A stretch of DNA of 64,000 bases, taken from contig MPMR01000007.1 in NCBI GenBank assembly GCA_002238605.1, positions 92,001 to 156,000 of the forward strand, read 5' to 3'. This DNA comes from BD2-11 clade cluster bacterium bin43 (lineage in GTDB: Bacteria > Gemmatimonadota > Gemmatimonadetes > Longimicrobiales > Gaopeijiaceae). Positions within the stretch are counted from its first letter, which is position 1; each line of letters begins with the position of its first letter. Under the pieces are notes generated by a model. It worked only from the letters and a program-made list of their open reading frames with translations, made no database searches and was not told the DNA's origin. Position numbers and translations under genes: made by a program. Below, one piece after another: positions 1 to 64,000 of this stretch.

Positions 1-284
1 CGGTCCGCGGTCATCAACGCCGTCGAGTCGCGGTACTCGAAGTTGCCGACGAAGCGGGTGTAGCCCGAGACGTCATCGAGCACGGCGCTGTCCGCGCGGA
101 TGATGACGCCCTCTCCGCAACCGAACACCGGGTCGGAGATGAAGTTGAAGAAACCGTCCCGCGTCAGCTGGACGGTCGAGGAACGCGACTGGAGCAGGTC
201 GCAGGTGTCCTGCGCCGCGACGCCCGTCGTCAGGCACAGGGCCGAGCCCGCCATCAGGGCCGCCAGAACCGGGAAGCGGCGCAA
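1..284 (-). CDS. lptA: LptA/OstA-like periplasmic LPS-transport protein, N-terminal part (runs off the left edge)
   Basis: Only the first ~94 codons are in the window. The frame opens with a TTG at 284, one base after the lptC stop (the next ATG is at 254). It reads LRRFPVLAALMAG..., a basic start plus a hydrophobic stretch ending in VAAQ, which looks like a cleaved signal peptide. The mature part continues with a cysteine, then RADSAVLDD and a phenylalanine/tyrosine-rich stretch (YTRFVGNFEYRD), the kind of short beta repeat seen in OstA-type domains. LptA carries LPS across the periplasm between LptC and LptD. The call rests on position directly after lptC plus the secreted beta-strand character. 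The missing C-terminus means it could instead be a larger LptD/OstA-like protein. Confidence 0.65.
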   Translation of the reverse strand, partial: MRRFPVLAALMAGSALCLTTGVAAQDTCDLLQSRSSTVQLTRDGFFNFISDPVFGCGEGVIIRADSAVLDDVSGYTRFVGNFEYRDSTALMTAD

Positions 285-285
285 T

Positions 286-834
286 TCAGGGCCCTCCGCC
301 ACTCCGCGTTCGCTGATTCTGAATGAAGATGTTCTCGAAGTTGGCGTCGGACAGGAACGCTGATCCCTCGACCACCCGGCCCCCTTCCGTCATCGTCATG
401 ATCGTGGTCGAGTCGCTCCAGATGCGGTCCCTCTGGGGCTCGTAGTGGATCTCCGCGCTCTCGATGCGCCGGTCCGCCATTACGAGAACGGCGTCGCCGC
501 GCGCGACCATGAGCTGGGTGTCCTCGTTCATCAACCCGGTCCGGGAGGTTACGCGCGCCCGCTCCTCCCCGGCTTCGTCGTACATGATCAGGTTCACCGT
601 GCGCATCGCCACGGACGTCGAGTCCTGCCAGATATAGGCGGTGTCGGCCTGGATGCGGGCCTCGCGGATTCCGTCCACCGTGACATGGGTCACGATGTCG
701 AAGAGCACCTGGTCGGCCTGGAGGGCGCGCAACTCCTCGGGGAGCGGCGTCGTCGCCACCTGCTCCTCGCACCCCGCGGTCGCCATCACCGCGAAAGTCA
801 CCAGTACCGCCATCTTCCTGTTTTTCAACATCAT
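286..834 (-). CDS. lptC: LPS export ABC transporter periplasmic component LptC (lipoprotein)
   Basis: The 182-residue protein starts with a basic N-terminus and a hydrophobic segment ending in a lipobox (ATAGC, Cys22), so it is probably lipid-anchored rather than held by an uncleaved helix as in E. coli LptC. The body shows the strand pattern of the LptC/YrbK family: ARIQADTAYIWQDS, then ...TSRTGLMNEDTQLMVARGDAVL and the ending EGSAFLSDANFENIFIQNQ. LptC takes LPS from LptBFG and passes it to LptA. Its start overlaps the kdsD stop (ATGA), and the next frame is a probable lptA, so KDO synthesis and LPS export share one transcript here. Confidence 0.85.
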   Translation of the reverse strand: MMLKNRKMAVLVTFAVMATAGCEEQVATTPLPEELRALQADQVLFDIVTHVTVDGIREARIQADTAYIWQDSTSVAMRTVNLIMYDEAGEERARVTSRTGLMNEDTQLMVARGDAVLVMADRRIESAEIHYEPQRDRIWSDSTTIMTMTEGGRVVEGSAFLSDANFENIFIQNQRTRSGGGP

Positions 835-1886
835 AGAACTCCCGATCTCATCAAGTCATGGAGGTGCACGACGCCGCGCAGCCGGTCCCTCGCGTCCACC
901 ACGGGCAATGCCATGACCCCGTGCTCCTCCATCTCCCGGGCGGACGCCGAGGCCAGGGTGCCCAGCCGGGCCAGCCTGGGCTCGGGGCTCATGATGGCGC
1001 GGATCGGAATATGAAGGAAATCCGGTTCGCGCTCCATAAGGCGCGTGAGATCCCCGGCGGTGACGACGCCCACGACCCTGTCCCGTTCGTCCACGATGGG
1101 CACGGTGCCGCGCATGTGCGCGAGCGGCACGATGCAGTCGCGCACGAGCGCGTCCTCGAGAAGGGACGGATACCCTTCCCCGACCATCACTTCTTCGACC
1201 CGAAGCGTGAGCCTGCGGCCGAGAGCGCCGCCCGGATGCAGGCGGGCGAAATCCGCGGGTTCGAAGCCCCGGCGCCGCAGCAGGACGATCGCCAGCGCGT
1301 CGCCCATCGCCATGGCGGCGGTGGTGGAGGTGGTGGGCGCCAGATCCAGCGGGCAGGCTTCCTCGGCCACCGAGCAGTCGAGGACCGCGGTAGCGTGCCG
1401 GGCCAGCGGCGCGCGCGGATTTCCGGTTATCAGGACGATGGGCACGCCGTAGCGCAGCAGGTACCCGGCGAGCCGGGCGAGTTCCTCGGTGTCGCCGCTC
1501 TTGGAGACCAGGACGGCGACGTCCTGGCGGGAGACGACGCCCAGGTCCCCGTGAAGCCCCTCCACCGGGTGCAGGAAGGAGGCGGACGTGCCGGTGGAGG
1601 TCAGCGTAGCCGCGATCTTGCGCCCGACGATGCCGCTCTTGCCGACGCCCGAGACGATGACCCGGCCGGACGCGGCCAGCACGGTCTCGACCGCGTCGAC
1701 GAAGGTCCGGTCGATGCGTTCCGCCAGGTGGAGGAGCGCGCCGCCTTCCGCGCGCAGCACCCGGGCTGCTTCGGCGATGGCGGAGGCGGCCGTGCCGGCG
1801 TCTTCCCCCGGCAAGGACGGCGAGCGCGTACGGGTCCCGCCCGCGTCAGCCTTTCCGGCCGCGCGCGTCTTCGGCGGGGACGTCAT
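831..1886 (-). CDS. kdsD: Arabinose-5-phosphate isomerase KdsD (SIS + two CBS domains)
   Basis: Converts ribulose-5-phosphate to arabinose-5-phosphate, the first dedicated step of KDO synthesis. After ~50 poorly conserved residues comes a SIS domain with VSGVGKSGIVGRKIAATLTSTG, LHPVEGLHGDLG and VSKSGDTEEL, then the inter-domain LHPGGALGRRL motif and two CBS domains to the C-terminus. That is the full KdsD/KpsF/GutQ layout at about 351 residues. The ATG at 1886 is preceded by AAGGAG with a short 2-base gap; in-frame ATGs at 1898 and 1931 are alternatives. The start lies inside the end of kdsC. Confidence 0.93.
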   Translation of the reverse strand: MTSPPKTRAAGKADAGGTRTRSPSLPGEDAGTAASAIAEAARVLRAEGGALLHLAERIDRTFVDAVETVLAASGRVIVSGVGKSGIVGRKIAATLTSTGTSASFLHPVEGLHGDLGVVSRQDVAVLVSKSGDTEELARLAGYLLRYGVPIVLITGNPRAPLARHATAVLDCSVAEEACPLDLAPTTSTTAAMAMGDALAIVLLRRRGFEPADFARLHPGGALGRRLTLRVEEVMVGEGYPSLLEDALVRDCIVPLAHMRGTVPIVDERDRVVGVVTAGDLTRLMEREPDFLHIPIRAIMSPEPRLARLGTLASASAREMEEHGVMALPVVDARDRLRGVVHLHDLMRSGVL

Positions 1887-2448
1887 CGCTCCTTGCATCG
1901 CAATAACCCTGGACCACGTTTTCCCATTCATCTCGCGCAATCAGCAGGGCGCGCACGAATTCCCGAACGGCTCCCCTGCCCCCCTGCGCCCGCGTCTGCC
2001 AGATCGCGTCCCGCACCAGCTCCGGAGTGGCGTTCCCGACCGCCACCGGCAGTCCTGCTCGCCGAAAGACCGGAAGATCGGGCAGGTCGTCCGCAAGCAT
2101 GGCGACTTCGTCCCATGAAACCCCGTTGCGTGCAAGCAAGTTTCGTACCACGGGCATCTTCATCGCGCCGGGCACCTGATGGCATTCCTCGATGCCGAGT
2201 TCCCGGGCGCGCAGCGCGGTCGCCGCCGACACCCGGCCCGACACCAGCGCCACCCGCATCCCGGTTTCCATGAGAAGCTTGATCGCCAGGCCGTCCTGGA
2301 TGTCGAAGCGCTTGAGCTCCACCGGCGACCCGTCCGGCAGCTCGCCCAGGTAGACGCCGGCGTCGGTAAGCACCCCGTCCACGTCGAAGATGACGAGTTT
2401 CACCCGGCGCGCGGCCTCGAGGGGGAATTCCCTGCCCGGTCCCGTCAT
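1846..2448 (-). CDS. kdsC: 3-deoxy-D-manno-octulosonate-8-phosphate phosphatase KdsC (HAD family)
   Basis: Removes the phosphate from KDO-8-phosphate. The nucleophile motif is FDVDGVLTD near residue 20, with DIQDGLAIK just after it, VALVSGR as the HAD motif II region, and the metal-binding MLADDLPDLP with GLPVAVGNA following. This is the short, cap-less KdsC type of HAD enzyme (about 200 residues). The ATG at 2448 overlaps the kdsA stop as ATGA. The frame stays open upstream of it, but that part is antisense-like and has no conserved sequence. The C-terminal ~20 residues are charged and overlap the kdsD start. Confidence 0.93.
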   Translation of the reverse strand: MTGPGREFPLEAARRVKLVIFDVDGVLTDAGVYLGELPDGSPVELKRFDIQDGLAIKLLMETGMRVALVSGRVSAATALRARELGIEECHQVPGAMKMPVVRNLLARNGVSWDEVAMLADDLPDLPVFRRAGLPVAVGNATPELVRDAIWQTRAQGGRGAVREFVRALLIARDEWENVVQGYCDARSDDVPAEDARGRKG

Positions 2449-3227
2449 GAGAGGGCCCGGCGGATGGCGAGCACGTCTTCCACCAGCGGGGCAAGCGCCT
2501 CGAGTTCGAGCATGTTGGAGGAATCCGACGGAGCTGTGGCGGGAGCCGGATGCACCTCGAGGAAGAGCCCGTCGCAGCCGGCCGCGACGGCCGCCCGCAC
2601 CAGGCACGCGATGAATTCGGGGTTGCCGCCCGTGCCTCCGCCGGCCCGTCCCTGGCGCTGTACGGAGTGGGTGCCGTCGAAAACGACCGGCGCGCCGCAG
2701 GCGCTTCGCACCCGGGCGAAGGAGCGCATGTCCACGATCTGGTCTCCGTAGCCGAAGAAGGTGCCCCGCTCGGTCACGGCCACCTCCCCCGCTCCCGCGG
2801 CGCGCGCCTTGTGCACGGCGTGCGCCATCTGCTCGGGAGACATCCACTGCCCCTTCTTGATGTTGATCGCCGAGCCGGTGCGCCCGGCGGCGGTCAGCAG
2901 GTCCGTCTGCCGGCAGAGGAAGGCCGGGATCTGAAGTACATCGGCGACTCCCGCGGTGGGCGCCGCCTGCGCCGGTTCGTGGATGTCGGTGAGCACCGCG
3001 AGGCCGCAGCCCGCCCTGACCCGCTCCAGCGCCCGCAGGCCCTCCTCCAGCCCCGGTCCCCGCGCCGATGCCAGCTTCGAGCGGTTGGCCTTGTCGAAGG
3101 AGGACTTGAAGAGCACCGGAAGACGATGCCGGGCGGAGAGGGATGCCAGTTCCTCCCCCACCGTGAGATTCACGTCGTCGTCCTCCAGCACGCAGGGGCC
3201 CGCGATGAGGAAGAAGTTCTCAAACAC
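2445..3227 (-). CDS. kdsA: 3-deoxy-8-phosphooctulonate synthase KdsA
   Basis: Condenses phosphoenolpyruvate with arabinose-5-phosphate to give KDO-8-phosphate. Hallmarks are the N-terminal LIAGPCVLED, FKSSFDKANRSK, LTDIHEP, LQIPAFLCRQTDLL, NIKKGQWMSPEQM and TERGTFFGYGD, followed by FDGTHSVQ and the terminal LFLEVHP. Cys12 in AGPC lines up with the metal-binding cysteine of the metal-dependent class (Aquifex type), whereas the E. coli type has asparagine, so this enzyme is likely metal dependent. The start is GTG, 12 bases after the pyrG stop, with AAGGAC upstream. Confidence 0.96.
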   Translation of the reverse strand: MFENFFLIAGPCVLEDDDVNLTVGEELASLSARHRLPVLFKSSFDKANRSKLASARGPGLEEGLRALERVRAGCGLAVLTDIHEPAQAAPTAGVADVLQIPAFLCRQTDLLTAAGRTGSAINIKKGQWMSPEQMAHAVHKARAAGAGEVAVTERGTFFGYGDQIVDMRSFARVRSACGAPVVFDGTHSVQRQGRAGGGTGGNPEFIACLVRAAVAAGCDGLFLEVHPAPATAPSDSSNMLELEALAPLVEDVLAIRRALS

Positions 3228-3239
3228 CGCTGGCGTCCT

Positions 3240-5692
<2,453 letters not shown>

Positions 5693-5906
5693 GCGCACTC
5701 GGTCATGCTGAAGAGACGGCCTCCCGGTTCACGCCGGTTCCATCCGGTCCGCCGGACGTCGTTCGTTCCACGTCCGGTCCCTCCGCCAACAGGATGCAAG
5801 ATAGCGGGCGGGGCGGGATAACTCCAGAAGAGGGACGCCGGCGAATTGATCTACTGATCCGCTTGCTGACATCTAGTGGCGACTACTGACAACTTTCGGT
5901 GCGAAT

Positions 5907-5938
5907 CCCGAACCGGGGAGCCATGATCAGGGTTCGGG
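5907..5938 (-). terminator. Perfect 8-bp inverted repeat over the stop of the propeller lipoprotein gene
   Basis: CCCGAACC at 5907-5914 is the exact complement of GGTTCGGG at 5931-5938, with a 16-base loop that holds the stop codon of the gene ending at 5927. It sits where a transcript end is expected, before the kdsB promoter region. There is no run of T after the stem, so it is not a textbook intrinsic terminator. It could slow Rho-type termination or protect the mRNA 3' end, or be chance. Confidence 0.3.
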
Positions 5939-7147
5939 CGTTTCCAGGCGATAGGCCTGGAGGGAGGGCACATCGAAGTCGTCGTGGGAAACCACGTAGA
6001 TCCTGTTGTCCCTCACTGCCTGAAGAAGATGTTCCGCAGGGAGCAGGATGGATCCGGCGTGGGTCCCGTCGGGAGCGAAGGCGGCCCATTCCCACTCGCT
6101 GCTTGCGCCCGGGCCACGGATCCCGATCCAGATGCGCTCCTCGTCGTCCGCTACCAGTCCGATGAGCGCCGGCCAGGTGTAGGGAGCGCCCGACCGGAGG
6201 ACATCCGACAATGGCTCCCTCATTGCTTCGACTTCGACCTGCAGCTCCGACGAGGTAACCGGGATCGGGGGTATCGGATAGGAGAAGGAGTGTACCGTGG
6301 TTCCTTCGAAGTCGAGAACCGTGACGGCGAGGGCCGCAGAGTTCGCATACACGATTCGGTCATCGCCGAGGATGCGGACGAGTGACTCCCGTCCAAACGG
6401 ATGATAGCCGACGCTCAGGAACCCCTCTCGCCGCACCACCAGGCGCTCGCTGTCGGGCACGGTTGCGAGCGTGTCGGCGATCACCTCGGCGGATTCGTCG
6501 AACGCCAGGAGAACCTCCATCCGGCCCTGGTCGGCCACCTCCCCCTCCCCGGCGACGTATGAAAGCCGGTCCACGGCGAAGTAGCGCCCCTGCCCGGGCA
6601 GCTTCCACAGATTGGCGACAATGCCTCGCTCCATATTCGGGGGAGGCATGGTTGTGATCAGCTCCAGGTTCTCCGGATCGAAGAGCGTGATCCGTCCCAG
6701 GCCGAAGTCGTAGACCAGCAGGGTGTCCCCCGGAAGGATCTGCACCTGCCTGAACTCGAATTCACCGGGACCCGCTCCCTCTCGACCCACGGTCGTGACC
6801 AGTTCCAGCTCCGGGGTCAGAACGGTAATGCCGCCCTGCAGACGGTCGACCAGGAAGACGCGGCCCCGGGAATCCACGTCCACGTCGGCGATGGAGGCAA
6901 GGTAGAGGTCCGACGCGGACGCAGCTTCGGGGGTGACGTGCCACCACGATTCCGAGGTGGCCCAGGGCCGCGGACCGGTCACGGCGACCCCATCACCCGT
7001 GGGTCCCCCATCAGGTGAATCGCCCGCGCATGCGGCCAGAGCAGTGGTGGCCAGGAGAACGATCACCAGCCGAAGGGTGAACGGACGGCCGCGAGCGTGA
7101 GGGACATCAGGCGCGGGGCCGCGGGCCCCGGTTGAAAGCATAGCCAT
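5927..7147 (-). CDS. 6-bladed beta-propeller lipoprotein
   Basis: A 406-residue secreted protein of unknown substrate. The N-terminus is basic, then LVIVLLATTALAAC with the lipobox cysteine at residue 40. The body has repeats of propeller type: IADVDVDSRGRVFLVDRLQG, VTTVGREGAGPGEF, and later DERIWIGIRGPGASSEWEWAAF. The 'VGREGAGPGEF...' sentence is typical of the 6-bladed propeller family common in Bacteroidota and Gemmatimonadota. The ATG at 7147 has GAGG five bases upstream. The frame is open far beyond this point, but that part is antisense to the next gene. It is transcribed divergently from the BNR-repeat gene at 7343. Confidence 0.85.
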   Translation of the reverse strand: MAMLSTGARGPAPDVPHARGRPFTLRLVIVLLATTALAACAGDSPDGGPTGDGVAVTGPRPWATSESWWHVTPEAASASDLYLASIADVDVDSRGRVFLVDRLQGGITVLTPELELVTTVGREGAGPGEFEFRQVQILPGDTLLVYDFGLGRITLFDPENLELITTMPPPNMERGIVANLWKLPGQGRYFAVDRLSYVAGEGEVADQGRMEVLLAFDESAEVIADTLATVPDSERLVVRREGFLSVGYHPFGRESLVRILGDDRIVYANSAALAVTVLDFEGTTVHSFSYPIPPIPVTSSELQVEVEAMREPLSDVLRSGAPYTWPALIGLVADDEERIWIGIRGPGASSEWEWAAFAPDGTHAGSILLPAEHLLQAVRDNRIYVVSHDDFDVPSLQAYRLETPEP

Positions 7148-7232
7148 GGTATCCTCGCTCGAAGGGCGTTCCGAGGTTCCCGCGCGCCACCATGCCTGAC
7201 GCCACGCACCGGAGAAGTGTTTCCTCCTGTTA

Positions 7233-7248
7233 TGTTGACCATTCAACA
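7233..7248. promoter_or_regulatory. Possible operator: TGTTGA-4-TCAACA in the divergent promoter region
   Basis: The 195-bp gap 7148-7342 between two divergent secreted-propeller genes must hold both promoters. TGTTGA (7233-7238) and TCAACA (7243-7248) form a perfect 6-bp inverted repeat with a 4-base spacer, in the most A+T-rich part of the gap. That makes it a candidate regulator site or promoter element (TTGACC lies within it). This is inference from symmetry only. Confidence 0.3.
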
Positions 7249-7342
7249 GTTGTTCCGCGTGTCGACCGGGCGGATTGCCCGAGGCAGTCCCCGGCCTACC
7301 TTTGTGGCGTCGCCCCAGCAGCCATTCCCGCGGAGTCTCCCC

Positions 7343-10300
7343 ATGGCCGTCATCCCTCCCGTCCGGGCATTCACCGGCGCGTTCATCCTGTCCCTTCTCG
7401 CAGCCGGCGTCCCGGCCGCCGGCGGGCTCGCTGCCCAGCTGACCGTTCCCGGCGAGCTCCCGGACGACTTCTTCGCCGCTGCCGACTTCCGCCATGTGGG
7501 TCCGGTGGGCAACCGGGTCAGCGCCGTGGTGGGCGAACCCGGCAACCGCAACGTCTACTACCTCGGGGCCGCGTCGGGCGGCGTCTTCAAGAGCGGGGAC
7601 GGCGGGCACACCTGGCGCCCCATCTTCGACGACCAGCCGGCGCAGTCGATCGGGGCGCTGGCGATCGCGCCCTCCGACGCCAACGTGGTGTGGGCGGGGA
7701 CGGGCGAATCCTTCATCCGCTCCAACGTCTCCATCGGCAACGGCGTGTACCGCTCGACCGACGCGGGCCGCACCTGGCGGCACATGGGGCTCGACGAGAC
7801 GGGGAGGATCGGGCGCATCGTGATCCATCCCGACGACCCGGAGCTCGTGTACGTCGCCGCGGCTGGCCACCTCTACGGCCCCCAGCAGGAACGCGGCCTC
7901 TTCCGCACCAGCGACGGCGGGGAGAGCTGGGAGCGGGTGCTCTTCTCCGGCGAGAACTCCGGGGCGATCGACGTGGTGATGGACCCCACCAACCCGCGCA
8001 TCCTCTTCGCCGCCACCTGGCAGATGCAGATCTGGACCTGGGGACGCGAGAGCGGAGGGCCGGAAAGCGGGCTGTGGACGAGCCGCGACGGGGGTGACAC
8101 CTGGACCCGGCTGGAGGGCGCCGGGCTGCCCCGCGGCACCATGGGGAGGATCGGGCTGGCGATGACCGCAGCCGACCCGGACCGCATCTATGCGTTGATC
8201 GAGACCAACTCGAACCGCGAGTACGAGGAGCTGGAGGACCACGAGGGCACGCTCTGGCGGTCCGACGACGGCGGGCGTTCCTGGACGATGGTGAACGCCG
8301 ACCACGCGTTGGCGCAGCGTCCGCTCTACTACTCGCGCATGGCGGTGGCGCCCGACGATCCCGACGAGGTGCACTTCATGTCCACGGTGCACACGCGCTC
8401 GCTGGACGGGGGCGTGTCGTTCGAGGTCATCTCCGGAGGCGACAACCACGACATGTGGATCGACCCGCTCGATCCCGCCCGCATGATCATCGGCAACGAC
8501 CAGGGCGTGCGCATCTCCACCAACCGTGGGCGCAACTGGTACCGGCCGCTCCTGCCCATCGCGCAGATGTACCACGTGCACGTCGACACCAAGGTTCCGT
8601 ACAACCTGTACGGCAACCGTCAGGACGGGCCCTCCATCGGCGGTCCTTCGAACACGCTGACCGGGGGCGCGATCCCGGTGGGCGCGTGGAGGTCGGTGGG
8701 CGGCTGCGAGACCGGGTTCGCCATCCCGGACACGGTGACCAACGACGTCGTCTGGTCGGGATGCTACGAAGGCATCCTCGAACGCCACCAGCTTTCCACC
8801 GGGATCACCCGCACGGTGAGCGTCTGGCCCGACAACCCGGAAGGCTGGGCGGCCGCCGACGTCCGCTATCGCTTCCAGTGGACCTTCCCCGTCCACATCT
8901 CGCCGCACGACAACAACGTGGTCTACGCCGGCAGCCAGCACGTGCACCGGACCACCGACGGCGGACACAGCTGGAGCGTGGTCAGCCCCGACCTCACCCG
9001 CGCCGACACCACCCGGATGCAGAAGACCGGCGGGCTCACCACCGAGGACGTGAGCCCCACCTACGCCTCCGTGCTCTTCGCCCTCGCCGAATCCCCCATC
9101 GAGCCCGGCACCATATGGGCGGGCTCCAACGACGGCCTGGTGCACGTGACGCGCGACGGCGGGGAGAGCTGGACCGAGGTGGCCCGCAACATCTCCGGGC
9201 TCCCCGAGTGGGGCACGGTGAGCAACATCGAGCCCTCCCGCTACAATCCGGCGGCGGCGTACATCACGGTCGACTTCCACCAACTGGGCGGCACCGATCC
9301 CTTCGTCTACAAGACGGAGGACTACGGCGCGTCCTGGCGCTCGCTCGCCGGCGACATCCCGCGCAGCGTGTTCAGCTACGCACACGTCGTGCGCGAGGAC
9401 CCCGTGCGTCCCGGCCTCCTCTACCTCGGAACCGAGAACTCGCTCTACGTCTCCTTCGACGACGGGGTGACCTGGACACCCCTGCAGGGGGACCTGCCTC
9501 ATGCGCCGGTCCACTGGCTGGAGATCCAGCCCCGATTCAACGACCTGGTGGTGGGCACGTACGGACGCGGCTTCTGGATCCTGGACGACATCACCCCGCT
9601 GCAGCAGCTGAGCGCGGAGACGGTTGCGAACGGCGTGCATCTGTTCGCGCCGCGCCCCGCATGGCGTTTCCTTCCCCGGGAGGCCCGCAATGCGCAGCCC
9701 GACGACCCGGCCGCGGGCGAGAATCCGGACTACGGGGCCTCGATCAACTTCCACCTGGGGGAGGATCTGGCCGGACCCGTCACCATCGAGGTGGAGACCG
9801 TGGATGGAGCGCCGGTCCGCACCCTCTCCGGCAGTTTCGGCCCCGGGATGAACCGGGTGATGTGGGATCTGCGCTACACGGCCTCGGCGACGCCGCGGCT
9901 CCGCACCCCCGCGCTCGAGCACTCGCATCGCGGCGTGGGCCAGGAAGGGTGGCGGCCTCCTCCGGACGGCGGTCCGGTGCGCCCCCTGGCCATCCCCGGA
10001 CGGTACCTGGTGCGGCTCACCGCGGGCACCGAGGAGCGCACGGCCGAGCTCGAGATCCTGCAGGATCCGGCGTCCACGGCGTCCGCCGAAGACATGCGCG
10101 CCCAGCTGGCCCTTCAGCTGGAGCTGCGCGAAATGAGCGACTCGACCGCCGAGCTCATCAACCGCATCGAATGGACCCGCCGGGGGCTGGTGGACCTGGA
10201 GGAGCGGGTGCGCGGCAATCCGCTCTACGCGGAGATCGCGGAAGTGGGAGAGGAGCTCGCGCTGGCGCTTATCGAGCTCGAGATGGAGCTCTTCGACCTG

Positions 10301-10552
10301 AGGCTGACGGGCGGCTCGGCCCGGCAGGACACCATCCGCTGGCCCCGGCGGCTGTGGGCCAGGATCGCGAGCCTCGCGGGGTATTCCGCGGGCTCGGACG
10401 ATCCGCCGACGGAGTCGATGAGCGAGGTCGGGGAGATCTACCGGCTCCAGCTGGAGGAGTATCTGAGACGCTGGGCGGAGCTGGCCGCGGACGACATCAC
10501 CGACTTCAACCGCCTTCTGGCGGAACGGGGGCTGCCGCCGATCATCTCCTAG
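7343..10552 (+). CDS. Secreted BNR/Asp-box (VPS10/sortilin-like) multi-propeller protein
   Basis: A 1069-residue exported protein, usually annotated as 'glycosyl hydrolase' or sortilin-like although no catalytic role is shown. ATG at 7343 gives a good signal peptide (FILSLLAAGVPAAGG, cleavage near AAQ at ~32). At least nine Asp-box motifs S-x-D-x-G-x-T/S-W follow from about residue 84: SGDGGHTW, STDAGRTW, TSDGGESW, SRDGGDTW, SDDGGRSW, TTDGGHSW, TRDGGESW and TEDYGASW, SFDDGVTW. After ~residue 790 a FlgD/Ig-like strand region appears (VRTLSGSFGPGMNRVMWDLRY), then a helical C-terminus. Large families of this protein are typical of Gemmatimonadota. Its stop overlaps the convergent glutaminase stop in CTAG. 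Confidence 0.9.
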   Translation: MAVIPPVRAFTGAFILSLLAAGVPAAGGLAAQLTVPGELPDDFFAAADFRHVGPVGNRVSAVVGEPGNRNVYYLGAASGGVFKSGDGGHTWRPIFDDQPAQSIGALAIAPSDANVVWAGTGESFIRSNVSIGNGVYRSTDAGRTWRHMGLDETGRIGRIVIHPDDPELVYVAAAGHLYGPQQERGLFRTSDGGESWERVLFSGENSGAIDVVMDPTNPRILFAATWQMQIWTWGRESGGPESGLWTSRDGGDTWTRLEGAGLPRGTMGRIGLAMTAADPDRIYALIETNSNREYEELEDHEGTLWRSDDGGRSWTMVNADHALAQRPLYYSRMAVAPDDPDEVHFMSTVHTRSLDGGVSFEVISGGDNHDMWIDPLDPARMIIGNDQGVRISTNRGRNWYRPLLPIAQMYHVHVDTKVPYNLYGNRQDGPSIGGPSNTLTGGAIPVGAWRSVGGCETGFAIPDTVTNDVVWSGCYEGILERHQLSTGITRTVSVWPDNPEGWAAADVRYRFQWTFPVHISPHDNNVVYAGSQHVHRTTDGGHSWSVVSPDLTRADTTRMQKTGGLTTEDVSPTYASVLFALAESPIEPGTIWAGSNDGLVHVTRDGGESWTEVARNISGLPEWGTVSNIEPSRYNPAAAYITVDFHQLGGTDPFVYKTEDYGASWRSLAGDIPRSVFSYAHVVREDPVRPGLLYLGTENSLYVSFDDGVTWTPLQGDLPHAPVHWLEIQPRFNDLVVGTYGRGFWILDDITPLQQLSAETVANGVHLFAPRPAWRFLPREARNAQPDDPAAGENPDYGASINFHLGEDLAGPVTIEVETVDGAPVRTLSGSFGPGMNRVMWDLRYTASATPRLRTPALEHSHRGVGQEGWRPPPDGGPVRPLAIPGRYLVRLTAGTEERTAELEILQDPASTASAEDMRAQLALQLELREMSDSTAELINRIEWTRRGLVDLEERVRGNPLYAEIAEVGEELALALIELEMELFDLRLTGGSARQDTIRWPRRLWARIASLAGYSAGSDDPPTESMSEVGEIYRLQLEEYLRRWAELAADDITDFNRLLAERGLPPIIS

Positions 10553-11130
10553 AGCTGGAGACGCAGGAAATTCTCGATCAGCCGCGGTCCCGCGTCGGAA
10601 AAGTATGACTCAGGGTGGAACTGAACCCCCCAGACCGGCATCGTCCGGTGGCGCATGGCCTGAATCTCGTCCTCCTCGCCGGGAAGATCGGTCCAGGCCA
10701 CGGGTTCGAGTTCGCCCGGCAGGGCGGCCGGATCCGTGACCAGCGAGTGGTAGCGCGCCACGGTCATCGGCGAGGGAAGCCCCTGGAAGACCCCGAAACC
10801 CTGGTGGCGGATGGGCGCGGTCTTGCCGTGCATGACGCGCGCCGCCCGCACAGTCGCGCCCCCGAAGGCCTCCCCGATGGCCTGGTGTCCCAGGCAGACC
10901 CCCAGGATGGGGGTCCGCGGACCCATCGTCCGCACCAGCTCGATGCTGATGCCGGCTTCGCGGGGCGTGCAGGGGCCGGGAGAAATGACGATGCGCTCCG
11001 GATCCTGCCGCTCGATCTCCTGAACGGTGCGCTCGTCGTTGCGCACCACCTCGGTCTCGCGGCCCAGCGCCTCCAGAATCTGCACCAGATTCCAGGTGAA
11101 CGAGTCGTAGTTGTCGAGAACCAGGATCAT
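10549..11130 (-). CDS. trpG: Anthranilate / aminodeoxychorismate synthase glutaminase subunit (TrpG/PabA)
   Basis: Class I glutamine amidotransferase of 193 residues that supplies ammonia to a chorismate-using partner (TrpE or PabB). Family signatures are complete: MILVLDNYDSFTWNL at the start, the oxyanion block ISPGPCTPREAG, the nucleophile loop GVCLGHQAIGEAFGG (Cys79), HGKT, YHSL and the terminal QFHPES with the catalytic His and Glu. No trpE or pabB is nearby, so anthranilate versus p-aminobenzoate use cannot be settled. Many bacteria share one subunit for both. It ends 4 bases inside the convergent BNR gene. Confidence 0.93.
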   Translation of the reverse strand: MILVLDNYDSFTWNLVQILEALGRETEVVRNDERTVQEIERQDPERIVISPGPCTPREAGISIELVRTMGPRTPILGVCLGHQAIGEAFGGATVRAARVMHGKTAPIRHQGFGVFQGLPSPMTVARYHSLVTDPAALPGELEPVAWTDLPGEEDEIQAMRHRTMPVWGVQFHPESYFSDAGPRLIENFLRLQL

Positions 11131-11331
11131 CGGGTGCGGAGGTCGGTAGGATGAAGTCGGGTGGCGGGCGCATGCCCCTGATGCACAGCGTGTCCTGTAT
11201 CTTCGTTGTGGCTCCGGATGCTCGTGTCCCGGCTGCGTCGAGGTGCGCGGAATGTGCCGCGCCGGAGGGCATTCGCCAAGTCCCGTCTTCCCGCCCCGGA
11301 TCCTGTCGACCTCTGCCCGAGTCCCGCGCCG

Positions 11332-12360
11332 GTGTACACACGCTGCCTGGTATGCCAGGCCCCCTTCCCGGAGAACGATACGCTGGAGTACCTGCCGCGC
11401 GGACGGCGCGTGGCCTTCGATGGGGACCGGGGCCGGCTCTGGATGGTTTGCGGCGCCTGCAAGCGGTGGTCGCTGGTGCCGCTGCTCGACCGCTGGGAGG
11501 CGCTCGAGGAGCTCGAGAAGCTCTCCGTCGACCAGGGGCGCGTGTTGTCGCGCACCGACAACATCGCGCTCCTCACGGTCGGTCGACTCGAGATCGTGCG
11601 CGTCGGCCGCTGCGAGCGCCGGGAGGAAGCCTGGTGGCGCTACGGGCGCGAGCTGCGCGCCCGCCGCAAGCGGTTCAAGCGGGTGTCGCTCGCGGGCACG
11701 GCCGTGGGGGCTGCCGCCGTTGGCGGCTGGCTGACCGGCGGCATCGGCCTGCTGGGTGCCTGGGTGCTGTGGGAGCACGCGCCGAGGTGGACGACCCGGG
11801 GCGCCCGGTGGCTGCGCTTCGGTTCGGCGGCGTGGCGGGGCCGGCGCGAATGCGGGCGCTGCGGATATGTCATGCGGGCGCTTTCCTACGACCAACGCTC
11901 CGGGTTGACGATCCACTCCACCGAAGACGACACCCCCGTGGTCATGTCCCGGACCTGTCCGGTCTGCGGCGCGGCCCCGGACGACGAAGAAGGCCTGCGG
12001 CTGACTGGCCCGGACGCGGAACGTACCCTGCGCAGGGTTCTTGCCTACCACCACTTCGAGGGAGCATCCGAGAAACGGATCGCTTCCGCGACCCGCCTGA
12101 TCGAGGAAGTCGGGGGCACCGGCGGTCTTTCCCGGGTGCTGGTGAAGAAGGGCGCGCGCTTCGGCAATCTGCCGCGCACGGGCACAATCGCCCTGGAGAT
12201 CGCGGCCGGCGAGGATTCCGAGCGGCGGCTGCTGGAACTCGAGTTGGCCAGCCTGGAGGCGCATTGGAAGCGGGAGGAGGAAATTGCCGCCATCATCGAC
12301 GGCGAGCTGACGCCGGTGCCTCTGCTGGAGTCGCTACGGCGCAAAGTTGCCGGGTTGTGA
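11332..12360 (+). CDS. Membrane protein with two zinc-ribbon regions, function unknown
   Basis: I do not recognise a named family. Starting at GTG 11332 (342 residues), the order is: a four-cysteine ribbon CLVC (Cys5, Cys8) paired with CGAC (Cys40, Cys43); a charged, probably helical stretch; a glycine/alanine-rich hydrophobic hairpin at about residues 119-148, long enough for one or two membrane passes; a second ribbon CGRC (Cys174, Cys177) with CPVC (Cys209, Cys212); then a charged helical tail. An in-frame TTG at 11206 would add 42 residues that look non-coding, so I prefer GTG, although no clear ribosome site supports it. It is divergent from the glutaminase gene and convergent with nadE. 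Confidence 0.75.
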   Translation: MYTRCLVCQAPFPENDTLEYLPRGRRVAFDGDRGRLWMVCGACKRWSLVPLLDRWEALEELEKLSVDQGRVLSRTDNIALLTVGRLEIVRVGRCERREEAWWRYGRELRARRKRFKRVSLAGTAVGAAAVGGWLTGGIGLLGAWVLWEHAPRWTTRGARWLRFGSAAWRGRRECGRCGYVMRALSYDQRSGLTIHSTEDDTPVVMSRTCPVCGAAPDDEEGLRLTGPDAERTLRRVLAYHHFEGASEKRIASATRLIEEVGGTGGLSRVLVKKGARFGNLPRTGTIALEIAAGEDSERRLLELELASLEAHWKREEEIAAIIDGELTPVPLLESLRRKVAGL

Positions 12361-12375
12361 GGAGCCCCGATTAAC

Positions 12376-14184
12376 TCAGTAGTCCACCGGCCTCAGGTAC
12401 GACTCCCCGATGGCCGTGGACGAGAGCACCGCCACCGTCGGCAGCTCACGCTTCCAGTGGGTCGCGTTCAAACGGCTCCAGACGATGCCGACCTGCGATT
12501 CGTCGAACCCTCGCCGCACCAGGTCGGAGGGCGAGTAGCCGCGCAGGAACCAGTGCAGGATGGGGTCGGCATCGTGGTAGGAGATGCCCAGCTCGTCGTG
12601 GTCGTGGATGCCCTGGACCAGATCGGCGCTGGCCGGCTTCTCGACGATCTCGGAGGGGACGCCGAGATGGCGCGCGAGCGCCCACACCTGGGTCTTGAAC
12701 AGGTCCCCGAGCGGGTTGACCGGGGGCGAGTCGTCGGCGTGCCAGGTGTAGTAGCCGAAGAGCCGTTCGCTCTTGTTGCCGGTTCCGAGGGGGAGGGCGC
12801 GCAGGAGCGCCGACTGGTCGAAGATGGTGAGGGCGCGGAAGCGGGCGGCGAGATTGCCGCGGCGCAGCGGGGTGATGTCCGGCTCGTGGCGCGCGACGTA
12901 GCCATCCACCGAAGCCGTGATGTCCAGGGTGCGGGCGACGGCGCCGGTCGCCTCCAGCACCATCGCCGCGTGCTCCAGGCTTTCCGGTGAAGAGGTCGCG
13001 TACGGAAGCCGCAGCCCGGTGACGTTTTCCGGGCCGAGGGCGCGCACCGCCAGGCAGAGTGACAAGGCGGAATCGACGCCTCCCGACACGCCGATCACGA
13101 CCTTTTCGAAGCCGCGCCGGCGCACGATCTCCTCCCGGATGAACTCCACCAGGGCGCGTTCGGTGAGCTCGAGGTTCAGGTCGAGCATCGAGGCGTCGCC
13201 CGGAACCGGACCGTGGGTTGACGCCCGGGAACGGCGCGCCGGGGTCGCGCCCCCGCCCCCAGGCCGGGGATCCGTCCCACCCGAGGCCGTGGCCGCCGGT
13301 TCGCTTCTCCGCGTGCGGCCGGCGCGCGCCAGCGCGTCGCGCAGGTTCGGCAGTTGCTGTTCGAGATCTGAAAGCAGCGGCGACTCGAAGCGGTGCCGGT
13401 CGATCGCCGTGCGGTCGAGGACGGCGGTCACCACGCCTTCCTCGAACAGCGGAGCGCGCGCCAGGTTGGTGCCGTCGGGCGCGATCGCCACCGACCCGCC
13501 CGCGAACAGCTTGCCGCCCTCCGATCCCACCAGCTGGCTGACGAGGAGGAAGACGCCGTGTTCCATCGCCGGTCCCTCGAGGATCGGGTCCCAGCGCCTG
13601 ATGCTGGCCGGGCGGTCGCTTCCCGCGAGGAATCCCCGCGCCGGCGAGGCGCTGGGCACCAGGACGACCTCGGCTCCGTCCAGGGCCAGCACGGCCGTGG
13701 TCAGCGAGTGCCAGACATCTTCGCAGATCAGCATTCCCATGCGGCCCAGGGGCGTGTCGAAGGCGCGCAGTTCCCGCCCCGGCTCCACGAAACGGGCTTC
13801 GTCGAAGAGCCCGTAGGTGGGCAGGAACATCTTGCGGTGGACGTGGAGCGGCAGGTAGCGGTCGCCGCTCGCGGAGAAATAGACGACGCTGTTGTAGATC
13901 TGGCGGCGATGTCGCTCGTAGAAGCCGACGACCAGGTCGGGCGCGCCGTCGGGTGCACGGCCCAGCATGTCCGCCACCTCTTCCGCGCCGAAGGCGAGTT
14001 CCGCGACCGCCCCCTGCAGGAAGTATCCGGTCAGGCAGGTTTCCGGAAAGACGAGGAGGTCGTGGTCGCTCCCGGAGTCGGCGACCAGCGAGCCGATCCT
14101 GTCGAGATTGGCGCGCACGTCTCCCTTGCGCGGCTTCATCTGGACCAGTCCCGCGACGAGGGGGGACGAATGTCTCAGGCTCAT
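12376..14184 (-). CDS. nadE: Glutamine-dependent NAD+ synthetase (nitrilase domain + synthetase domain)
   Basis: Last step of NAD synthesis: amidation of nicotinate adenine dinucleotide with ammonia drawn from glutamine. Residues 8-~285 are a nitrilase-fold glutaminase with its triad visible: Glu48 (VFPETCLTG), Lys118 (HRKMFLPTYG), Cys154 (LICEDVWHS). A ~45-residue Pro/Ala/Arg-rich linker follows. From ~335 comes the synthetase with the P-loop VIGVSGGVDSAL (367-374), GTGNKSE, and GDLFKTQVW / EKPASADL. At ~602 residues it is shorter than the mycobacterial type. The start at 14184 matches the nitrilase start; the frame is open upstream without conserved sequence. Confidence 0.93.
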   Translation of the reverse strand: MSLRHSSPLVAGLVQMKPRKGDVRANLDRIGSLVADSGSDHDLLVFPETCLTGYFLQGAVAELAFGAEEVADMLGRAPDGAPDLVVGFYERHRRQIYNSVVYFSASGDRYLPLHVHRKMFLPTYGLFDEARFVEPGRELRAFDTPLGRMGMLICEDVWHSLTTAVLALDGAEVVLVPSASPARGFLAGSDRPASIRRWDPILEGPAMEHGVFLLVSQLVGSEGGKLFAGGSVAIAPDGTNLARAPLFEEGVVTAVLDRTAIDRHRFESPLLSDLEQQLPNLRDALARAGRTRRSEPAATASGGTDPRPGGGGATPARRSRASTHGPVPGDASMLDLNLELTERALVEFIREEIVRRRGFEKVVIGVSGGVDSALSLCLAVRALGPENVTGLRLPYATSSPESLEHAAMVLEATGAVARTLDITASVDGYVARHEPDITPLRRGNLAARFRALTIFDQSALLRALPLGTGNKSERLFGYYTWHADDSPPVNPLGDLFKTQVWALARHLGVPSEIVEKPASADLVQGIHDHDELGISYHDADPILHWFLRGYSPSDLVRRGFDESQVGIVWSRLNATHWKRELPTVAVLSSTAIGESYLRPVDY

Positions 14185-14433
14185 GAGCGGCACGTCGTCA
14201 TGGGAGCGGGTTCCGGTGAGCGTTCCGGTTGGCGGCCGGGCAAGCGGGAACTCTCCCGACAAGGTATGATAACCGCGCGGTCCGCCAAACGGCGCGATGG
14301 TTGCCGGGTGATCCATCCGATTGCGCGATCACCGGCAGCACGATGCTGACGCGGGTCGAACCGGCTCCGGGAACGAGTCGCTGACTTCCGGGGTCTACCT
14401 TGCAGCCATCGACATTCCCTCACACGAATCGCC

Positions 14434-16287
14434 ATGACCCGCACGAGATTCTTCCTGGCAGCGTTCCTTCTTTCTCTGCCGGTCTCGGCTTCGGAGCTCG
14501 CGGGACAGAACACGGGATCGACCGGCCAGCCGGACGACGAAGCCGGCGCTACGCTGACTGGCCAGCAGTTCCTGCGTGCCTTCGAGGTCATCAAGAGCTT
14601 CAGCTGGAACACGCCGGCCGACTCGACGCTCTGGAGAGGGGCCTTCGACGGGCTGATGCGGTCGGCGATTCTATCCGCGGCGCGCATTGATTCGGCCGAC
14701 TTCGCCCAGGACTCGACCGGCGTCCTCGCGACGGCCCCGGTGCGGCCGAGCCCAGGCTCGGTCGACGGCCGGCAATTGCTCAGCAGGTTCGACAGCATCA
14801 GGCGGTCGGGTCCGCGGTCGGTTGACGACCAGCGCTTCCTCAGCGCCTTCGACAGCATCAGGCGGTCGGGTCCGGACGCGCCCGATGATCCGGTGCTCTG
14901 GCGCGGTTCGATTTCGGGACTGATCGGAGCCCTGGACGATCCCTACGGCCAGGTGCTCAGCCCGCGGCTGGTGGACGAGTTCCAGGAGCAGACCACCGGC
15001 AACTACGCGGGCATCGGGGTGGCGATCCAGCAGCTGAACGACCGAATCACGGTCACCGCGGTCTTCCGCGGGTTCCCGGCAGAGCGAGTGGGAATCCAGG
15101 TGGGCGACGTGATCGTGGGCGTGGACGGCGAGAGCACCGACGGCTGGACGACCGGTGCCGCCTCCGAGCGCATTCGCGGCACTCCCGGCACCATGGTCAC
15201 CGTTTCGGTTGAACGCGACGGGTTTTCCGCGCCCATCCCCCACGACATCGAGCGCGACAACATTCATGTGTCGTCGGTGCACGCCGGGTACATGGACGAG
15301 GACATCGGCTACATCCAGCTCGACAGGGTCGCTCGCGGGTCCACCGAAGAGATGGACTCCGCTTTCGCCCTGCTCGCGGACGCCAGGGGGATCGTTCTCG
15401 ATCTGCGTCGCAATCCCGGGGGATACCTGGACGAGTCCCTCACCCTGACCGACCTCTTCCTCGACCGGGGCAAGCGCATCGTCAGCACCCGCGGCCGCAA
15501 CCCGCGCCGCGGGCCGGGGGAGCACGAGGACGCGGTGTACACCCGGGATCGAGCCAGCGTCGGGGACAAGCCGCTGGTGGTGCTGGTCGATGGCTTCACG
15601 GCTTCGGCCGGGGAAATCCTGTCCGGGGCCCTCCAGGACCACGACCGCGCGCTGGTGGTGGGTGAGCGCACCTTCGGCAAGGGGGTCGTGCAGTCCGTCG
15701 TACCGCTTCCGGAAGGCTGGCAGTTGCAGCTGACCACCGGAGAGTGGTACACGCCGCTGGGCCGGTCGCTGCACCGCCAGCGGGACGCACAGGGGCTGCC
15801 ACTTCCCGAGGATTCCACCGCGTTTCCCGTCTTCACCACCGAAGGCGGGCGCGAACTCAGGGGTGGTGGCGGGGTCTTCCCGGATCTGCAAATCGCCGGC
15901 GACACGCTGCTGGTCGTCGAGCGCCAGCTTCTGGAGGAAGCCAGGGACGCCGAATTCCCCTTCGGGCTGAGGCTGGCCGAAATCGGCTTCGACCGCTCGC
16001 AGGCCGTCAGCAATGACGGGGCCGAGGCAATCATCACCGACGAGATACTCGAAGCGTTCATCGCCGACATGCGCGAGGCGGGTGTGCCCGAGGCGACCGT
16101 CGGAGATCCGGCAGTCCGCGACTATCTGCTCTGGCGGCTCGAGATCGCCCTGTCTCAGCGCATGGACGACGAGCGTCTGTTGCGGTTCCGCATCCAGCGC
16201 GATCCCGTTCTGGCCGAAGCCGTCCGACTCGTGCGCGAGTCGGACACCCAGGCGGAACTCTTCAGGCTCGCGGGCGGCGGCAGCTAG
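14434..16287 (+). CDS. S41-family C-terminal processing protease with PDZ domain, exported
   Basis: A 617-residue periplasmic serine protease of the CtpA/Prc group. A signal peptide (RFFLAAFLLSLPVSAS) is followed by a ~130-residue region with internal repeats, then a PDZ domain (~190-265; YAGIGVAIQ, RVGIQVGDVIVGVDGE), then the S41 core with GYIQLDR, LDLRRNPGGYLDE and the catalytic Ser391 in GFTASAGEIL and Lys416 in ERTFGKGVVQ. A C-terminal helical extension of ~130 residues follows. The N-terminal motif QFL-AF--I...LWRG---GL appears near residues 45-74 and again near 134-163. Processing of exported or damaged proteins is expected; the target is unknown. Confidence 0.93.
   Translation: MTRTRFFLAAFLLSLPVSASELAGQNTGSTGQPDDEAGATLTGQQFLRAFEVIKSFSWNTPADSTLWRGAFDGLMRSAILSAARIDSADFAQDSTGVLATAPVRPSPGSVDGRQLLSRFDSIRRSGPRSVDDQRFLSAFDSIRRSGPDAPDDPVLWRGSISGLIGALDDPYGQVLSPRLVDEFQEQTTGNYAGIGVAIQQLNDRITVTAVFRGFPAERVGIQVGDVIVGVDGESTDGWTTGAASERIRGTPGTMVTVSVERDGFSAPIPHDIERDNIHVSSVHAGYMDEDIGYIQLDRVARGSTEEMDSAFALLADARGIVLDLRRNPGGYLDESLTLTDLFLDRGKRIVSTRGRNPRRGPGEHEDAVYTRDRASVGDKPLVVLVDGFTASAGEILSGALQDHDRALVVGERTFGKGVVQSVVPLPEGWQLQLTTGEWYTPLGRSLHRQRDAQGLPLPEDSTAFPVFTTEGGRELRGGGGVFPDLQIAGDTLLVVERQLLEEARDAEFPFGLRLAEIGFDRSQAVSNDGAEAIITDEILEAFIADMREAGVPEATVGDPAVRDYLLWRLEIALSQRMDDERLLRFRIQRDPVLAEAVRLVRESDTQAELFRLAGGGS
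14758..14877 (+). repeat. Two tandem 60-bp coding repeats in the S41 protease gene
   Basis: Unit 1 is 14758-14817 and unit 2 is 14818-14877. Each encodes 20 residues of the form SVDxxxxLSxFDSIRRSGPx. The segment from TTCGACAGC through GGGTCCG is identical in both copies at the DNA level, so the duplication is recent or kept uniform by slippage. A more diverged third relative lies upstream at residues ~44-55 (QQFLRAFEVIKS). Confidence 0.9.
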
Positions 16288-16351
16288 CGGGAGTCACGCG
16301 CGCGCAGCACTTCCGCCGGGTCTGTCCCGCCCGCGGCCGGGTCTGCCGATG

Positions 16352-17290
16352 TCATCCTCTGGGGTGGTGGGTCCGGTGCATCTCGTGGACGTATTCCCGG
16401 TCCACATGCGTGTAGATCTCGGTGGTGGCGATGTCGACGTGGCCGAGCAGCTCCTGGACCGCGGCCAGGTCGGCGCCTCCCTCCAGCAGATGGGTCGCGC
16501 AGCTGTGACGAAGGGTGTGGGGGGAGACGGCTCTCTCGATCCCCGCCCGGTCGCACGCGTTGCGCACGATGGTCCACACCGCCATGCGGGTGAGCGGCCG
16601 GCCTCTGGCACTGAGGAAGACCATCCCTTCGCCCCTGCCCCGTTCCAGCCCCGGCCGTACATCCCGCAGATATCGTACCAGCGCGCGCCGGGCTGCTCGG
16701 CCGAAGGGCACCATGCGCTCCTTCGAGCCCTTGCCGTACACCAGGCAGGTGCGGTCCTCGAGGTCGAGGCTCTGCCGGGGAAGCCCCACCAGCTCGGAGA
16801 CGCGCATGCCCGTGGCGTAGAGGAGCTCCAGGACGGCCCGGTCGCGCCAGCACAGCGGATGGGAGGGGTCCGGCGCCTCCAGAAGGCCTTCCGTTTCCCG
16901 CAGGCTCAGCACTTCGGGCAGGGTTCGCCACACGCGCGGGGACTCGATCTGCTCGGTGGGATCCGTCTCGATGACCTCTTCTTCCAGAAGGAAGGCGAAG
17001 TAGGCCCGCATCGATGACAGGGCACGCCGGATCGAGGTCGGCGCCAGTCCCCGGTCCTTGAGCGAGTACACATGGTCGCGGAGCTCGAGGTGGGTGACGT
17101 CCCGCGGCCGGACGATGTCCCGGTCCGAGAGATACCGGATCAGCCGCGCCACGTCGCGCCCGTACGCTTCCATGGTGCTCGCCGAGAGCCCTCGCTCGAA
17201 GGCCAGGTAGTCCGCGAAGAGTTCCTCCCGGAAGGCTCTGGGGTCCGGCCGGTCCCGTTCCCCGGTCATCTCCCGCTCAGCTCCGGTCAT
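16352..17290 (-). CDS. xerD: Tyrosine recombinase XerD
   Basis: Site-specific recombinase that resolves chromosome dimers at dif with XerC. It has an N-terminal SAM-like core-binding domain (FADYLAFERGLSASTMEAYGRDV) and a catalytic domain with all conserved residues: Arg163 (ATGMRVSEL), the GKGSKER lysine, His258-x-x-Arg261 (PHTLRHSCATHLL), His284 (ELLGHVDI) and the nucleophile Tyr293 (TTEIYTHV). Length (~312) and motif wording match XerC/XerD rather than a phage integrase, and nothing nearby looks like an element, so it is housekeeping. Start is uncertain between ATG at 17290 and at 17269; the first overlaps dedA by 14 bases. Confidence 0.94.
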   Translation of the reverse strand: MTGAEREMTGERDRPDPRAFREELFADYLAFERGLSASTMEAYGRDVARLIRYLSDRDIVRPRDVTHLELRDHVYSLKDRGLAPTSIRRALSSMRAYFAFLLEEEVIETDPTEQIESPRVWRTLPEVLSLRETEGLLEAPDPSHPLCWRDRAVLELLYATGMRVSELVGLPRQSLDLEDRTCLVYGKGSKERMVPFGRAARRALVRYLRDVRPGLERGRGEGMVFLSARGRPLTRMAVWTIVRNACDRAGIERAVSPHTLRHSCATHLLEGGADLAAVQELLGHVDIATTEIYTHVDREYVHEMHRTHHPRG

Positions 17291-17906
17291 CGTCCGGGCG
17301 TGCACCCGGAAGGCGGGTACGCCGCCACGCCACCAGAATGACCGCCGCTACTCCGATCGCGATGAGCAGCAGAAGCCGATTGGCGGCCGCGAACCACTCG
17401 GCGATGGCCTCCAGGTTCTCGCCGGCCATCGCGCCCAGCCAGACCAGTCCGCCGTACCACAGGGCGGAGGCGATGGTCACGGGAAGGGCGACGGAGGCGA
17501 AGGAAAGCCGAGCCACGCCGGCGAACGCGGGCACCACCGCCCTCAGGCCGGGGAGAAAACGGGCGAAGAAGATGGCCGAGGTGCCCCGTCGCCGGTAGAA
17601 GCGGCGCACGCGCGCGAGCTGCTCCGGCTGAAGCAGCAGCCGGCCGAGCCGGCTGTCGAAGAACGGCGGGCCGAAACGGTATCCCGCTCCGTAGACCAGC
17701 AGCGCCCCGACGGCGTTGGCCAGCCAGGTCACCAGGAAGACCAGCGTCACTTCGGCCGGACCCCGCACGGCGAGGAATCCTCCCAGGAGAATGAAGGTGT
17801 CCGCGGGAACCGGAGGCACGATGTTTTCCAGAGCTGCCCCGGCCCCCAGCACCAGATAGGTGAGTCCGGCGGGGAGCGACGCGAGGAATGCGAGCGTCGC
17901 CTCTAT
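17277..17906 (-). CDS. dedA: DedA/SNARE-associated family membrane protein, apparent ATA start
   Basis: DedA proteins are inner-membrane proteins thought to flip or carry phospholipids. The conserved ENIVPPVPAD block, the FLPGLRAVVPAFAGVARL motif and several hydrophobic helices are present. The first ATG/GTG/TTG in frame is GTG at 17852, but that would cut off the family N-terminus. Reading 18 codons further gives ATA at 17906 with AAGGAGG four bases upstream, and a start (x-EATLAFLASLPAGLTYLVLG) that matches typical DedA proteins. There is no other start codon between the upstream stop and 17852. ATA overlaps the ispF stop as ATAG, suggesting coupled translation. The total would be 209 residues. 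Confidence 0.88.
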   Translation of the reverse strand: MEATLAFLASLPAGLTYLVLGAGAALENIVPPVPADTFILLGGFLAVRGPAEVTLVFLVTWLANAVGALLVYGAGYRFGPPFFDSRLGRLLLQPEQLARVRRFYRRRGTSAIFFARFLPGLRAVVPAFAGVARLSFASVALPVTIASALWYGGLVWLGAMAGENLEAIAEWFAAANRLLLLIAIGVAAVILVAWRRTRLPGARPDDDRS

Positions 17907-18382
17907 GTGTCCTCCTTGCCGATCAGCGCCACGGCATGCACGGCGATCCCGTCACCGGCGCCGATCCAGCCCATTCCTTCGTTCGTCTTGCCCTTGATCG
18001 AGACGGCTTCGCGCCCGGTGCCGAGCACCTCGCCGATGCGCGCGCGCATCCCTCCCGCATGGGGCCCGATGCGAGGCGTTTCGCAGATTACCGTAACGTC
18101 CACGTTGATCACCCGCAGCCGCCGCTGCCGGAGGAGGGCGACCACCCGCCCGAGCAGATCCATCGAGTCGGCATCGCGCCACCGCGGATCCCCCGGGGGA
18201 AAGTGGCTTCCGATGTCGCCTTCCGCAGCGGCCCCGAGCAGGGCGTCCGTGACGGCGTGGGCGACGGCGTCCCCGTCGGAATGGCCGGTCAGGCCCGGTG
18301 CCCCGGGAATCTCGACGCCGCCCAGCATCAGCTTCCGGTCGGGGTCGAAGCGGTGTGAGTCGTATCCCGTGCCCACTCTCAT
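17903..18382 (-). CDS. ispF: 2-C-methyl-D-erythritol 2,4-cyclodiphosphate synthase IspF
   Basis: Fifth step of the MEP isoprenoid pathway. The 159-residue protein has the zinc site GYDSHRF near the start and GHSDGDAVAHAVTDALLGAAA, GDIGSHFPPGDPRW, the conserved NVDVTVICETPRIGPH, and the C-terminal VSIKGKTNEGMGWIGAGDGI. It is complete and of normal length from ATG 18382. The longer open frame upstream has no conserved sequence. It lies 31 bases after fabF and its last codons carry the AAGGAGG that serves dedA. Confidence 0.97.
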   Translation of the reverse strand: MRVGTGYDSHRFDPDRKLMLGGVEIPGAPGLTGHSDGDAVAHAVTDALLGAAAEGDIGSHFPPGDPRWRDADSMDLLGRVVALLRQRRLRVINVDVTVICETPRIGPHAGGMRARIGEVLGTGREAVSIKGKTNEGMGWIGAGDGIAVHAVALIGKEDT

Positions 18383-18413
18383 GGCGGGCTCCAGGAGGCG
18401 CGGAAAGGCTCGC

Positions 18414-19700
18414 TCAGGCGTGCCAGCGCCGGAAGGCGAGACATACGTTGTGCCCTCCGAAACCAAACGAGTTGGAGAGCGCCGCCTCGACAGGTCTCTC
18501 GACCATGCCGTCGGTGGCGTAGTTGAGGTCGCACTCCGGGTCGGGGTGCTCGTAGTTGGTCGTAGGCGGGATCCTGCCCTCCATGAGCACCATCAACGAG
18601 ATGACCGATTCGATCGCGCCGGCCGCGCCCAGCGTGTGCCCCGTCATGGACTTGGTGCTTCCCACGATGGCCGCCCGGGCCGCTTCTTCCCCCAGCACCG
18701 CCTTGATGGCGGCGGTCTCCACTTCGTCGTTGTAGGGAGTCGACGTGCCGTGCGCGTTGATGTAGCCGACCTCCTCCGGCGCGATTCCCCCGTCCTCCAG
18801 GGCAAGTCGCATGGCCTGCTGGGCTCCCGCGCCTCCGGGAACCGGCGCGGTGATGTGGTAGGCGTCCGCCGTGGCCCCGCAGCCCGCGACCTCCCCCAGA
18901 ATGCGCGCTCCCCGCGCCTCGGCGGTGTCGAGCGATTCGAGAACCAGGCAGCCCGCGCCCTCTCCGATGACGAAGCCGTCTCGGGTGGCGTCGAAGGGGC
19001 GGCTCGCGGTCTCCGGGCTGTCGTTGCGTCTGGACATCGCCTTCATCGAGGAGAAACCGGCGATGGAGATGGGCACGATGGCGGCCTCCGCGCCCCCCGC
19101 CACCATCACGTCGGCGTCCCCTCGCTGGATGACGCGAAGGGCGTCGCCGATGGCGTGCGCACCCGAGGAACACGCCGACACCGTGGAGTGGTTCGGACCC
19201 TGGGCTCCGTAGCGGATCGAAACCAGCCCCGATCCGATGTTGGGAATGAACATCGGCACGAAGAACGGGCTGATGCGGCGCGGCCCGGACTTCACCAGCT
19301 TGCGGACCTGGGTCTCATAGGTGTCGACGCCGCCGATTCCGCTGCCGATGATCACGCCGAAACGCTCCGGGCGTACACCGGGCGGGCAACCTTCCAGCCC
19401 GGCGGATGCCATGGCCTGGTCCGCGGCCACCATGGCGAACTGCGCGAAGCGGTCGTAGCGCCGGATCTCCCGCTTGTTCAGGTGCCCGGAGGGATCGAAG
19501 TCCCTGACCTCGCAGGCGATTCGGGTCGCGAAGCGATCGTCGACCTCGAAATGTGTGATCGGGCCTCCGGCGTTCGTGCCGGCCAGCAAAGCCGCCCAGG
19601 ACGACGGGGCGTCGTGGCCGAGGGGAGTGATCATCCCGATGCCCGTAATGACAACCCGCCGGCTTGCCCGGAGGGTACCGTTCTCCGAAGGGCCGCTCAT
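18414..19700 (-). CDS. fabF: 3-oxoacyl-ACP synthase II (FabF)
   Basis: Condensing enzyme that elongates acyl-ACP with malonyl-ACP. The 428-residue protein starts RRVVITGIGMITPLG and has the active-site cysteine in TVSACSSGAH (Cys177), the histidine in NAHGTSTPYND (His317), and Lys350/His355 in STKSMTGHTLGAAGA. NSFGFGGHN is present at the end. ATG at 19700 is used because it precedes the conserved region; upstream sequence is the acpP-fabF gap. It sits in the standard order acpP-fabF. Confidence 0.98.
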   Translation of the reverse strand: MSGPSENGTLRASRRVVITGIGMITPLGHDAPSSWAALLAGTNAGGPITHFEVDDRFATRIACEVRDFDPSGHLNKREIRRYDRFAQFAMVAADQAMASAGLEGCPPGVRPERFGVIIGSGIGGVDTYETQVRKLVKSGPRRISPFFVPMFIPNIGSGLVSIRYGAQGPNHSTVSACSSGAHAIGDALRVIQRGDADVMVAGGAEAAIVPISIAGFSSMKAMSRRNDSPETASRPFDATRDGFVIGEGAGCLVLESLDTAEARGARILGEVAGCGATADAYHITAPVPGGAGAQQAMRLALEDGGIAPEEVGYINAHGTSTPYNDEVETAAIKAVLGEEAARAAIVGSTKSMTGHTLGAAGAIESVISLMVLMEGRIPPTTNYEHPDPECDLNYATDGMVERPVEAALSNSFGFGGHNVCLAFRRWHA

Positions 19701-19740
19701 GTGTCCTCGCGCCGTCCGGCGCCTCTCCCGCGCAGAGGAG

Positions 19741-19983
19741 TCAGGATCCGGCGGCCTTGCGGATGTAGCCGACCGCGTCGCCCACGGTGCGCATCTGCTC
19801 GGCGTCGGAGTCGGGAATGTCGATTCCGAACTCCTCTTCAAAGGCCATCACCAGTTCCACGGTGTCGAGTGAATCGGCCCCGAGATCCTCCATGAACGAA
19901 GCCTCGCTCGTGACCTGCTCCTCCTCGACACCGAGTTCAGTGACGATAATGTCCTTCACCCGGCCTTCGATGCTGTCCGCCAT
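19741..19983 (-). CDS. acpP: Acyl carrier protein
   Basis: 80-residue acidic protein that carries growing acyl chains on 4'-phosphopantetheine. The attachment serine is Ser38 in [21 protein letters not shown], the standard ACP signature. The ribosome-binding site AAGGAG seven bases before ATG is one of the strongest in the window, in keeping with the high abundance of ACP. Confidence 0.98.
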
Positions 19984-20039
19984 CTCATTGCTCCTTCGTG
20001 ATGTTGCGGTCTCCCGCCATTAATGAGTGAACGATCGGG

Positions 20040-20780
20040 CTACATCGCCATGCCGCCGTCGACGGCCAGGACCTGACCGGTAATGTACCGGGCTTCCGGT
20101 CCAGCGAGAAACCGCGCGACGTCGGCAACGTCGGAAGGCTCCCCCAGCCGGCCCATCGGGATGCGCGTCCCCAGCTCCCGCGTGGTGCGCTCGTCGAGGT
20201 CGGCGGTCATGTCCGTTGCGATGTAGCCGGGAGCGACCGCGTTGCAGCGCACGCCCCGCTTGGCGAGCTCCCGGGCGACGCTCTTGGTGAGCCCCACGAG
20301 CCCTGCCTTGGATGCCCCGTAGTTGGTCTGACCGGCATTGCCCATCAGGCCGATTACGGAGCTGATGTTGACGATGGAGCCGGATCGGCGCTTCATCATC
20401 CCTCTGCATGCGGCACGGGTCATGTTGAAGGCCCCCGTGAGGTTGACCTTGATCACCGAATCCCAGTCCTCGTCCTTCATGCGCAGGAGAAGATTGTCCC
20501 GGGTGATGCCGGCGTTGTTGATCAGAATCGTGACGACCCCCTGGGCCTTCGCCACCGCGGCGACCGTGGTGCTGCATTGCCGCGGATCTCCGACATCGCA
20601 GAGGTAGCCGGCGTGACCGGAGCCCTCGAGTCGAGCCGCGGCGGAGGCCGCCCCGTCCTCGTCGATGTCCACGATGGCCACCCGGGCCCCGTCTGACGCG
20701 AGGACCTGCGCGATCGCGAGCCCGATGCCCCGCGATCCGCCGGTGACCAGGGCGGTCTGTCCGTCCAGTGCGCCGCTCAT
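20040..20780 (-). CDS. fabG: 3-oxoacyl-ACP reductase FabG
   Basis: NADPH-dependent reduction of 3-oxoacyl-ACP. Classical short-chain dehydrogenase of 246 residues: cofactor motif TGGSRGIG (13-20), NNAG (88-91), Ser140, Tyr154 and Lys158 as the catalytic set (NISSVIG...YGASKAG), and the C-terminal GQVLAVDGGMAM ending typical of FabG. The ATG at 20780 overlaps the fabD stop (ATGA) and has GGGAG upstream. Confidence 0.97.
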   Translation of the reverse strand: MSGALDGQTALVTGGSRGIGLAIAQVLASDGARVAIVDIDEDGAASAAARLEGSGHAGYLCDVGDPRQCSTTVAAVAKAQGVVTILINNAGITRDNLLLRMKDEDWDSVIKVNLTGAFNMTRAACRGMMKRRSGSIVNISSVIGLMGNAGQTNYGASKAGLVGLTKSVARELAKRGVRCNAVAPGYIATDMTADLDERTTRELGTRIPMGRLGEPSDVADVARFLAGPEARYITGQVLAVDGGMAM

Positions 20781-21727
20781 GATCCGCTCCCTGCCGCCAC
20801 CGGATCGGGAAACAGCTTCCGGACGCCTTTCGCGGTGCCCACGCAGACGGCGCTGACGCCCCGGGCGTTGCGCCGGCTCAATCCGCACAGCACGGACCCG
20901 GGACCGATCTCGACGAACCGCTCCACACCGCTTTCGACCATGACTCGCACCGATTGGGACCACAATACGGGGGAAGTGAGCTGCCGGACCAACAGCCGAC
21001 GCGCGAGGCCGGGATCCCGGACGGCCCCGGCGGTCACGTTCGAAAAGACCGGAAACTCGGGCGGTCCGAAAGATAGGCTGCGGAAACACTTCCGCAAACC
21101 CTCCTCCGCCGCGGCCATCAGGGGCGAATGAAAGGCGCCGGACACGGCCAGCCGCAGGGCCCGCCGGGCACCGGCTTCCCTGGCGCGCACCAGGACCTCG
21201 CCGATGGCCCCGGCATCCCCGCTCACCACGATCTGCGCGGGGGCGTTGAAGTTGGCCGGAACACAGACCAGCCCCTTCCCGGACACGCCGCGGCACACTT
21301 CGCGCACTTCGGGTTCCCCCAGGCCCAGGATGGCCGCCATGGCCCCGGGGCGGGCGCGTCCGGCCTCCCGCATCAGTTCGCCCCTGCGCCGCACGGCGTG
21401 CACGGCGTCCTCGAATCCGAGGGTGCCTGCGGCTGCGTGCGCGGAGAGTTCCCCAAGCGAGTGGCCCGCGGCGCAGTCGACGGGTCCCAGTCGCGGCCTC
21501 AGGACCGCGAGGGTTGCGAGAGAGTGGACCAGAATCGCGGGCTGTGCGTTGTGCGTCTGCAGCAGCTGGTCCTCGGGTCCTTCCCAGGCGAGGCGCGATA
21601 GCGGGAACCCGAGAATGTCGTCCGCTCGCTCGAAGACCCGTGCAGCTTCAGGATAGGAGGCTGCCAGGTCACGTCCCATCCCGGGAAACTGCGACCCCTG
21701 TCCGGGGAAGAGGAGAGCCAGTGACAC
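20777..21727 (-). CDS. fabD: Malonyl-CoA:ACP transacylase FabD
   Basis: Loads malonyl groups onto ACP. The sequence has LFPGQGSQFPGMG at the N-terminus, the nucleophile Ser90 in AGHSLGELSAH, the QIVVSG-type strand and GAFHSPLM with the partner histidine, then FVEIGPGSVLCGL. Start is a GTG at 21727, 26 bases after the fabH stop, chosen because homologous sequence begins there. The frame runs open far upstream inside fabH, but that part is not conserved. No clear ribosome site is visible. Confidence 0.96.
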   Translation of the reverse strand: MSLALLFPGQGSQFPGMGRDLAASYPEAARVFERADDILGFPLSRLAWEGPEDQLLQTHNAQPAILVHSLATLAVLRPRLGPVDCAAGHSLGELSAHAAAGTLGFEDAVHAVRRRGELMREAGRARPGAMAAILGLGEPEVREVCRGVSGKGLVCVPANFNAPAQIVVSGDAGAIGEVLVRAREAGARRALRLAVSGAFHSPLMAAAEEGLRKCFRSLSFGPPEFPVFSNVTAGAVRDPGLARRLLVRQLTSPVLWSQSVRVMVESGVERFVEIGPGSVLCGLSRRNARGVSAVCVGTAKGVRKLFPDPVAAGSGS

Positions 21728-21753
21728 CGGATGACGATCGACGTTGGAGGCCG

Positions 21754-22746
21754 CTACACGCGAAGAGCGGTGGCGCCCCATGTCAGACCCGCCCCGAAGG
21801 CGACCAGCAGGACGTTGGATCCGGGCCCGATGCGCCCCTTCTCGAGCGCCTCGTCGAGCGCCACCGGAACGGTCGCGGAACTGATGTTCCCATAGCGATG
21901 GACGTTGACGTACACCTTCTCCATGGGGACGCGCGCGTAGCGGGCGGTCGCCTCGATGATGCGGATGTTGGCCTGGTGGGGGATGAGCAGATCGACGTCG
22001 TCCGCCGTCCAGCCGGCTTGCCCGATCGCCAGGCGGGCCGACTTCGACATCGCGCGCACGGCGTTCTTGAAGACCTCCCGGCCCTCCATGAGGAGCAGGT
22101 GGGAGCGATCCGCGAGAACGGATTCGTCGAAGGGCCGGCGCGCCCCTCCGCCGGGTCTCTGAAGCAGGTCCGCGAGCTTCCCGTCGGACCGGATGTCGTT
22201 GGCGAGAATCCCCCGGTCGCCGGTTGCGGGACGGATCACGCTGGCGCCCGCTCCATCCCCGAACAGCACCGCGGTGGACCGGTCCTCCCAGTCCATGATC
22301 GACGTCATCTTCTCGGTGGACACCACCAGGACCACCTCGCCCATGCCGCTGGCGATGTATCCCTCCGCCAGGGCCAGGATGTAGAGGTAGCCCGTGCAGG
22401 CCGCGGAGATGTCCATGGCGGCCGCCTTGTCGGCCCCCAGCCGGGCCTGAATGTCGCACGCGGTGGAAGGCAGCAGCCTGTCCGGCGTCGCGGTCGACAC
22501 CAGCACCAGGTCCACGTCGCCGGCGCTCACGCCCGCCCGCTCGAGCGCCTGCTCCGCCGCGGCAACGCCCATGTCGCACACGGAGGTGCAGGGGCCTGCG
22601 ATGCGGCGCTCGTGGATGCCGGTGCGCTCGACGATCCACTGGTCGGTGGTGTCCACCATGCGGGTCCAGTCCTCGTTGGTGAGGACGCGATCCGGGAGAT
22701 ACCGTCCCGTGCTGGCGACTTCGGTAATGGGCCGGGATGAGGTCAT
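21754..22746 (-). CDS. fabH: 3-oxoacyl-ACP synthase III (FabH)
   Basis: Starts fatty-acid synthesis by joining acetyl-CoA with malonyl-ACP. The 330-residue protein has the triad Cys117 (DISAACTGYLYILA), His257 (IPHQAN) and Asn287 (HRYGNISSATVP), plus the FGDGAGA block and the terminal FGAGLTWGA. The start overlaps the plsX stop as ATGA. Confidence 0.98.
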   Translation of the reverse strand: MTSSRPITEVASTGRYLPDRVLTNEDWTRMVDTTDQWIVERTGIHERRIAGPCTSVCDMGVAAAEQALERAGVSAGDVDLVLVSTATPDRLLPSTACDIQARLGADKAAAMDISAACTGYLYILALAEGYIASGMGEVVLVVSTEKMTSIMDWEDRSTAVLFGDGAGASVIRPATGDRGILANDIRSDGKLADLLQRPGGGARRPFDESVLADRSHLLLMEGREVFKNAVRAMSKSARLAIGQAGWTADDVDLLIPHQANIRIIEATARYARVPMEKVYVNVHRYGNISSATVPVALDEALEKGRIGPGSNVLLVAFGAGLTWGATALRV

Positions 22747-23732
22747 GGGATGCGGGCCGCGGTTTCAGCCAGATAGCGGGCGACATGGCCGATCATCGAT
22801 GTTCCTACGGCCTTGGCCGCCACCCCGATGGCCTTGCTGATGGCCTTGGGGGGCGATCTGCCGTGGCAGATGACGGACACCCCGTTCACTCCCAGGAGCG
22901 GCGCCCCCCCGTATTCGGCGTAGTCGAGGATCTCGATCGTGGAGCGGTCCAGCGGTATGCGGATGCGCTCCTGCTCCCGGTCCATCACCCGAATCACGAA
23001 CCCCGCGACGGACTCGTAGAACTTGAGAAGCACGTTGCCGGCGAATCCGTCGGTGACCAGGACGTCGCAACGGCCATGGATGATGTCGCGGCCTTCGACG
23101 TTGCCAATGAAGTTGAGGTCGCTCCGGCTGAGCAGCCGGTGGGCTTCGACCGTACGCTCGTCCCCCTTCTCCGGCTCGGAACCGATATTCAGCAGGCCGA
23201 TGCGGGGCTCCTGCCGTCCCATCAGATCCTGTGCATAGACGTGGCCGAGAAAGGCGAACTGCAGGAGGTGTTGGGGACGGCAGTCGACGTTGGCGCCGGC
23301 GTCCAGCATCAGCATGTGCGCCCGGCTGGTGGTGGGCATGAGTGTGCCTACGGCGGGCCGGTCCACTCCGGGCAGCCGCTTGAGCAGAAACACCGACGCC
23401 GCCATCACCGCACCCGTGGGTCCGGCGCTGACGAAGGCGTCCACCTGGCCCCTTCGGTGGAGCCCGATCCCGGTCACGAGGGACGAGCCGGGCTTGCGGC
23501 GCACGACGGCCGCGGGGGATTCGTTGGGGGAGACTTTCTCCGGTGCGTGGACGATTTCCAGCCGCCCGCCTTCGGAGGCGCCCTGCCGGGCAAGTTCCGC
23601 CGCGATCCGCGCGCGATCTCCCACGAGAACGACGGTGACGTCCCCGTTTCCGTGCTTCAGTGCGTGCAGCGCTCCCGCGACTTCGGTCGCGGGGGCGCCG
23701 TCGCTGCCCATGGAGTCGAGCGCGATTCTCAT
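22743..23732 (-). CDS. plsX: Phosphate acyltransferase PlsX
   Basis: Makes acyl-phosphate from acyl-ACP for PlsY, linking fatty-acid and phospholipid synthesis. The 329-residue sequence begins IALDSMGSD, has AGPTGAVMAAS, DAGANVDCRP, IGLLNIGSEPEKGDE, NFIGNVEGRDI and DVLVTDGFAGNVLLK, all family hallmarks. It is the usual neighbour of rpmF upstream and fabH downstream. Confidence 0.97.
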   Translation of the reverse strand: MRIALDSMGSDGAPATEVAGALHALKHGNGDVTVVLVGDRARIAAELARQGASEGGRLEIVHAPEKVSPNESPAAVVRRKPGSSLVTGIGLHRRGQVDAFVSAGPTGAVMAASVFLLKRLPGVDRPAVGTLMPTTSRAHMLMLDAGANVDCRPQHLLQFAFLGHVYAQDLMGRQEPRIGLLNIGSEPEKGDERTVEAHRLLSRSDLNFIGNVEGRDIIHGRCDVLVTDGFAGNVLLKFYESVAGFVIRVMDREQERIRIPLDRSTIEILDYAEYGGAPLLGVNGVSVICHGRSPPKAISKAIGVAAKAVGTSMIGHVARYLAETAARIP

Positions 23733-23757
23733 GGTGGACCGGTTGCCGCCGGCGTGG

Positions 23758-23940
23758 TCAGTCCAGCTCGACTTCGATGACCAGACGATCCCGGTAGTAG
23801 CCGCAGGTGGGACACACGCGGTGCGGGATCTGCGGATCGTCGCAGCGCGGGCAGTTCCAGACCGCGACGGGTTCGGCTCGATGATGCGTGCGGCGCTTGC
23901 GCTGCCGCTGCTTGGAGGTACGACGCTTCGGGACGGCCAT
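23758..23940 (-). CDS. rpmF: 50S ribosomal protein L32
   Basis: 60 residues: the basic N-terminus MAVPKRRTSKQRQRKRRTHH, then a zinc ribbon CPRC...CPTCGYY with four cysteines, so the zinc-binding form of L32. It lies between yceD and plsX, the widely conserved order in which lipid and ribosome genes are co-transcribed. Confidence 0.97.
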   Translation of the reverse strand: MAVPKRRTSKQRQRKRRTHHRAEPVAVWNCPRCDDPQIPHRVCPTCGYYRDRLVIEVELD

Positions 23941-23952
23941 GGTTTCTTCGTT

Positions 23953-24465
23953 CTAGTGATTCGTGAGGGCCCGAAGCTTCTCCCATCGGGCATCGACATC
24001 CGGTGCGGTGCACTCGCACCGGGCCGTGTTTCGGTTTGAGCCGCACGCCGGACACAGTCCCCGGCAGTCGGGGTGACATTCGGCGTACATCGGCGCCGCG
24101 AGCGCGAATTCCTCCCGCAGCGGACCGGCGATGTCCAGTTCGGCCAGATGCGCAGGGAAAGTATGCACCTCCCCGTCATCCCCGCCGTCGAATTCATCGT
24201 CGGGGATGAAAACAAACCGGATCGGCAGCGCGAAGGTCTGCGCGACGGGCTCCAGACAGCGCCGGCACACCTGTGCCAGGGTGGTCGACATCCTTCCCTG
24301 GACCATGACCTGGCCCGCAGCCATTGATCTCGCCGTCAGCGCCACGCGGACGGGCTCGGACAGTTCCGGACCCGGTCTCCCGAGGGCGAAATCGGCGGCC
24401 GGGCAAGCCGCTCGCAACTGGAGCGTACCCGTGCGTTCGAGCGCGTTCAAGTTCAAGTGCAGCAT
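23953..24465 (-). CDS. yceD: DUF177/YceD family protein
   Basis: A 170-residue protein of the YceD family, almost always just upstream of rpmF and linked to 23S rRNA maturation in some organisms. It contains a cysteine pair in QVCRRCLEPV (~residues 70-80) and a second cluster CHPDCRGLCPACG near the C-terminus, which together suggest a zinc site. It begins 34 bases after ndk. A short run of T lies in that gap but I saw no stem before it. Confidence 0.88.
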   Translation of the reverse strand: MLHLNLNALERTGTLQLRAACPAADFALGRPGPELSEPVRVALTARSMAAGQVMVQGRMSTTLAQVCRRCLEPVAQTFALPIRFVFIPDDEFDGGDDGEVHTFPAHLAELDIAGPLREEFALAAPMYAECHPDCRGLCPACGSNRNTARCECTAPDVDARWEKLRALTNH

Positions 24466-24499
24466 AGCGTAAAAAGCTAGCGTCGCGCACGGCGCCGCG

Positions 24500-24928
24500 T
24501 CAACGCGATGCGACGCCCAGCCTCTCGTGGCGCGAAAAGAAGAAACCGATCTCGAGCGCGGCGTTGGCATCTGAATCGGACCCGTGGACGGCATTGCGCT
24601 CCTTCGACTCCGCGTAGAGCGCGCGTACGGTGCCGGGCGCCGCCTCGGCGGGATCGGTGGCTCCGATGGCCTCGCGAAACCGGGGCACGGCGTTCTCGGC
24701 CTCGAGCACCAGGGGCACGATGGGGCCGGAGGTCATGAAGGCCACCAGGGAATCGAAGAAGGGCCGCTCCCGGTGCACCGAGTAGAAGGCGGCCGCCTGC
24801 GCCCGCGACAACCGCGTCATGCGAAGGCAGCGAATGCGGAAGCCCGCCCCTTCCAGATGGGCGAGGATGGCCCCCGTGTTTCCCGAAGCGACCGCGTCGG
24901 GCTTGATGATGGCGAGCGTCAGGCTCAT
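24500..24928 (-). CDS. ndk: Nucleoside diphosphate kinase
   Basis: Transfers phosphate between nucleoside di- and triphosphates through a phospho-histidine. The 142-residue protein has LAIIKPDAV at the N-terminus, and the active His115 in [21 protein letters not shown]. The ATG overlaps the sucD stop as ATGA, so it is co-translated with succinyl-CoA synthetase, whose nucleotide product it can interconvert. Confidence 0.97.
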
Positions 24929-25809
24929 CGCAGGGCCTCCCGGGTGAGATGCACGATGTCGACCGGCCGTCGCGCGACCCCGATCCCATTCTCGCGAAAC
25001 GCCCTGATCTTTTCCTCCGCGGTCCCGGAGGAACCGCTGATGATGGCGCCCGCATGCCCCATGCGGCGGCCCGGGGGCGCGGTCTGGCCGGCGATGAAGC
25101 CCACGATCGGCAAATCGAGACTGCGGCCGGCGAATTCGGCTGCCTCCTGTTCGTCCGTGCCCCCGATCTCGCCGATCATCACGACCGCCCGCGTCTCTCC
25201 GTCTTCGGCGAAGGCCTTCAGGCAGTCGATGAAGGTGGTGCCGATGATGGGGTCTCCGCCGATGCCGACGCAGGTGGTCTGGCCGATGCCGGCCCCGGTG
25301 AGCTGTCCGACCGCCTCGTAGGTGAGCGTGCCCGAGCGCGACACCACGCCCACCGGACCGGAGGTCACGATGTCTCCGGAGATGATGCCGACCGTTGCCT
25401 TGCCGGGCGAAATCACCCCCGGGCAATTGGGTCCCAGCAACCGCACGCCGTGGTCGGCGACGAAGGCGTAGGCGCGCGTCATGTCGAGCACCGGGACGCC
25501 CTCGGTAATGCAGACGATGAACTCGACGCCCGATTCCGCGGCCTCCATGATCGCGCTCGCGGCGAAGGGGGGAGGCACGTAGATCACGGAGGCGTTCGCC
25601 CCCGATTCCCCGACCGCCTCGTTCATCGTGTCGAAGACGGGCACGCACGCGCCTCCCGGACCCTGGACGACCCGGCCCCCCTTCCCCGGCGTGACCCCCG
25701 CGACCACGCGCGTCCCGTATTCGATCATTCTGCCGGTGTGGAAGGATCCGTCGCGGCCGGTGATGCCCTGGACCACCACGCGCGTGGATTCGTCAACGAA
25801 GATCGACAT
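24925..25809 (-). CDS. sucD: Succinyl-CoA synthetase alpha subunit
   Basis: TCA-cycle enzyme that makes ATP or GTP from succinyl-CoA with SucC. The 294-residue protein has the CoA-binding fold ([15 protein letters not shown]), [31 protein letters not shown] and the phosphorylated His252 in [11 protein letters not shown]. It starts 60 bases after sucC. Confidence 0.98.
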
Positions 25810-25869
25810 GGAGCGGGACCGTGTGTTGTGGTAGGGAAGCCTGCGGGGGCTGCCGCCGGATGAGGAGCG

Positions 25870-27003
<1,134 letters not shown>

Positions 27004-27136
27004 TCGGTTTGCTCCGGGAGGAAGGAGGAAGCCATCGCGACGATCCGCCCGGCGAGGGCGCTTGCGGAAGGGCGCCGGAAGGGGCGACCGGCCAAGTTAC
27101 CCGGGCATCGGTTCACGATCAAGAATCCGCCTCGAC

Positions 27137-29914
27137 TCATGACCCGGCCTGGTCTTCGAAGCGCTCCAGGAGGTCGCGCAACTCGCGCAGGTGCGCGCCG
27201 AAACCGGCGAAGTCCCCTGCCCTGAGCGCCTCCTCCGCGCGGTCGAGCAGGTCGAGGGCGTCGGCTGGCCAGGTCGACGTGTCGGCTGCCAGGTCCCGCA
27301 ACTCGCCCAGGTCCGGGGGGTCGGCGGTCGTTCCCTCCTCGGGCGGGGTCACGGCGGCCAGCGCGGCGAGGGTGGCGTCCAGGGTCGGTTGCATCGCCAC
27401 CCGGCGGCCGTCGCTGACGACGAACTGGCGCAGCTCGGGAATCGCGTCCGATTCGGCGGCCAGAAAGATCGGTTCCATGTACATCAGCGTGCCGTCCACG
27501 GGAACGATGTGCAGATGGCCGGTCCAGACCTCGCTTCCCCCCTGGCGCCAGAGCGAGAGCTGCTGGGAGATGGAGGGATCCTGCTCCACGAGAGCTTCCA
27601 CCAGGCGGGGACCCGGGACCTGCTCCTCGACCGGGACGTCGTACAGGAGGAGCTCGCCGTAATGATCTCCGTCGCTGCGCGCGACCAGCAGCGCGGTCAG
27701 ATTCTGGCGGCCCGCGGGGACGAAGGCGGTGGTCAGCAGATACTCCGGCTCCTGTTCACCCGGCAGACGGAAAATGCCGTACTCGGGCCGGTAGGGGACG
27801 GGATTGGTGCCCTGGGCGAGCTCCGTGGCGGGCGCCCACACGTCTTCCTGGCCGTGGAAGGAGGGGGCCGTCTCCAGGTGATACTGGAACAGCACCCGGC
27901 CCTGCAGGCGGAGCAGCTCGCTCGGATAGCGAATGTGTTCGCGGAGCCCGGGAGGCATCTCCTCCATGGGTTGGAAGAGGCCCGGAAGGGTGCGCCGGTA
28001 GCCTTCGAGCAGCGGGTCGTTCTCGTCCACCACGTAGAAGGAGACTCGCCCGGTAACCCCGTCCACGGTGACCTTGACGCTGTTGCGCACATAGCTCACC
28101 GGAGACCGCGGTTCGAGTTCGTAGGCGCTCGCGAGCGGGAAGTGACGGGTTGCCGTGAAAGCGTCCAGCATCCACACGACGCGGCCCTCGTGCACGACCG
28201 GATAGGGCGCCTGGGGGAAGCGCAGGAAGGGGGCGATATCGCGCGCCCGCGCCGTCACCTGACGGCGAAACACGAAACGGCTCCGGGGCGAGACCTCGGA
28301 GGCGAACAGCAGGTTCGCGTCACGGAAGCGGAGCGCCAGGAGCACCTTCCGCAGCCAGGAATCGAGCAGGATGCCTTCCGGGTAGTCCACCCCGGCCTGA
28401 CCGGGTGCGCCCTCGGGGTCGAGAAAGGCCTCGGCGGTCGGATTGATGATGGCGTAGGCCTGTGGGCGGATGCCGAAGAACACTGAAGGGCGCACCAGGC
28501 GCAGTCTCTCGGGCGCTGCCACGCCTTCCGCGAACTCGGGAGGGATGGCGGACAGGATCGTCGACGGCCGGCCTTCGGGGGTGTGTTCCTCGGCCGCGCT
28601 GGCAACGGCGCCCATTCCGGCGATGTAGCGCTCGCGGATATGGAGGTTCTGCCAGTTGCGGTCCTCGATGCCGCCGGGCTCGATCTCGCGCACGGCCAGC
28701 GCAACCGGCACCAGGCCGCCGTCGGGTCCGCGGTAGCGGTCGATGGTGACGTCGCTGAACTCGTAGTAGCGGAAGCGGGCCTCCAGCTGGCGATACGTGC
28801 TCAGGAGCGCGCCCGGGGTCCACACCGGGATTCCGGCGAACTGGGCGGCGGCGGCCGTCGCGCGTGGTTCTTCGATCGTCCCGCGGTAGTCGAATCGTTC
28901 ACGTTGCAGCTGGTCGAGCCCGAACCCCATGCGCGTGAACTCGAGGTTGTGCTCGATGAAGGGGGTTTCGCTTTCCAGCTCGTTGGGCTCGACGCGGAAG
29001 CGCTGCACGGTCGCCGGGTAGAGCTGGGCGAGCACGAGCGTGCCCACGACCATGCCGCCCAGCCCGGCCGCGGTCGGGACGACCTTGCGCCGCGCGCCGC
29101 CCCACGCCACCAAGGCCGCCGAGCCCAGCGCGACCACCGCGAGGGCCGTCAGGGAGGGCAGGCGGGCTACCGCGTCGGTGAACCCGAACAGCCCCTGCAC
29201 GCCGGAGTTGCCGTCGAGCAGAAGGATGTAGCGCGCGATCTGGAAGCGGACGGCCAGCAGGACCAGAAACGTCGTGACCAGAAGGACGAGGTGCCGGCGG
29301 GCCAGGTCTTCCAGCCGGACCCCCTTGCGCGTCAGGCGCAGGGCGCCGGTGGCCGCATAGATCGCGATCGACAGACTGAAGAGGAAGAAGGCCAGCAGGA
29401 GCGCGAACGCGACGATCCCGCTCATCACCGGCAGGGCGAAGATGTAGAAGGACAGGTCGTGCCCCAGGATCGGGTCGCTCAACCCCCACGCGGGGGCTCG
29501 CAGCAGGAGCAGCAGCGCCAGCCCCGCTTCAGGGGGGACCACCGCGCTGAACCAGAGCGCCGCCAGCACCGAGATGACGAGCGTGCCGCGCGAGATCCAG
29601 ACGCCGGGGATTCTCTCGGATATCTCCAGATTGGCGAAACGCCTGCGGATCCTGAGCGCGCGCACCGCGACCGCGAACAGGCGCACGTTCGCGTAGACCA
29701 TCGCACCGACGGCCAGCATGACCAGGATGCGCACGCCCCAGCGTGCCAGCACCCGCGTCCAGAAGACGTCGAGATAGCCGTTGGCCCCGAACCAGAGGAT
29801 TTCGACGTAGAGGTCGATGGCCTCGCGCGCCAGCACGAGAACCGCAGTGGCGGCCGCGATCGAGACGACCAGAATCCGGCCACCGCGCCACGGGCGAGGG
29901 CGCGCCTCAGACAT
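27137..29914 (-). CDS. UPF0182 family large membrane protein
   Basis: About 925 residues, matching the UPF0182 family, whose function is not known. The first ~310 residues hold roughly seven hydrophobic helices, including a segment with ILWFGANGYLDVFWTRV, which is typical of the family. The rest is a large extracytoplasmic domain with family phrases such as FIEHNLEFTRMGFGL, RNWQNLHIRERYI, VSYVRNSVKVTVDG and FFGIRPQAY. The C-terminus is acidic and helical. ATG at 29914 overlaps the phosphomannomutase gene by 8 bases. Similar genes are common in actinobacteria, cyanobacteria and Gemmatimonadota. Confidence 0.9.
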   Translation of the reverse strand: MSEARPRPWRGGRILVVSIAAATAVLVLAREAIDLYVEILWFGANGYLDVFWTRVLARWGVRILVMLAVGAMVYANVRLFAVAVRALRIRRRFANLEISERIPGVWISRGTLVISVLAALWFSAVVPPEAGLALLLLLRAPAWGLSDPILGHDLSFYIFALPVMSGIVAFALLLAFFLFSLSIAIYAATGALRLTRKGVRLEDLARRHLVLLVTTFLVLLAVRFQIARYILLLDGNSGVQGLFGFTDAVARLPSLTALAVVALGSAALVAWGGARRKVVPTAAGLGGMVVGTLVLAQLYPATVQRFRVEPNELESETPFIEHNLEFTRMGFGLDQLQRERFDYRGTIEEPRATAAAAQFAGIPVWTPGALLSTYRQLEARFRYYEFSDVTIDRYRGPDGGLVPVALAVREIEPGGIEDRNWQNLHIRERYIAGMGAVASAAEEHTPEGRPSTILSAIPPEFAEGVAAPERLRLVRPSVFFGIRPQAYAIINPTAEAFLDPEGAPGQAGVDYPEGILLDSWLRKVLLALRFRDANLLFASEVSPRSRFVFRRQVTARARDIAPFLRFPQAPYPVVHEGRVVWMLDAFTATRHFPLASAYELEPRSPVSYVRNSVKVTVDGVTGRVSFYVVDENDPLLEGYRRTLPGLFQPMEEMPPGLREHIRYPSELLRLQGRVLFQYHLETAPSFHGQEDVWAPATELAQGTNPVPYRPEYGIFRLPGEQEPEYLLTTAFVPAGRQNLTALLVARSDGDHYGELLLYDVPVEEQVPGPRLVEALVEQDPSISQQLSLWRQGGSEVWTGHLHIVPVDGTLMYMEPIFLAAESDAIPELRQFVVSDGRRVAMQPTLDATLAALAAVTPPEEGTTADPPDLGELRDLAADTSTWPADALDLLDRAEEALRAGDFAGFGAHLRELRDLLERFEDQAGS

Positions 29915-31376
29915 CGACGCCCCTGGCCCTGAGCCAGTCCTCGACCTCGCCCTGGATCTCCCCCAGGCGGGCATCGGTGTCGGCTTCGTAGCGTGCCGCC
30001 AGGACAGGCTGGGTATTGGATGCCCTCAGCAGACCCCAGCCGCCGTCGAAGAGGATGCGCGCTCCGTCCACTGCGATCACCTCGTGGCTCCGGGAGAAAT
30101 GTTCGCGCGCGGCTTCGGCGATGTCGCGCTTGATGTGCTCGGCCACCTCGATACGGTATTCGGGCGTGGACGAATAGCGCGGCAGGTCCGCCACCAGCGC
30201 CGAGAGGGAGCGTCCGGACGAAGCCAGCAGGCGCAGGAGCCGGCATGCGGCGTAGACGGCGTCGTCCACCCCGATGAACTCGTCTGCGAAGCAGATGTGG
30301 CCGGAGAGTTCGCCACCGATGATGGCTCCGGCAGCATGCATCTTCTCCTTGATGAGCGAGTGCCCGGTCGCCCACATCACGGGGACGCCCCCCGCCGCCT
30401 CGAACACGCGCGGCAGAGCCTGGGAGCACTTCACGTCGAAGACCAGCTTCTGGCCGGGACCCCGGCGCTCGAGTACCTCGAGGCCGAAGAGGAGGAGCAG
30501 GATGTCTCCGCGAACCACCGTACCGGTCTCGTCCACGACCCCGATGCGGTCGGCATCGCCGTCGAAGCCGACGCCCAGATCCGCTCCGGTCTCGCGGACC
30601 CTGGCCGCCAGGTCCACGATGTTCTCGTCCACCGTGGGATCGGGATGATGGTTCGGGAAGGTCCCGTCCAACTCGCAATAGAGGGGCACCACTTCGGCTC
30701 CGATCGCCTCCAGCACCGGCACTGCGGTGAGCGCCCCGGAAGCGTTGCCGCAATCAACCACCACCCGCAGCGGATCGATTCCCTCGAACCGGCCGGCGAT
30801 GTCGGCGACGTACCGGTCGAGCACCTCCACGCATTCCTGGGAGCCCGGTCCGCGAGCCGCCCCTCCCTCATCGATTCGGCGGCGCAGTTCCTGAATCCCG
30901 TCGCCGTGGAAAGGGCGCCCCCCGATGGTCATCTTGATGCCGTTCCATTCGGCGGGGTTGTGGCTGCCGGTGATCTGAACGCCGCCGTCCGCTTCCAGCT
31001 CCCGTTCAGCCCAGTACGTTACGGGCGTGGGCACGGTGCCGAGCCGAATCACGCGACCGCCCGCCGAGCAGATCCCGTGCGAGAGGGCGTCGGCCAGGCC
31101 GTCCGAGCTGGGACGGTTGTCGCTCCCGACCACGACGCGGGGTCGAGCATCACCGGTACGTTCGCCGACGGTCGTCGCGAATGCTTTCCCGGTGGCGCGC
31201 GCCACGTCGGCATCGATGGTCTCGCCGACGATGCCTCGAATGTCGTATTGCCGGAAGATTTCGGAAGAAAAGCTCAAAACCGGTACAGGCCAGAAGTTGG
31301 TTGCGTGCCGTCTGATGTTTCGCGGATGCCGGGCGATCCGCCGCCGCGCGCCAGCGCGGGAGCGCGCCTCATTCAT
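29907..31376 (-). CDS. Phosphomannomutase/phosphoglucomutase
   Basis: Alpha-D-phosphohexomutase that supplies mannose-1-P or glucose-1-P for surface polysaccharides. From the 31376 start: phospho-serine loop QITGSHNPAEWNGIKM (Ser138), metal loop VGFDGDADRIG (272-276), sugar-recognition loop GGELSGHICF (355-360) and the phosphate-binding RASNTQPVL near the end. The ATG at 31376 lies 2 bases after the nuoN stop. Homologous sequence begins only near FSSEIFRQYDIRG, so a TTG at 31277 is a realistic alternative start, which would leave ~100 bases between the genes. Substrate preference cannot be told. Confidence 0.93.
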   Translation of the reverse strand: MNEARSRAGARRRIARHPRNIRRHATNFWPVPVLSFSSEIFRQYDIRGIVGETIDADVARATGKAFATTVGERTGDARPRVVVGSDNRPSSDGLADALSHGICSAGGRVIRLGTVPTPVTYWAERELEADGGVQITGSHNPAEWNGIKMTIGGRPFHGDGIQELRRRIDEGGAARGPGSQECVEVLDRYVADIAGRFEGIDPLRVVVDCGNASGALTAVPVLEAIGAEVVPLYCELDGTFPNHHPDPTVDENIVDLAARVRETGADLGVGFDGDADRIGVVDETGTVVRGDILLLLFGLEVLERRGPGQKLVFDVKCSQALPRVFEAAGGVPVMWATGHSLIKEKMHAAGAIIGGELSGHICFADEFIGVDDAVYAACRLLRLLASSGRSLSALVADLPRYSSTPEYRIEVAEHIKRDIAEAAREHFSRSHEVIAVDGARILFDGGWGLLRASNTQPVLAARYEADTDARLGEIQGEVEDWLRARGVDV

Positions 31377-31378
31377 CC

Positions 31379-32896
31379 CTAGGGGGCGGCGCCGAGGAGG
31401 AGTGCCCCGGCGGTCAGGAGGCCTTCCGCACCCGCGCGGGCAAAGTCAACGCCGCCGCCCGGAAAGATGCCCAGCCCGATGACCACCGCGACCGCCGCGC
31501 CCATCGCGAAGCGCATGGTCAGCGGGACCGTCACCGGATCCGCCTCGCCGGAGCCCGCGCCGTCCCGCATCCACATGTACCATGCGATCCGCAGGTAGTA
31601 ATAGTACGACACGACGGTCGTGAGAACGAAAATGACGGAAAGGGTCCAGAGTCCGGCCTCGGCCGCGCCCTGCAGGATGAAGATCTTGCCCATGAAGCCG
31701 CCCGTGCCCGGGAAGCCGGCAAGGGAGAGGAGAAAGATGGTGAGGCAGACCGCCAGCGCGGGGTGCCTTGCTCCCAGGCCGGCATAGCGGTCGATCCCGA
31801 GCCGCTCCTCGCTGTGCCCGGAGACGCACAGGACCACGGCAAAGGCGCCGATGTTCATCGCGGTGTAGACCAGCAGGTAGAACAGCAGCCCCGCGGTGGC
31901 ATTCTGGTTCAGGGCCACGATCGCCACCAGCAGGTAGCCGGCGTGGGCGATGCTGGAATAGGCCAGCAGCCGTTTCACGTTGGTCTGAGCCAGCGCGATC
32001 ACGTTGGCGATCACCATGGTGAGCGCCGCGAGCCACCAGCCAATCGCGTACCAGCTCTCGGGGATGCCTCCGAAGCCGACCTGGAAGACGCGGGCGAAGG
32101 CGACGAACGCAGCTGCCTTCACGCTGGCCGACATGAACGCCGTCACCGGCGAAGGGGCACCCTCGTACACGTCGGGCGTCCACATGTGGAACGGGATCGC
32201 CGAAACCTTGAAGGCGAACCCGATGGCCAGCAGCGCGATGCCGACATGGAGCAGCCCCGCCACCGCCGCGCCCGAACCGATCGCCAGCGCGATGAGCCCC
32301 AGGTTGGTGCTGCCCGTGGCTCCGTACACCAGCGCGATCCCGTAGAGCAGAAAGCCGGTCGAGAAAGCACCCAGCAGGAAGTACTTGAGCCCCGCCTCCG
32401 CCGACTTCGGATCGCGCCGATTGAAGCCGGACAGCACGTAGGCGCTGATCGACATCACCTCAAGGGCCAGGAAGATGACGATCAGGTCGCGCGTGCCTCC
32501 CATGAGCATCATGCCCACCGTGGCGAAGAGCACCAGGGCGTGGAATTCTCCCTCCTGCAGCCGCTGCCGGCGCACGTAGGCGGGCGAGATGGCCAGGGCG
32601 AGGGCGGCCGCCAGGAGGAAGATCCAGTTGGCGAAGAGATGGAAGCGGTCCACCGCGATCATCGGGCTTCCCGGCCCCGGGGTCAGCCCGTACAGCCACC
32701 CGTTTGCCAGGGCTGCCGCGAGCACGCCCACCATCGCCAGGACCGCGAGATCACCGGAACCCGATCGAGACGAGGATGTCGCACCGCCTCCCTTCCAGAC
32801 GCCGGCCAGGAGCACCACCGTCCCCCAGACCGAAAGCACGATCTCGGGAAGGAGCGCCAGCAGATAGTGCGCGGGGGTGGAGAAGTCGAGCGTCAT
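31379..32896 (-). CDS. nuoN: NADH-quinone oxidoreductase subunit N
   Basis: Antiporter-like proton-pumping subunit of complex I. 505 residues, with about 14 hydrophobic helices. The family motif around the discontinuous helix and lysine is seen in FKVSAIPFHMWTPDVYEGAPSPVTAF, and RLLAYSSIAHAGYLL is present. The start overlaps the nuoM stop as ATGA. It is the last of the 14 nuo genes. Confidence 0.97.
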   Translation of the reverse strand: MTLDFSTPAHYLLALLPEIVLSVWGTVVLLAGVWKGGGATSSSRSGSGDLAVLAMVGVLAAALANGWLYGLTPGPGSPMIAVDRFHLFANWIFLLAAALALAISPAYVRRQRLQEGEFHALVLFATVGMMLMGGTRDLIVIFLALEVMSISAYVLSGFNRRDPKSAEAGLKYFLLGAFSTGFLLYGIALVYGATGSTNLGLIALAIGSGAAVAGLLHVGIALLAIGFAFKVSAIPFHMWTPDVYEGAPSPVTAFMSASVKAAAFVAFARVFQVGFGGIPESWYAIGWWLAALTMVIANVIALAQTNVKRLLAYSSIAHAGYLLVAIVALNQNATAGLLFYLLVYTAMNIGAFAVVLCVSGHSEERLGIDRYAGLGARHPALAVCLTIFLLSLAGFPGTGGFMGKIFILQGAAEAGLWTLSVIFVLTTVVSYYYYLRIAWYMWMRDGAGSGEADPVTVPLTMRFAMGAAVAVVIGLGIFPGGGVDFARAGAEGLLTAGALLLGAAP

Positions 32897-34425
32897 GAGT
32901 CGGCCGACTCCTCGGCGGGCTGCGTCATGTGGACGCGCTCCAGGATGGCGTCCACGCTCGGTTCCATGCGTTCCAGGATCGGCGTGGGCGCGACCCCGAT
33001 CACGATCATGAGCGCGACCATGGGCGACAGGATGAAGATCTCCCGGCGGGAAAGGTCGGGCATCGACCGGTTTTCCTCCCGGTCCAGCTCGTTGAAGAGC
33101 ACGCGCTGCACCATCGGCAACATGTAGTAGGCGGCGAAGATGACGCCGCTGGTCGCGATGACGGCGGTGACGGGATGCGTCTCGAAGGTGCCCAGAAGCG
33201 CCAGGAACTCGCCGACGAAGCCGCTCGTGCCGGGCAGCCCGATGGTTGCCAGGGCGGTGATCACGAGAGCCAGCGAGAGCATGGGGGCCACCCGCGCGAG
33301 CCCCCCGAACTCACCGGTCAGGCGGGTGTGGCGGCGCTCGTACAGCATGCCCAGGATGAGGAAGAGCGCCCCGGTGGAGATGCCGTGCGAGATCATCACC
33401 ACCAGCCCCCCCTGGATGCCGGTCACGGTGAGGGCGAAGATGCCGATGACCACGAAGCCCATGTGGGCCACGGAGGTGTAGGCCACCAGCTTCTTGGCGT
33501 CCGGCTGCACCGCGGCGACCCAGGCGGCATACACGATGCCGGCCGTGCCGAGGACCAGCATCACGGTCACCACCGTTGGGTGCTGGGAGGCGGCCGGGAA
33601 GAACGGCAGCAGGAAGCGCAGGAACCCGTAGGTGCCCATCTTGAGCAGGATCGCGGCCAGCACCACCGAGCCCGGCGTGGGAGCCTCCACGTGCGCATCC
33701 GGCAGCCAGGTGTGGAAGGGGAACAGCGGCACCTTGATCGAGAATGCGAGCGCGAAGGCGGCGAACAGCCAGAGCTGCTCGCGCATTGAGAGCGGCACGC
33801 CGAGGATGTCCAGATAGGCGAAGGATCCGTCTCCGGCGCCCGCGGTCGCGGCGTAGAGGTAGAGAATGCCGACCAGCATCAGCAGCGACCCCACCGCCGT
33901 GTACAGGAAGAACTTCACCGCCGCGTAAATGCGGCGCTTGCCGCCCCAGACCCCGACGATGAAGTACATCGGGACCAGGGTGAGCTCGAAGAAGACGTAG
34001 AAAAGCATCAGATCCAGCGCCGTGAAGACGCCGATGATGCCCGTCTGCAGCAGGAGCATGAGGGCGTAGAAGGACTTCTGGCGGTGGGTGATGTAGCGGA
34101 ACGAGCCGAGAATGGTGATCGGGGCCGTGAAGCAGGCCAGAAGCACCATGAACAGCGAGATGCCGTCGATGCCGAGGGCGTAGTGGACGCCCCAGGCCTC
34201 GATCCAGGGCACGCTCGACGCCATCTGAAACCCCGGATCCCCAACCGTGAAGGATCCCCACAGGCCGAGGCTGACGACGAAGAGCCCGAGCGTCCAGCCG
34301 AAGGCGATGTGCCCGGATCGTTCCTGGCGCTCGAGCAGCACATGCAGCATCGCCGCCATCGGCCCCCACACAAGCACGTGCAGGATCCAGGAGTCGAACG
34401 CGACCGCTTCCAGCAGACTCGTCAT
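32893..34425 (-). CDS. nuoM: NADH-quinone oxidoreductase subunit M
   Basis: Second antiporter-like subunit, 510 residues. It carries GIDGISLFMVLL, the conserved glutamate helix FYVFFELTLVPMYF, KVPLFPFHTWLPDAHVEAPTPGSV and KKLVAYTSVAHMGFV. The ATG overlaps nuoL's stop. The frame is open further upstream within nuoL but only from 34425 is it conserved. Confidence 0.97.
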   Translation of the reverse strand: MTSLLEAVAFDSWILHVLVWGPMAAMLHVLLERQERSGHIAFGWTLGLFVVSLGLWGSFTVGDPGFQMASSVPWIEAWGVHYALGIDGISLFMVLLACFTAPITILGSFRYITHRQKSFYALMLLLQTGIIGVFTALDLMLFYVFFELTLVPMYFIVGVWGGKRRIYAAVKFFLYTAVGSLLMLVGILYLYAATAGAGDGSFAYLDILGVPLSMREQLWLFAAFALAFSIKVPLFPFHTWLPDAHVEAPTPGSVVLAAILLKMGTYGFLRFLLPFFPAASQHPTVVTVMLVLGTAGIVYAAWVAAVQPDAKKLVAYTSVAHMGFVVIGIFALTVTGIQGGLVVMISHGISTGALFLILGMLYERRHTRLTGEFGGLARVAPMLSLALVITALATIGLPGTSGFVGEFLALLGTFETHPVTAVIATSGVIFAAYYMLPMVQRVLFNELDREENRSMPDLSRREIFILSPMVALMIVIGVAPTPILERMEPSVDAILERVHMTQPAEESADS

Positions 34426-36572
34426 GGCGGGCCTCCCTGGAAGACCACGAAGCCCACGATCGCGAGGACTCCCAGCGTGAGGACGAGGGCGTAGGTGTTG
34501 ACCTGTCCGGTCTGGAAGAGGCTCACAAAGGCGCCTCCGGCCCGGGTCACCAGCCCGAGCCCGTTGACCGCGCCGTCGATCAGGACGGTGTCGATGACCC
34601 GCCATGAGAAGCGCGAGGCCGCGAGGACCGGCTGGACCACGAAGCGGTCGTAGAACTCGTCGACGTACCACTTGTTGAAGAGCAGGCCCTTCAAACCCGC
34701 GGGCGCGGCGGCCTGGGCGGCGGGCGCCACCTTCCAGCGGGCGGCGGCACGCGCGGTGAACAGCACCAGCGCCAGCGCGGCCAGCGTGGACAGTCCGGCC
34801 CACAGCACCTCGCCGCCGCCGAACGGCGCAGCGTGGGCGGGCTCTCCCAGGTGTTCATAGCGGATTTCCGTCGCGCCGGCGGTGACGGGCTCCAGCCAGT
34901 GGTGCAGCCATTCCGAGGTGGGGAGCGCCCCCGCCAGCCCGAGGACCGAAGCGGCCACCTCTTCCGGCACATTGACCCACCCGCCCACGACCGACAGAAC
35001 CGCCAGCGCGATCAGCGGGATGGTCATCACCCGGGGCGCCTCGTGCAGGTGCCGCGCCTCCTCGCGTCCCGTGCGGTTGGCGCCGTGGAAGGTCATCACC
35101 ATGAGGCGCGTCATGTAGATGGCGGTCAGCAGCGCGGTCGCCAGTGCGAGCACCCAGAGGACCGTGAAGAGCACCGGGTAGCTCGAGGAGGCGGCCAGGC
35201 CGGCGTACCAGATGATCTCGTCCTTGGAGAAGAACCCGGCGAGCGGCCAGACCCCCGCGATGGCCAGGGTCGCAATCCACATGGTGATCCAGGTAACCGG
35301 CATCGCGGCGCGCAGCCCGCCCATGTTGCGCATGTCCTGCGGGTCGGCGTGGCTGTGCGTGCCGTGCAGCGCGTGATGCATCGCGTGAATCACCGCGCCC
35401 GACCCCAGGAACAGAAGCGCCTTGAAGAAGGCGTGGGTCATCAGGTGGAAGATGCCCGCGGCCCAGGCGCCCACCCCGACCGCCAGGAACATGTAGCCCA
35501 GCTGGGAAATGGTGGAGTAGGCGAGCACCTTCTTGATGTCGTACTGCGCGAGCGCGATGGTCGCGGCCAGGAGCGCGGTGAGCACGCCCACGGTGGCCAC
35601 GACCGCGCTGCTCACGGGGGCCAGCGCGAAGAGGACCGACGTGCGCGCCACCATGTAGACGCCCGCGGTCACCATGGTCGCGGCGTGGATCAGCGCGGAG
35701 ACCGGCGTGGGGCCGGCCATCGCGTCCGGCAGCCAGACGTACAGCGGGATCTGGGCGCTCTTGCCCGCCGCCCCCAGGAAGAGGAACAGCGTGATCGCGG
35801 TGACGGTGGCTCCTCCGTATTCGAGCAGCGCCGGGGCCTCGGGGAAGACCTCGGCGAAGGCCAGGGTGCCGAAGGTAGTGAACACCAGGAACATCGCCAC
35901 AAGGAAGCCGAAGTCGCCGATGCGGTTGACGATGAACGCCTTCTTGCCGGCGTCGGACTTCTCGCGGTCCTGGAACCAGAAGCCGATCAGCAGATAGCTG
36001 CACAGCCCCACCCCTTCCCATCCCACGAACATCACCGGGAAGCTCGCCCCCAGGACGAGCACCAGCATGAAGAAGACGAAGAGGTTCAGGTAGGAGAAGT
36101 AGCGCGCGTAGCCGGGGTCGTCGTGCATGTAGCCGACGCTGAACACGTGGATCAGGAAGCCGACGCCGGTCACCACCAGCATCATGATCATGCTGAGCTG
36201 GTCAAGCTGCAGCGCCGCGTCCACCTCCAGTGCCCCGGTGACCATCCAGCTCCAGTAGCTCACCACGACCGGATCGTGCAGGTCCGCGTGGAACATCCCC
36301 GCGAAGTTGAGCAGCACGAGCACGAAGGAGAGCCCGACCACCCCCGGCCCCACCAGCGTCACCCAGCGCTTGTGCCCGTCGTCCTGATGCTCCGACCCGT
36401 CGGCGCCCGCGCGCACCGCAATCGCCGCCCGTGCGCCCGCGCGCATCGCCAGGACGCCGTTGACCAGGAAGCCCAGCAGGGGGAGCAGGACGATGAGCCC
36501 TGGCAGCACCGGCTCGAACGCTGCCGGCTGCGTGCTTTCCTGGATGAGGCTCGAGAGCGGCGCGAGCGTCAT
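34422..36572 (-). CDS. nuoL: NADH-quinone oxidoreductase subunit L
   Basis: Distal antiporter-like subunit with the long lateral helix, 716 residues. Motifs: FVGWEGVGLCSYLLIGFWF, AAGKSAQIPLYVWLPDAMAGPTPVSALIHAATMV and KKVLAYSTISQLGYMF. The N-terminus carries an extra charged insert (~residues 55-70, rich in D, H, E) between the first helices, not usual in NuoL. It starts 4 bases after the nuoK stop. Confidence 0.97.
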   Translation of the reverse strand: MTLAPLSSLIQESTQPAAFEPVLPGLIVLLPLLGFLVNGVLAMRAGARAAIAVRAGADGSEHQDDGHKRWVTLVGPGVVGLSFVLVLLNFAGMFHADLHDPVVVSYWSWMVTGALEVDAALQLDQLSMIMMLVVTGVGFLIHVFSVGYMHDDPGYARYFSYLNLFVFFMLVLVLGASFPVMFVGWEGVGLCSYLLIGFWFQDREKSDAGKKAFIVNRIGDFGFLVAMFLVFTTFGTLAFAEVFPEAPALLEYGGATVTAITLFLFLGAAGKSAQIPLYVWLPDAMAGPTPVSALIHAATMVTAGVYMVARTSVLFALAPVSSAVVATVGVLTALLAATIALAQYDIKKVLAYSTISQLGYMFLAVGVGAWAAGIFHLMTHAFFKALLFLGSGAVIHAMHHALHGTHSHADPQDMRNMGGLRAAMPVTWITMWIATLAIAGVWPLAGFFSKDEIIWYAGLAASSSYPVLFTVLWVLALATALLTAIYMTRLMVMTFHGANRTGREEARHLHEAPRVMTIPLIALAVLSVVGGWVNVPEEVAASVLGLAGALPTSEWLHHWLEPVTAGATEIRYEHLGEPAHAAPFGGGEVLWAGLSTLAALALVLFTARAAARWKVAPAAQAAAPAGLKGLLFNKWYVDEFYDRFVVQPVLAASRFSWRVIDTVLIDGAVNGLGLVTRAGGAFVSLFQTGQVNTYALVLTLGVLAIVGFVVFQGGPP

Positions 36573-36576
36573 CTAC

Positions 36577-36870
36577 CTACCACTTGAGCAGGTTGAAGTT
36601 GTCGACATTGACGGTCCGGTAGTGCCGGAAGATGGAGATGATGATCGCGAGCCCGACCGCGGCTTCCGCCGCCGCCACCGTCATGACGAAGAAGACGAAG
36701 ACCTGTCCCTCGACGCCCACGTACCGGGAGAAGGCCACCAGGGCCAGGTTCACCGCGTTCAGCTGGAGCTCGATGCAGAGGAACATGATGATGGCGTTGC
36801 GGCGCACCAGCACGCCGAAGGTGCCGATCACGAACAGCAGGGCGCTGGTGGTCAGGGCTTCGGTCAGCAC
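36577..36870 (-). CDS. nuoK: NADH-quinone oxidoreductase subunit K
   Basis: Small three-helix membrane subunit, 97 residues. It has the conserved [18 protein letters not shown] with the proton-channel glutamate, and [12 protein letters not shown] with the second. The start is GTG at 36870, with GGAG six bases upstream, directly after the nuoJ stop. An open frame extends 19 codons further upstream but without family sequence. Confidence 0.96.
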
Positions 36871-36880
36871 GCGGCGCTCC

Positions 36881-37405
36881 TCATACCCGCTTCTTCGCCA
36901 GCGCGACGGCCCCCACCACGGCGACAAGCAGCAGGATTCCGGTGATCTCGAAGGGAACCACGTACTCCTGGAAGAGCGGCCGCGCGATCAGCGACACCGC
37001 GCCCCGCTCGGCCAGCTCCAGGTCCATCGCCGCCGCGCCGGGAAAACTCTCGTACAGCGGGCTCGTCTCCGCGCCGCCGAACCGGGTGGCCAGCAGGCCG
37101 CAGAGCGCTCCGGAGACGACGAAGGCGCACACGGCGTAGAGTCCGCGCACGAGGTCGTCCCTGTAGTCGTGCCCCAGGTTCAGGAGCATGATCACGAACA
37201 GGAAGAGCACCATGATGGCGCCGGCGTAGACCATCACCTGGATGGCGGCCAGGAAATGAGCCTCCAGCAGCACGAAGATGCCGGCTACGCTCGCCAGCGA
37301 CACCACCATGAACATGAGGCTGGCCACCGGATTCCGGCTCGCCACGACCCCGATGCCTCCGCCGACCACGGTCACGGCGAAGACGTAGAAGAGGATCAGC
37401 TCCAT
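36881..37405 (-). CDS. nuoJ: NADH-quinone oxidoreductase subunit J
   Basis: Membrane subunit with five helices, 174 residues. The conserved [16 protein letters not shown] and [22 protein letters not shown] are present; the latter holds the pi-bulge helix that moves during quinone coupling. It starts 4 bases after nuoI. Confidence 0.96.
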
Positions 37406-37409
37406 CCCC

Positions 37410-37910
37410 TCACTCCGATGCGGGGTCGGAGGGATCCCAGAGCGCCGTGACCGGATGCTCCTGCTCCATCAGGCGGTCCAGGTCGTAGACGAAGCGCTCG
37501 CGCGTATACTCGGCGTTCTCGAAGTGCTGGCCCACGTGGATCGCCTCCACCGGGCACACCTCCTGGCACATGCCGCAGAAGATGCAGCGGAACTCGTCGA
37601 TCTCGTAGACGATGGGGTAGCGGTTGCCCTGATCGTCCTCGCCGCCGACCAGGCGGATGCAGTTGGCCGGGCAGACCGTGGGGCAGAGGCCGCAGGCCAC
37701 GCACTTGGGGCGCCCGTCGGCGTGCACCTCCATGCGGTGGGTGCCGCGCCAGCGGGCGTGGAGTTCGGTAGGCTCCTCCGGATAGCTGCGGGTCACCTTG
37801 CGGGGATTCACCATGTGGCGGAAGGTCAGCGACATCCCCTTGAGGGCAGCTCTCAGGTACGAACTCCGGGCCGCTTCCGGCCTGCGCACCAGCTTCACCG
37901 AAATGGCCAT
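37410..37910 (-). CDS. nuoI: NADH-quinone oxidoreductase subunit I (two [4Fe-4S])
   Basis: Carries clusters N6a and N6b between the peripheral arm and N2. Two complete motifs are seen: CVACGLCPTVCPANCI and CIFCGMCQEVCPVEAI. 166 residues, with an amphipathic N-terminus (RRPEAARSSYLRAALKGMSLTFRHM). GGGGAG lies five bases before the ATG. Confidence 0.98.
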   Translation of the reverse strand: MAISVKLVRRPEAARSSYLRAALKGMSLTFRHMVNPRKVTRSYPEEPTELHARWRGTHRMEVHADGRPKCVACGLCPTVCPANCIRLVGGEDDQGNRYPIVYEIDEFRCIFCGMCQEVCPVEAIHVGQHFENAEYTRERFVYDLDRLMEQEHPVTALWDPSDPASE

Positions 37911-37926
37911 GGCGACTCCCCGGGAA

Positions 37927-39186
37927 TCATGGGTGGGCGGCCGGCGCCGCGCGGGCGGCCCGTCCGGCGGGCGCGGCTCCGGTGATGATCCGGCCGCGGT
38001 CGAGGTACAGGGCGAACATGCCGGTGGCGACGAGGCTCACTGCGGTCAGCGCCAGGCCGAAGCCCGGTCCGGCGGACACGCCCAGCTGATCCAGCACCAG
38101 GATGGTGCCGCCCACGAGCATGACGTAGGCGAGCGCCGTGGGCAACATCACCTTCCACCCCAGGTGCATGACCTGGTCGTAGCGGAAGCGCGGAAGCGTC
38201 CAGCGCACCCAGATGTAGAGGACCACGAAAAAAGTGGTCTTGAGCATGAAGGCGCCCAGGGTGAGCAGCGTGGTCCAGATGGACAGCTGTGCCGCGATTG
38301 GCTCGCCCGCGGCGGTGAAGCCGGAGATGAGCCCGCCCTCGTACGGGATGAAATTGTCTCCCGTCCAGAAGGGGATGTCCCAACCCCCCAGGAACAGCGT
38401 GGCCATGAGCGCCGAGGCGGTGATCACGTGCGCGTACTCGGCGATGAAGAACATGCTGAACTTCATGGACGAGTATTCGGTGTGATAGCCGGTTACGAGC
38501 TCGGACTCGGCTTCGGGCATGTCGAAGGGCAGCCGGTTGGTTTCCGCGAACGCCGAGATCAGGAAGAGCAGGAAGCCGAGCGACAGCGGCAGCACGTACC
38601 AGAGGCCCAGCTGCTGATCGGCCACCATCCGCGTGAGCGTGACGTTGCCCGCCAGCATCATGACCGGGATCAGGGAGAGCCCCAGGCCGACCTCGTAGCT
38701 CACCATCTGGGCGGAGGCGCGCAACCCGCCCAGCAACGCGTACTTGTTGTTGGAGGACCATCCGCCCAGGAAGATCCCGTACACGCCGAGCGAGCCGATG
38801 GCGAGGATGTAGAGCACCCCCACCGGCAGGTCGGCGACGATCATGTCCACGGTTCCCCACGGGGTGGGAAGCGGGGCGGCGAAGGGAATCACGGCGAAGG
38901 TGACGAGCGCCGGCATGATCGACAGCATCGGGCCCATAACGAAGAAGAAGCGCGATGCGGTGGCCGGGTTGGTCTCTTCCTTGATGATGTTCTTGAGCCC
39001 GTCGGCGATGGGCTGCAGGAGCCCGAACGGGCCCACCCGGTTCGGCCCCAGACGATCCTGGATGAAGGCGGAAATGCGCCGTTCGGCCCAGGTGGCGTAC
39101 ATGATCGCAACCATCAGCGCCGTGAAGACGGCCAGCACCTTGACGGCTGCCGCAATCAGGGAAGCCGTGGGCGAGAGCTCGTTCAT
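37927..39186 (-). CDS. nuoH: NADH-quinone oxidoreductase subunit H
   Basis: Quinone-site membrane subunit. Family phrases: TWAERRISAFIQDRLGPNRVGPFGLLQPIADGLK, AETNRLPFDMPEAESELVTGYHTEYSSMKF and WVRWTLPRFRYDQVM. At 419 residues it is longer than the E. coli protein (~325); the extra part includes added hydrophobic sequence at the C-terminus ending in an Ala/Pro/Arg tail. The start overlaps nuoG's stop as ATGA. Confidence 0.97.
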   Translation of the reverse strand: MNELSPTASLIAAAVKVLAVFTALMVAIMYATWAERRISAFIQDRLGPNRVGPFGLLQPIADGLKNIIKEETNPATASRFFFVMGPMLSIMPALVTFAVIPFAAPLPTPWGTVDMIVADLPVGVLYILAIGSLGVYGIFLGGWSSNNKYALLGGLRASAQMVSYEVGLGLSLIPVMMLAGNVTLTRMVADQQLGLWYVLPLSLGFLLFLISAFAETNRLPFDMPEAESELVTGYHTEYSSMKFSMFFIAEYAHVITASALMATLFLGGWDIPFWTGDNFIPYEGGLISGFTAAGEPIAAQLSIWTTLLTLGAFMLKTTFFVVLYIWVRWTLPRFRYDQVMHLGWKVMLPTALAYVMLVGGTILVLDQLGVSAGPGFGLALTAVSLVATGMFALYLDRGRIITGAAPAGRAARAAPAAHP

Positions 39187-40775
39187 CGTTCTCCCGCGAG
39201 GGCCGCGGGACGGTCCACGGCCGTACCCCGCGCGCCGATCCGGTCGTAGCTGAGCCCTTCATACTCCGGTACGCCCGCCGCCAGCCGGTCGAACACCTCC
39301 GACGCGCTCGCCGGCGCCGGTCTTCCCGCGAGGGAAGCGGCCAGCGACCCGAGCACCTGCCATGCCGGCTGGGCGTGTCCGGCGGCCCTGAGCGCGGGCT
39401 CGAAGCGCTGAACCCGTGTCTGCACGCTGGTGAACGTCCCCTCCTGCTCCGCGAAGGTGGTGACCGGGAGCACGAAGTGCGCGCTGCGGGCCGCCGGCGC
39501 CGGGTGGGCTCCGAGGTAGACGAAGAGTTCCGCCCGCGAGCCGAAGTCCTCCGGCTGATCGGCAAGTTCGTCGGCCAGCGCGATCAGCGCGCCGGCGCCC
39601 GCGGCCACTTCTTCCAGCCCTCCGGTGGCATCGTCGCTCCCCACCCGGCGCAGCCCCAGCAGTTCGGCGCCGCGGGTGTTGGGCGCCAGGTCGCGCCGGC
39701 GGGTCAGCACCGGGAAGCCGGGCAACGGGACCTCGTCCGGGGCTCTCGGCGAGCGGTACACGATGTCGCCGCCGCCGAGACGGTCCATGAGCTCCCGGAG
39801 CGCCGCCAGATCCTCGTTGGACGCGTGGGCCGCAGCGACGGCCCGGACGGGTCCGCGGCATGCCTCGAGCCGCTCCCGCAGCGAAGCGAGAGCTGCGTGC
39901 CATCCGGGCGCCGACCAGCCGCCGTCCCCGCGCACGAACGGCTCCTCGATGCGGTCGCCGCGGTTCATCCACTCGTAACGGCCGCGGCCGTAGTCGCACA
40001 TCCAGTGGCCGTTGACCTCCGGGTTTTCGCGGGGCTTGAGCCGATGCACCACGTTGTCGCGGGTGTGGATGTCGATATTGCATCCCTGCGAGCAGTTGGG
40101 ACACACGGACGGGGTGTGGTCGAGGTCCCAGGCGCGCGCCTTGTGCAGAAAGTCCTTGGAGACCAGCGCCCCCACCGGACAGATGTCGACGATGTTGCCC
40201 GCGTAGGGAGAGTCCCTCAGCCCCTGTTCGAAGAACGTGTCGATGACCGCCCGGTCGCCCCGCTCCACCACCGTCAGCACGGGATCCTGCGCCATCTCCT
40301 CCATGAAGCGCACGCAGCGCGTGCACATGACGCAGCGGTCGCCGTAGAAGAGGACGTCGCCTCCGAAGTCGTCGCGGCCGAAGACGCGCTTGGGCTCGAT
40401 CCCACGCCCGTGCGCCCGGCCTTCGGAGTGGACATAGTCCTGCAGCTTGCACTCCCCGGACTGGTCGCAGATCGGGCAATCCAGCGGGTGGTTGATGAGG
40501 TAGAACTCGAGCACGCCCTTGCGCATCTCGCGCGCCAGCCCGTCGTCGGTGCGCACCACCTGGCCGTCCTGGGCCTGTGTGACGCAGGAGGGCATGGGCT
40601 TGGGGGCGCCTTCAACGTCCACCAGGCAGAGGCGGCACTGGGCGGGCGCGGACAGGGCGGGGTGATAGCAGTAGTGCGGCACCTCCACCCCGATCTCCTG
40701 GGCGGCGTGAAGCAGGCTGGTGCCCTCGGGGACCGTGACCTGGCGGCCGTCGATGGTGAGGGTGACGGTGCTCAC
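39183..40775 (-). CDS. nuoG: NADH-quinone oxidoreductase subunit G
   Basis: Iron-sulfur subunit, 530 residues. N-terminal [2Fe-2S] (HYCYHPALSAPAQCRLC...PSC), the N5 His-Cys site (NHPLDCPICDQSGEC), N4 (CVMCTRC with DICPVGAL), then a molybdopterin-fold start with CPNCSQGC...MCDYGR, so the extra N7-type site is also present. The C-terminal domain is reduced compared with the ~900-residue E. coli subunit. The start is GTG at 40775, overlapping the nuoF stop as GTGA. Confidence 0.95.
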   Translation of the reverse strand: MSTVTLTIDGRQVTVPEGTSLLHAAQEIGVEVPHYCYHPALSAPAQCRLCLVDVEGAPKPMPSCVTQAQDGQVVRTDDGLAREMRKGVLEFYLINHPLDCPICDQSGECKLQDYVHSEGRAHGRGIEPKRVFGRDDFGGDVLFYGDRCVMCTRCVRFMEEMAQDPVLTVVERGDRAVIDTFFEQGLRDSPYAGNIVDICPVGALVSKDFLHKARAWDLDHTPSVCPNCSQGCNIDIHTRDNVVHRLKPRENPEVNGHWMCDYGRGRYEWMNRGDRIEEPFVRGDGGWSAPGWHAALASLRERLEACRGPVRAVAAAHASNEDLAALRELMDRLGGGDIVYRSPRAPDEVPLPGFPVLTRRRDLAPNTRGAELLGLRRVGSDDATGGLEEVAAGAGALIALADELADQPEDFGSRAELFVYLGAHPAPAARSAHFVLPVTTFAEQEGTFTSVQTRVQRFEPALRAAGHAQPAWQVLGSLAASLAGRPAPASASEVFDRLAAGVPEYEGLSYDRIGARGTAVDRPAALAGER

Positions 40776-42064
40776 GCGACCTCCGCGCTCTCGCCCCGGT
40801 GGATCAGGGCCAGGTATTCGTCCCGGAACTTCTCGATGGAGGACACCACCGGCGCCGCCGCCGAATCGGAGAGGACGCAGATGGTGGTGCCGGTCATCTG
40901 GGCGCTCATGTCGAGCAGGGTGTCCAGGTCGGATTCGGAGCCCCGCCCCGCTTCGATGCGACGAAGGACCTGCGTCATCCAGGAGGTGCCCTCGCGGCAG
41001 GGCGTGCACTGGCCGCAGGACTCGTGCGCGTAGAACTGCACCATGCGCCGGACTTCACGCACGATGTCGGTGCGGTCGTCCATCACGATCACGGAAGCGC
41101 AGCCGAGCATCGAGCCGGCGGCCTCCACCCCCTCGTAGCACAGCGTGCATTCCCGGCAATCCTCCGCATCCATCAACGGGACGGAACTGCCGCCCGGAAT
41201 CACGGACTTCAGCGTCCGCCCTTCGGCGACGCCGCCGCACACGTCCTCGATCAGTTCCATCATCGGGAAGCCCAGCGGAAGCTCGTAGTTGCCGGGCTTC
41301 TCCACATGGCCGCTCACGCAGAAGAGCTTGGTGCCGGGCGACTTGTCGGTGCCCCACTGCCGATACCACTCGCCGCCGTGCTCGACGATATGGGGCACGG
41401 CTGCCAGCGTCTCGACATTGTTGATGGTGGTTGGCATGGAATACACGCCCACCGCGGCCGGGAAGGGCGGCTTCACGCGCGGCTCTCCCCGCCGGCCCTC
41501 CAGCGAGTTCATGAGCCCCGTCTCTTCCCCGCAGATGTAGGCGCCCGCGCCCACGTGGGCGGTCACGTCGATGTGGGTTCCGGAGCCGAGGATGTCGGCA
41601 CCCGCGAATCCTGCTCCGTACGCCTCCTCGAGCGCGCGCGCGATGACTTGGCTGGCCTCGAAGAACTCGCCCCGCAGGTAGATGTAGGCGTGCCGCGAAC
41701 CCATCGCGTAGGCGGCGATCAGGCATCCCTCGATGAGCTGATGGGGATCCCAGCGGATCAGCTCGCGGTCCTTGAAGGTTCCGGGCTCGGATTCGTCGGC
41801 GTTGCACAGCAGATAGTGCGGCTTGACCGCGGCCCTGGGCATGAAGCTCCACTTGAGCCCGGTTGGAAAGCCCGCGCCTCCCCTGCCCCGCAGTCCGGAC
41901 GCCTTCACTTCGTCGATGACCGTGGCAGGCCCGATCTCGAGGGCACGTGTCAGGCCCCGGTATCCGCCCCGCTCGCGGTAGCCCTCCAGCGTGCGCGCGG
42001 CAGGATCTCCGAAGTTGCGGGAGATGACGCGCACCTCGCTGGCATGCACGTAAGGGTAGGCCAT
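40772..42064 (-). CDS. nuoF: NADH-quinone oxidoreductase subunit F (NADH/FMN), with extra cysteines
   Basis: NADH-oxidising subunit with FMN and cluster N3, 430 residues. FMN/NADH motifs: GLRGRGGAGFPTGLKW (58-72) and GAGAYICGEETGLMNSLEG (172-190). N3 ligands Cys350, Cys353, Cys356 (ESCGQCTPCREG) and Cys396 are all present. Unusual: between them and the FMN domain the sequence reads AEDCRECTLCYEG...MLGCAS, giving Cys303, Cys306, Cys309 and Cys322. In the homologues I recall, only the Cys306 equivalent is common and 322 is serine. The start directly abuts the nuoE stop. Confidence 0.97.
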   Translation of the reverse strand: MAYPYVHASEVRVISRNFGDPAARTLEGYRERGGYRGLTRALEIGPATVIDEVKASGLRGRGGAGFPTGLKWSFMPRAAVKPHYLLCNADESEPGTFKDRELIRWDPHQLIEGCLIAAYAMGSRHAYIYLRGEFFEASQVIARALEEAYGAGFAGADILGSGTHIDVTAHVGAGAYICGEETGLMNSLEGRRGEPRVKPPFPAAVGVYSMPTTINNVETLAAVPHIVEHGGEWYRQWGTDKSPGTKLFCVSGHVEKPGNYELPLGFPMMELIEDVCGGVAEGRTLKSVIPGGSSVPLMDAEDCRECTLCYEGVEAAGSMLGCASVIVMDDRTDIVREVRRMVQFYAHESCGQCTPCREGTSWMTQVLRRIEAGRGSESDLDTLLDMSAQMTGTTICVLSDSAAAPVVSSIEKFRDEYLALIHRGESAEVA

Positions 42065-42727
42065 CTACTCGCCGTGCTCCCTGAGACGCTGCAGGAGCGC
42101 GGGCACGTCGTCCGGCAGCACGTTCTCGTAGTAGCGGGAGTTGATCTGCACGGCGACCGGGAAGCCGCACGCGGCCAGGCACTCCACCTCGATGACGGTG
42201 AAGTCGCCGTCCCGGGAGGTCTCTCCCAGCTCGGTGCCGGTGTGTCGGAGGAAGGCGTTGAGCACCTCCTCGCCCTTGCACAGGCTGCAGCTGATGTTGG
42301 TGCAGACCTGGATGAGGAATCGCCCCACCGGCCGCTTGTTGTACATCGTGTAGAAGGTGACCGTCCCGCGAACCTCGGCCATCGGCAGGCCGAGCAGCGC
42401 CGCCACCTCGTCCATCGTCTCCGGGGAGATGTGGCCGCGCAACTCCTGGGCCAGGTTCAGCGTCGGAAGCAGGGCGCCGCGCGCGGTGGGATAGCGTGAG
42501 CGAATCTTCTCGAACCTCTCCCGGTACGGGCCCTCGAACAGGACCGCGCCCGGATCCTTGCCGGGAAGCATGTAGGGGTACGAGGGAGCAACCGAGGGAT
42601 GCCCGCCGTCGAGGGGTCGCTCGCCCACGAAGTCGGTGCCGCGCACGTCCGCTTCGGAGAGGTCGAACTCTCCCACGTTGCCGGCCCACCCGGGGTTGCG
42701 GAACGGCGCGCGGGCGGGACCGCTCAT
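42065..42727 (-). CDS. nuoE: NADH-quinone oxidoreductase subunit E with N-terminal extension
   Basis: Thioredoxin-like [2Fe-2S] subunit (N1a). The ligands are in QVCTNISC and CLAACG; the helical part has HISPETMDEVAALLGLP and VTFYTMYN. At 220 residues it exceeds the usual ~160-170. The first ~52 residues, before MLPGKDPGAVLFEG, are an extension rich in Gly, Pro and acidic residues. A start at ATG 42571 would give the standard length. The longer start overlaps nuoD's stop as ATGA, as elsewhere in this operon, so I keep it. Confidence 0.93.
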   Translation of the reverse strand: MSGPARAPFRNPGWAGNVGEFDLSEADVRGTDFVGERPLDGGHPSVAPSYPYMLPGKDPGAVLFEGPYRERFEKIRSRYPTARGALLPTLNLAQELRGHISPETMDEVAALLGLPMAEVRGTVTFYTMYNKRPVGRFLIQVCTNISCSLCKGEEVLNAFLRHTGTELGETSRDGDFTVIEVECLAACGFPVAVQINSRYYENVLPDDVPALLQRLREHGE

Positions 42728-44001
42728 CGGTCGATCTCGCCGAGCACGATGTCCAGGCTCGCGTTGATCATGATGAGGTCGGCGACCAGGTGCCCTTCGG
42801 CCAGCCTGGCGATGGCCGACAGGTTGACGAAGGAGGGCGGCCGGATGCGCCAGCGCACCGGCTTGGGTCCGCCGTCGCCCACCAGGTACATGCCCAGCTC
42901 GCCCTTGGAACCCTCGACGGCGAAGTAGCAGTCCTCGGCGGGCGCGTTGATGCCGTCCATGATCAGCTTGAAGTGGTGGATCATCGACTCCATGTCGTTC
43001 ATGCAGTCTGTCTTGCTCGGCAGGCTGACGCGCGGGTCCTCGACGTTGATGGGACCGTCGGGGAGGCGGTCCAGGGCCTGATGCAGGATGGCCACGCTCT
43101 GGCGCATCTCCTCCATGCGCACCAGGTAGCGATCGTAGCAGTCGCCGTTCTCACCCACCGGGACCTCGAAGTCGTAGGTCTCGTAGTCGTAGTAGGGCCG
43201 GTCCTTGCGCACGTCGTAGTCGACCCCGCTGGCGCGCAGGTTGGGACCGGTCAGACCGCAGTCGATCGCGTCTTCCGGGCCGATGGCGCCGATGTCGATG
43301 GTGCGGCCCTGATGGATCGCGTTGGTGGTGAGCAGCGAGTCGATCTCGTTCAGCGTGCGGGGGAAGGTGTCGATGAAGTCCCGCACCCCCTGCGCCCAGC
43401 CCGCCGGCAGGTCCGACATCATGCCCCCGACGCGGGTGGCGGAGGTCGTGATGCGGGCGCCGGTGAGCTCCTCGTGCAGCTGGTAGATGCGCTCCCGTTC
43501 CTGGAAGGCGTACAGGAAGGGAGTGAAGGCGCCGACGTCGATGGCGGTGGTCCCCAGCCAGAGCAGGTGCGAGAAGATGCGGTCCAGCTCGAGGCAGATC
43601 ACCCGCACCACCTTGCAGCGCTCCGTTACCTCGATGCCCATCAGCTTCTCGACCGCCATGGCGTAGGCGCAGTTGTAGATCAGCGGCGCCAGGTAGTCCA
43701 TCCGGTCGGTGAGCGGCACGATCTGGTTGTACGTGCGGTACTCGCCCAGCTTCTCGAAGGAGGAATGCAGGTAACCGATGTGCGGCGTGACCGACACCAC
43801 GGTCTCCCCGTCCAGCTCGCAGATGAGCCTGAGCACGCCGTGCGTGGCGGGGTGCTGCGGCCCGATGTTGATGAGCATCTGCTCGGAACCGATGTCGGGC
43901 TCCGCGACATCGACGGGCGTCAGCGGTCCCATCGCGGGCCGGGCGTCCATCCCCATCTCCGCGCCCCGGCCCACCGGGATCTCCACCGTCCGACGCGTCA
44001 T
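42724..44001 (-). CDS. nuoD: NADH-quinone oxidoreductase subunit D (49 kDa)
   Basis: Forms the quinone pocket next to cluster N2. Conserved MLINIGPQHPATHGVLRL, HIGYLHSSFEKLGEYRTY, RVGGMMSDLP and the terminal SLDIVLGEIDR ending. 425 residues. The start overlaps the nuoC stop as ATGA. Confidence 0.98.
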   Translation of the reverse strand: MTRRTVEIPVGRGAEMGMDARPAMGPLTPVDVAEPDIGSEQMLINIGPQHPATHGVLRLICELDGETVVSVTPHIGYLHSSFEKLGEYRTYNQIVPLTDRMDYLAPLIYNCAYAMAVEKLMGIEVTERCKVVRVICLELDRIFSHLLWLGTTAIDVGAFTPFLYAFQERERIYQLHEELTGARITTSATRVGGMMSDLPAGWAQGVRDFIDTFPRTLNEIDSLLTTNAIHQGRTIDIGAIGPEDAIDCGLTGPNLRASGVDYDVRKDRPYYDYETYDFEVPVGENGDCYDRYLVRMEEMRQSVAILHQALDRLPDGPINVEDPRVSLPSKTDCMNDMESMIHHFKLIMDGINAPAEDCYFAVEGSKGELGMYLVGDGGPKPVRWRIRPPSFVNLSAIARLAEGHLVADLIMINASLDIVLGEIDR

Positions 44002-44603
44002 CGGCCCTGGCTTCCCGAGCCGGAGGTTGCGGACTCGTCCGCCGGGACCAGCTGGGGAGCGCCGCGTCCCTCCATTTCGTCAGGCATGTAGTACTGCTCC
44101 ATGTCCTGGGAGAGGGCGCGCCGGGTCTGCTCGGCGCGGGAGAAACGGCCGCGCAGCGGGAAGTCCTTACGCAGGGGATGGCCTTCGGCGTAATTCTCGG
44201 GCATGAGAATGCGGCGCAGGTCCGGGTGCCCCCTGAACTCGATCCCGAACAGATCGTAGACTTCGCGCTCAAGCCAGTTGGCCGCACTCCAGAGCGCGGT
44301 CACCGAGGCGATCGCGAGGCGGGAAAGCGGGAGTTCGCACTTTACCCGCAACGCCCTGCGGTGCGGTATGGACCAGAGCTGGTAGACGACCTCGAGCGGG
44401 CGTCCGTCGCCGTAGTCGACCGCGGTTACGTCGACCAGCAGGTTGAAACGCTCGCCGGGGTCCGTGCGCAACCAGTCCAGCACTTCCGCGTTGCGCGAAG
44501 GATCGATGTAGACCACCTGCTGGTCCCCCGACTGCACCAGGTCGCGGACAACGGCGTCGGGGAACGCCGCGCGCAGAGCCTCGACGGTCGTGGACGCGGG
44601 CAT
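43998..44603 (-). CDS. nuoC: NADH-quinone oxidoreductase subunit C (30 kDa)
   Basis: 201 residues. The signature EREVYDLFGIEFRGHPDLRRILMPE is present, then EGHPLRKDFPL. ATG at 44603 is preferred; the frame is open upstream but runs antisense-like through nuoB. The Ser/Gly-rich C-terminal tail overlaps the nuoD start. NuoC and NuoD are separate genes here, not fused as in E. coli. Confidence 0.97.
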   Translation of the reverse strand: MPASTTVEALRAAFPDAVVRDLVQSGDQQVVYIDPSRNAEVLDWLRTDPGERFNLLVDVTAVDYGDGRPLEVVYQLWSIPHRRALRVKCELPLSRLAIASVTALWSAANWLEREVYDLFGIEFRGHPDLRRILMPENYAEGHPLRKDFPLRGRFSRAEQTRRALSQDMEQYYMPDEMEGRGAPQLVPADESATSGSGSQGR

Positions 44604-44623
44604 TCCGTCGCGGTCCGGTCGGG

Positions 44624-45316
44624 TCACGGAATGCGGTCGTCGGGCCGGTCGGAGGCGTCTGACCCGGTGGGCCCGCTCACCCGGTTCTGCCGGGTCGAAT
44701 TGCCGAAGGGTCCCGAGAGCGCCAGCACCTCTTCGGCGTCGGCGCGCGCGCGGGCCACCGCCGCCGGGTCCTCGGCGCGCAGAGTGCCGTGCTCGCTCAG
44801 GCGCTCCTCGCGGATCTTCTCCTGAATCATCATGAGCCCGTAAATGAGGCCCTCCGGTCTCGGCGGACAACCGGGCACGTAGACGTCCACGGGGATGATG
44901 GTGTCGATTCCCTGCACCATCGAATAGACGTCGAACACGCCCCCCGACGAGGCGCACGCGCCCATCGAGACGGCCCACTTGGGCTGCGGCATCTGGTCCC
45001 AGATGCGGCGCAGGACGGGCGCCAGCTTGTAGGGTACCCGCCCCGCACAGATGAGCACGTCGGCCTGGCGGGGACTGAACGACATGCGCTCCATCCCGAA
45101 GCGCGCCAGGTCGAAGTTGCTGGCGGCCGCCGCCATCATTTCGATGGCGCAGCACGCGGTGCCGAAAGGCATGGGCCAGAGCGAGTTGCGGCGGGCCCAG
45201 TTGACGACGAAGTCGAGCCGCGTGGTCAGAAAGGTCGGCGTTCCCGCGCCGAGGACCCCGCCCGGCGGCGAGGAAGCGACGGGAAGGCGTTCAGCGGGTT
45301 GTTCGCTCAGTCCCAA
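44624..45316 (-). CDS. nuoB: NADH-quinone oxidoreductase subunit B (cluster N2), TTG start
   Basis: Holds the terminal cluster N2. Ligand set: the tandem cysteines in [10 protein letters not shown], the cysteine in GACASSGG and the one in [12 protein letters not shown]. 230 residues, with a ~60-residue C-terminal tail beyond the standard end. The best start is TTG at 45316: AAAGGAGG lies six bases upstream, inside the last codons of nuoA, and the start overlaps nuoA by 10 bases. No ATG gives the conserved N-terminus. Confidence 0.96.
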
Positions 45317-45663
45317 TCCAGGCCTCCTTTCTTCCACTCGTACACAAGCCCCGCGGTGAGCACCGCCACGAAGATGGAAGCGGCCACGAATCCGCTCCAT
45401 CCCAACGCGCGCATTTCGACCGCCCAGGGGATGAGGAAGACCGCTTCCAGATCGAAGACGATGAAGCTGATGGCGACGAGATAGAACTTGACCGAAAAGC
45501 GAGTCCGCGTGTCGCCCAGCGGGATCATTCCGGACTCGTAAGGCATTGCCTTCTCCGGAGTTGGCCTGCGAGGACTGAGGATGTGCGACAGCACTACCAT
45601 GAAGACCGCGTTGAGGGCGGAGACCCCGAAGATGAGCAGGATCGGGAGGTAGGCGTCCGACAT
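45307..45663 (-). CDS. nuoA: NADH-quinone oxidoreductase subunit A
   Basis: First gene of the nuo operon; three-helix membrane subunit of 118 residues. Motifs: [41 protein letters not shown], which contains the family's conserved acidic residues. The last codons (KKGGLDWD) double as the ribosome site for nuoB. No clear ribosome site precedes its own ATG. Confidence 0.96.
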
Positions 45664-45897
45664 CGAGTCGCCCGCGTGTGCAGGGGGTGTCGCAGGGAAT
45701 CCGGGTGGCAGAAAGCTACCGATGCGCCCCGACCCGGTCAACCCGCCGCGAAGCATCCCCGCGAGCCGATTACGCTGGTGCGTGACAGGCCGGCAACACC
45801 TTCCCGACGCGGCTCGCGAACCCTGCCCTGAAGGGAGATCGCTCGACGCGGGAGACCGCTGGCGGCGGCGTCTTCCGAACCCGGCTGATCCCGACTA

Positions 45898-45919
45898 TGC
45901 CGCAAGGCGGTGTGCGGCA
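45898..45919. repeat. 7-bp perfect inverted repeat upstream of nuoA
   Basis: TGCCGCA at 45898-45904 and TGCGGCA at 45913-45919 with an 8-base spacer. It lies about 235 bases upstream of nuoA, so it could be an operator or hairpin in the nuo leader, or chance in GC-rich DNA. Confidence 0.35.
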
Positions 45920-46021
45920 AGGGGGCGTGGCGGAGAGCGCCCGGGGTTTCGGCGGCATGGCAGGATCCATGATTCGGCACGGCATTTGCAGGAACAGCCT
46001 GTGACAGGGCTCAGTCCCCGA

Positions 46022-46052
46022 GGCACTGAACCAGCTTCGGGCACTGAACCAG
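46022..46052 (+). repeat. 13-bp direct repeat GGCACTGAACCAG, two copies 18 bp apart
   Basis: Exact copies at 46022-46034 and 46040-46052. The 18-bp period is not a helical multiple. The pair sits ~120-150 bases before the transposase-type HTH gene and marks the edge of the lower-G+C segment, so it may be a leftover end of a mobile element or a regulator site. Confidence 0.5.
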
Positions 46053-46171
46053 ACTGTGCGGGTATCACTTTCGGCATCTCGAAAACCTCTGCCGGGAATA
46101 TGAGCCCGATTTTGAAAATAGTGAGCCTGAAATACGGCTCCCCGACATCCCTGAACCACGAGGAGTGAACG

Positions 46172-46471
46172 GTGATGCGCCGCATTACACGTATTCGCAC
46201 TCTCGACCAGGTCCGTCGTTTCCTGAAAGTTGCCGACGCCCCGAAGTTGCAGGCGGACAGCCGTGAATCCATATACGATTTCATCCGCAGGACACTGGAC
46301 CGATTCGAATACCACGATCTCAGGAAACGCGATAAGAGCCTGCTGAAGACATTCCTGGCCCGAGTGACAGGTTTCTCGCGTGCCCAACTGACCCGACTGA
46401 TTGCACAACATCGCGAGACCGGCACCATCCGTGACCGTCGCGGCACGCCGCGGCACTCAAGAGCCGCGTAG
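46172..46471 (+). CDS. Orphan HTH protein resembling the N-terminus of an integrase-type transposase
   Basis: 99 residues with GTG start (ATG at 46175 also possible) and a good ribosome site, AGGAG six bases upstream. The sequence KSLLKTFLARVTGFSRAQLTRLIAQHRETGTIRDRRG closely follows the helix-turn-helix opening of IS481-like/integrase-core transposases, where it precedes the DDE domain. Here the frame stops right after RRG plus ten residues, and I found no DDE domain in any frame downstream. It is either a truncated insertion-sequence remnant or a short HTH protein retained on its own. 29 of 60 bases are G or C in 46261-46320, unlike neighbouring genes, which suggests transfer. Confidence 0.7.
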   Translation: MMRRITRIRTLDQVRRFLKVADAPKLQADSRESIYDFIRRTLDRFEYHDLRKRDKSLLKTFLARVTGFSRAQLTRLIAQHRETGTIRDRRGTPRHSRAA

Positions 46472-46595
46472 CCGACGACCAGACGCGCTGCGGCCCGGCG
46501 CCGGGCGGAGCCTTGCCGCAATGCACGCTCGTTTCCATCATGAGCCCGGCGGTGCGTCATCGGACGCAGTTCACGCGCTTGTGCCGGAGAATACC

Positions 46596-49157
<2,562 letters not shown>

Positions 49158-49246
49158 GGCGGGGGCGGCGGTCCCCCCGACCACGACCGGCGCGGCAGCT
49201 CCTGTTGCCGTCAGGGTCGGCCGGCCGGCCGGCAAACCGCCTCCGG

Positions 49247-50968
49247 TCAGTGCCGGAAGAGCCGCCTTCCCGTAAAGGCCATCGCGATCCCGTGCTCGTC
49301 CGCGGCGGCAACGACCTCTTCGTCGCGAACCGAACCGCCCGGCTGCACGACCGCGCGCACCCCGGCCGCGGCCGCCGCGTCGACGCCGTCGCGGAACGGG
49401 AAGAAGGCATCCGAGGCCAGCGCGCAGCCGGACAGATCGAGGCCGGCGGCGGCGGCCTTTCGGACCGCGAGCTCGGACGCGTCCACCCGGCTCACCTGCC
49501 CCATGCCGATGCCCAGCGTGGCGCCGCTGCGCGCGAGCAGGATGGCGTTGGATTTCACCCCCGCGACCGCCGACCAGGCGAAGTCGAGGTCGTCGAGTTC
49601 GCGCGCGGACGGGGCGCGCCGGGTGACGACCCGCCACTCTGCGCTTCCCAGCCCGTAGAAGGGCGGCGGAGGCGCCGATTGCGCCAGCAGGCCGCCGGAC
49701 ACGGTGCGCAGCGTTCTGGGTTCGGGGAGGCGGGCGTGCGCCGCGAGGAACGCGGCCGAGGCGCGGTGCCCGGGTGAAGCCTCCCGCCACCAGTCGATGT
49801 GGTCCGGGTCGAGCGGCAGGGCGTCGCGAGCGACCGGCTCGCCGGGCATGGCGAGCAGGCGCAGGCTGGGCTTGCGGGTCAGGATCCTCATCGCCCCGTC
49901 GTCGAAGGCCGGCGCAACCAGGCACTCGACAAAGAGCTCCGACATCCGCGCGGCGGTGGCGGCATCGACGCGCCGGTTCACCGCGATCACGGACCCGAAG
50001 GCGCTCACAGGGTCGGTTCGCAGGGCGCGCAGGTAGGCTTCTTCGAGTGTCTCCGCGAGCGCCATCCCCGCGGGCGTGGTGTGCTTGACGATGCACACGG
50101 CCGGCCGCGCCGAGAAAGCGAAGGGAGCGAGACACTGGAGGGCGCCGTCGAGGTCGAGGTAGTTGTTGTACGAAAGCGCCTTGCCGTGCAGCTGCTCGAG
50201 GCCGGCCAGTCCCACGCCCGCGTGTCCGCGCCAGCGGTAGAACGCCGCCTCCTGGTCCGGGTTCTCGCCGTAGCGCAGAACATCCTCCAGTTCGGCGGTC
50301 AAGGCGAGGTCGACCGGGAACATTCCGGCTTCGCCCGTTGCGGGGGCCGGCTCCTCCGCGTCCACGCAGGTTCCCCTGCCCTCCCGGGCGGCGTTCCCCA
50401 GCCACTCCGCGACGGCGTCATCGTACGCGCTCGTGTGTGCAAACACCTTCACCGCCAACTCCCGGCGAAGCGCGCGGCCGTCTCCTTCCCGGTCGAGGGC
50501 CGCGAGTACGCGCGGGTAGTCGCCGGGATCCACGACGGCCCACACGTCGGCGTGGTTCTTGGCCGCCGCCCGGATCATGGCGGGTCCGCCGATGTCCACC
50601 TGCTCCATCGCGTCGCCCACCGACACGCCGCCCTTCGCCACGGTCTCCCGGAAGGGGTAGAGGTTGACCGCCACCAGGCCCACGGGCGCGTAGCCCCGTG
50701 CCGCGAGGGCGTCGTCGTCGTCGCGGCGCCCGCTCCGGGCCAGGATCCCCGCATGGATGGCCGGGTGCAGCGTCTTGACCCGCCCGTCCATCATTTCCGG
50801 GTGGGACGTGACCTCCGCCACCTGTACGACGGGAAGCCCCGCGTCGACGAGGGTTCGCGCGGTTCCCCCGGTCGAGACGATCTCCCATCCGCGGCCGACG
50901 AGACCGCGGGCAAGCTCTTCGATCCCGCTCTTGTCCGATACGCTCAGCAGCGCTCGTCTTCGAGTCAT
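49247..50968 (-). CDS. purH: Bifunctional AICAR transformylase / IMP cyclohydrolase PurH
   Basis: Last two steps of IMP synthesis. The 573-residue protein begins with the MGS-like cyclohydrolase domain (ALLSVSDKSGIEELARGL, STGGTARTL, GRVKTLHPAIHAGIL, VNLYPF, IDIGGPAMIRAAAKNH-type block), then the transformylase with LRYGENPDQ, the KH pair in CIVKHTTPAGMA, SAFGSVIAVNR and the terminal QPGGSVRDEEVVAAADEHGIAMAFTG-type ending. GGGGGAG lies six bases before ATG 50968. It is the last gene of its run, convergent with the TonB receptor across an 89-bp gap. Confidence 0.97.
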   Translation of the reverse strand: MTRRRALLSVSDKSGIEELARGLVGRGWEIVSTGGTARTLVDAGLPVVQVAEVTSHPEMMDGRVKTLHPAIHAGILARSGRRDDDDALAARGYAPVGLVAVNLYPFRETVAKGGVSVGDAMEQVDIGGPAMIRAAAKNHADVWAVVDPGDYPRVLAALDREGDGRALRRELAVKVFAHTSAYDDAVAEWLGNAAREGRGTCVDAEEPAPATGEAGMFPVDLALTAELEDVLRYGENPDQEAAFYRWRGHAGVGLAGLEQLHGKALSYNNYLDLDGALQCLAPFAFSARPAVCIVKHTTPAGMALAETLEEAYLRALRTDPVSAFGSVIAVNRRVDAATAARMSELFVECLVAPAFDDGAMRILTRKPSLRLLAMPGEPVARDALPLDPDHIDWWREASPGHRASAAFLAAHARLPEPRTLRTVSGGLLAQSAPPPPFYGLGSAEWRVVTRRAPSARELDDLDFAWSAVAGVKSNAILLARSGATLGIGMGQVSRVDASELAVRKAAAAGLDLSGCALASDAFFPFRDGVDAAAAAGVRAVVQPGGSVRDEEVVAAADEHGIAMAFTGRRLFRH

Positions 50969-50999
50969 GTTCGCTCCCCCATGGCGTGCAAGACTGACG

Positions 51000-51698
51000 C
51001 TAATCGCCGGTGAAACCGGCGGAAATCGAGCGCGCGACATCGGCTCCGGCCTGTGACTTCGCCAGGAACGCGGTTCCGGGCGGCGAAAAGGGCGTTGGCC
51101 GGCGCCCTCGGGCGAGAGCACGGCTCAGATGGTCCACGACCCGGGGATAGAGGAGATGCTCGACGCGAAGCACCCGGGCGGCGAGCGCATGCGGGTCGTC
51201 GCCTGCGCGCACCGACACCGGCCACTGCGCGACGATCGGGCCTCGATCGTACTCCTCGTCCACGAAGTGCACCGTGGGCCCGGTGAGCCGCGCGCCCGAC
51301 GCAAGCACCGCCTCGTGCACGCGCATCCCGTACATCCCCTTCCCTCCGAAGGCCGGGAGGAGCGCGGGATGGATGTTGACCATCCTCTCGCGGAAGGCCT
51401 CGACGACGTCCGCGGGGATGAGCCGGAGGTAGCCCGCGAGCGCGATGAACCCGATATCGGCGGAACTCAGGATGTCCAGCGTCTCCGCGGCGACATCGCC
51501 GGACGATCGTCCCGCGACCGGGAGAAAGCGTGACCGGATCCCGCTACGATGAGCGCGCCGGAGCGCCCTGGCGTCCTCCTGGTCGCTGATGACGAGTTGG
51601 ACGCGCCAGGGTGGTGCATCGAGGGTGGCGTGGTGGTCGAGGATGGCCTGCAGGTTCGAACCCGAACCCGACGCGAAGACCGCCACGGGCAGGCTCAC
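51000..51698 (-). CDS. purN: Phosphoribosylglycinamide formyltransferase PurN
   Basis: Formylates GAR with 10-formyl-THF. Family motifs: AVFASGSGSNLQAIL, GYLRLIP, the catalytic Asn/His in VNIHPALLPAFGGKGMYG, and the Asp in HFVDEEYDRGPIVAQ. The GTG start at 51698 overlaps the upstream hydrolase stop (GTGA). At 232 residues it has a C-terminal tail of ~25 beyond the usual end. Directly upstream of purH, so two purine steps are co-transcribed. Confidence 0.96.
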   Translation of the reverse strand: MSLPVAVFASGSGSNLQAILDHHATLDAPPWRVQLVISDQEDARALRRAHRSGIRSRFLPVAGRSSGDVAAETLDILSSADIGFIALAGYLRLIPADVVEAFRERMVNIHPALLPAFGGKGMYGMRVHEAVLASGARLTGPTVHFVDEEYDRGPIVAQWPVSVRAGDDPHALAARVLRVEHLLYPRVVDHLSRALARGRRPTPFSPPGTAFLAKSQAGADVARSISAGFTGD

Positions 51699-52351
51699 AC
51701 GAACTCGCCTCCCTGGAAGGGCATCAGAAACGGATTGGTGCGGCGCTCCCATCCCACCGTGGTTTCGGGGCCGTGCCCGGTGAGCAGACGGGTGTCGTCG
51801 GCGAGCGTCAGCACCTGTTGGCGAATCGAGTGCAGCAACTGCTGCATGTCTCCCCCCGGAAGGTCCGTGCGCCCGATCGACCCCGCGAACACGACATCCG
51901 CCACGACGGCGACCCGCTCGTCCTCATTGACCAGCACGACATGACCGGGGGAGTGACCGGGGGCGTGGCGCACGCGAAACGCGCACCGTCCAAAGCCGAG
52001 TTCATCCCCGTGCGCGAGCTGCTCGTCGACGGCCGGCAGCCGTGGCGCGCGCACCCCGAACGCCGTCGCCTGTTCGGTCGCGGCCCGGTAGAGGAAGGCG
52101 TCGGCCGGGTGGAGGAAGATCGGGGCATCCGTGACGGCACGGATGTCGGGCACCCCTTCGACATGATCCAGGTGGGCGTGGGTCAGCACGACGGCCTTGA
52201 CGTCCAGGTCGTCGGCCTCGATCGCGCGACACATGTCCGGAGCCGCCGCGCCGGGATCGATGACCAGCGTCTCGCCGGTTGCGTCGCAGATGGCCAGCCA
52301 CGCGTTCTGCTGGAAGCCGTCCGCGCCGGTGAAGGTCCGCAGACGGATCAC
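51695..52351 (-). CDS. MBL-fold metallo-hydrolase (glyoxalase II-like)
   Basis: 218-residue zinc hydrolase. The metal motif is LTHAHLDHVEG (His58, His60, Asp62, His63), followed by APGHSPGHVV, VVADVVFAGSIGRTDLPGG and LLTGHGPETTVGWER, with an NPFL ending typical of YcbL/glyoxalase II-like proteins. The exact substrate is unknown; hydroxyacyl-thioester hydrolysis is the family norm. Start is GTG at 52351. Confidence 0.9.
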   Translation of the reverse strand: MIRLRTFTGADGFQQNAWLAICDATGETLVIDPGAAAPDMCRAIEADDLDVKAVVLTHAHLDHVEGVPDIRAVTDAPIFLHPADAFLYRAATEQATAFGVRAPRLPAVDEQLAHGDELGFGRCAFRVRHAPGHSPGHVVLVNEDERVAVVADVVFAGSIGRTDLPGGDMQQLLHSIRQQVLTLADDTRLLTGHGPETTVGWERRTNPFLMPFQGGEFV

Positions 52352-52409
52352 CTGCGTGATCTGTCCACTGCAGTGGTCCTGGGGCGCTCGGTTCGGACCT
52401 GGGGCGTGA

Positions 52410-52739
52410 TCAGACCGTGAAGGAGCTTCCGCACCCGCATCCGCCCGCGGCCTGTGGGTTGGAGAAGCTGAAGCCCTGTCCCATCATGCTGGACACATAG
52501 TCGATCTGCACGCCCTCGAGGTACTGGGCGCTGAACGGGTCGACGAAAACCCGGAAGTCGTCCAGCTCCAGCACTTCGTCGTCGTCCTCGGGCGCCTCTT
52601 CGATGTTGAGGCCGTACTGAAAGCCCGAGCATCCGCCCGGAAGCACGGCGACACGAAGCCCGGCCCGGGACCGGGAGTCGAGCTCTTCCAGAAACTGCGT
52701 GATTTTGGTAGTGGCTTCAGGCGTCAGAGTAATCTGCAT
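52410..52739 (-). CDS. erpA: A-type iron-sulfur carrier (ErpA/HesB family)
   Basis: 109-residue Fe-S assembly carrier. The three cluster cysteines are in place: Cys37 (GGCSGFQY) and Cys101, Cys103 (GGCGCGSSF). LDDFRVFVDP-type and EGVQIDYVSSMMGQGFSFSNPQA complete the fold. ErpA, IscA and SufA cannot be told apart from the sequence; no isc or suf genes are near. GGAG lies seven bases before the ATG. Clients in the window include complex I and perhaps the DinG helicase. Confidence 0.92.
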   Translation of the reverse strand: MQITLTPEATTKITQFLEELDSRSRAGLRVAVLPGGCSGFQYGLNIEEAPEDDDEVLELDDFRVFVDPFSAQYLEGVQIDYVSSMMGQGFSFSNPQAAGGCGCGSSFTV

Positions 52740-52882
52740 GGTCCTGCTCCTGAGGGTGCGGCTCGGCCGACCGATGGATCAAGTCGGAAAAACCCGCCTG
52801 GCGCTCCGGTGTTCCCCTTCCCTGCCGGCAACTTCTCCGGCGCCCGCACCGGCGGCTGGCGGTCCTGTACAAGATCGCGCCT

Positions 52883-54277
52883 TCAATCGATGTCCGGAAG
52901 ACATGCTCGAACCAGGCGCTCCACGAGCAGGTTTTCCTCCTGGGGCTCGACTGTGCGCAGATCGAGACCGAGGCGGTCCTTCTCGACGGGCGCGAGCACG
53001 GAGGGTTCGCCGCGTCTCAGGCGTCGAGCGACGGCGGACGCGGACCGTGCGCCGGTTGTCGGCTCCACTACGAACGTGTCCAGGGTGACCCCCGGACAGG
53101 TTCCGCCTCCCACGAGCGAACTCCCGGGACTCACCCGGGCTTCCACGCCCCGAGCCTCCAGCGCGGCGGCCAGGCGCCGGGCGCGTCCGAGCAGCTCTTC
53201 CGGGGAGGAGGCGATCATGCGCAGCGCCGGGATTTCCCTCAGGGCGCGTCCGGGATCCCGGTAGAGACGCAGGGTCGCCTCCAGCCCGGCCAGCGTCACC
53301 TTGTCGACGCGCAGAGAGCGGCAGAGCGGGTTCTGCCTCATGTTCGCGATCGGTTCCTTCCGCCCCACGAGGATCCCGGCCTGCGGCCCCCCCAGCAGCT
53401 TGTCGCCGGAGAAGCCGACTACGTGCGCGCCGTTCGCCAGGGTGTCGGCCACCCGCGGTTCTCCCGGAAGGCCGAGTGCGGCGGGATCCATCATCAGGCC
53501 GGTGCCGAGGTCGTGGAAGAAGTGGACTCCCAGGCGGTCGGCCAGTTTCGCCAGCTCGGCGACGCCGGCCTCCTCGGTGAACCCCTCGATGCGGAAGTTG
53601 GAGCGGTGGACCTTGAGCAGCGCCGCGACATCGCCCGTGTCGAAGGCTGCCTCGTAGTCGGCGATGCGGGTGCGGTTGGTGGAGCCCACCTCCCGCAGCC
53701 GGACCCCGCTGCGGACAAGGATTTCGGGGATTCGGAAGCCGCCCCCGATCTCCACAAGTTCTCCCCGGGAGACCGCCACCTCCTTCCCCGCAGCCAGCGT
53801 GTTCATGCCCAGCACCAGCGCGCCGGCGGCGTTGTTGACCACGAGCGCGGCCGCGGCTCCGGTGAGCTCCCGAAGCAGTTGTACGCAGTGCACGTAGCGC
53901 GATCCGCGGCTCCCGCGCTCCAGGTCGAACTCCAGGTTGCCGTACCCGCGCGCGGCGCGTGCCATGGCCGAGCGGGCGGCAGGCGCGATGGGCGCCCGGC
54001 CCAGGTTGGTGTGGAGCACCACGCCGGTGGCGTTGATGACCGGCCGCAGGGAGGGGATTCGGTCCAGGGCAAGCGCCTTTTCGACCTCGCGGGCGAGATC
54101 GCCGATGCGCGGGGGCGGACCGTCGGTTCCGCGCGCGAGGTCCTCCCGGGCATGGTCCAGCGCCGAGCGCAGATGATGCAGGATCCGCTGGCGCGGATGT
54201 TCGGCGAGCAGCGCGGCGAAGGCGGTGGATGCCAGCACCCGGTCGACGCCGGGCAGATGGCGGCGCGGGTCGGTCAT
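52883..54277 (-). CDS. selA: L-seryl-tRNA(Sec) selenium transferase SelA
   Basis: Converts Ser-tRNA(Sec) to Sec-tRNA(Sec) using selenophosphate, a PLP enzyme. The 464-residue length is normal. The N-terminal tRNA-binding helices are followed by VINATGVVLHTNLGRAPI, EFDLERGSRGSRY, VNNAAGAL, and the PLP lysine, Lys293, in GFSGDKLLGGPQAGI. The PLP-binding His-Asp-type stretch FFHDLGTG precedes it. The start overlaps the upstream lipoprotein gene as ATGA. No selB, selC, selD or obvious selenoprotein is in the window, so the rest of the pathway must lie elsewhere. Confidence 0.95.
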   Translation of the reverse strand: MTDPRRHLPGVDRVLASTAFAALLAEHPRQRILHHLRSALDHAREDLARGTDGPPPRIGDLAREVEKALALDRIPSLRPVINATGVVLHTNLGRAPIAPAARSAMARAARGYGNLEFDLERGSRGSRYVHCVQLLRELTGAAAALVVNNAAGALVLGMNTLAAGKEVAVSRGELVEIGGGFRIPEILVRSGVRLREVGSTNRTRIADYEAAFDTGDVAALLKVHRSNFRIEGFTEEAGVAELAKLADRLGVHFFHDLGTGLMMDPAALGLPGEPRVADTLANGAHVVGFSGDKLLGGPQAGILVGRKEPIANMRQNPLCRSLRVDKVTLAGLEATLRLYRDPGRALREIPALRMIASSPEELLGRARRLAAALEARGVEARVSPGSSLVGGGTCPGVTLDTFVVEPTTGARSASAVARRLRRGEPSVLAPVEKDRLGLDLRTVEPQEENLLVERLVRACLPDID

Positions 54278-56037
54278 CGGATCGCGCGACGCGGAGGGCG
54301 ACGGGAGAACCGGTTCCGTGCCGGCGGCATCCGGCCCCTCCTGCCGGGCCGGAGAAGAGCCGCGGTCGCAGGGATCGAGACCGTATCCCGGCGCAACGAA
54401 TCTCCGGGTGGTGCCGATACCGTGTCCCTCCGAACGGAGTCGGCGGCCGGCGGGGAAATCGTGTCCGTGCTCACGGAGTCGGCGGCCGGCGGGGGAATCG
54501 TGTCCCTCCCAACGGAGTCGGCCGGGAGTGACGGAACGGTGTCGCGCGCGGCCGAGTCCGCCGGGACGGTCACCGTGTCGCCGGGCGTCGCTTCCGCGGG
54601 CGCGGCCTCCGCCGCCGGGATGGTGTCGCGTCCCGCCGTGTCGACGGGAGGGGGCGTGCCGTCCGGGGCCGCCGCGGGGATGGTATCCGGTGGAACACTG
54701 TCCGCCTCGGCCTGGACGGTGTCCTCGGGCGGCGGCGGCGGGGCGGGGCGGCTGAATTCGACGGTTCCCCCTCCTCCACCCACGCCGTTGATGTTGGTGA
54801 TGTTCGATACCTCGACCTCGTACGGAATCTCGGGGACCAGCACTCCGTCCAGAATGACGATGAAGGTCTGCTGAGCTGTGGGCCGTCCCCCGTCCACCTC
54901 TTCGGCTGCCCCCGCCCCCGGTTCCGCGGGTGCCGGTGGTGGGTCCGCTGCCGCTTCCGCCTCCGCCGGCGCAGGCGTGAGTTCGGGATCGGCCGCCGCC
55001 GTCGTATCCCCCGGGGCGGCTTCCGCCTGGGCCACCGAATCCGCCCGGGCCTGCGCCACGCTGTCCCGGACCGCCTGTTCCCGTGCAAGACTGTCCGCCA
55101 GCGCGCTCCGATACGCTTCCGCCTCGTGTGGATGGAGGACGGCGAGGGGCCGGGGCGCCTCTACGCTGTCGGAGGTGACCACGACGCGCACATCGTCCAG
55201 CGGCAGTTCCGGATCCAGGTAGTCGTCGAGAGAAACGCTGAGGCTGATCGAGTCGTCCACGATGACGCGCGCGAGCCGGGCCGACGTGGTGTCCCGGGCC
55301 AGCAGCGCCACCTCGAGCACGATCGCGGTGTCGGCGGCCTCGCCGTCGCCGTCCAGCAGTGCCGGACGCGTCCCCTGGGGTTCGGTGAAGTCCGCCTGGG
55401 CGTTGCGGTTGCGGTCGAGGTAGGCGCTCAACACGAAATCGCCGGCAGGCAGGTAGCGCAGGGCGAAGATCCCGGTGCTGTCGGTGACGGCGGTGTGCAC
55501 CACGTCGCTTCCGGCGACCGCCGCATCCACCCGCGCGTCACGGAGCGGCTCGCCTGTCAGCCGGTCGATGACCGAGCCGGCAACGACATTGGGGGTGAAC
55601 TCCGGCCCGGTCGAGAAAAACAGCTCGAACGGTTCCTGAAGGGAATTGCCGAACATGTCCTGAATGACCGGCAGCACCGTCACGCGGTAGACGTGCCCGG
55701 CCTCGAATCCGCCCGGCACGCGCACCGTGAGCCCCTCGCGCCCGTGTGACACCCGCACCTCGCCCGATGCCGGCGACACCACCACGGACTGATCCAGGGT
55801 GCCCGCGCTGGGCCGTTCGCTGATGCGCTCGCTGAACCGGAGGGTCACGGGCGAACGGAAAGGCTCCACGGTGGAGAAGGTATCCGGCTCGCTCAGGATC
55901 ACGATCGGGGGGAGCCGGTCGGGAGGGCCGCCGGGAGGCGTTGCCTCGCGCGCGCAGCCGGCCATCAGCGCGGCGAGCAGAGCGGGCAGGAGCAGGGACG
56001 CCCGCGCTGTCGACCCGTTGCCGACCGCGGCGCTCAC
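54274..56037 (-). CDS. Ig-like (Big_5) lipoprotein with C-terminal tandem repeats
   Basis: 587-residue exported protein of unknown role. GTG start overlaps the valS stop (GTGA). A signal region LLLPALLAALMAGC ends in a lipobox. Residues ~40-145 look like a Big_5-type Ig domain (PIVILSEPDTFSTVEPF..., VIQDMFGNSLQEPFELFFSTG), then a carboxypeptidase-regulatory-like domain (GSVIDRLTGEPLRDARVDA, TDSTGIFALRYLPAGDFVLSAYLDRNRNAQ). An Ala/Glu/Pro-rich linker follows, then about five 13-residue repeats (ADSxxRDT) and a very basic tail with many Arg. Probably surface or periplasmic. The repeats also extend close to the selA start. Confidence 0.8.
   Translation of the reverse strand: MSAAVGNGSTARASLLLPALLAALMAGCAREATPPGGPPDRLPPIVILSEPDTFSTVEPFRSPVTLRFSERISERPSAGTLDQSVVVSPASGEVRVSHGREGLTVRVPGGFEAGHVYRVTVLPVIQDMFGNSLQEPFELFFSTGPEFTPNVVAGSVIDRLTGEPLRDARVDAAVAGSDVVHTAVTDSTGIFALRYLPAGDFVLSAYLDRNRNAQADFTEPQGTRPALLDGDGEAADTAIVLEVALLARDTTSARLARVIVDDSISLSVSLDDYLDPELPLDDVRVVVTSDSVEAPRPLAVLHPHEAEAYRSALADSLAREQAVRDSVAQARADSVAQAEAAPGDTTAAADPELTPAPAEAEAAADPPPAPAEPGAGAAEEVDGGRPTAQQTFIVILDGVLVPEIPYEVEVSNITNINGVGGGGGTVEFSRPAPPPPPEDTVQAEADSVPPDTIPAAAPDGTPPPVDTAGRDTIPAAEAAPAEATPGDTVTVPADSAARDTVPSLPADSVGRDTIPPPAADSVSTDTISPPAADSVRRDTVSAPPGDSLRRDTVSIPATAALLRPGRRGRMPPARNRFSRRPPRRAIR
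54382..54573 (-). repeat. Tandem 39-bp coding repeats in the Ig-like lipoprotein gene
   Basis: Five units: 54382-54420, 54421-54459, 54460-54498, 54499-54537 and a 36-bp unit 54538-54573. They encode 13-residue blocks such as PPAADSVRRDTVS. Two inner units share long identical stretches around CGGAGTCGGCGGCCGGCGGG, so copy number may vary among strains. Confidence 0.9.
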
Positions 56038-58787
56038 CGGTCCGCCAGCGCCGCCAGCTTCTCCTGCAGCTTGTCGTGCTGTTCGCGGAAACTGGCGAGC
56101 TTTTCGCGCTCGCGGGCCACAACCCGCTCGGGAGCGCGCTCGAGAAAGTTCCGGTTGGCCAGCTTGCGCCGGGCCCCGTTCATCTGCCCGCCCAGGCGGG
56201 CTACCTCCTTTCGCAGGCGCTGCCGTTCGCGCTCCAGGTCGATTACCCCCTCGAGCGGAATGAAGACTTCGGCGCCGTTCTGCAGGATCGCATGCGCGCC
56301 CACGCCGCGAGGCCGCCCGTCGAGCATCACCGACTTCACGCGCGCGAGTCGCGTGATCGCCTCTTCCCCGGCGGCCAGCGTTTCCGCGAACCCGGACGGC
56401 ACGGCGGTGAGGACGATCGTCACCCGCCGGCCTTCCCGGACCCCGTATTCCTTGCGCAGGCGACGCACCCCGGTGATGAGTTCCTGCAGAGCCCTCACCT
56501 CCCGTTCCACCGCGGGAGCCTCCCACCGCGGCTGCGCTTCAGGCCACGGGGCCACCATCAGCGCGGGAGCGCGTTCGGCGCCCTCGGGCAATCGCAATCG
56601 TTCCCACAGCGCCTCGGTGACGAAGGGGACGACGGGATGGAGCAGCCTCAGAACGGTGTCGAAGGCGTGGGCCAGCGTGGCCCGGGCCGCCTCCCGGCTG
56701 GCTTCGCCCGCATCGCCGCGAAGGCGAGGCTTGACCATCTCCAGGTACCAGTCGGCGAATTCGCCCCAGAAGAGCTGGCGCAGCCGCTCCGCAGCCTCGT
56801 GCAGCCGGAATGCCGCGAGCGCCTGCGTCACCTCCCGACAGGAGACCGACAATCTCGACAGCATCCAGCGGTCGGCCAGCTCCAGGTCCGCCTCCACATC
56901 TTCGGGACGCGGCGGCGGCTCGTCTCCGAGATTGGCAAGCGTGAAGCGGCCCGCGTTCCAGAGCTTGTTGGCGAAATTGCGTCCGGGGGCGAACGATGCC
57001 TCCAGATCGGTGTGATCAAGCCGGATATCCGCTCCCACCCCGCATTCAGCCACCATCGTATAGCGCAGCGCGTCGGCGCCGAAGCGTCGCACCACTTCGA
57101 GCGGATCGATCCCGTTGCCGCGGGACTTGGACATCTTGTGCCCCGTGATGTCGCGCACGGTGCCGTGCAGATACACCTCGGTGAAGGGCGTCTCGCCCAT
57201 GAACTCGAAGCCGGACATGATCATCCGGGCGACCCAGAAAAAGAGGATCTCCGGGGCTGTGGAGAGCACATGCCCGGGATAGAAGGCGCGGAGATCATCG
57301 GATTCCTCGGGCCAGCCGAACACCGAGAAGGGCCAGAGCCAGGACGAGAACCAGGTGTCCAGCACGTCGGGGTCCTGCTCCAGGTCCCGGGAGCCGCAGG
57401 CCGGGCAGGCATCCGGGTCCTCCAGGGCGGCGAAGACGTTGCCGCACCCGCAGTACCAGACCGGGATGCGGTGCCCCCACCACAGCTGCCGCGAGACGCA
57501 CCAGTCGCGGATGTTCTCCATCCACTTCTCATAGTCGTTGCGGCGTCGCGCGGGGATGAAGTTCACGACGCCGTCGCGCGAGGCCTGGAGCGCGGGTTCC
57601 GCGAGCGGCTTCATGCGCACGAACCACTGCTTGCTCAACCGGGGTTCGACCACCGTGTCGCAGCGATAGCAGCGGGGCACGGTGTGCACGTGCGGCTTCG
57701 AGCCCGCCAACAGCTCCGCCTCCTCCAGGGCCTTCAGCACCGCGCGGCGGCCTTCCCCGCGACTCATCCCGCGGAAGGCCGGAGGAGCGTTCTCGTTCAG
57801 GCGCGCGTCCCGGGTGAGGATGTTGAGCAGCGGAGCTCCTGAGCGGCGCGAGATCTCGAAATCGTTGATATCGTGCGCGGGGGTGACCTTGACCATCCCG
57901 GTGCCGAAGTCGCGATCCACGAAGTCGTCGCCGACGATCGGGATGCGACGCCCGGCCAGCGGGAGCACGGCATGTGCGCCGATCAATGCGGCATATCGTT
58001 CGTCCGCCGGGTTCACGGCTACGGCGGTGTCGCCGAGCATGGTCTCGGGGCGGGTCGTGGAAACCGTCAGGTACCAGGACCCATCGTCCGCGCGGCCCAG
58101 CGAACCGCCCAGCGCCCGGGCTTCGGCGGCGCGTCCCCATGCCGTCTCTTCCAGAGGATAGCGCAGGTCGTAGAGCGTCCCCTCGACCTCGTGCCCCTCG
58201 GCTTCCTCGTTGGAAAGCGCCGTCAGGCAGCGCGGACACCAGTTCACGATGTACTCGCCGCGATAGACCAGGCCCTTTTCGAAGAGGCGCACGAATACGG
58301 TGCGCACGGCCTTGCTCAGCGCCGGCTCCAGTGTGAAGCGGGTGCGCTCCCAGTCGCAGGAACAGCCGATCGCGCGCAGCTGCTCGAGGATCTGGCCGCC
58401 GGTCCTGTCGATCCATTCCCAGGTGCGCGCGAGAAACGCCTCCCGGCCGAGATCGTGGCGGGTCCTGCCCTCCGCGGCGAGCTGGCGCTCGACCACGTTC
58501 TGGGTGGCGATGCCTGCGTGGTCGGTGCCGGGGACCCACAGGGCCGCCCTGCCCTGCATGCGGCGCCACCGCACCAGGACATCCTGGATGGTGTTGTTGA
58601 GCCCATGCCCCATGTGCAGGACCGCGGTCACATTCGGGGGCGGGATGACGACCACGAAGGGCTCGGTACCCTGCTCCCGGGCCCGCTCGGCGGTCATGCG
58701 GAAGTACCCGCCGTCGAGCCAGCGGCGGTAGATGCGAGGCTCGATCGTGCCGGGATCGAGACGGGGCGGCAGGTTCAGGTCGGTCAT
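56034..58787 (-). CDS. valS: Valyl-tRNA synthetase
   Basis: Charges tRNA(Val). 917 residues. The class I motifs are VIPPPNVTAVLHMGHGL (HMGH at 58-61) and KMSKSRGNGIDP (Lys551-Ser555). WVPGTDHAGIATQNVVERQL, NWCPRCLTALSNEEAEG and the editing domain TTRPETMLGDTAVAVNP are present. The C-terminal coiled coil (LERERQRLRKEVARLGGQMN) is complete. ATG at 58787 overlaps the upstream gene's stop (ATGA). Confidence 0.98.
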   Translation of the reverse strand: MTDLNLPPRLDPGTIEPRIYRRWLDGGYFRMTAERAREQGTEPFVVVIPPPNVTAVLHMGHGLNNTIQDVLVRWRRMQGRAALWVPGTDHAGIATQNVVERQLAAEGRTRHDLGREAFLARTWEWIDRTGGQILEQLRAIGCSCDWERTRFTLEPALSKAVRTVFVRLFEKGLVYRGEYIVNWCPRCLTALSNEEAEGHEVEGTLYDLRYPLEETAWGRAAEARALGGSLGRADDGSWYLTVSTTRPETMLGDTAVAVNPADERYAALIGAHAVLPLAGRRIPIVGDDFVDRDFGTGMVKVTPAHDINDFEISRRSGAPLLNILTRDARLNENAPPAFRGMSRGEGRRAVLKALEEAELLAGSKPHVHTVPRCYRCDTVVEPRLSKQWFVRMKPLAEPALQASRDGVVNFIPARRRNDYEKWMENIRDWCVSRQLWWGHRIPVWYCGCGNVFAALEDPDACPACGSRDLEQDPDVLDTWFSSWLWPFSVFGWPEESDDLRAFYPGHVLSTAPEILFFWVARMIMSGFEFMGETPFTEVYLHGTVRDITGHKMSKSRGNGIDPLEVVRRFGADALRYTMVAECGVGADIRLDHTDLEASFAPGRNFANKLWNAGRFTLANLGDEPPPRPEDVEADLELADRWMLSRLSVSCREVTQALAAFRLHEAAERLRQLFWGEFADWYLEMVKPRLRGDAGEASREAARATLAHAFDTVLRLLHPVVPFVTEALWERLRLPEGAERAPALMVAPWPEAQPRWEAPAVEREVRALQELITGVRRLRKEYGVREGRRVTIVLTAVPSGFAETLAAGEEAITRLARVKSVMLDGRPRGVGAHAILQNGAEVFIPLEGVIDLERERQRLRKEVARLGGQMNGARRKLANRNFLERAPERVVAREREKLASFREQHDKLQEKLAALADR

Positions 58788-59590
58788 GTCCCCGGCGGGC
58801 GTCGCACCGAATCCCCGCGCGCAGCCGCGCGCTCCGCGTCCACCCGCTCGCGAATGGCGCGCTGGCGATCCTTCCAGGACTGCTCGACGGCGGCTGCGAT
58901 CGCGCCCCGCTCGAGCTCCATCCATTCCCAGTCGCGTTCACGCAGTTCGTTGATGCGCGACGGGTTGGGACCAAAGTTGAAGGGAAGCGGGAGGGTGATG
59001 TTGCCCAGATGGATCTTGCCTGGCGAGAATCCCCAGCGGCCGCCGTCTCCGTCCGTATAGGTCCAGTCCATCGCGGCGACCCGGGCGGCTTCCGCGGTCG
59101 TGATCGAGTCGATCCAGAGGTCGAGGACCGCGGCCATCTGGAAGCGGGCGCGCTCTTCGAGGGTGAGGTCGAGCAGCGCCGGGTCGATGGGACGCCACAC
59201 CTCGGGGTTGTTCATGAACGGCCGCAATCTCTCGGCGGCAGTCCGCGGGTCGCCGGCCGGGACCTCGACGTCGGCCACGATGACCCCGGGGTTCGCATCC
59301 TCCGGGAGCGCCGGTTCCTCGGGCGCGGGGGCCACCTCCGGCTCGGGATCGGGAGCAGGCTCCGGAGTCGCTTCGTCGAGTTCGAGCAGCTGCACCACCT
59401 GCATGCCGTCCTGGCTGGCCGGCACGAAGACCGGCACGGGTGCGGCCGGGGGGGCCGTCTCGGGTTTCCAGTTCGGGTAGATCAGAATCACGATCACGTG
59501 CGTTGCGACGGAGATGGCTGCCGCGACCCAGCGCACCCACCGGGGCGCCCCGGAGGAGGCGATCGAGCGGGCCGGCGGCGCATCCCTCAT
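58784..59590 (-). CDS. Single-pass membrane protein with TonB-like N-terminus
   Basis: 268 residues. One hydrophobic helix (~residues 18-38, VRWVAAAISVATHVIVILIYP) is followed by a Pro/Glu/Ala-rich periplasmic spacer (EPAPDPEPEVAPAPEEPALPED), the layout of TonB-type energy transducers. After that the protein is not TonB: no C-terminal TonB domain is seen, but helical, Trp- and Arg-rich sequence (ERDWEWMELERGAIAAAVEQSWKDRQRAIRE). Function unknown. It starts on the last base of the preceding stop (TGATG) and overlaps valS. Confidence 0.75.
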   Translation of the reverse strand: MRDAPPARSIASSGAPRWVRWVAAAISVATHVIVILIYPNWKPETAPPAAPVPVFVPASQDGMQVVQLLELDEATPEPAPDPEPEVAPAPEEPALPEDANPGVIVADVEVPAGDPRTAAERLRPFMNNPEVWRPIDPALLDLTLEERARFQMAAVLDLWIDSITTAEAARVAAMDWTYTDGDGGRWGFSPGKIHLGNITLPLPFNFGPNPSRINELRERDWEWMELERGAIAAAVEQSWKDRQRAIRERVDAERAAARGDSVRRPPGT

Positions 59591-60228
59591 CAGCTCGAAT
59601 CGACCTCCTCCACCGCCACCGGGTTGGCGACCGTTCCCACGCCCGGGATCTCGACCTCGACCCGGTCGCCCGGCGCAAGCGGGCCGATGCCGTCGGGCGT
59701 GCCCGTCGCGATCAGGTCTCCCGGCTCGAGGGTCATGACCGCGGTGATGAACCGGACCAGCTCGGGGATCGGGAACACCATCGTGTTCACATGCGCGTGC
59801 TGGCGCACGCCCCCGTTGACCCGCGTGATCACCTCGAGCTCTCCCACATCCACGTCCGCAGCCGGGACCGGTTCACCCACCGGGCAGAAGGTGTCGAAGC
59901 TCTTGGCGCGGGTCCATTGTCCGTCCCTGCGCTGCAGATCGCGCGCGGTCACGTCGTTCAACGGCACGATGGCGTCGACCACGTCCCATGCGTCCTCGCG
60001 CGCGACCCGGCGGGCACGCTTCCCCACCACCAGCGCGATCTCTCCCTCGTAGTCCACGCGCCCCGCCCACGGCGGCATCCGGATGGTCTCGCCGGAGGCC
60101 AGAAGGGAGGAAACCGGCTTCAGGAAGATGATCGGCTCGGGGGGAACTTCGGTGCCCAGCTCCCGTGCGTGGAGCGCGTAGTTCTTTCCTACGCACACGA
60201 TCTTGGTCGGGGTACGCTTTAGGCTCAT
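59590..60228 (-). CDS. Fumarylacetoacetate hydrolase family protein
   Basis: 212-residue short member of the FAH family (FahA/UGL-type hydrolases, decarboxylases and acylpyruvases). The start KIVCVGKNYALHARELG is typical; the metal ligands sit in VDYEGEIALVVGK and the preceding PIIFLKP; the active-site DVTARDLQ and IATGTPDGIGPLAPGDRVEVEIPGVG are conserved. The best guess for the short type is acylpyruvase or oxaloacetate decarboxylase activity. It heads a long minus-strand run ending at purH. Confidence 0.92.
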   Translation of the reverse strand: MSLKRTPTKIVCVGKNYALHARELGTEVPPEPIIFLKPVSSLLASGETIRMPPWAGRVDYEGEIALVVGKRARRVAREDAWDVVDAIVPLNDVTARDLQRRDGQWTRAKSFDTFCPVGEPVPAADVDVGELEVITRVNGGVRQHAHVNTMVFPIPELVRFITAVMTLEPGDLIATGTPDGIGPLAPGDRVEVEIPGVGTVANPVAVEEVDSS

Positions 60229-60319
60229 GTGGACGCGCCCGTGCTTTCAGTGGCTGAGGTGAACAGGGGTCGGGACATCGGAACCCGCCCGAGGCAGCGC
60301 CCGCGCGCGGTTTGGCCTT

Positions 60320-60535
60320 CTAACCGCCCGATGGCAGGCGGTTCCTCCGGCGCGTGTGCAGGAGCGTGCCGATCAATGCCCCCAGTCCGGCGATGGCCAG
60401 GAAGCCACCGATCACGGCCCACCAGAAGCCCAGGTCGGCGTGTCCGCCGGCCCATCCATCCACCGAATGGCCAAAGGCCAGGAAGGTGATGACCGCGTAG
60501 AAGGCTGCGACGAGAATGCCGGCGATCCGTTTCAT
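60320..60535 (-). CDS. Small two-helix membrane protein, unknown
   Basis: 71 residues: basic start MKRIAG, a first hydrophobic helix (ILVAAFYAVITFLAF), a short loop with HSVDGWAGGH, a second helix (FWWAVIGGFLAIAGLGALIGTLL), and a basic end (HTRRRNRLPSGG). The pattern is a plausible inner-membrane hairpin. No clear ribosome site precedes the ATG. A longer open frame overlaps it but is antisense-like and is rejected. Confidence 0.6.
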   Translation of the reverse strand: MKRIAGILVAAFYAVITFLAFGHSVDGWAGGHADLGFWWAVIGGFLAIAGLGALIGTLLHTRRRNRLPSGG

Positions 60536-60664
60536 TGAATCCGGGCCCGATTTGGGTGCCGCGCAGAGGCCGATCCCCTGTCGCGTGAAGGGAAGACCGC
60601 GAACGCTGGTAATGTACCGGGTTGGCCGCGGGGGGAAAACTGCCGGCGGTGGCCGGACTGTCCC

Positions 60665-63259
60665 CTATCCCATCCGACGCGCGATCCCCGGCTCGCCGGA
60701 GGAGGCGTAGAACGCGCGCAGTTGCTCCTCGATGCGGCGCCAGGGCCCCCGGGCGAGCGGCGCCGGCGGCAGCGACTCGAGGAGGTAGCGGCCGTAGCGG
60801 TACTTGACGATTCGCGAATCCAGGAGCACTACGGCTCCGCGGTCCCGGCGCGAGCGCACCAGGCGACCGAAACCCTGGCGCAGGCGAAGCGCCGCCTGGG
60901 GCAGCATCAACTCCTGGAACGGATTCCCTCCGGCCGCCTCGATGGCTTCCATGCGTGCTTCGACGACGGGATCGGTGGGGACGCTGAACGGAAGCTTCTG
61001 GATGAGCAGCGCGCGCAGGGGCCGGCCCGGGACGTCCACGCCCTCCCAGAAGGAGGAAGTGCCCAGCAGAATCGCGTTGCCGGCCTCGACGAAGCGGGAG
61101 AGAAGCCGGGAGCGGTCGTCCTCTCCGTGCACCAGCAGGGGCCAGCGTCCCTCTCCCCCCGCCCGCAGCGCCTCCGCTACCGCGCGCAGGGCCCGGTGGG
61201 AGGTGAAGAGGGCAAAGAGTCCTCCCCGGGAGATGTCGGCGAGTGCCGCAACGGCGCGGGCGGTCGCACGATTGAACGAGGCGCTTCCCGCCGAACCGCC
61301 GAACGAGGGCCGCGGCAGGTCCGACGGGACGCAGAGCAGTGTCTGCGCGGCGAAATCGAAGGGAGATTCGATGCGTGCTTCGGCGACCTTGAGGGCAGGC
61401 GCATCCGCCGGGTCGCGCGCGAGCCCGAGACGTCCGCGCAGGAAGCCGAAGTCCTTGCGCGTGGTCAGCGTCGCCGAGGTAAGCACGGTGGTGCGGACGC
61501 GCTTGAACAACTGTTCTCTGAGCAGTTCGGCCAGCTCGATGGGCGCGGCGGCGAGATGAAGGTTGCGGTGTTTTCCACGCCGGAGATTCCTCTGCTCCAC
61601 CCAGCGGACGTATCGCTGTCCCTCCTCGGCCGGATCCAGGACGAGGCGCAGGCTGCGCGACGCATTGTTCAGGCGGCGCTCGATGCTCCGCAGGTCGAGG
61701 ACTCTTCCCTCGAGCGGTTCGCGCCACTCGTCGGTGAGCTCGATGCGCGCGCCGAGCTCGGACAGCTCGCGCGTCAGCCCCGCGAGTGCGTCCAGAAGCG
61801 CATCGAGGTTCCTGTGAACCCGCTCCTGGTCGATGGGCTCCGGGAGCTGCTCCGAGCCCAGCCTCACGCGAACGCCTCCGGGCAGGGGCGCCATCTCATC
61901 GAGGATGTGGAAGAAGGCTTCGAATCGCGCGCGCGTCTCCTTGAGCGACGGGAGTACCCGGTCGGTGAGGCGGTCCAGAAGCGGTTTGGCGGCCGGACCC
62001 GCCAGAGGGCCCTCCGACCGCGCACCGTCTTCGGCCACCGTGGGAAGGCCGGCGAGCTTGCGCCGCACCACCCCCGCCACACGCTCCAGGCGGGTCAGCG
62101 TGGCGGCCAGTCCCTTCCGGCTGACGCTCGCGCCCAGGTGGCTGGTGGCGGCGTCCTCCACGTTGTGCGCTTCGTCCAGGATCAGCCGGCGGTATGCCGG
62201 CAGCGCCGCGGACTGGGTGAAGTTGTCGGTGACGATGCGCAGGGAGAGGTCGGAGAAGAGAAGATGGTGGTTCACCACCAGCACGTCCGCGGATGCCGCC
62301 ACCCGTCGTGAGCGCTGGTAGAAGCAGGACTGGAAGTGGGGACAGCGGGCGTGCAGGCAGATGTCGGAATCGGACTGCACTTCTTCCCATACCTCCCGGG
62401 ACGGGGCAGTCGCCAGATCGGCAAGCGATCCGTCCTCCGTGGCCGCGATCCAGTCGAGCAGCGCATTGACCTCGCGGGTGCGGTCCTCCCCGAAGAGGGT
62501 GGCCGCGCTCTCCGCCGCCAGATGAGCGCGGCGGATGGAGATGTAGTTCCCCCTGCCCTTCATCAACGCCCAGCGGAAGTCCTCTCCCAGGAGTTCGCGT
62601 ACGAGAGGAAGGTCCTTGGCGACCAATTGTTCCTGCAGGTTGATGGTGTTGGTGGAGACGATCGTGCGTTCCCTGTTGCGGATCGCCCAGCGGGCAGCGG
62701 GCAGGAGATAGGCGACCGACTTTCCGGTGCCGGTGCCGGCTTCCACCAGGGTGACCCCATCCTGGTTGTATCCCCGCGCCACCTCCGCCAGCATCGCACG
62801 CTGCCCCGGACGATCCTCATAGCGCTCGTGCAGACGCGACAGAGCGCCGCCGGGGGCGGCCAGTGCTTCCATCTCGGGTATGTCCAGGGGTTCGAGCGAC
62901 GACGGCGGCGGCGGCTCCACCACCACGTACAGCGCCCTCGCCGGGTTGTCGACGATGGCGCTGCCGAGGCCCTGCTCGTAGAGGCGTCCGGCCACGTGAA
63001 GGTCCGCGTCGGAGGGCTCCAGGAGTCCGGAGGGGTGGTTGTGCAGCATGATCTCGCCGGCGCGCGCGTCGCCGGCGGCGGCGAGCACGGCGGCACGGTT
63101 CCCCCGGGCGACCGTGCGGGGGTCCACGATGACCCGTTCGGGCGTCACGGTGGCGAGGAAGCTGACTTCGCGCCCGCCCGCCCGCGCAATCTGTTCGCGC
63201 ATGCGCCTCGCGGCCTCGGGGGCGAGAACGAGGTCGGGCCGGGGCCGCTCGGGGGTCAC
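60665..63259 (-). CDS. dinG: DinG/XPD-type helicase with N-terminal JAMM/RadC-like domain
   Basis: 864 residues. Residues ~1-115 carry a JAMM-type metal motif: Glu31 (GREVSFLA) and HNHPSGLLEPSDAD (His73, His75, Ser83, Asp86), as in RadC/JAB proteins. The helicase follows: AGTGTGKS (Lys180), DEAH (362-365), LTSATL and QGFGRLVRS (~795). For the Fe-S domain, Cys301, Cys306 and Cys312 have DinG spacing, but the first ligand position (NYLC in E. coli) reads NYIS, Ser241. GTG start at 63259. DinG unwinds damaged or RNA-paired DNA; the role of the extra domain is unknown. Confidence 0.9.
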   Translation of the reverse strand: MTPERPRPDLVLAPEAARRMREQIARAGGREVSFLATVTPERVIVDPRTVARGNRAAVLAAAGDARAGEIMLHNHPSGLLEPSDADLHVAGRLYEQGLGSAIVDNPARALYVVVEPPPPSSLEPLDIPEMEALAAPGGALSRLHERYEDRPGQRAMLAEVARGYNQDGVTLVEAGTGTGKSVAYLLPAARWAIRNRERTIVSTNTINLQEQLVAKDLPLVRELLGEDFRWALMKGRGNYISIRRAHLAAESAATLFGEDRTREVNALLDWIAATEDGSLADLATAPSREVWEEVQSDSDICLHARCPHFQSCFYQRSRRVAASADVLVVNHHLLFSDLSLRIVTDNFTQSAALPAYRRLILDEAHNVEDAATSHLGASVSRKGLAATLTRLERVAGVVRRKLAGLPTVAEDGARSEGPLAGPAAKPLLDRLTDRVLPSLKETRARFEAFFHILDEMAPLPGGVRVRLGSEQLPEPIDQERVHRNLDALLDALAGLTRELSELGARIELTDEWREPLEGRVLDLRSIERRLNNASRSLRLVLDPAEEGQRYVRWVEQRNLRRGKHRNLHLAAAPIELAELLREQLFKRVRTTVLTSATLTTRKDFGFLRGRLGLARDPADAPALKVAEARIESPFDFAAQTLLCVPSDLPRPSFGGSAGSASFNRATARAVAALADISRGGLFALFTSHRALRAVAEALRAGGEGRWPLLVHGEDDRSRLLSRFVEAGNAILLGTSSFWEGVDVPGRPLRALLIQKLPFSVPTDPVVEARMEAIEAAGGNPFQELMLPQAALRLRQGFGRLVRSRRDRGAVVLLDSRIVKYRYGRYLLESLPPAPLARGPWRRIEEQLRAFYASSGEPGIARRMG

Positions 63260-63299
63260 GGGGCGGAGTTCCGGAGGATGATCCTCCCTGCAGCCGGCG

Positions 63300-64000
63300 T
63301 CAGGTCTTGCGCTGTTGCTTCCGGGCCGCCGGGAAGAGGACGTTGTTCAATATCAGGCGATAACCGCCCGAATTGGCGTGCAGCGAGAGATCCGTCGGCG
63401 GATCGCCGATCTGGTGTTCGGGGTCTTCCGGATCGTGCCCGCCGTAGAAGGTCCAGGTTCCCTCGCCACGGTTTCCGTGGATGTACTTGGCCCATCCGCC
63501 CTCCTGTGCCAGGATGATGGCGCCCGGCTTGACGCGGTCGATGCGGAAGGACGTCGTGAGGCCGTAGAAGTCGGAAAGCACGTCCTCGTGGCTCTGCGTC
63601 AGCATCGAGGGCACGGGATCCAGCTTGGCGGAGAACTCGAAGAGCGAGAACGCCCCCAGCTCTTCCCGCCAGGGGGTGTTGACCTGGTGACCGTCGATGT
63701 CGCTGAAGGCGTTGACCGACGGCGAGAGCTGCACTTCGGCGTTCATGAACCCCAGCGCCCGGTCCCATTCCATGTGCGCCGAGGCGTCGAGGGCCGGTGG
63801 GGTCCCGTCGGCGAACGCCGCCGCGATGTCGGCCTCCCGGGCCGCCAGGGCCAGGCCGAGCGTCTCGGTCGCCGAGCACATGGCGAAGAGGAAACCGCCT
63901 CCCTCGACGAACTCCAGAATCGTGCTCGCCACCGCCTTCTTGAGCGCGGGCACGTGCGGATACCCGAACGCGGTGGCCACCTCCTGGTTGCGGGCCACTT
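63300..64000 (-). CDS. Conserved exported-type protein, C-terminal part (family often labelled 'asparagine synthetase B')
   Basis: C-terminal ~233 residues; the start lies beyond the right edge. The text EFVEGGGFLFAMCSATETLGLALAAREADI, PPALDASAHMEWDRALGFMNAEVQLSP, and HANSGGYRLILNNVLFPAARK resembles a ~400-residue family of Gemmatimonadota and Bacteroidota that databases often call asparagine synthetase B without a clear basis; no glutaminase or synthetase motif is visible here. It ends 40 bases before dinG. I give the label only as a database habit, recalled and not checked. Confidence 0.6.
   Translation of the reverse strand, partial: VARNQEVATAFGYPHVPALKKAVASTILEFVEGGGFLFAMCSATETLGLALAAREADIAAAFADGTPPALDASAHMEWDRALGFMNAEVQLSPSVNAFSDIDGHQVNTPWREELGAFSLFEFSAKLDPVPSMLTQSHEDVLSDFYGLTTSFRIDRVKPGAIILAQEGGWAKYIHGNRGEGTWTFYGGHDPEDPEHQIGDPPTDLSLHANSGGYRLILNNVLFPAARKQQRKT

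Follow-up and report, generated by a model that had tools for sequence, protein, structure and literature searches.

A single polypeptide encoded within the 64,000-nucleotide stretch of Gemmatimonadota DNA analyzed here (the window) carries an N-terminal RadC-like JAB domain and a DinG-family helicase. The fusion of a RadC-type JAMM domain ahead of a YoaA/DinG-type helicase is real, and the protein is almost certainly a Gemmatimonadota RadC-like DinG, that is, a YoaA-type XPD-family helicase with a compact JAMM domain added to it. The class is old and widespread, and the window's gene is a further member of a described architecture. The Aravind group had noted RadC–DinG/RAD3 fusions (PMC5512222, with reference to Iyer et al. 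2011), and a recent classification divides DinG into ten subgroups, among them 'RadC-like DinG', with a representative from Desulfuromonas soudanensis in which Zn2+ was modelled (PMC11981726; Cheng 2025, section 3.8). The novelty implied by the original prediction, which was made from the DNA alone, did not survive these earlier descriptions, and a novel architecture is ruled out.

The subgroup has nevertheless been little explored: the same paper states that no research exists on it, and our literature search found no reported biochemical activity for RadC or RadC-like DinG. Gemmatimonadota are absent from the main text of PMC11981726. What is added here is a survey of lineages, a variant Fe–S site in which serine replaces the first cysteine, and a series of natural losses; no description was found in the literature of the fixed serine, of the domain and metal-site losses, or of the two RadC elements missing from the fused domain that are detailed below.

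Gene and domain layout

The open reading frame proposed at 60665–63259 is present, on the minus strand, and numbering from its GTG start places Glu31, His73, His75, Ser83, and Asp86 exactly as had been claimed. The features are as follows.

60665..63259, minus: RadC-like DinG gene; open reading frame 63259 to 60665, 864 aa, GTG start
62906..63238, minus: RadC-type JAMM/JAB domain, residues 8–118; PF04002 above cut-off, AlphaFold pLDDT 95
63167..63169, minus: E31, general-base glutamate of the JAMM motif; Glu in 153/155 relatives
63002..63043, minus: H73-N-H75-P...S83..D86 metal-site motif, from sequence and conservation
62717..62743, minus: Walker A motif EAGTGTGKS, residues 173–181
62537..62539, minus: Ser241 at the position of the first Fe–S cluster cysteine; fixed in the window's order
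62324..62359, minus: the other three Fe–S cysteines, C301, C306, and C312; invariant in 52 aligned class members
62165..62176, minus: DEAH box, residues 362–365
60764..61243, minus: Helicase_C_2 domain, residues 673–832; PF13307, E 1.7e-44

In Pfam searches the RadC model PF04002 (curated cut-off 22.1 bits) scored 28.3 bits with the isolated N-terminus and 24.3 bits with the whole protein, and the domain is followed C-terminally by DEAD, DEAD_2, and Helicase_C_2. The description of the remainder as a standard DinG helicase needs a small correction, as the closest curated model is that of YoaA (NCBIfam NF053712) and the first Fe–S cysteine is a serine. YoaA, the XPD-family repair helicase of Escherichia coli that partners with HolC, has no JAMM domain, and the window's protein falls under the cut-off of the YoaA model (555.6 vs 680 bits). 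Neither a match to HolC (DNA polymerase III chi, PF04364) nor a second Helicase_C_2 protein was found in the window's genome. The absence of HolC is shared with the published RadC-like DinGs, as are the YoaA-like helicase and the N-terminal RadC-like JAMM domain with its E, H, H, and D residues (here E31, H73, H75, and D86, plus the JAMM Ser83).

Predicted fold and metal site

The JAMM fold expected for residues 1–120 was recovered when residues 1–130 were modelled with AlphaFold2 on an alignment of 101 sequences (pLDDT 95). In the model E31 lies where strand 32–38 starts, H73 and H75 where strand 70–75 ends, and S83 and D86 where helix 84–95 starts, so that the predicted placement of the five residues on strands and helix is the canonical JAMM layout. 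The best PDB match by E-value in a Foldseek search was RadC (2qlc), with CsRpn11, CSN5, and PfJAMM1 close after, while TM-scores were 0.5–0.58 for the JAMM proteases and about 0.46 for RadC. As these TM-scores are moderate, the JAMM assignment rests on fold and sequence together. The sequence profile was significant for 2qlc alone (E 3.1e-9; AfJAMM, E about 0.1), and profile alignment (hhalign) with RadC proteins, including the host's own, gave 98.5% and E 2.9e-15. The full-length model (pTM 0.91) was closest to the DinG structure 6fwr.

Sequence comparisons place the domain more narrowly. Deubiquitinase-type JAMM/MPN+ domains carry the motif E...H-S/T-H-P...S..D, and the window's domain has their metal residues but HNHP in place of HS/THP, a form that points to the RadC branch. 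Canonical RadC (PF04002; 2qlc), which belongs to the same JAMM branch with the motif HNHPSG...PS..D, has no helicase and possesses a segment of about eight residues of HPRE type before the HxH strand and an LDHxI strand, both of which the fused domain lacks. The host encodes a separate canonical RadC. RadC is a very common bacterial protein, for which we know of no activity.

The metal site is strongly conserved. When 52 sequences of the window's class were aligned, E31, H73, H75, S83, and D86 were retained in 51, and the remaining one (G018) has lost the JAMM domain. Among 31 class members that had not been selected on the motif, all five residues fall within the 22 invariant columns out of 111, for which simple counting gives a chance of about 2e-4, and the match to the metal motif is therefore more than coincidental. 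The residues are also nearly invariant across about ten phyla, although for H73, H75, S83, and D86, which were fixed by the pattern used in the search, this is partly so by construction; E31 lies outside that DNA pattern and is Glu in 153 of 155 cross-phylum sequences.

Distribution, origin, and natural variants

The window's protein is matched in 37 of 39 near relatives and in 247 of 297 genomes of the phylum, most matches being full-length. RadC-family matches occur in 59 of 61 sampled genomes of the phylum, and the usual set comprises a canonical RadC and a fused one. A degenerate DNA pattern (HNHP-S/T-G-x-L-x-P-S..D...A/S), designed so as to leave out canonical RadC and GC-rich codons, returned at least 115 loci in a scan of 84,980 prokaryote species, each represented by one unannotated genome. 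Among the 115 matches listed, 105 are of the fused type (four of these with only the N-terminal part inside the fetched stretch) and come from many phyla, which rules out a fusion peculiar to Gemmatimonadota, and in the other 10 the RadC-like protein carries no helicase. By record title, the matches listed include Fusobacteria, Spirochaetes (Treponema, Brachyspira), Desulfuromonadota (Geobacter, Desulfuromonas), Halanaerobium, Dadabacteria, Hydrogenedentota, KSB1, Calditrichaeota, Sumerlaeaceae, Riflebacteria, and Dependentiae, and in these the motif lies 77–89 residues, mostly 83, from Walker A.

When the helicase part was placed in a tree together with outgroups, all JAMM-DinGs fell in one clade of 126 leaves (support 0.967), sister to YoaA (support 1.0), with the Gemmatimonadota as one group (support 1.0). 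This clade spans Gemmatimonadota, Desulfuromonadota, Spirochaetota, Fusobacteriota, Halanaerobiales, and others; the window's protein thus shares it with Desulfuromonadota fusions, the D. soudanensis sequence itself not being among the leaves. A single clade beside YoaA fits one fusion event, and the JAMM domain was apparently gained once, on a YoaA-like helicase lineage. Vertical descent and old transfers are indistinguishable on this tree because the deep branches among phyla are weakly supported. A mobile or phage origin was rejected, as no plasmid or phage record covered at least 80 per cent of the query. One replicon filed as a plasmid, the 2.1 Mb NZ_CP084075.1 of Fusobacterium vincentii, gave a near-full match and is evidently a chromosome.

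Several lineages at separate positions in the tree have since lost the metal site or the whole domain. The DinG of F. vincentii keeps the aligned region but has lost the metal residues, with IRTTKPKQLYPSDME replacing LHNHPSGLLEPSDAD, while that of F. mortiferum has an intact motif. In genus g33, a gemmatimonadotal group with genomes of 2 Mb, two loci (L179 and L188) retain a JAMM-like stretch lacking the metal motif that matches the JAMM profile at E 5e-18 and 7e-9, and in genera g9, g29, g49, g57, and g60 no JAMM domain was detectable beside the helicase. The helicase therefore persists without the domain in several genera, where the domain is dispensable. Lineages with remnants or full loss are a minority, and where the domain is retained its metal site is usually whole.

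A second variant concerns the helicase. Ser241 replaces the first of the four cluster cysteines (SCCC), whereas PMC11981726 describes the ligand residues of its RadC-like DinG subgroup as fully conserved. Of the 72 leaves of another tree, the 41 in the window's clade (G018 being counted twice) are all SCCC and the remainder all CCCC, a pattern that a single change explains, at a node with support 1.0. The codons at this position are TCN in 35 of 38 sequences and AGC in the other 3, a usage that suggests that the serine is being held. Under the rule of PMC11981726, by which four or three cysteines make an FeS domain able to hold a [4Fe-4S] cluster, SCCC, with three Cys plus Ser, would count as a putative FeS domain; that paper notes the replacement of one cysteine by H, S, or D, with CCCS as an example, and the SCCC variant is not in its text. 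Titles of metagenome-bin records may be wrong, and one contig filed as Vicinamibacteraceae (Acidobacteria; L113) that encodes a JAMM-DinG of the window's type, serine included, is probably mis-binned.

Across phyla, the fetched loci show no obvious recurrent partner gene, although counts of neighbour-gene clusters in them are inflated by the shadow open reading frames of GC-rich genomes, and neighbourhood was dropped as a clue to function. Two other genes may be recorded. A co-directional gene 40 nt upstream of dinG (window 63300–63998 and beyond; L178:301–1584, minus) encodes a product of 427 aa with an apparent signal peptide and no Pfam match, and in domain-less relatives, G018 and G131 among them, dinG likewise follows the end of this gene, as judged by eye. 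At 58784–59590 (minus), adjoining valS, is a 268 aa protein with no Pfam match, whose one N-terminal membrane helix and proline/acid-rich stretch are, by eye, reminiscent of TonB-like proteins.

Possible activities of the fused protein

Judged from its relatives, the motor should move 5'–3' on single-stranded DNA with ATP, and the JAMM site may hold one Zn2+ and activate a water molecule. The motor could then feed nucleic acid past the JAMM site, which would hydrolyse a bond in it, and the protein would serve repair or fork rescue as a helicase-coupled nuclease or nucleic-acid-processing enzyme. Nucleic acid is favoured over protein as the JAMM substrate because the domain is RadC-type and sits in the slot where other DinGs carry nucleases, a reading that we put at slightly short of an even chance. 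ExoDinG (the Staphylococcus aureus and Bacillus subtilis type) and EndoDinG (Bdellovibrio) also have a metal-dependent enzyme in this N-terminal slot, although theirs are of DnaQ-type or PD-(D/E)XK nuclease fold and belong to other helicase subgroups (PMC11981726). A RadC-type domain in the DinG nuclease slot has itself been argued to act on nucleic acid (PMC5512222). The dispensability of the domain in several genera weighs against such a role, as do the structural comparisons: the TM-scores are higher to JAMM proteases than to RadC, and a DALI search with RadC-like DinG gave metalloproteases, not nucleases (PMC11981726).

That DALI result agrees instead with a helicase-coupled metalloprotease that would cut protein encountered by the helicase as it translocates, for example a stalled complex or DNA–protein crosslink. 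The solved and characterized JAMM+ enzymes listed by Foldseek are all (iso)peptidases, and active JAMM proteases have the same full E/H/H/S/D set. The RadC-type HNHP in place of HS/THP, profiles significant for RadC only, and the Aravind group's argument that the RadC branch is without the ubiquitin-tail groove (PMC5512222) make this reading, the main rival, the less probable one. It is rather unlikely that the domain is non-catalytic, a structural or DNA-guiding module, perhaps zinc-stabilized, that performs no hydrolysis. Metal-less remnants do persist in F. vincentii and g33, and the near-constant spacing to the motor is as for a docked module, but few positions are invariant across phyla and the metal residues, with E31, belong to them, which is beyond the needs of a scaffold, and lineages with remnants or full loss are few. 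A chance motif match or gene-calling artefact, in whose favour the Pfam score exceeds its cut-off by only a few bits, is refuted by RadC matches in 101 of 101 members of the cross-phylum alignment, the confident JAMM-fold model, and an in-frame fusion conserved across many phyla.

The fullest proposal, a helicase-coupled JAMM enzyme of new catalytic type whose RadC-type site would hydrolyse either nucleic acid or a DNA–protein bond and would in the window's order work with a serine-ligated Fe–S cluster, is offered as a doubtful but possible one. If this proposal is true, the domain would be a JAMM-fold nuclease and the third independently acquired cutting module of DinG helicases. The helicase partner fixes where a RadC-type domain works and may provide a handle on the function of RadC, with the metal-less (F. 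vincentii, g33) and domain-less (g9, g29, g49, g57, g60) versions forming a ready comparative set. The fixed cysteine-to-serine change throughout a bacterial order would likewise offer a natural experiment on serine ligation for helicases of the XPD family.
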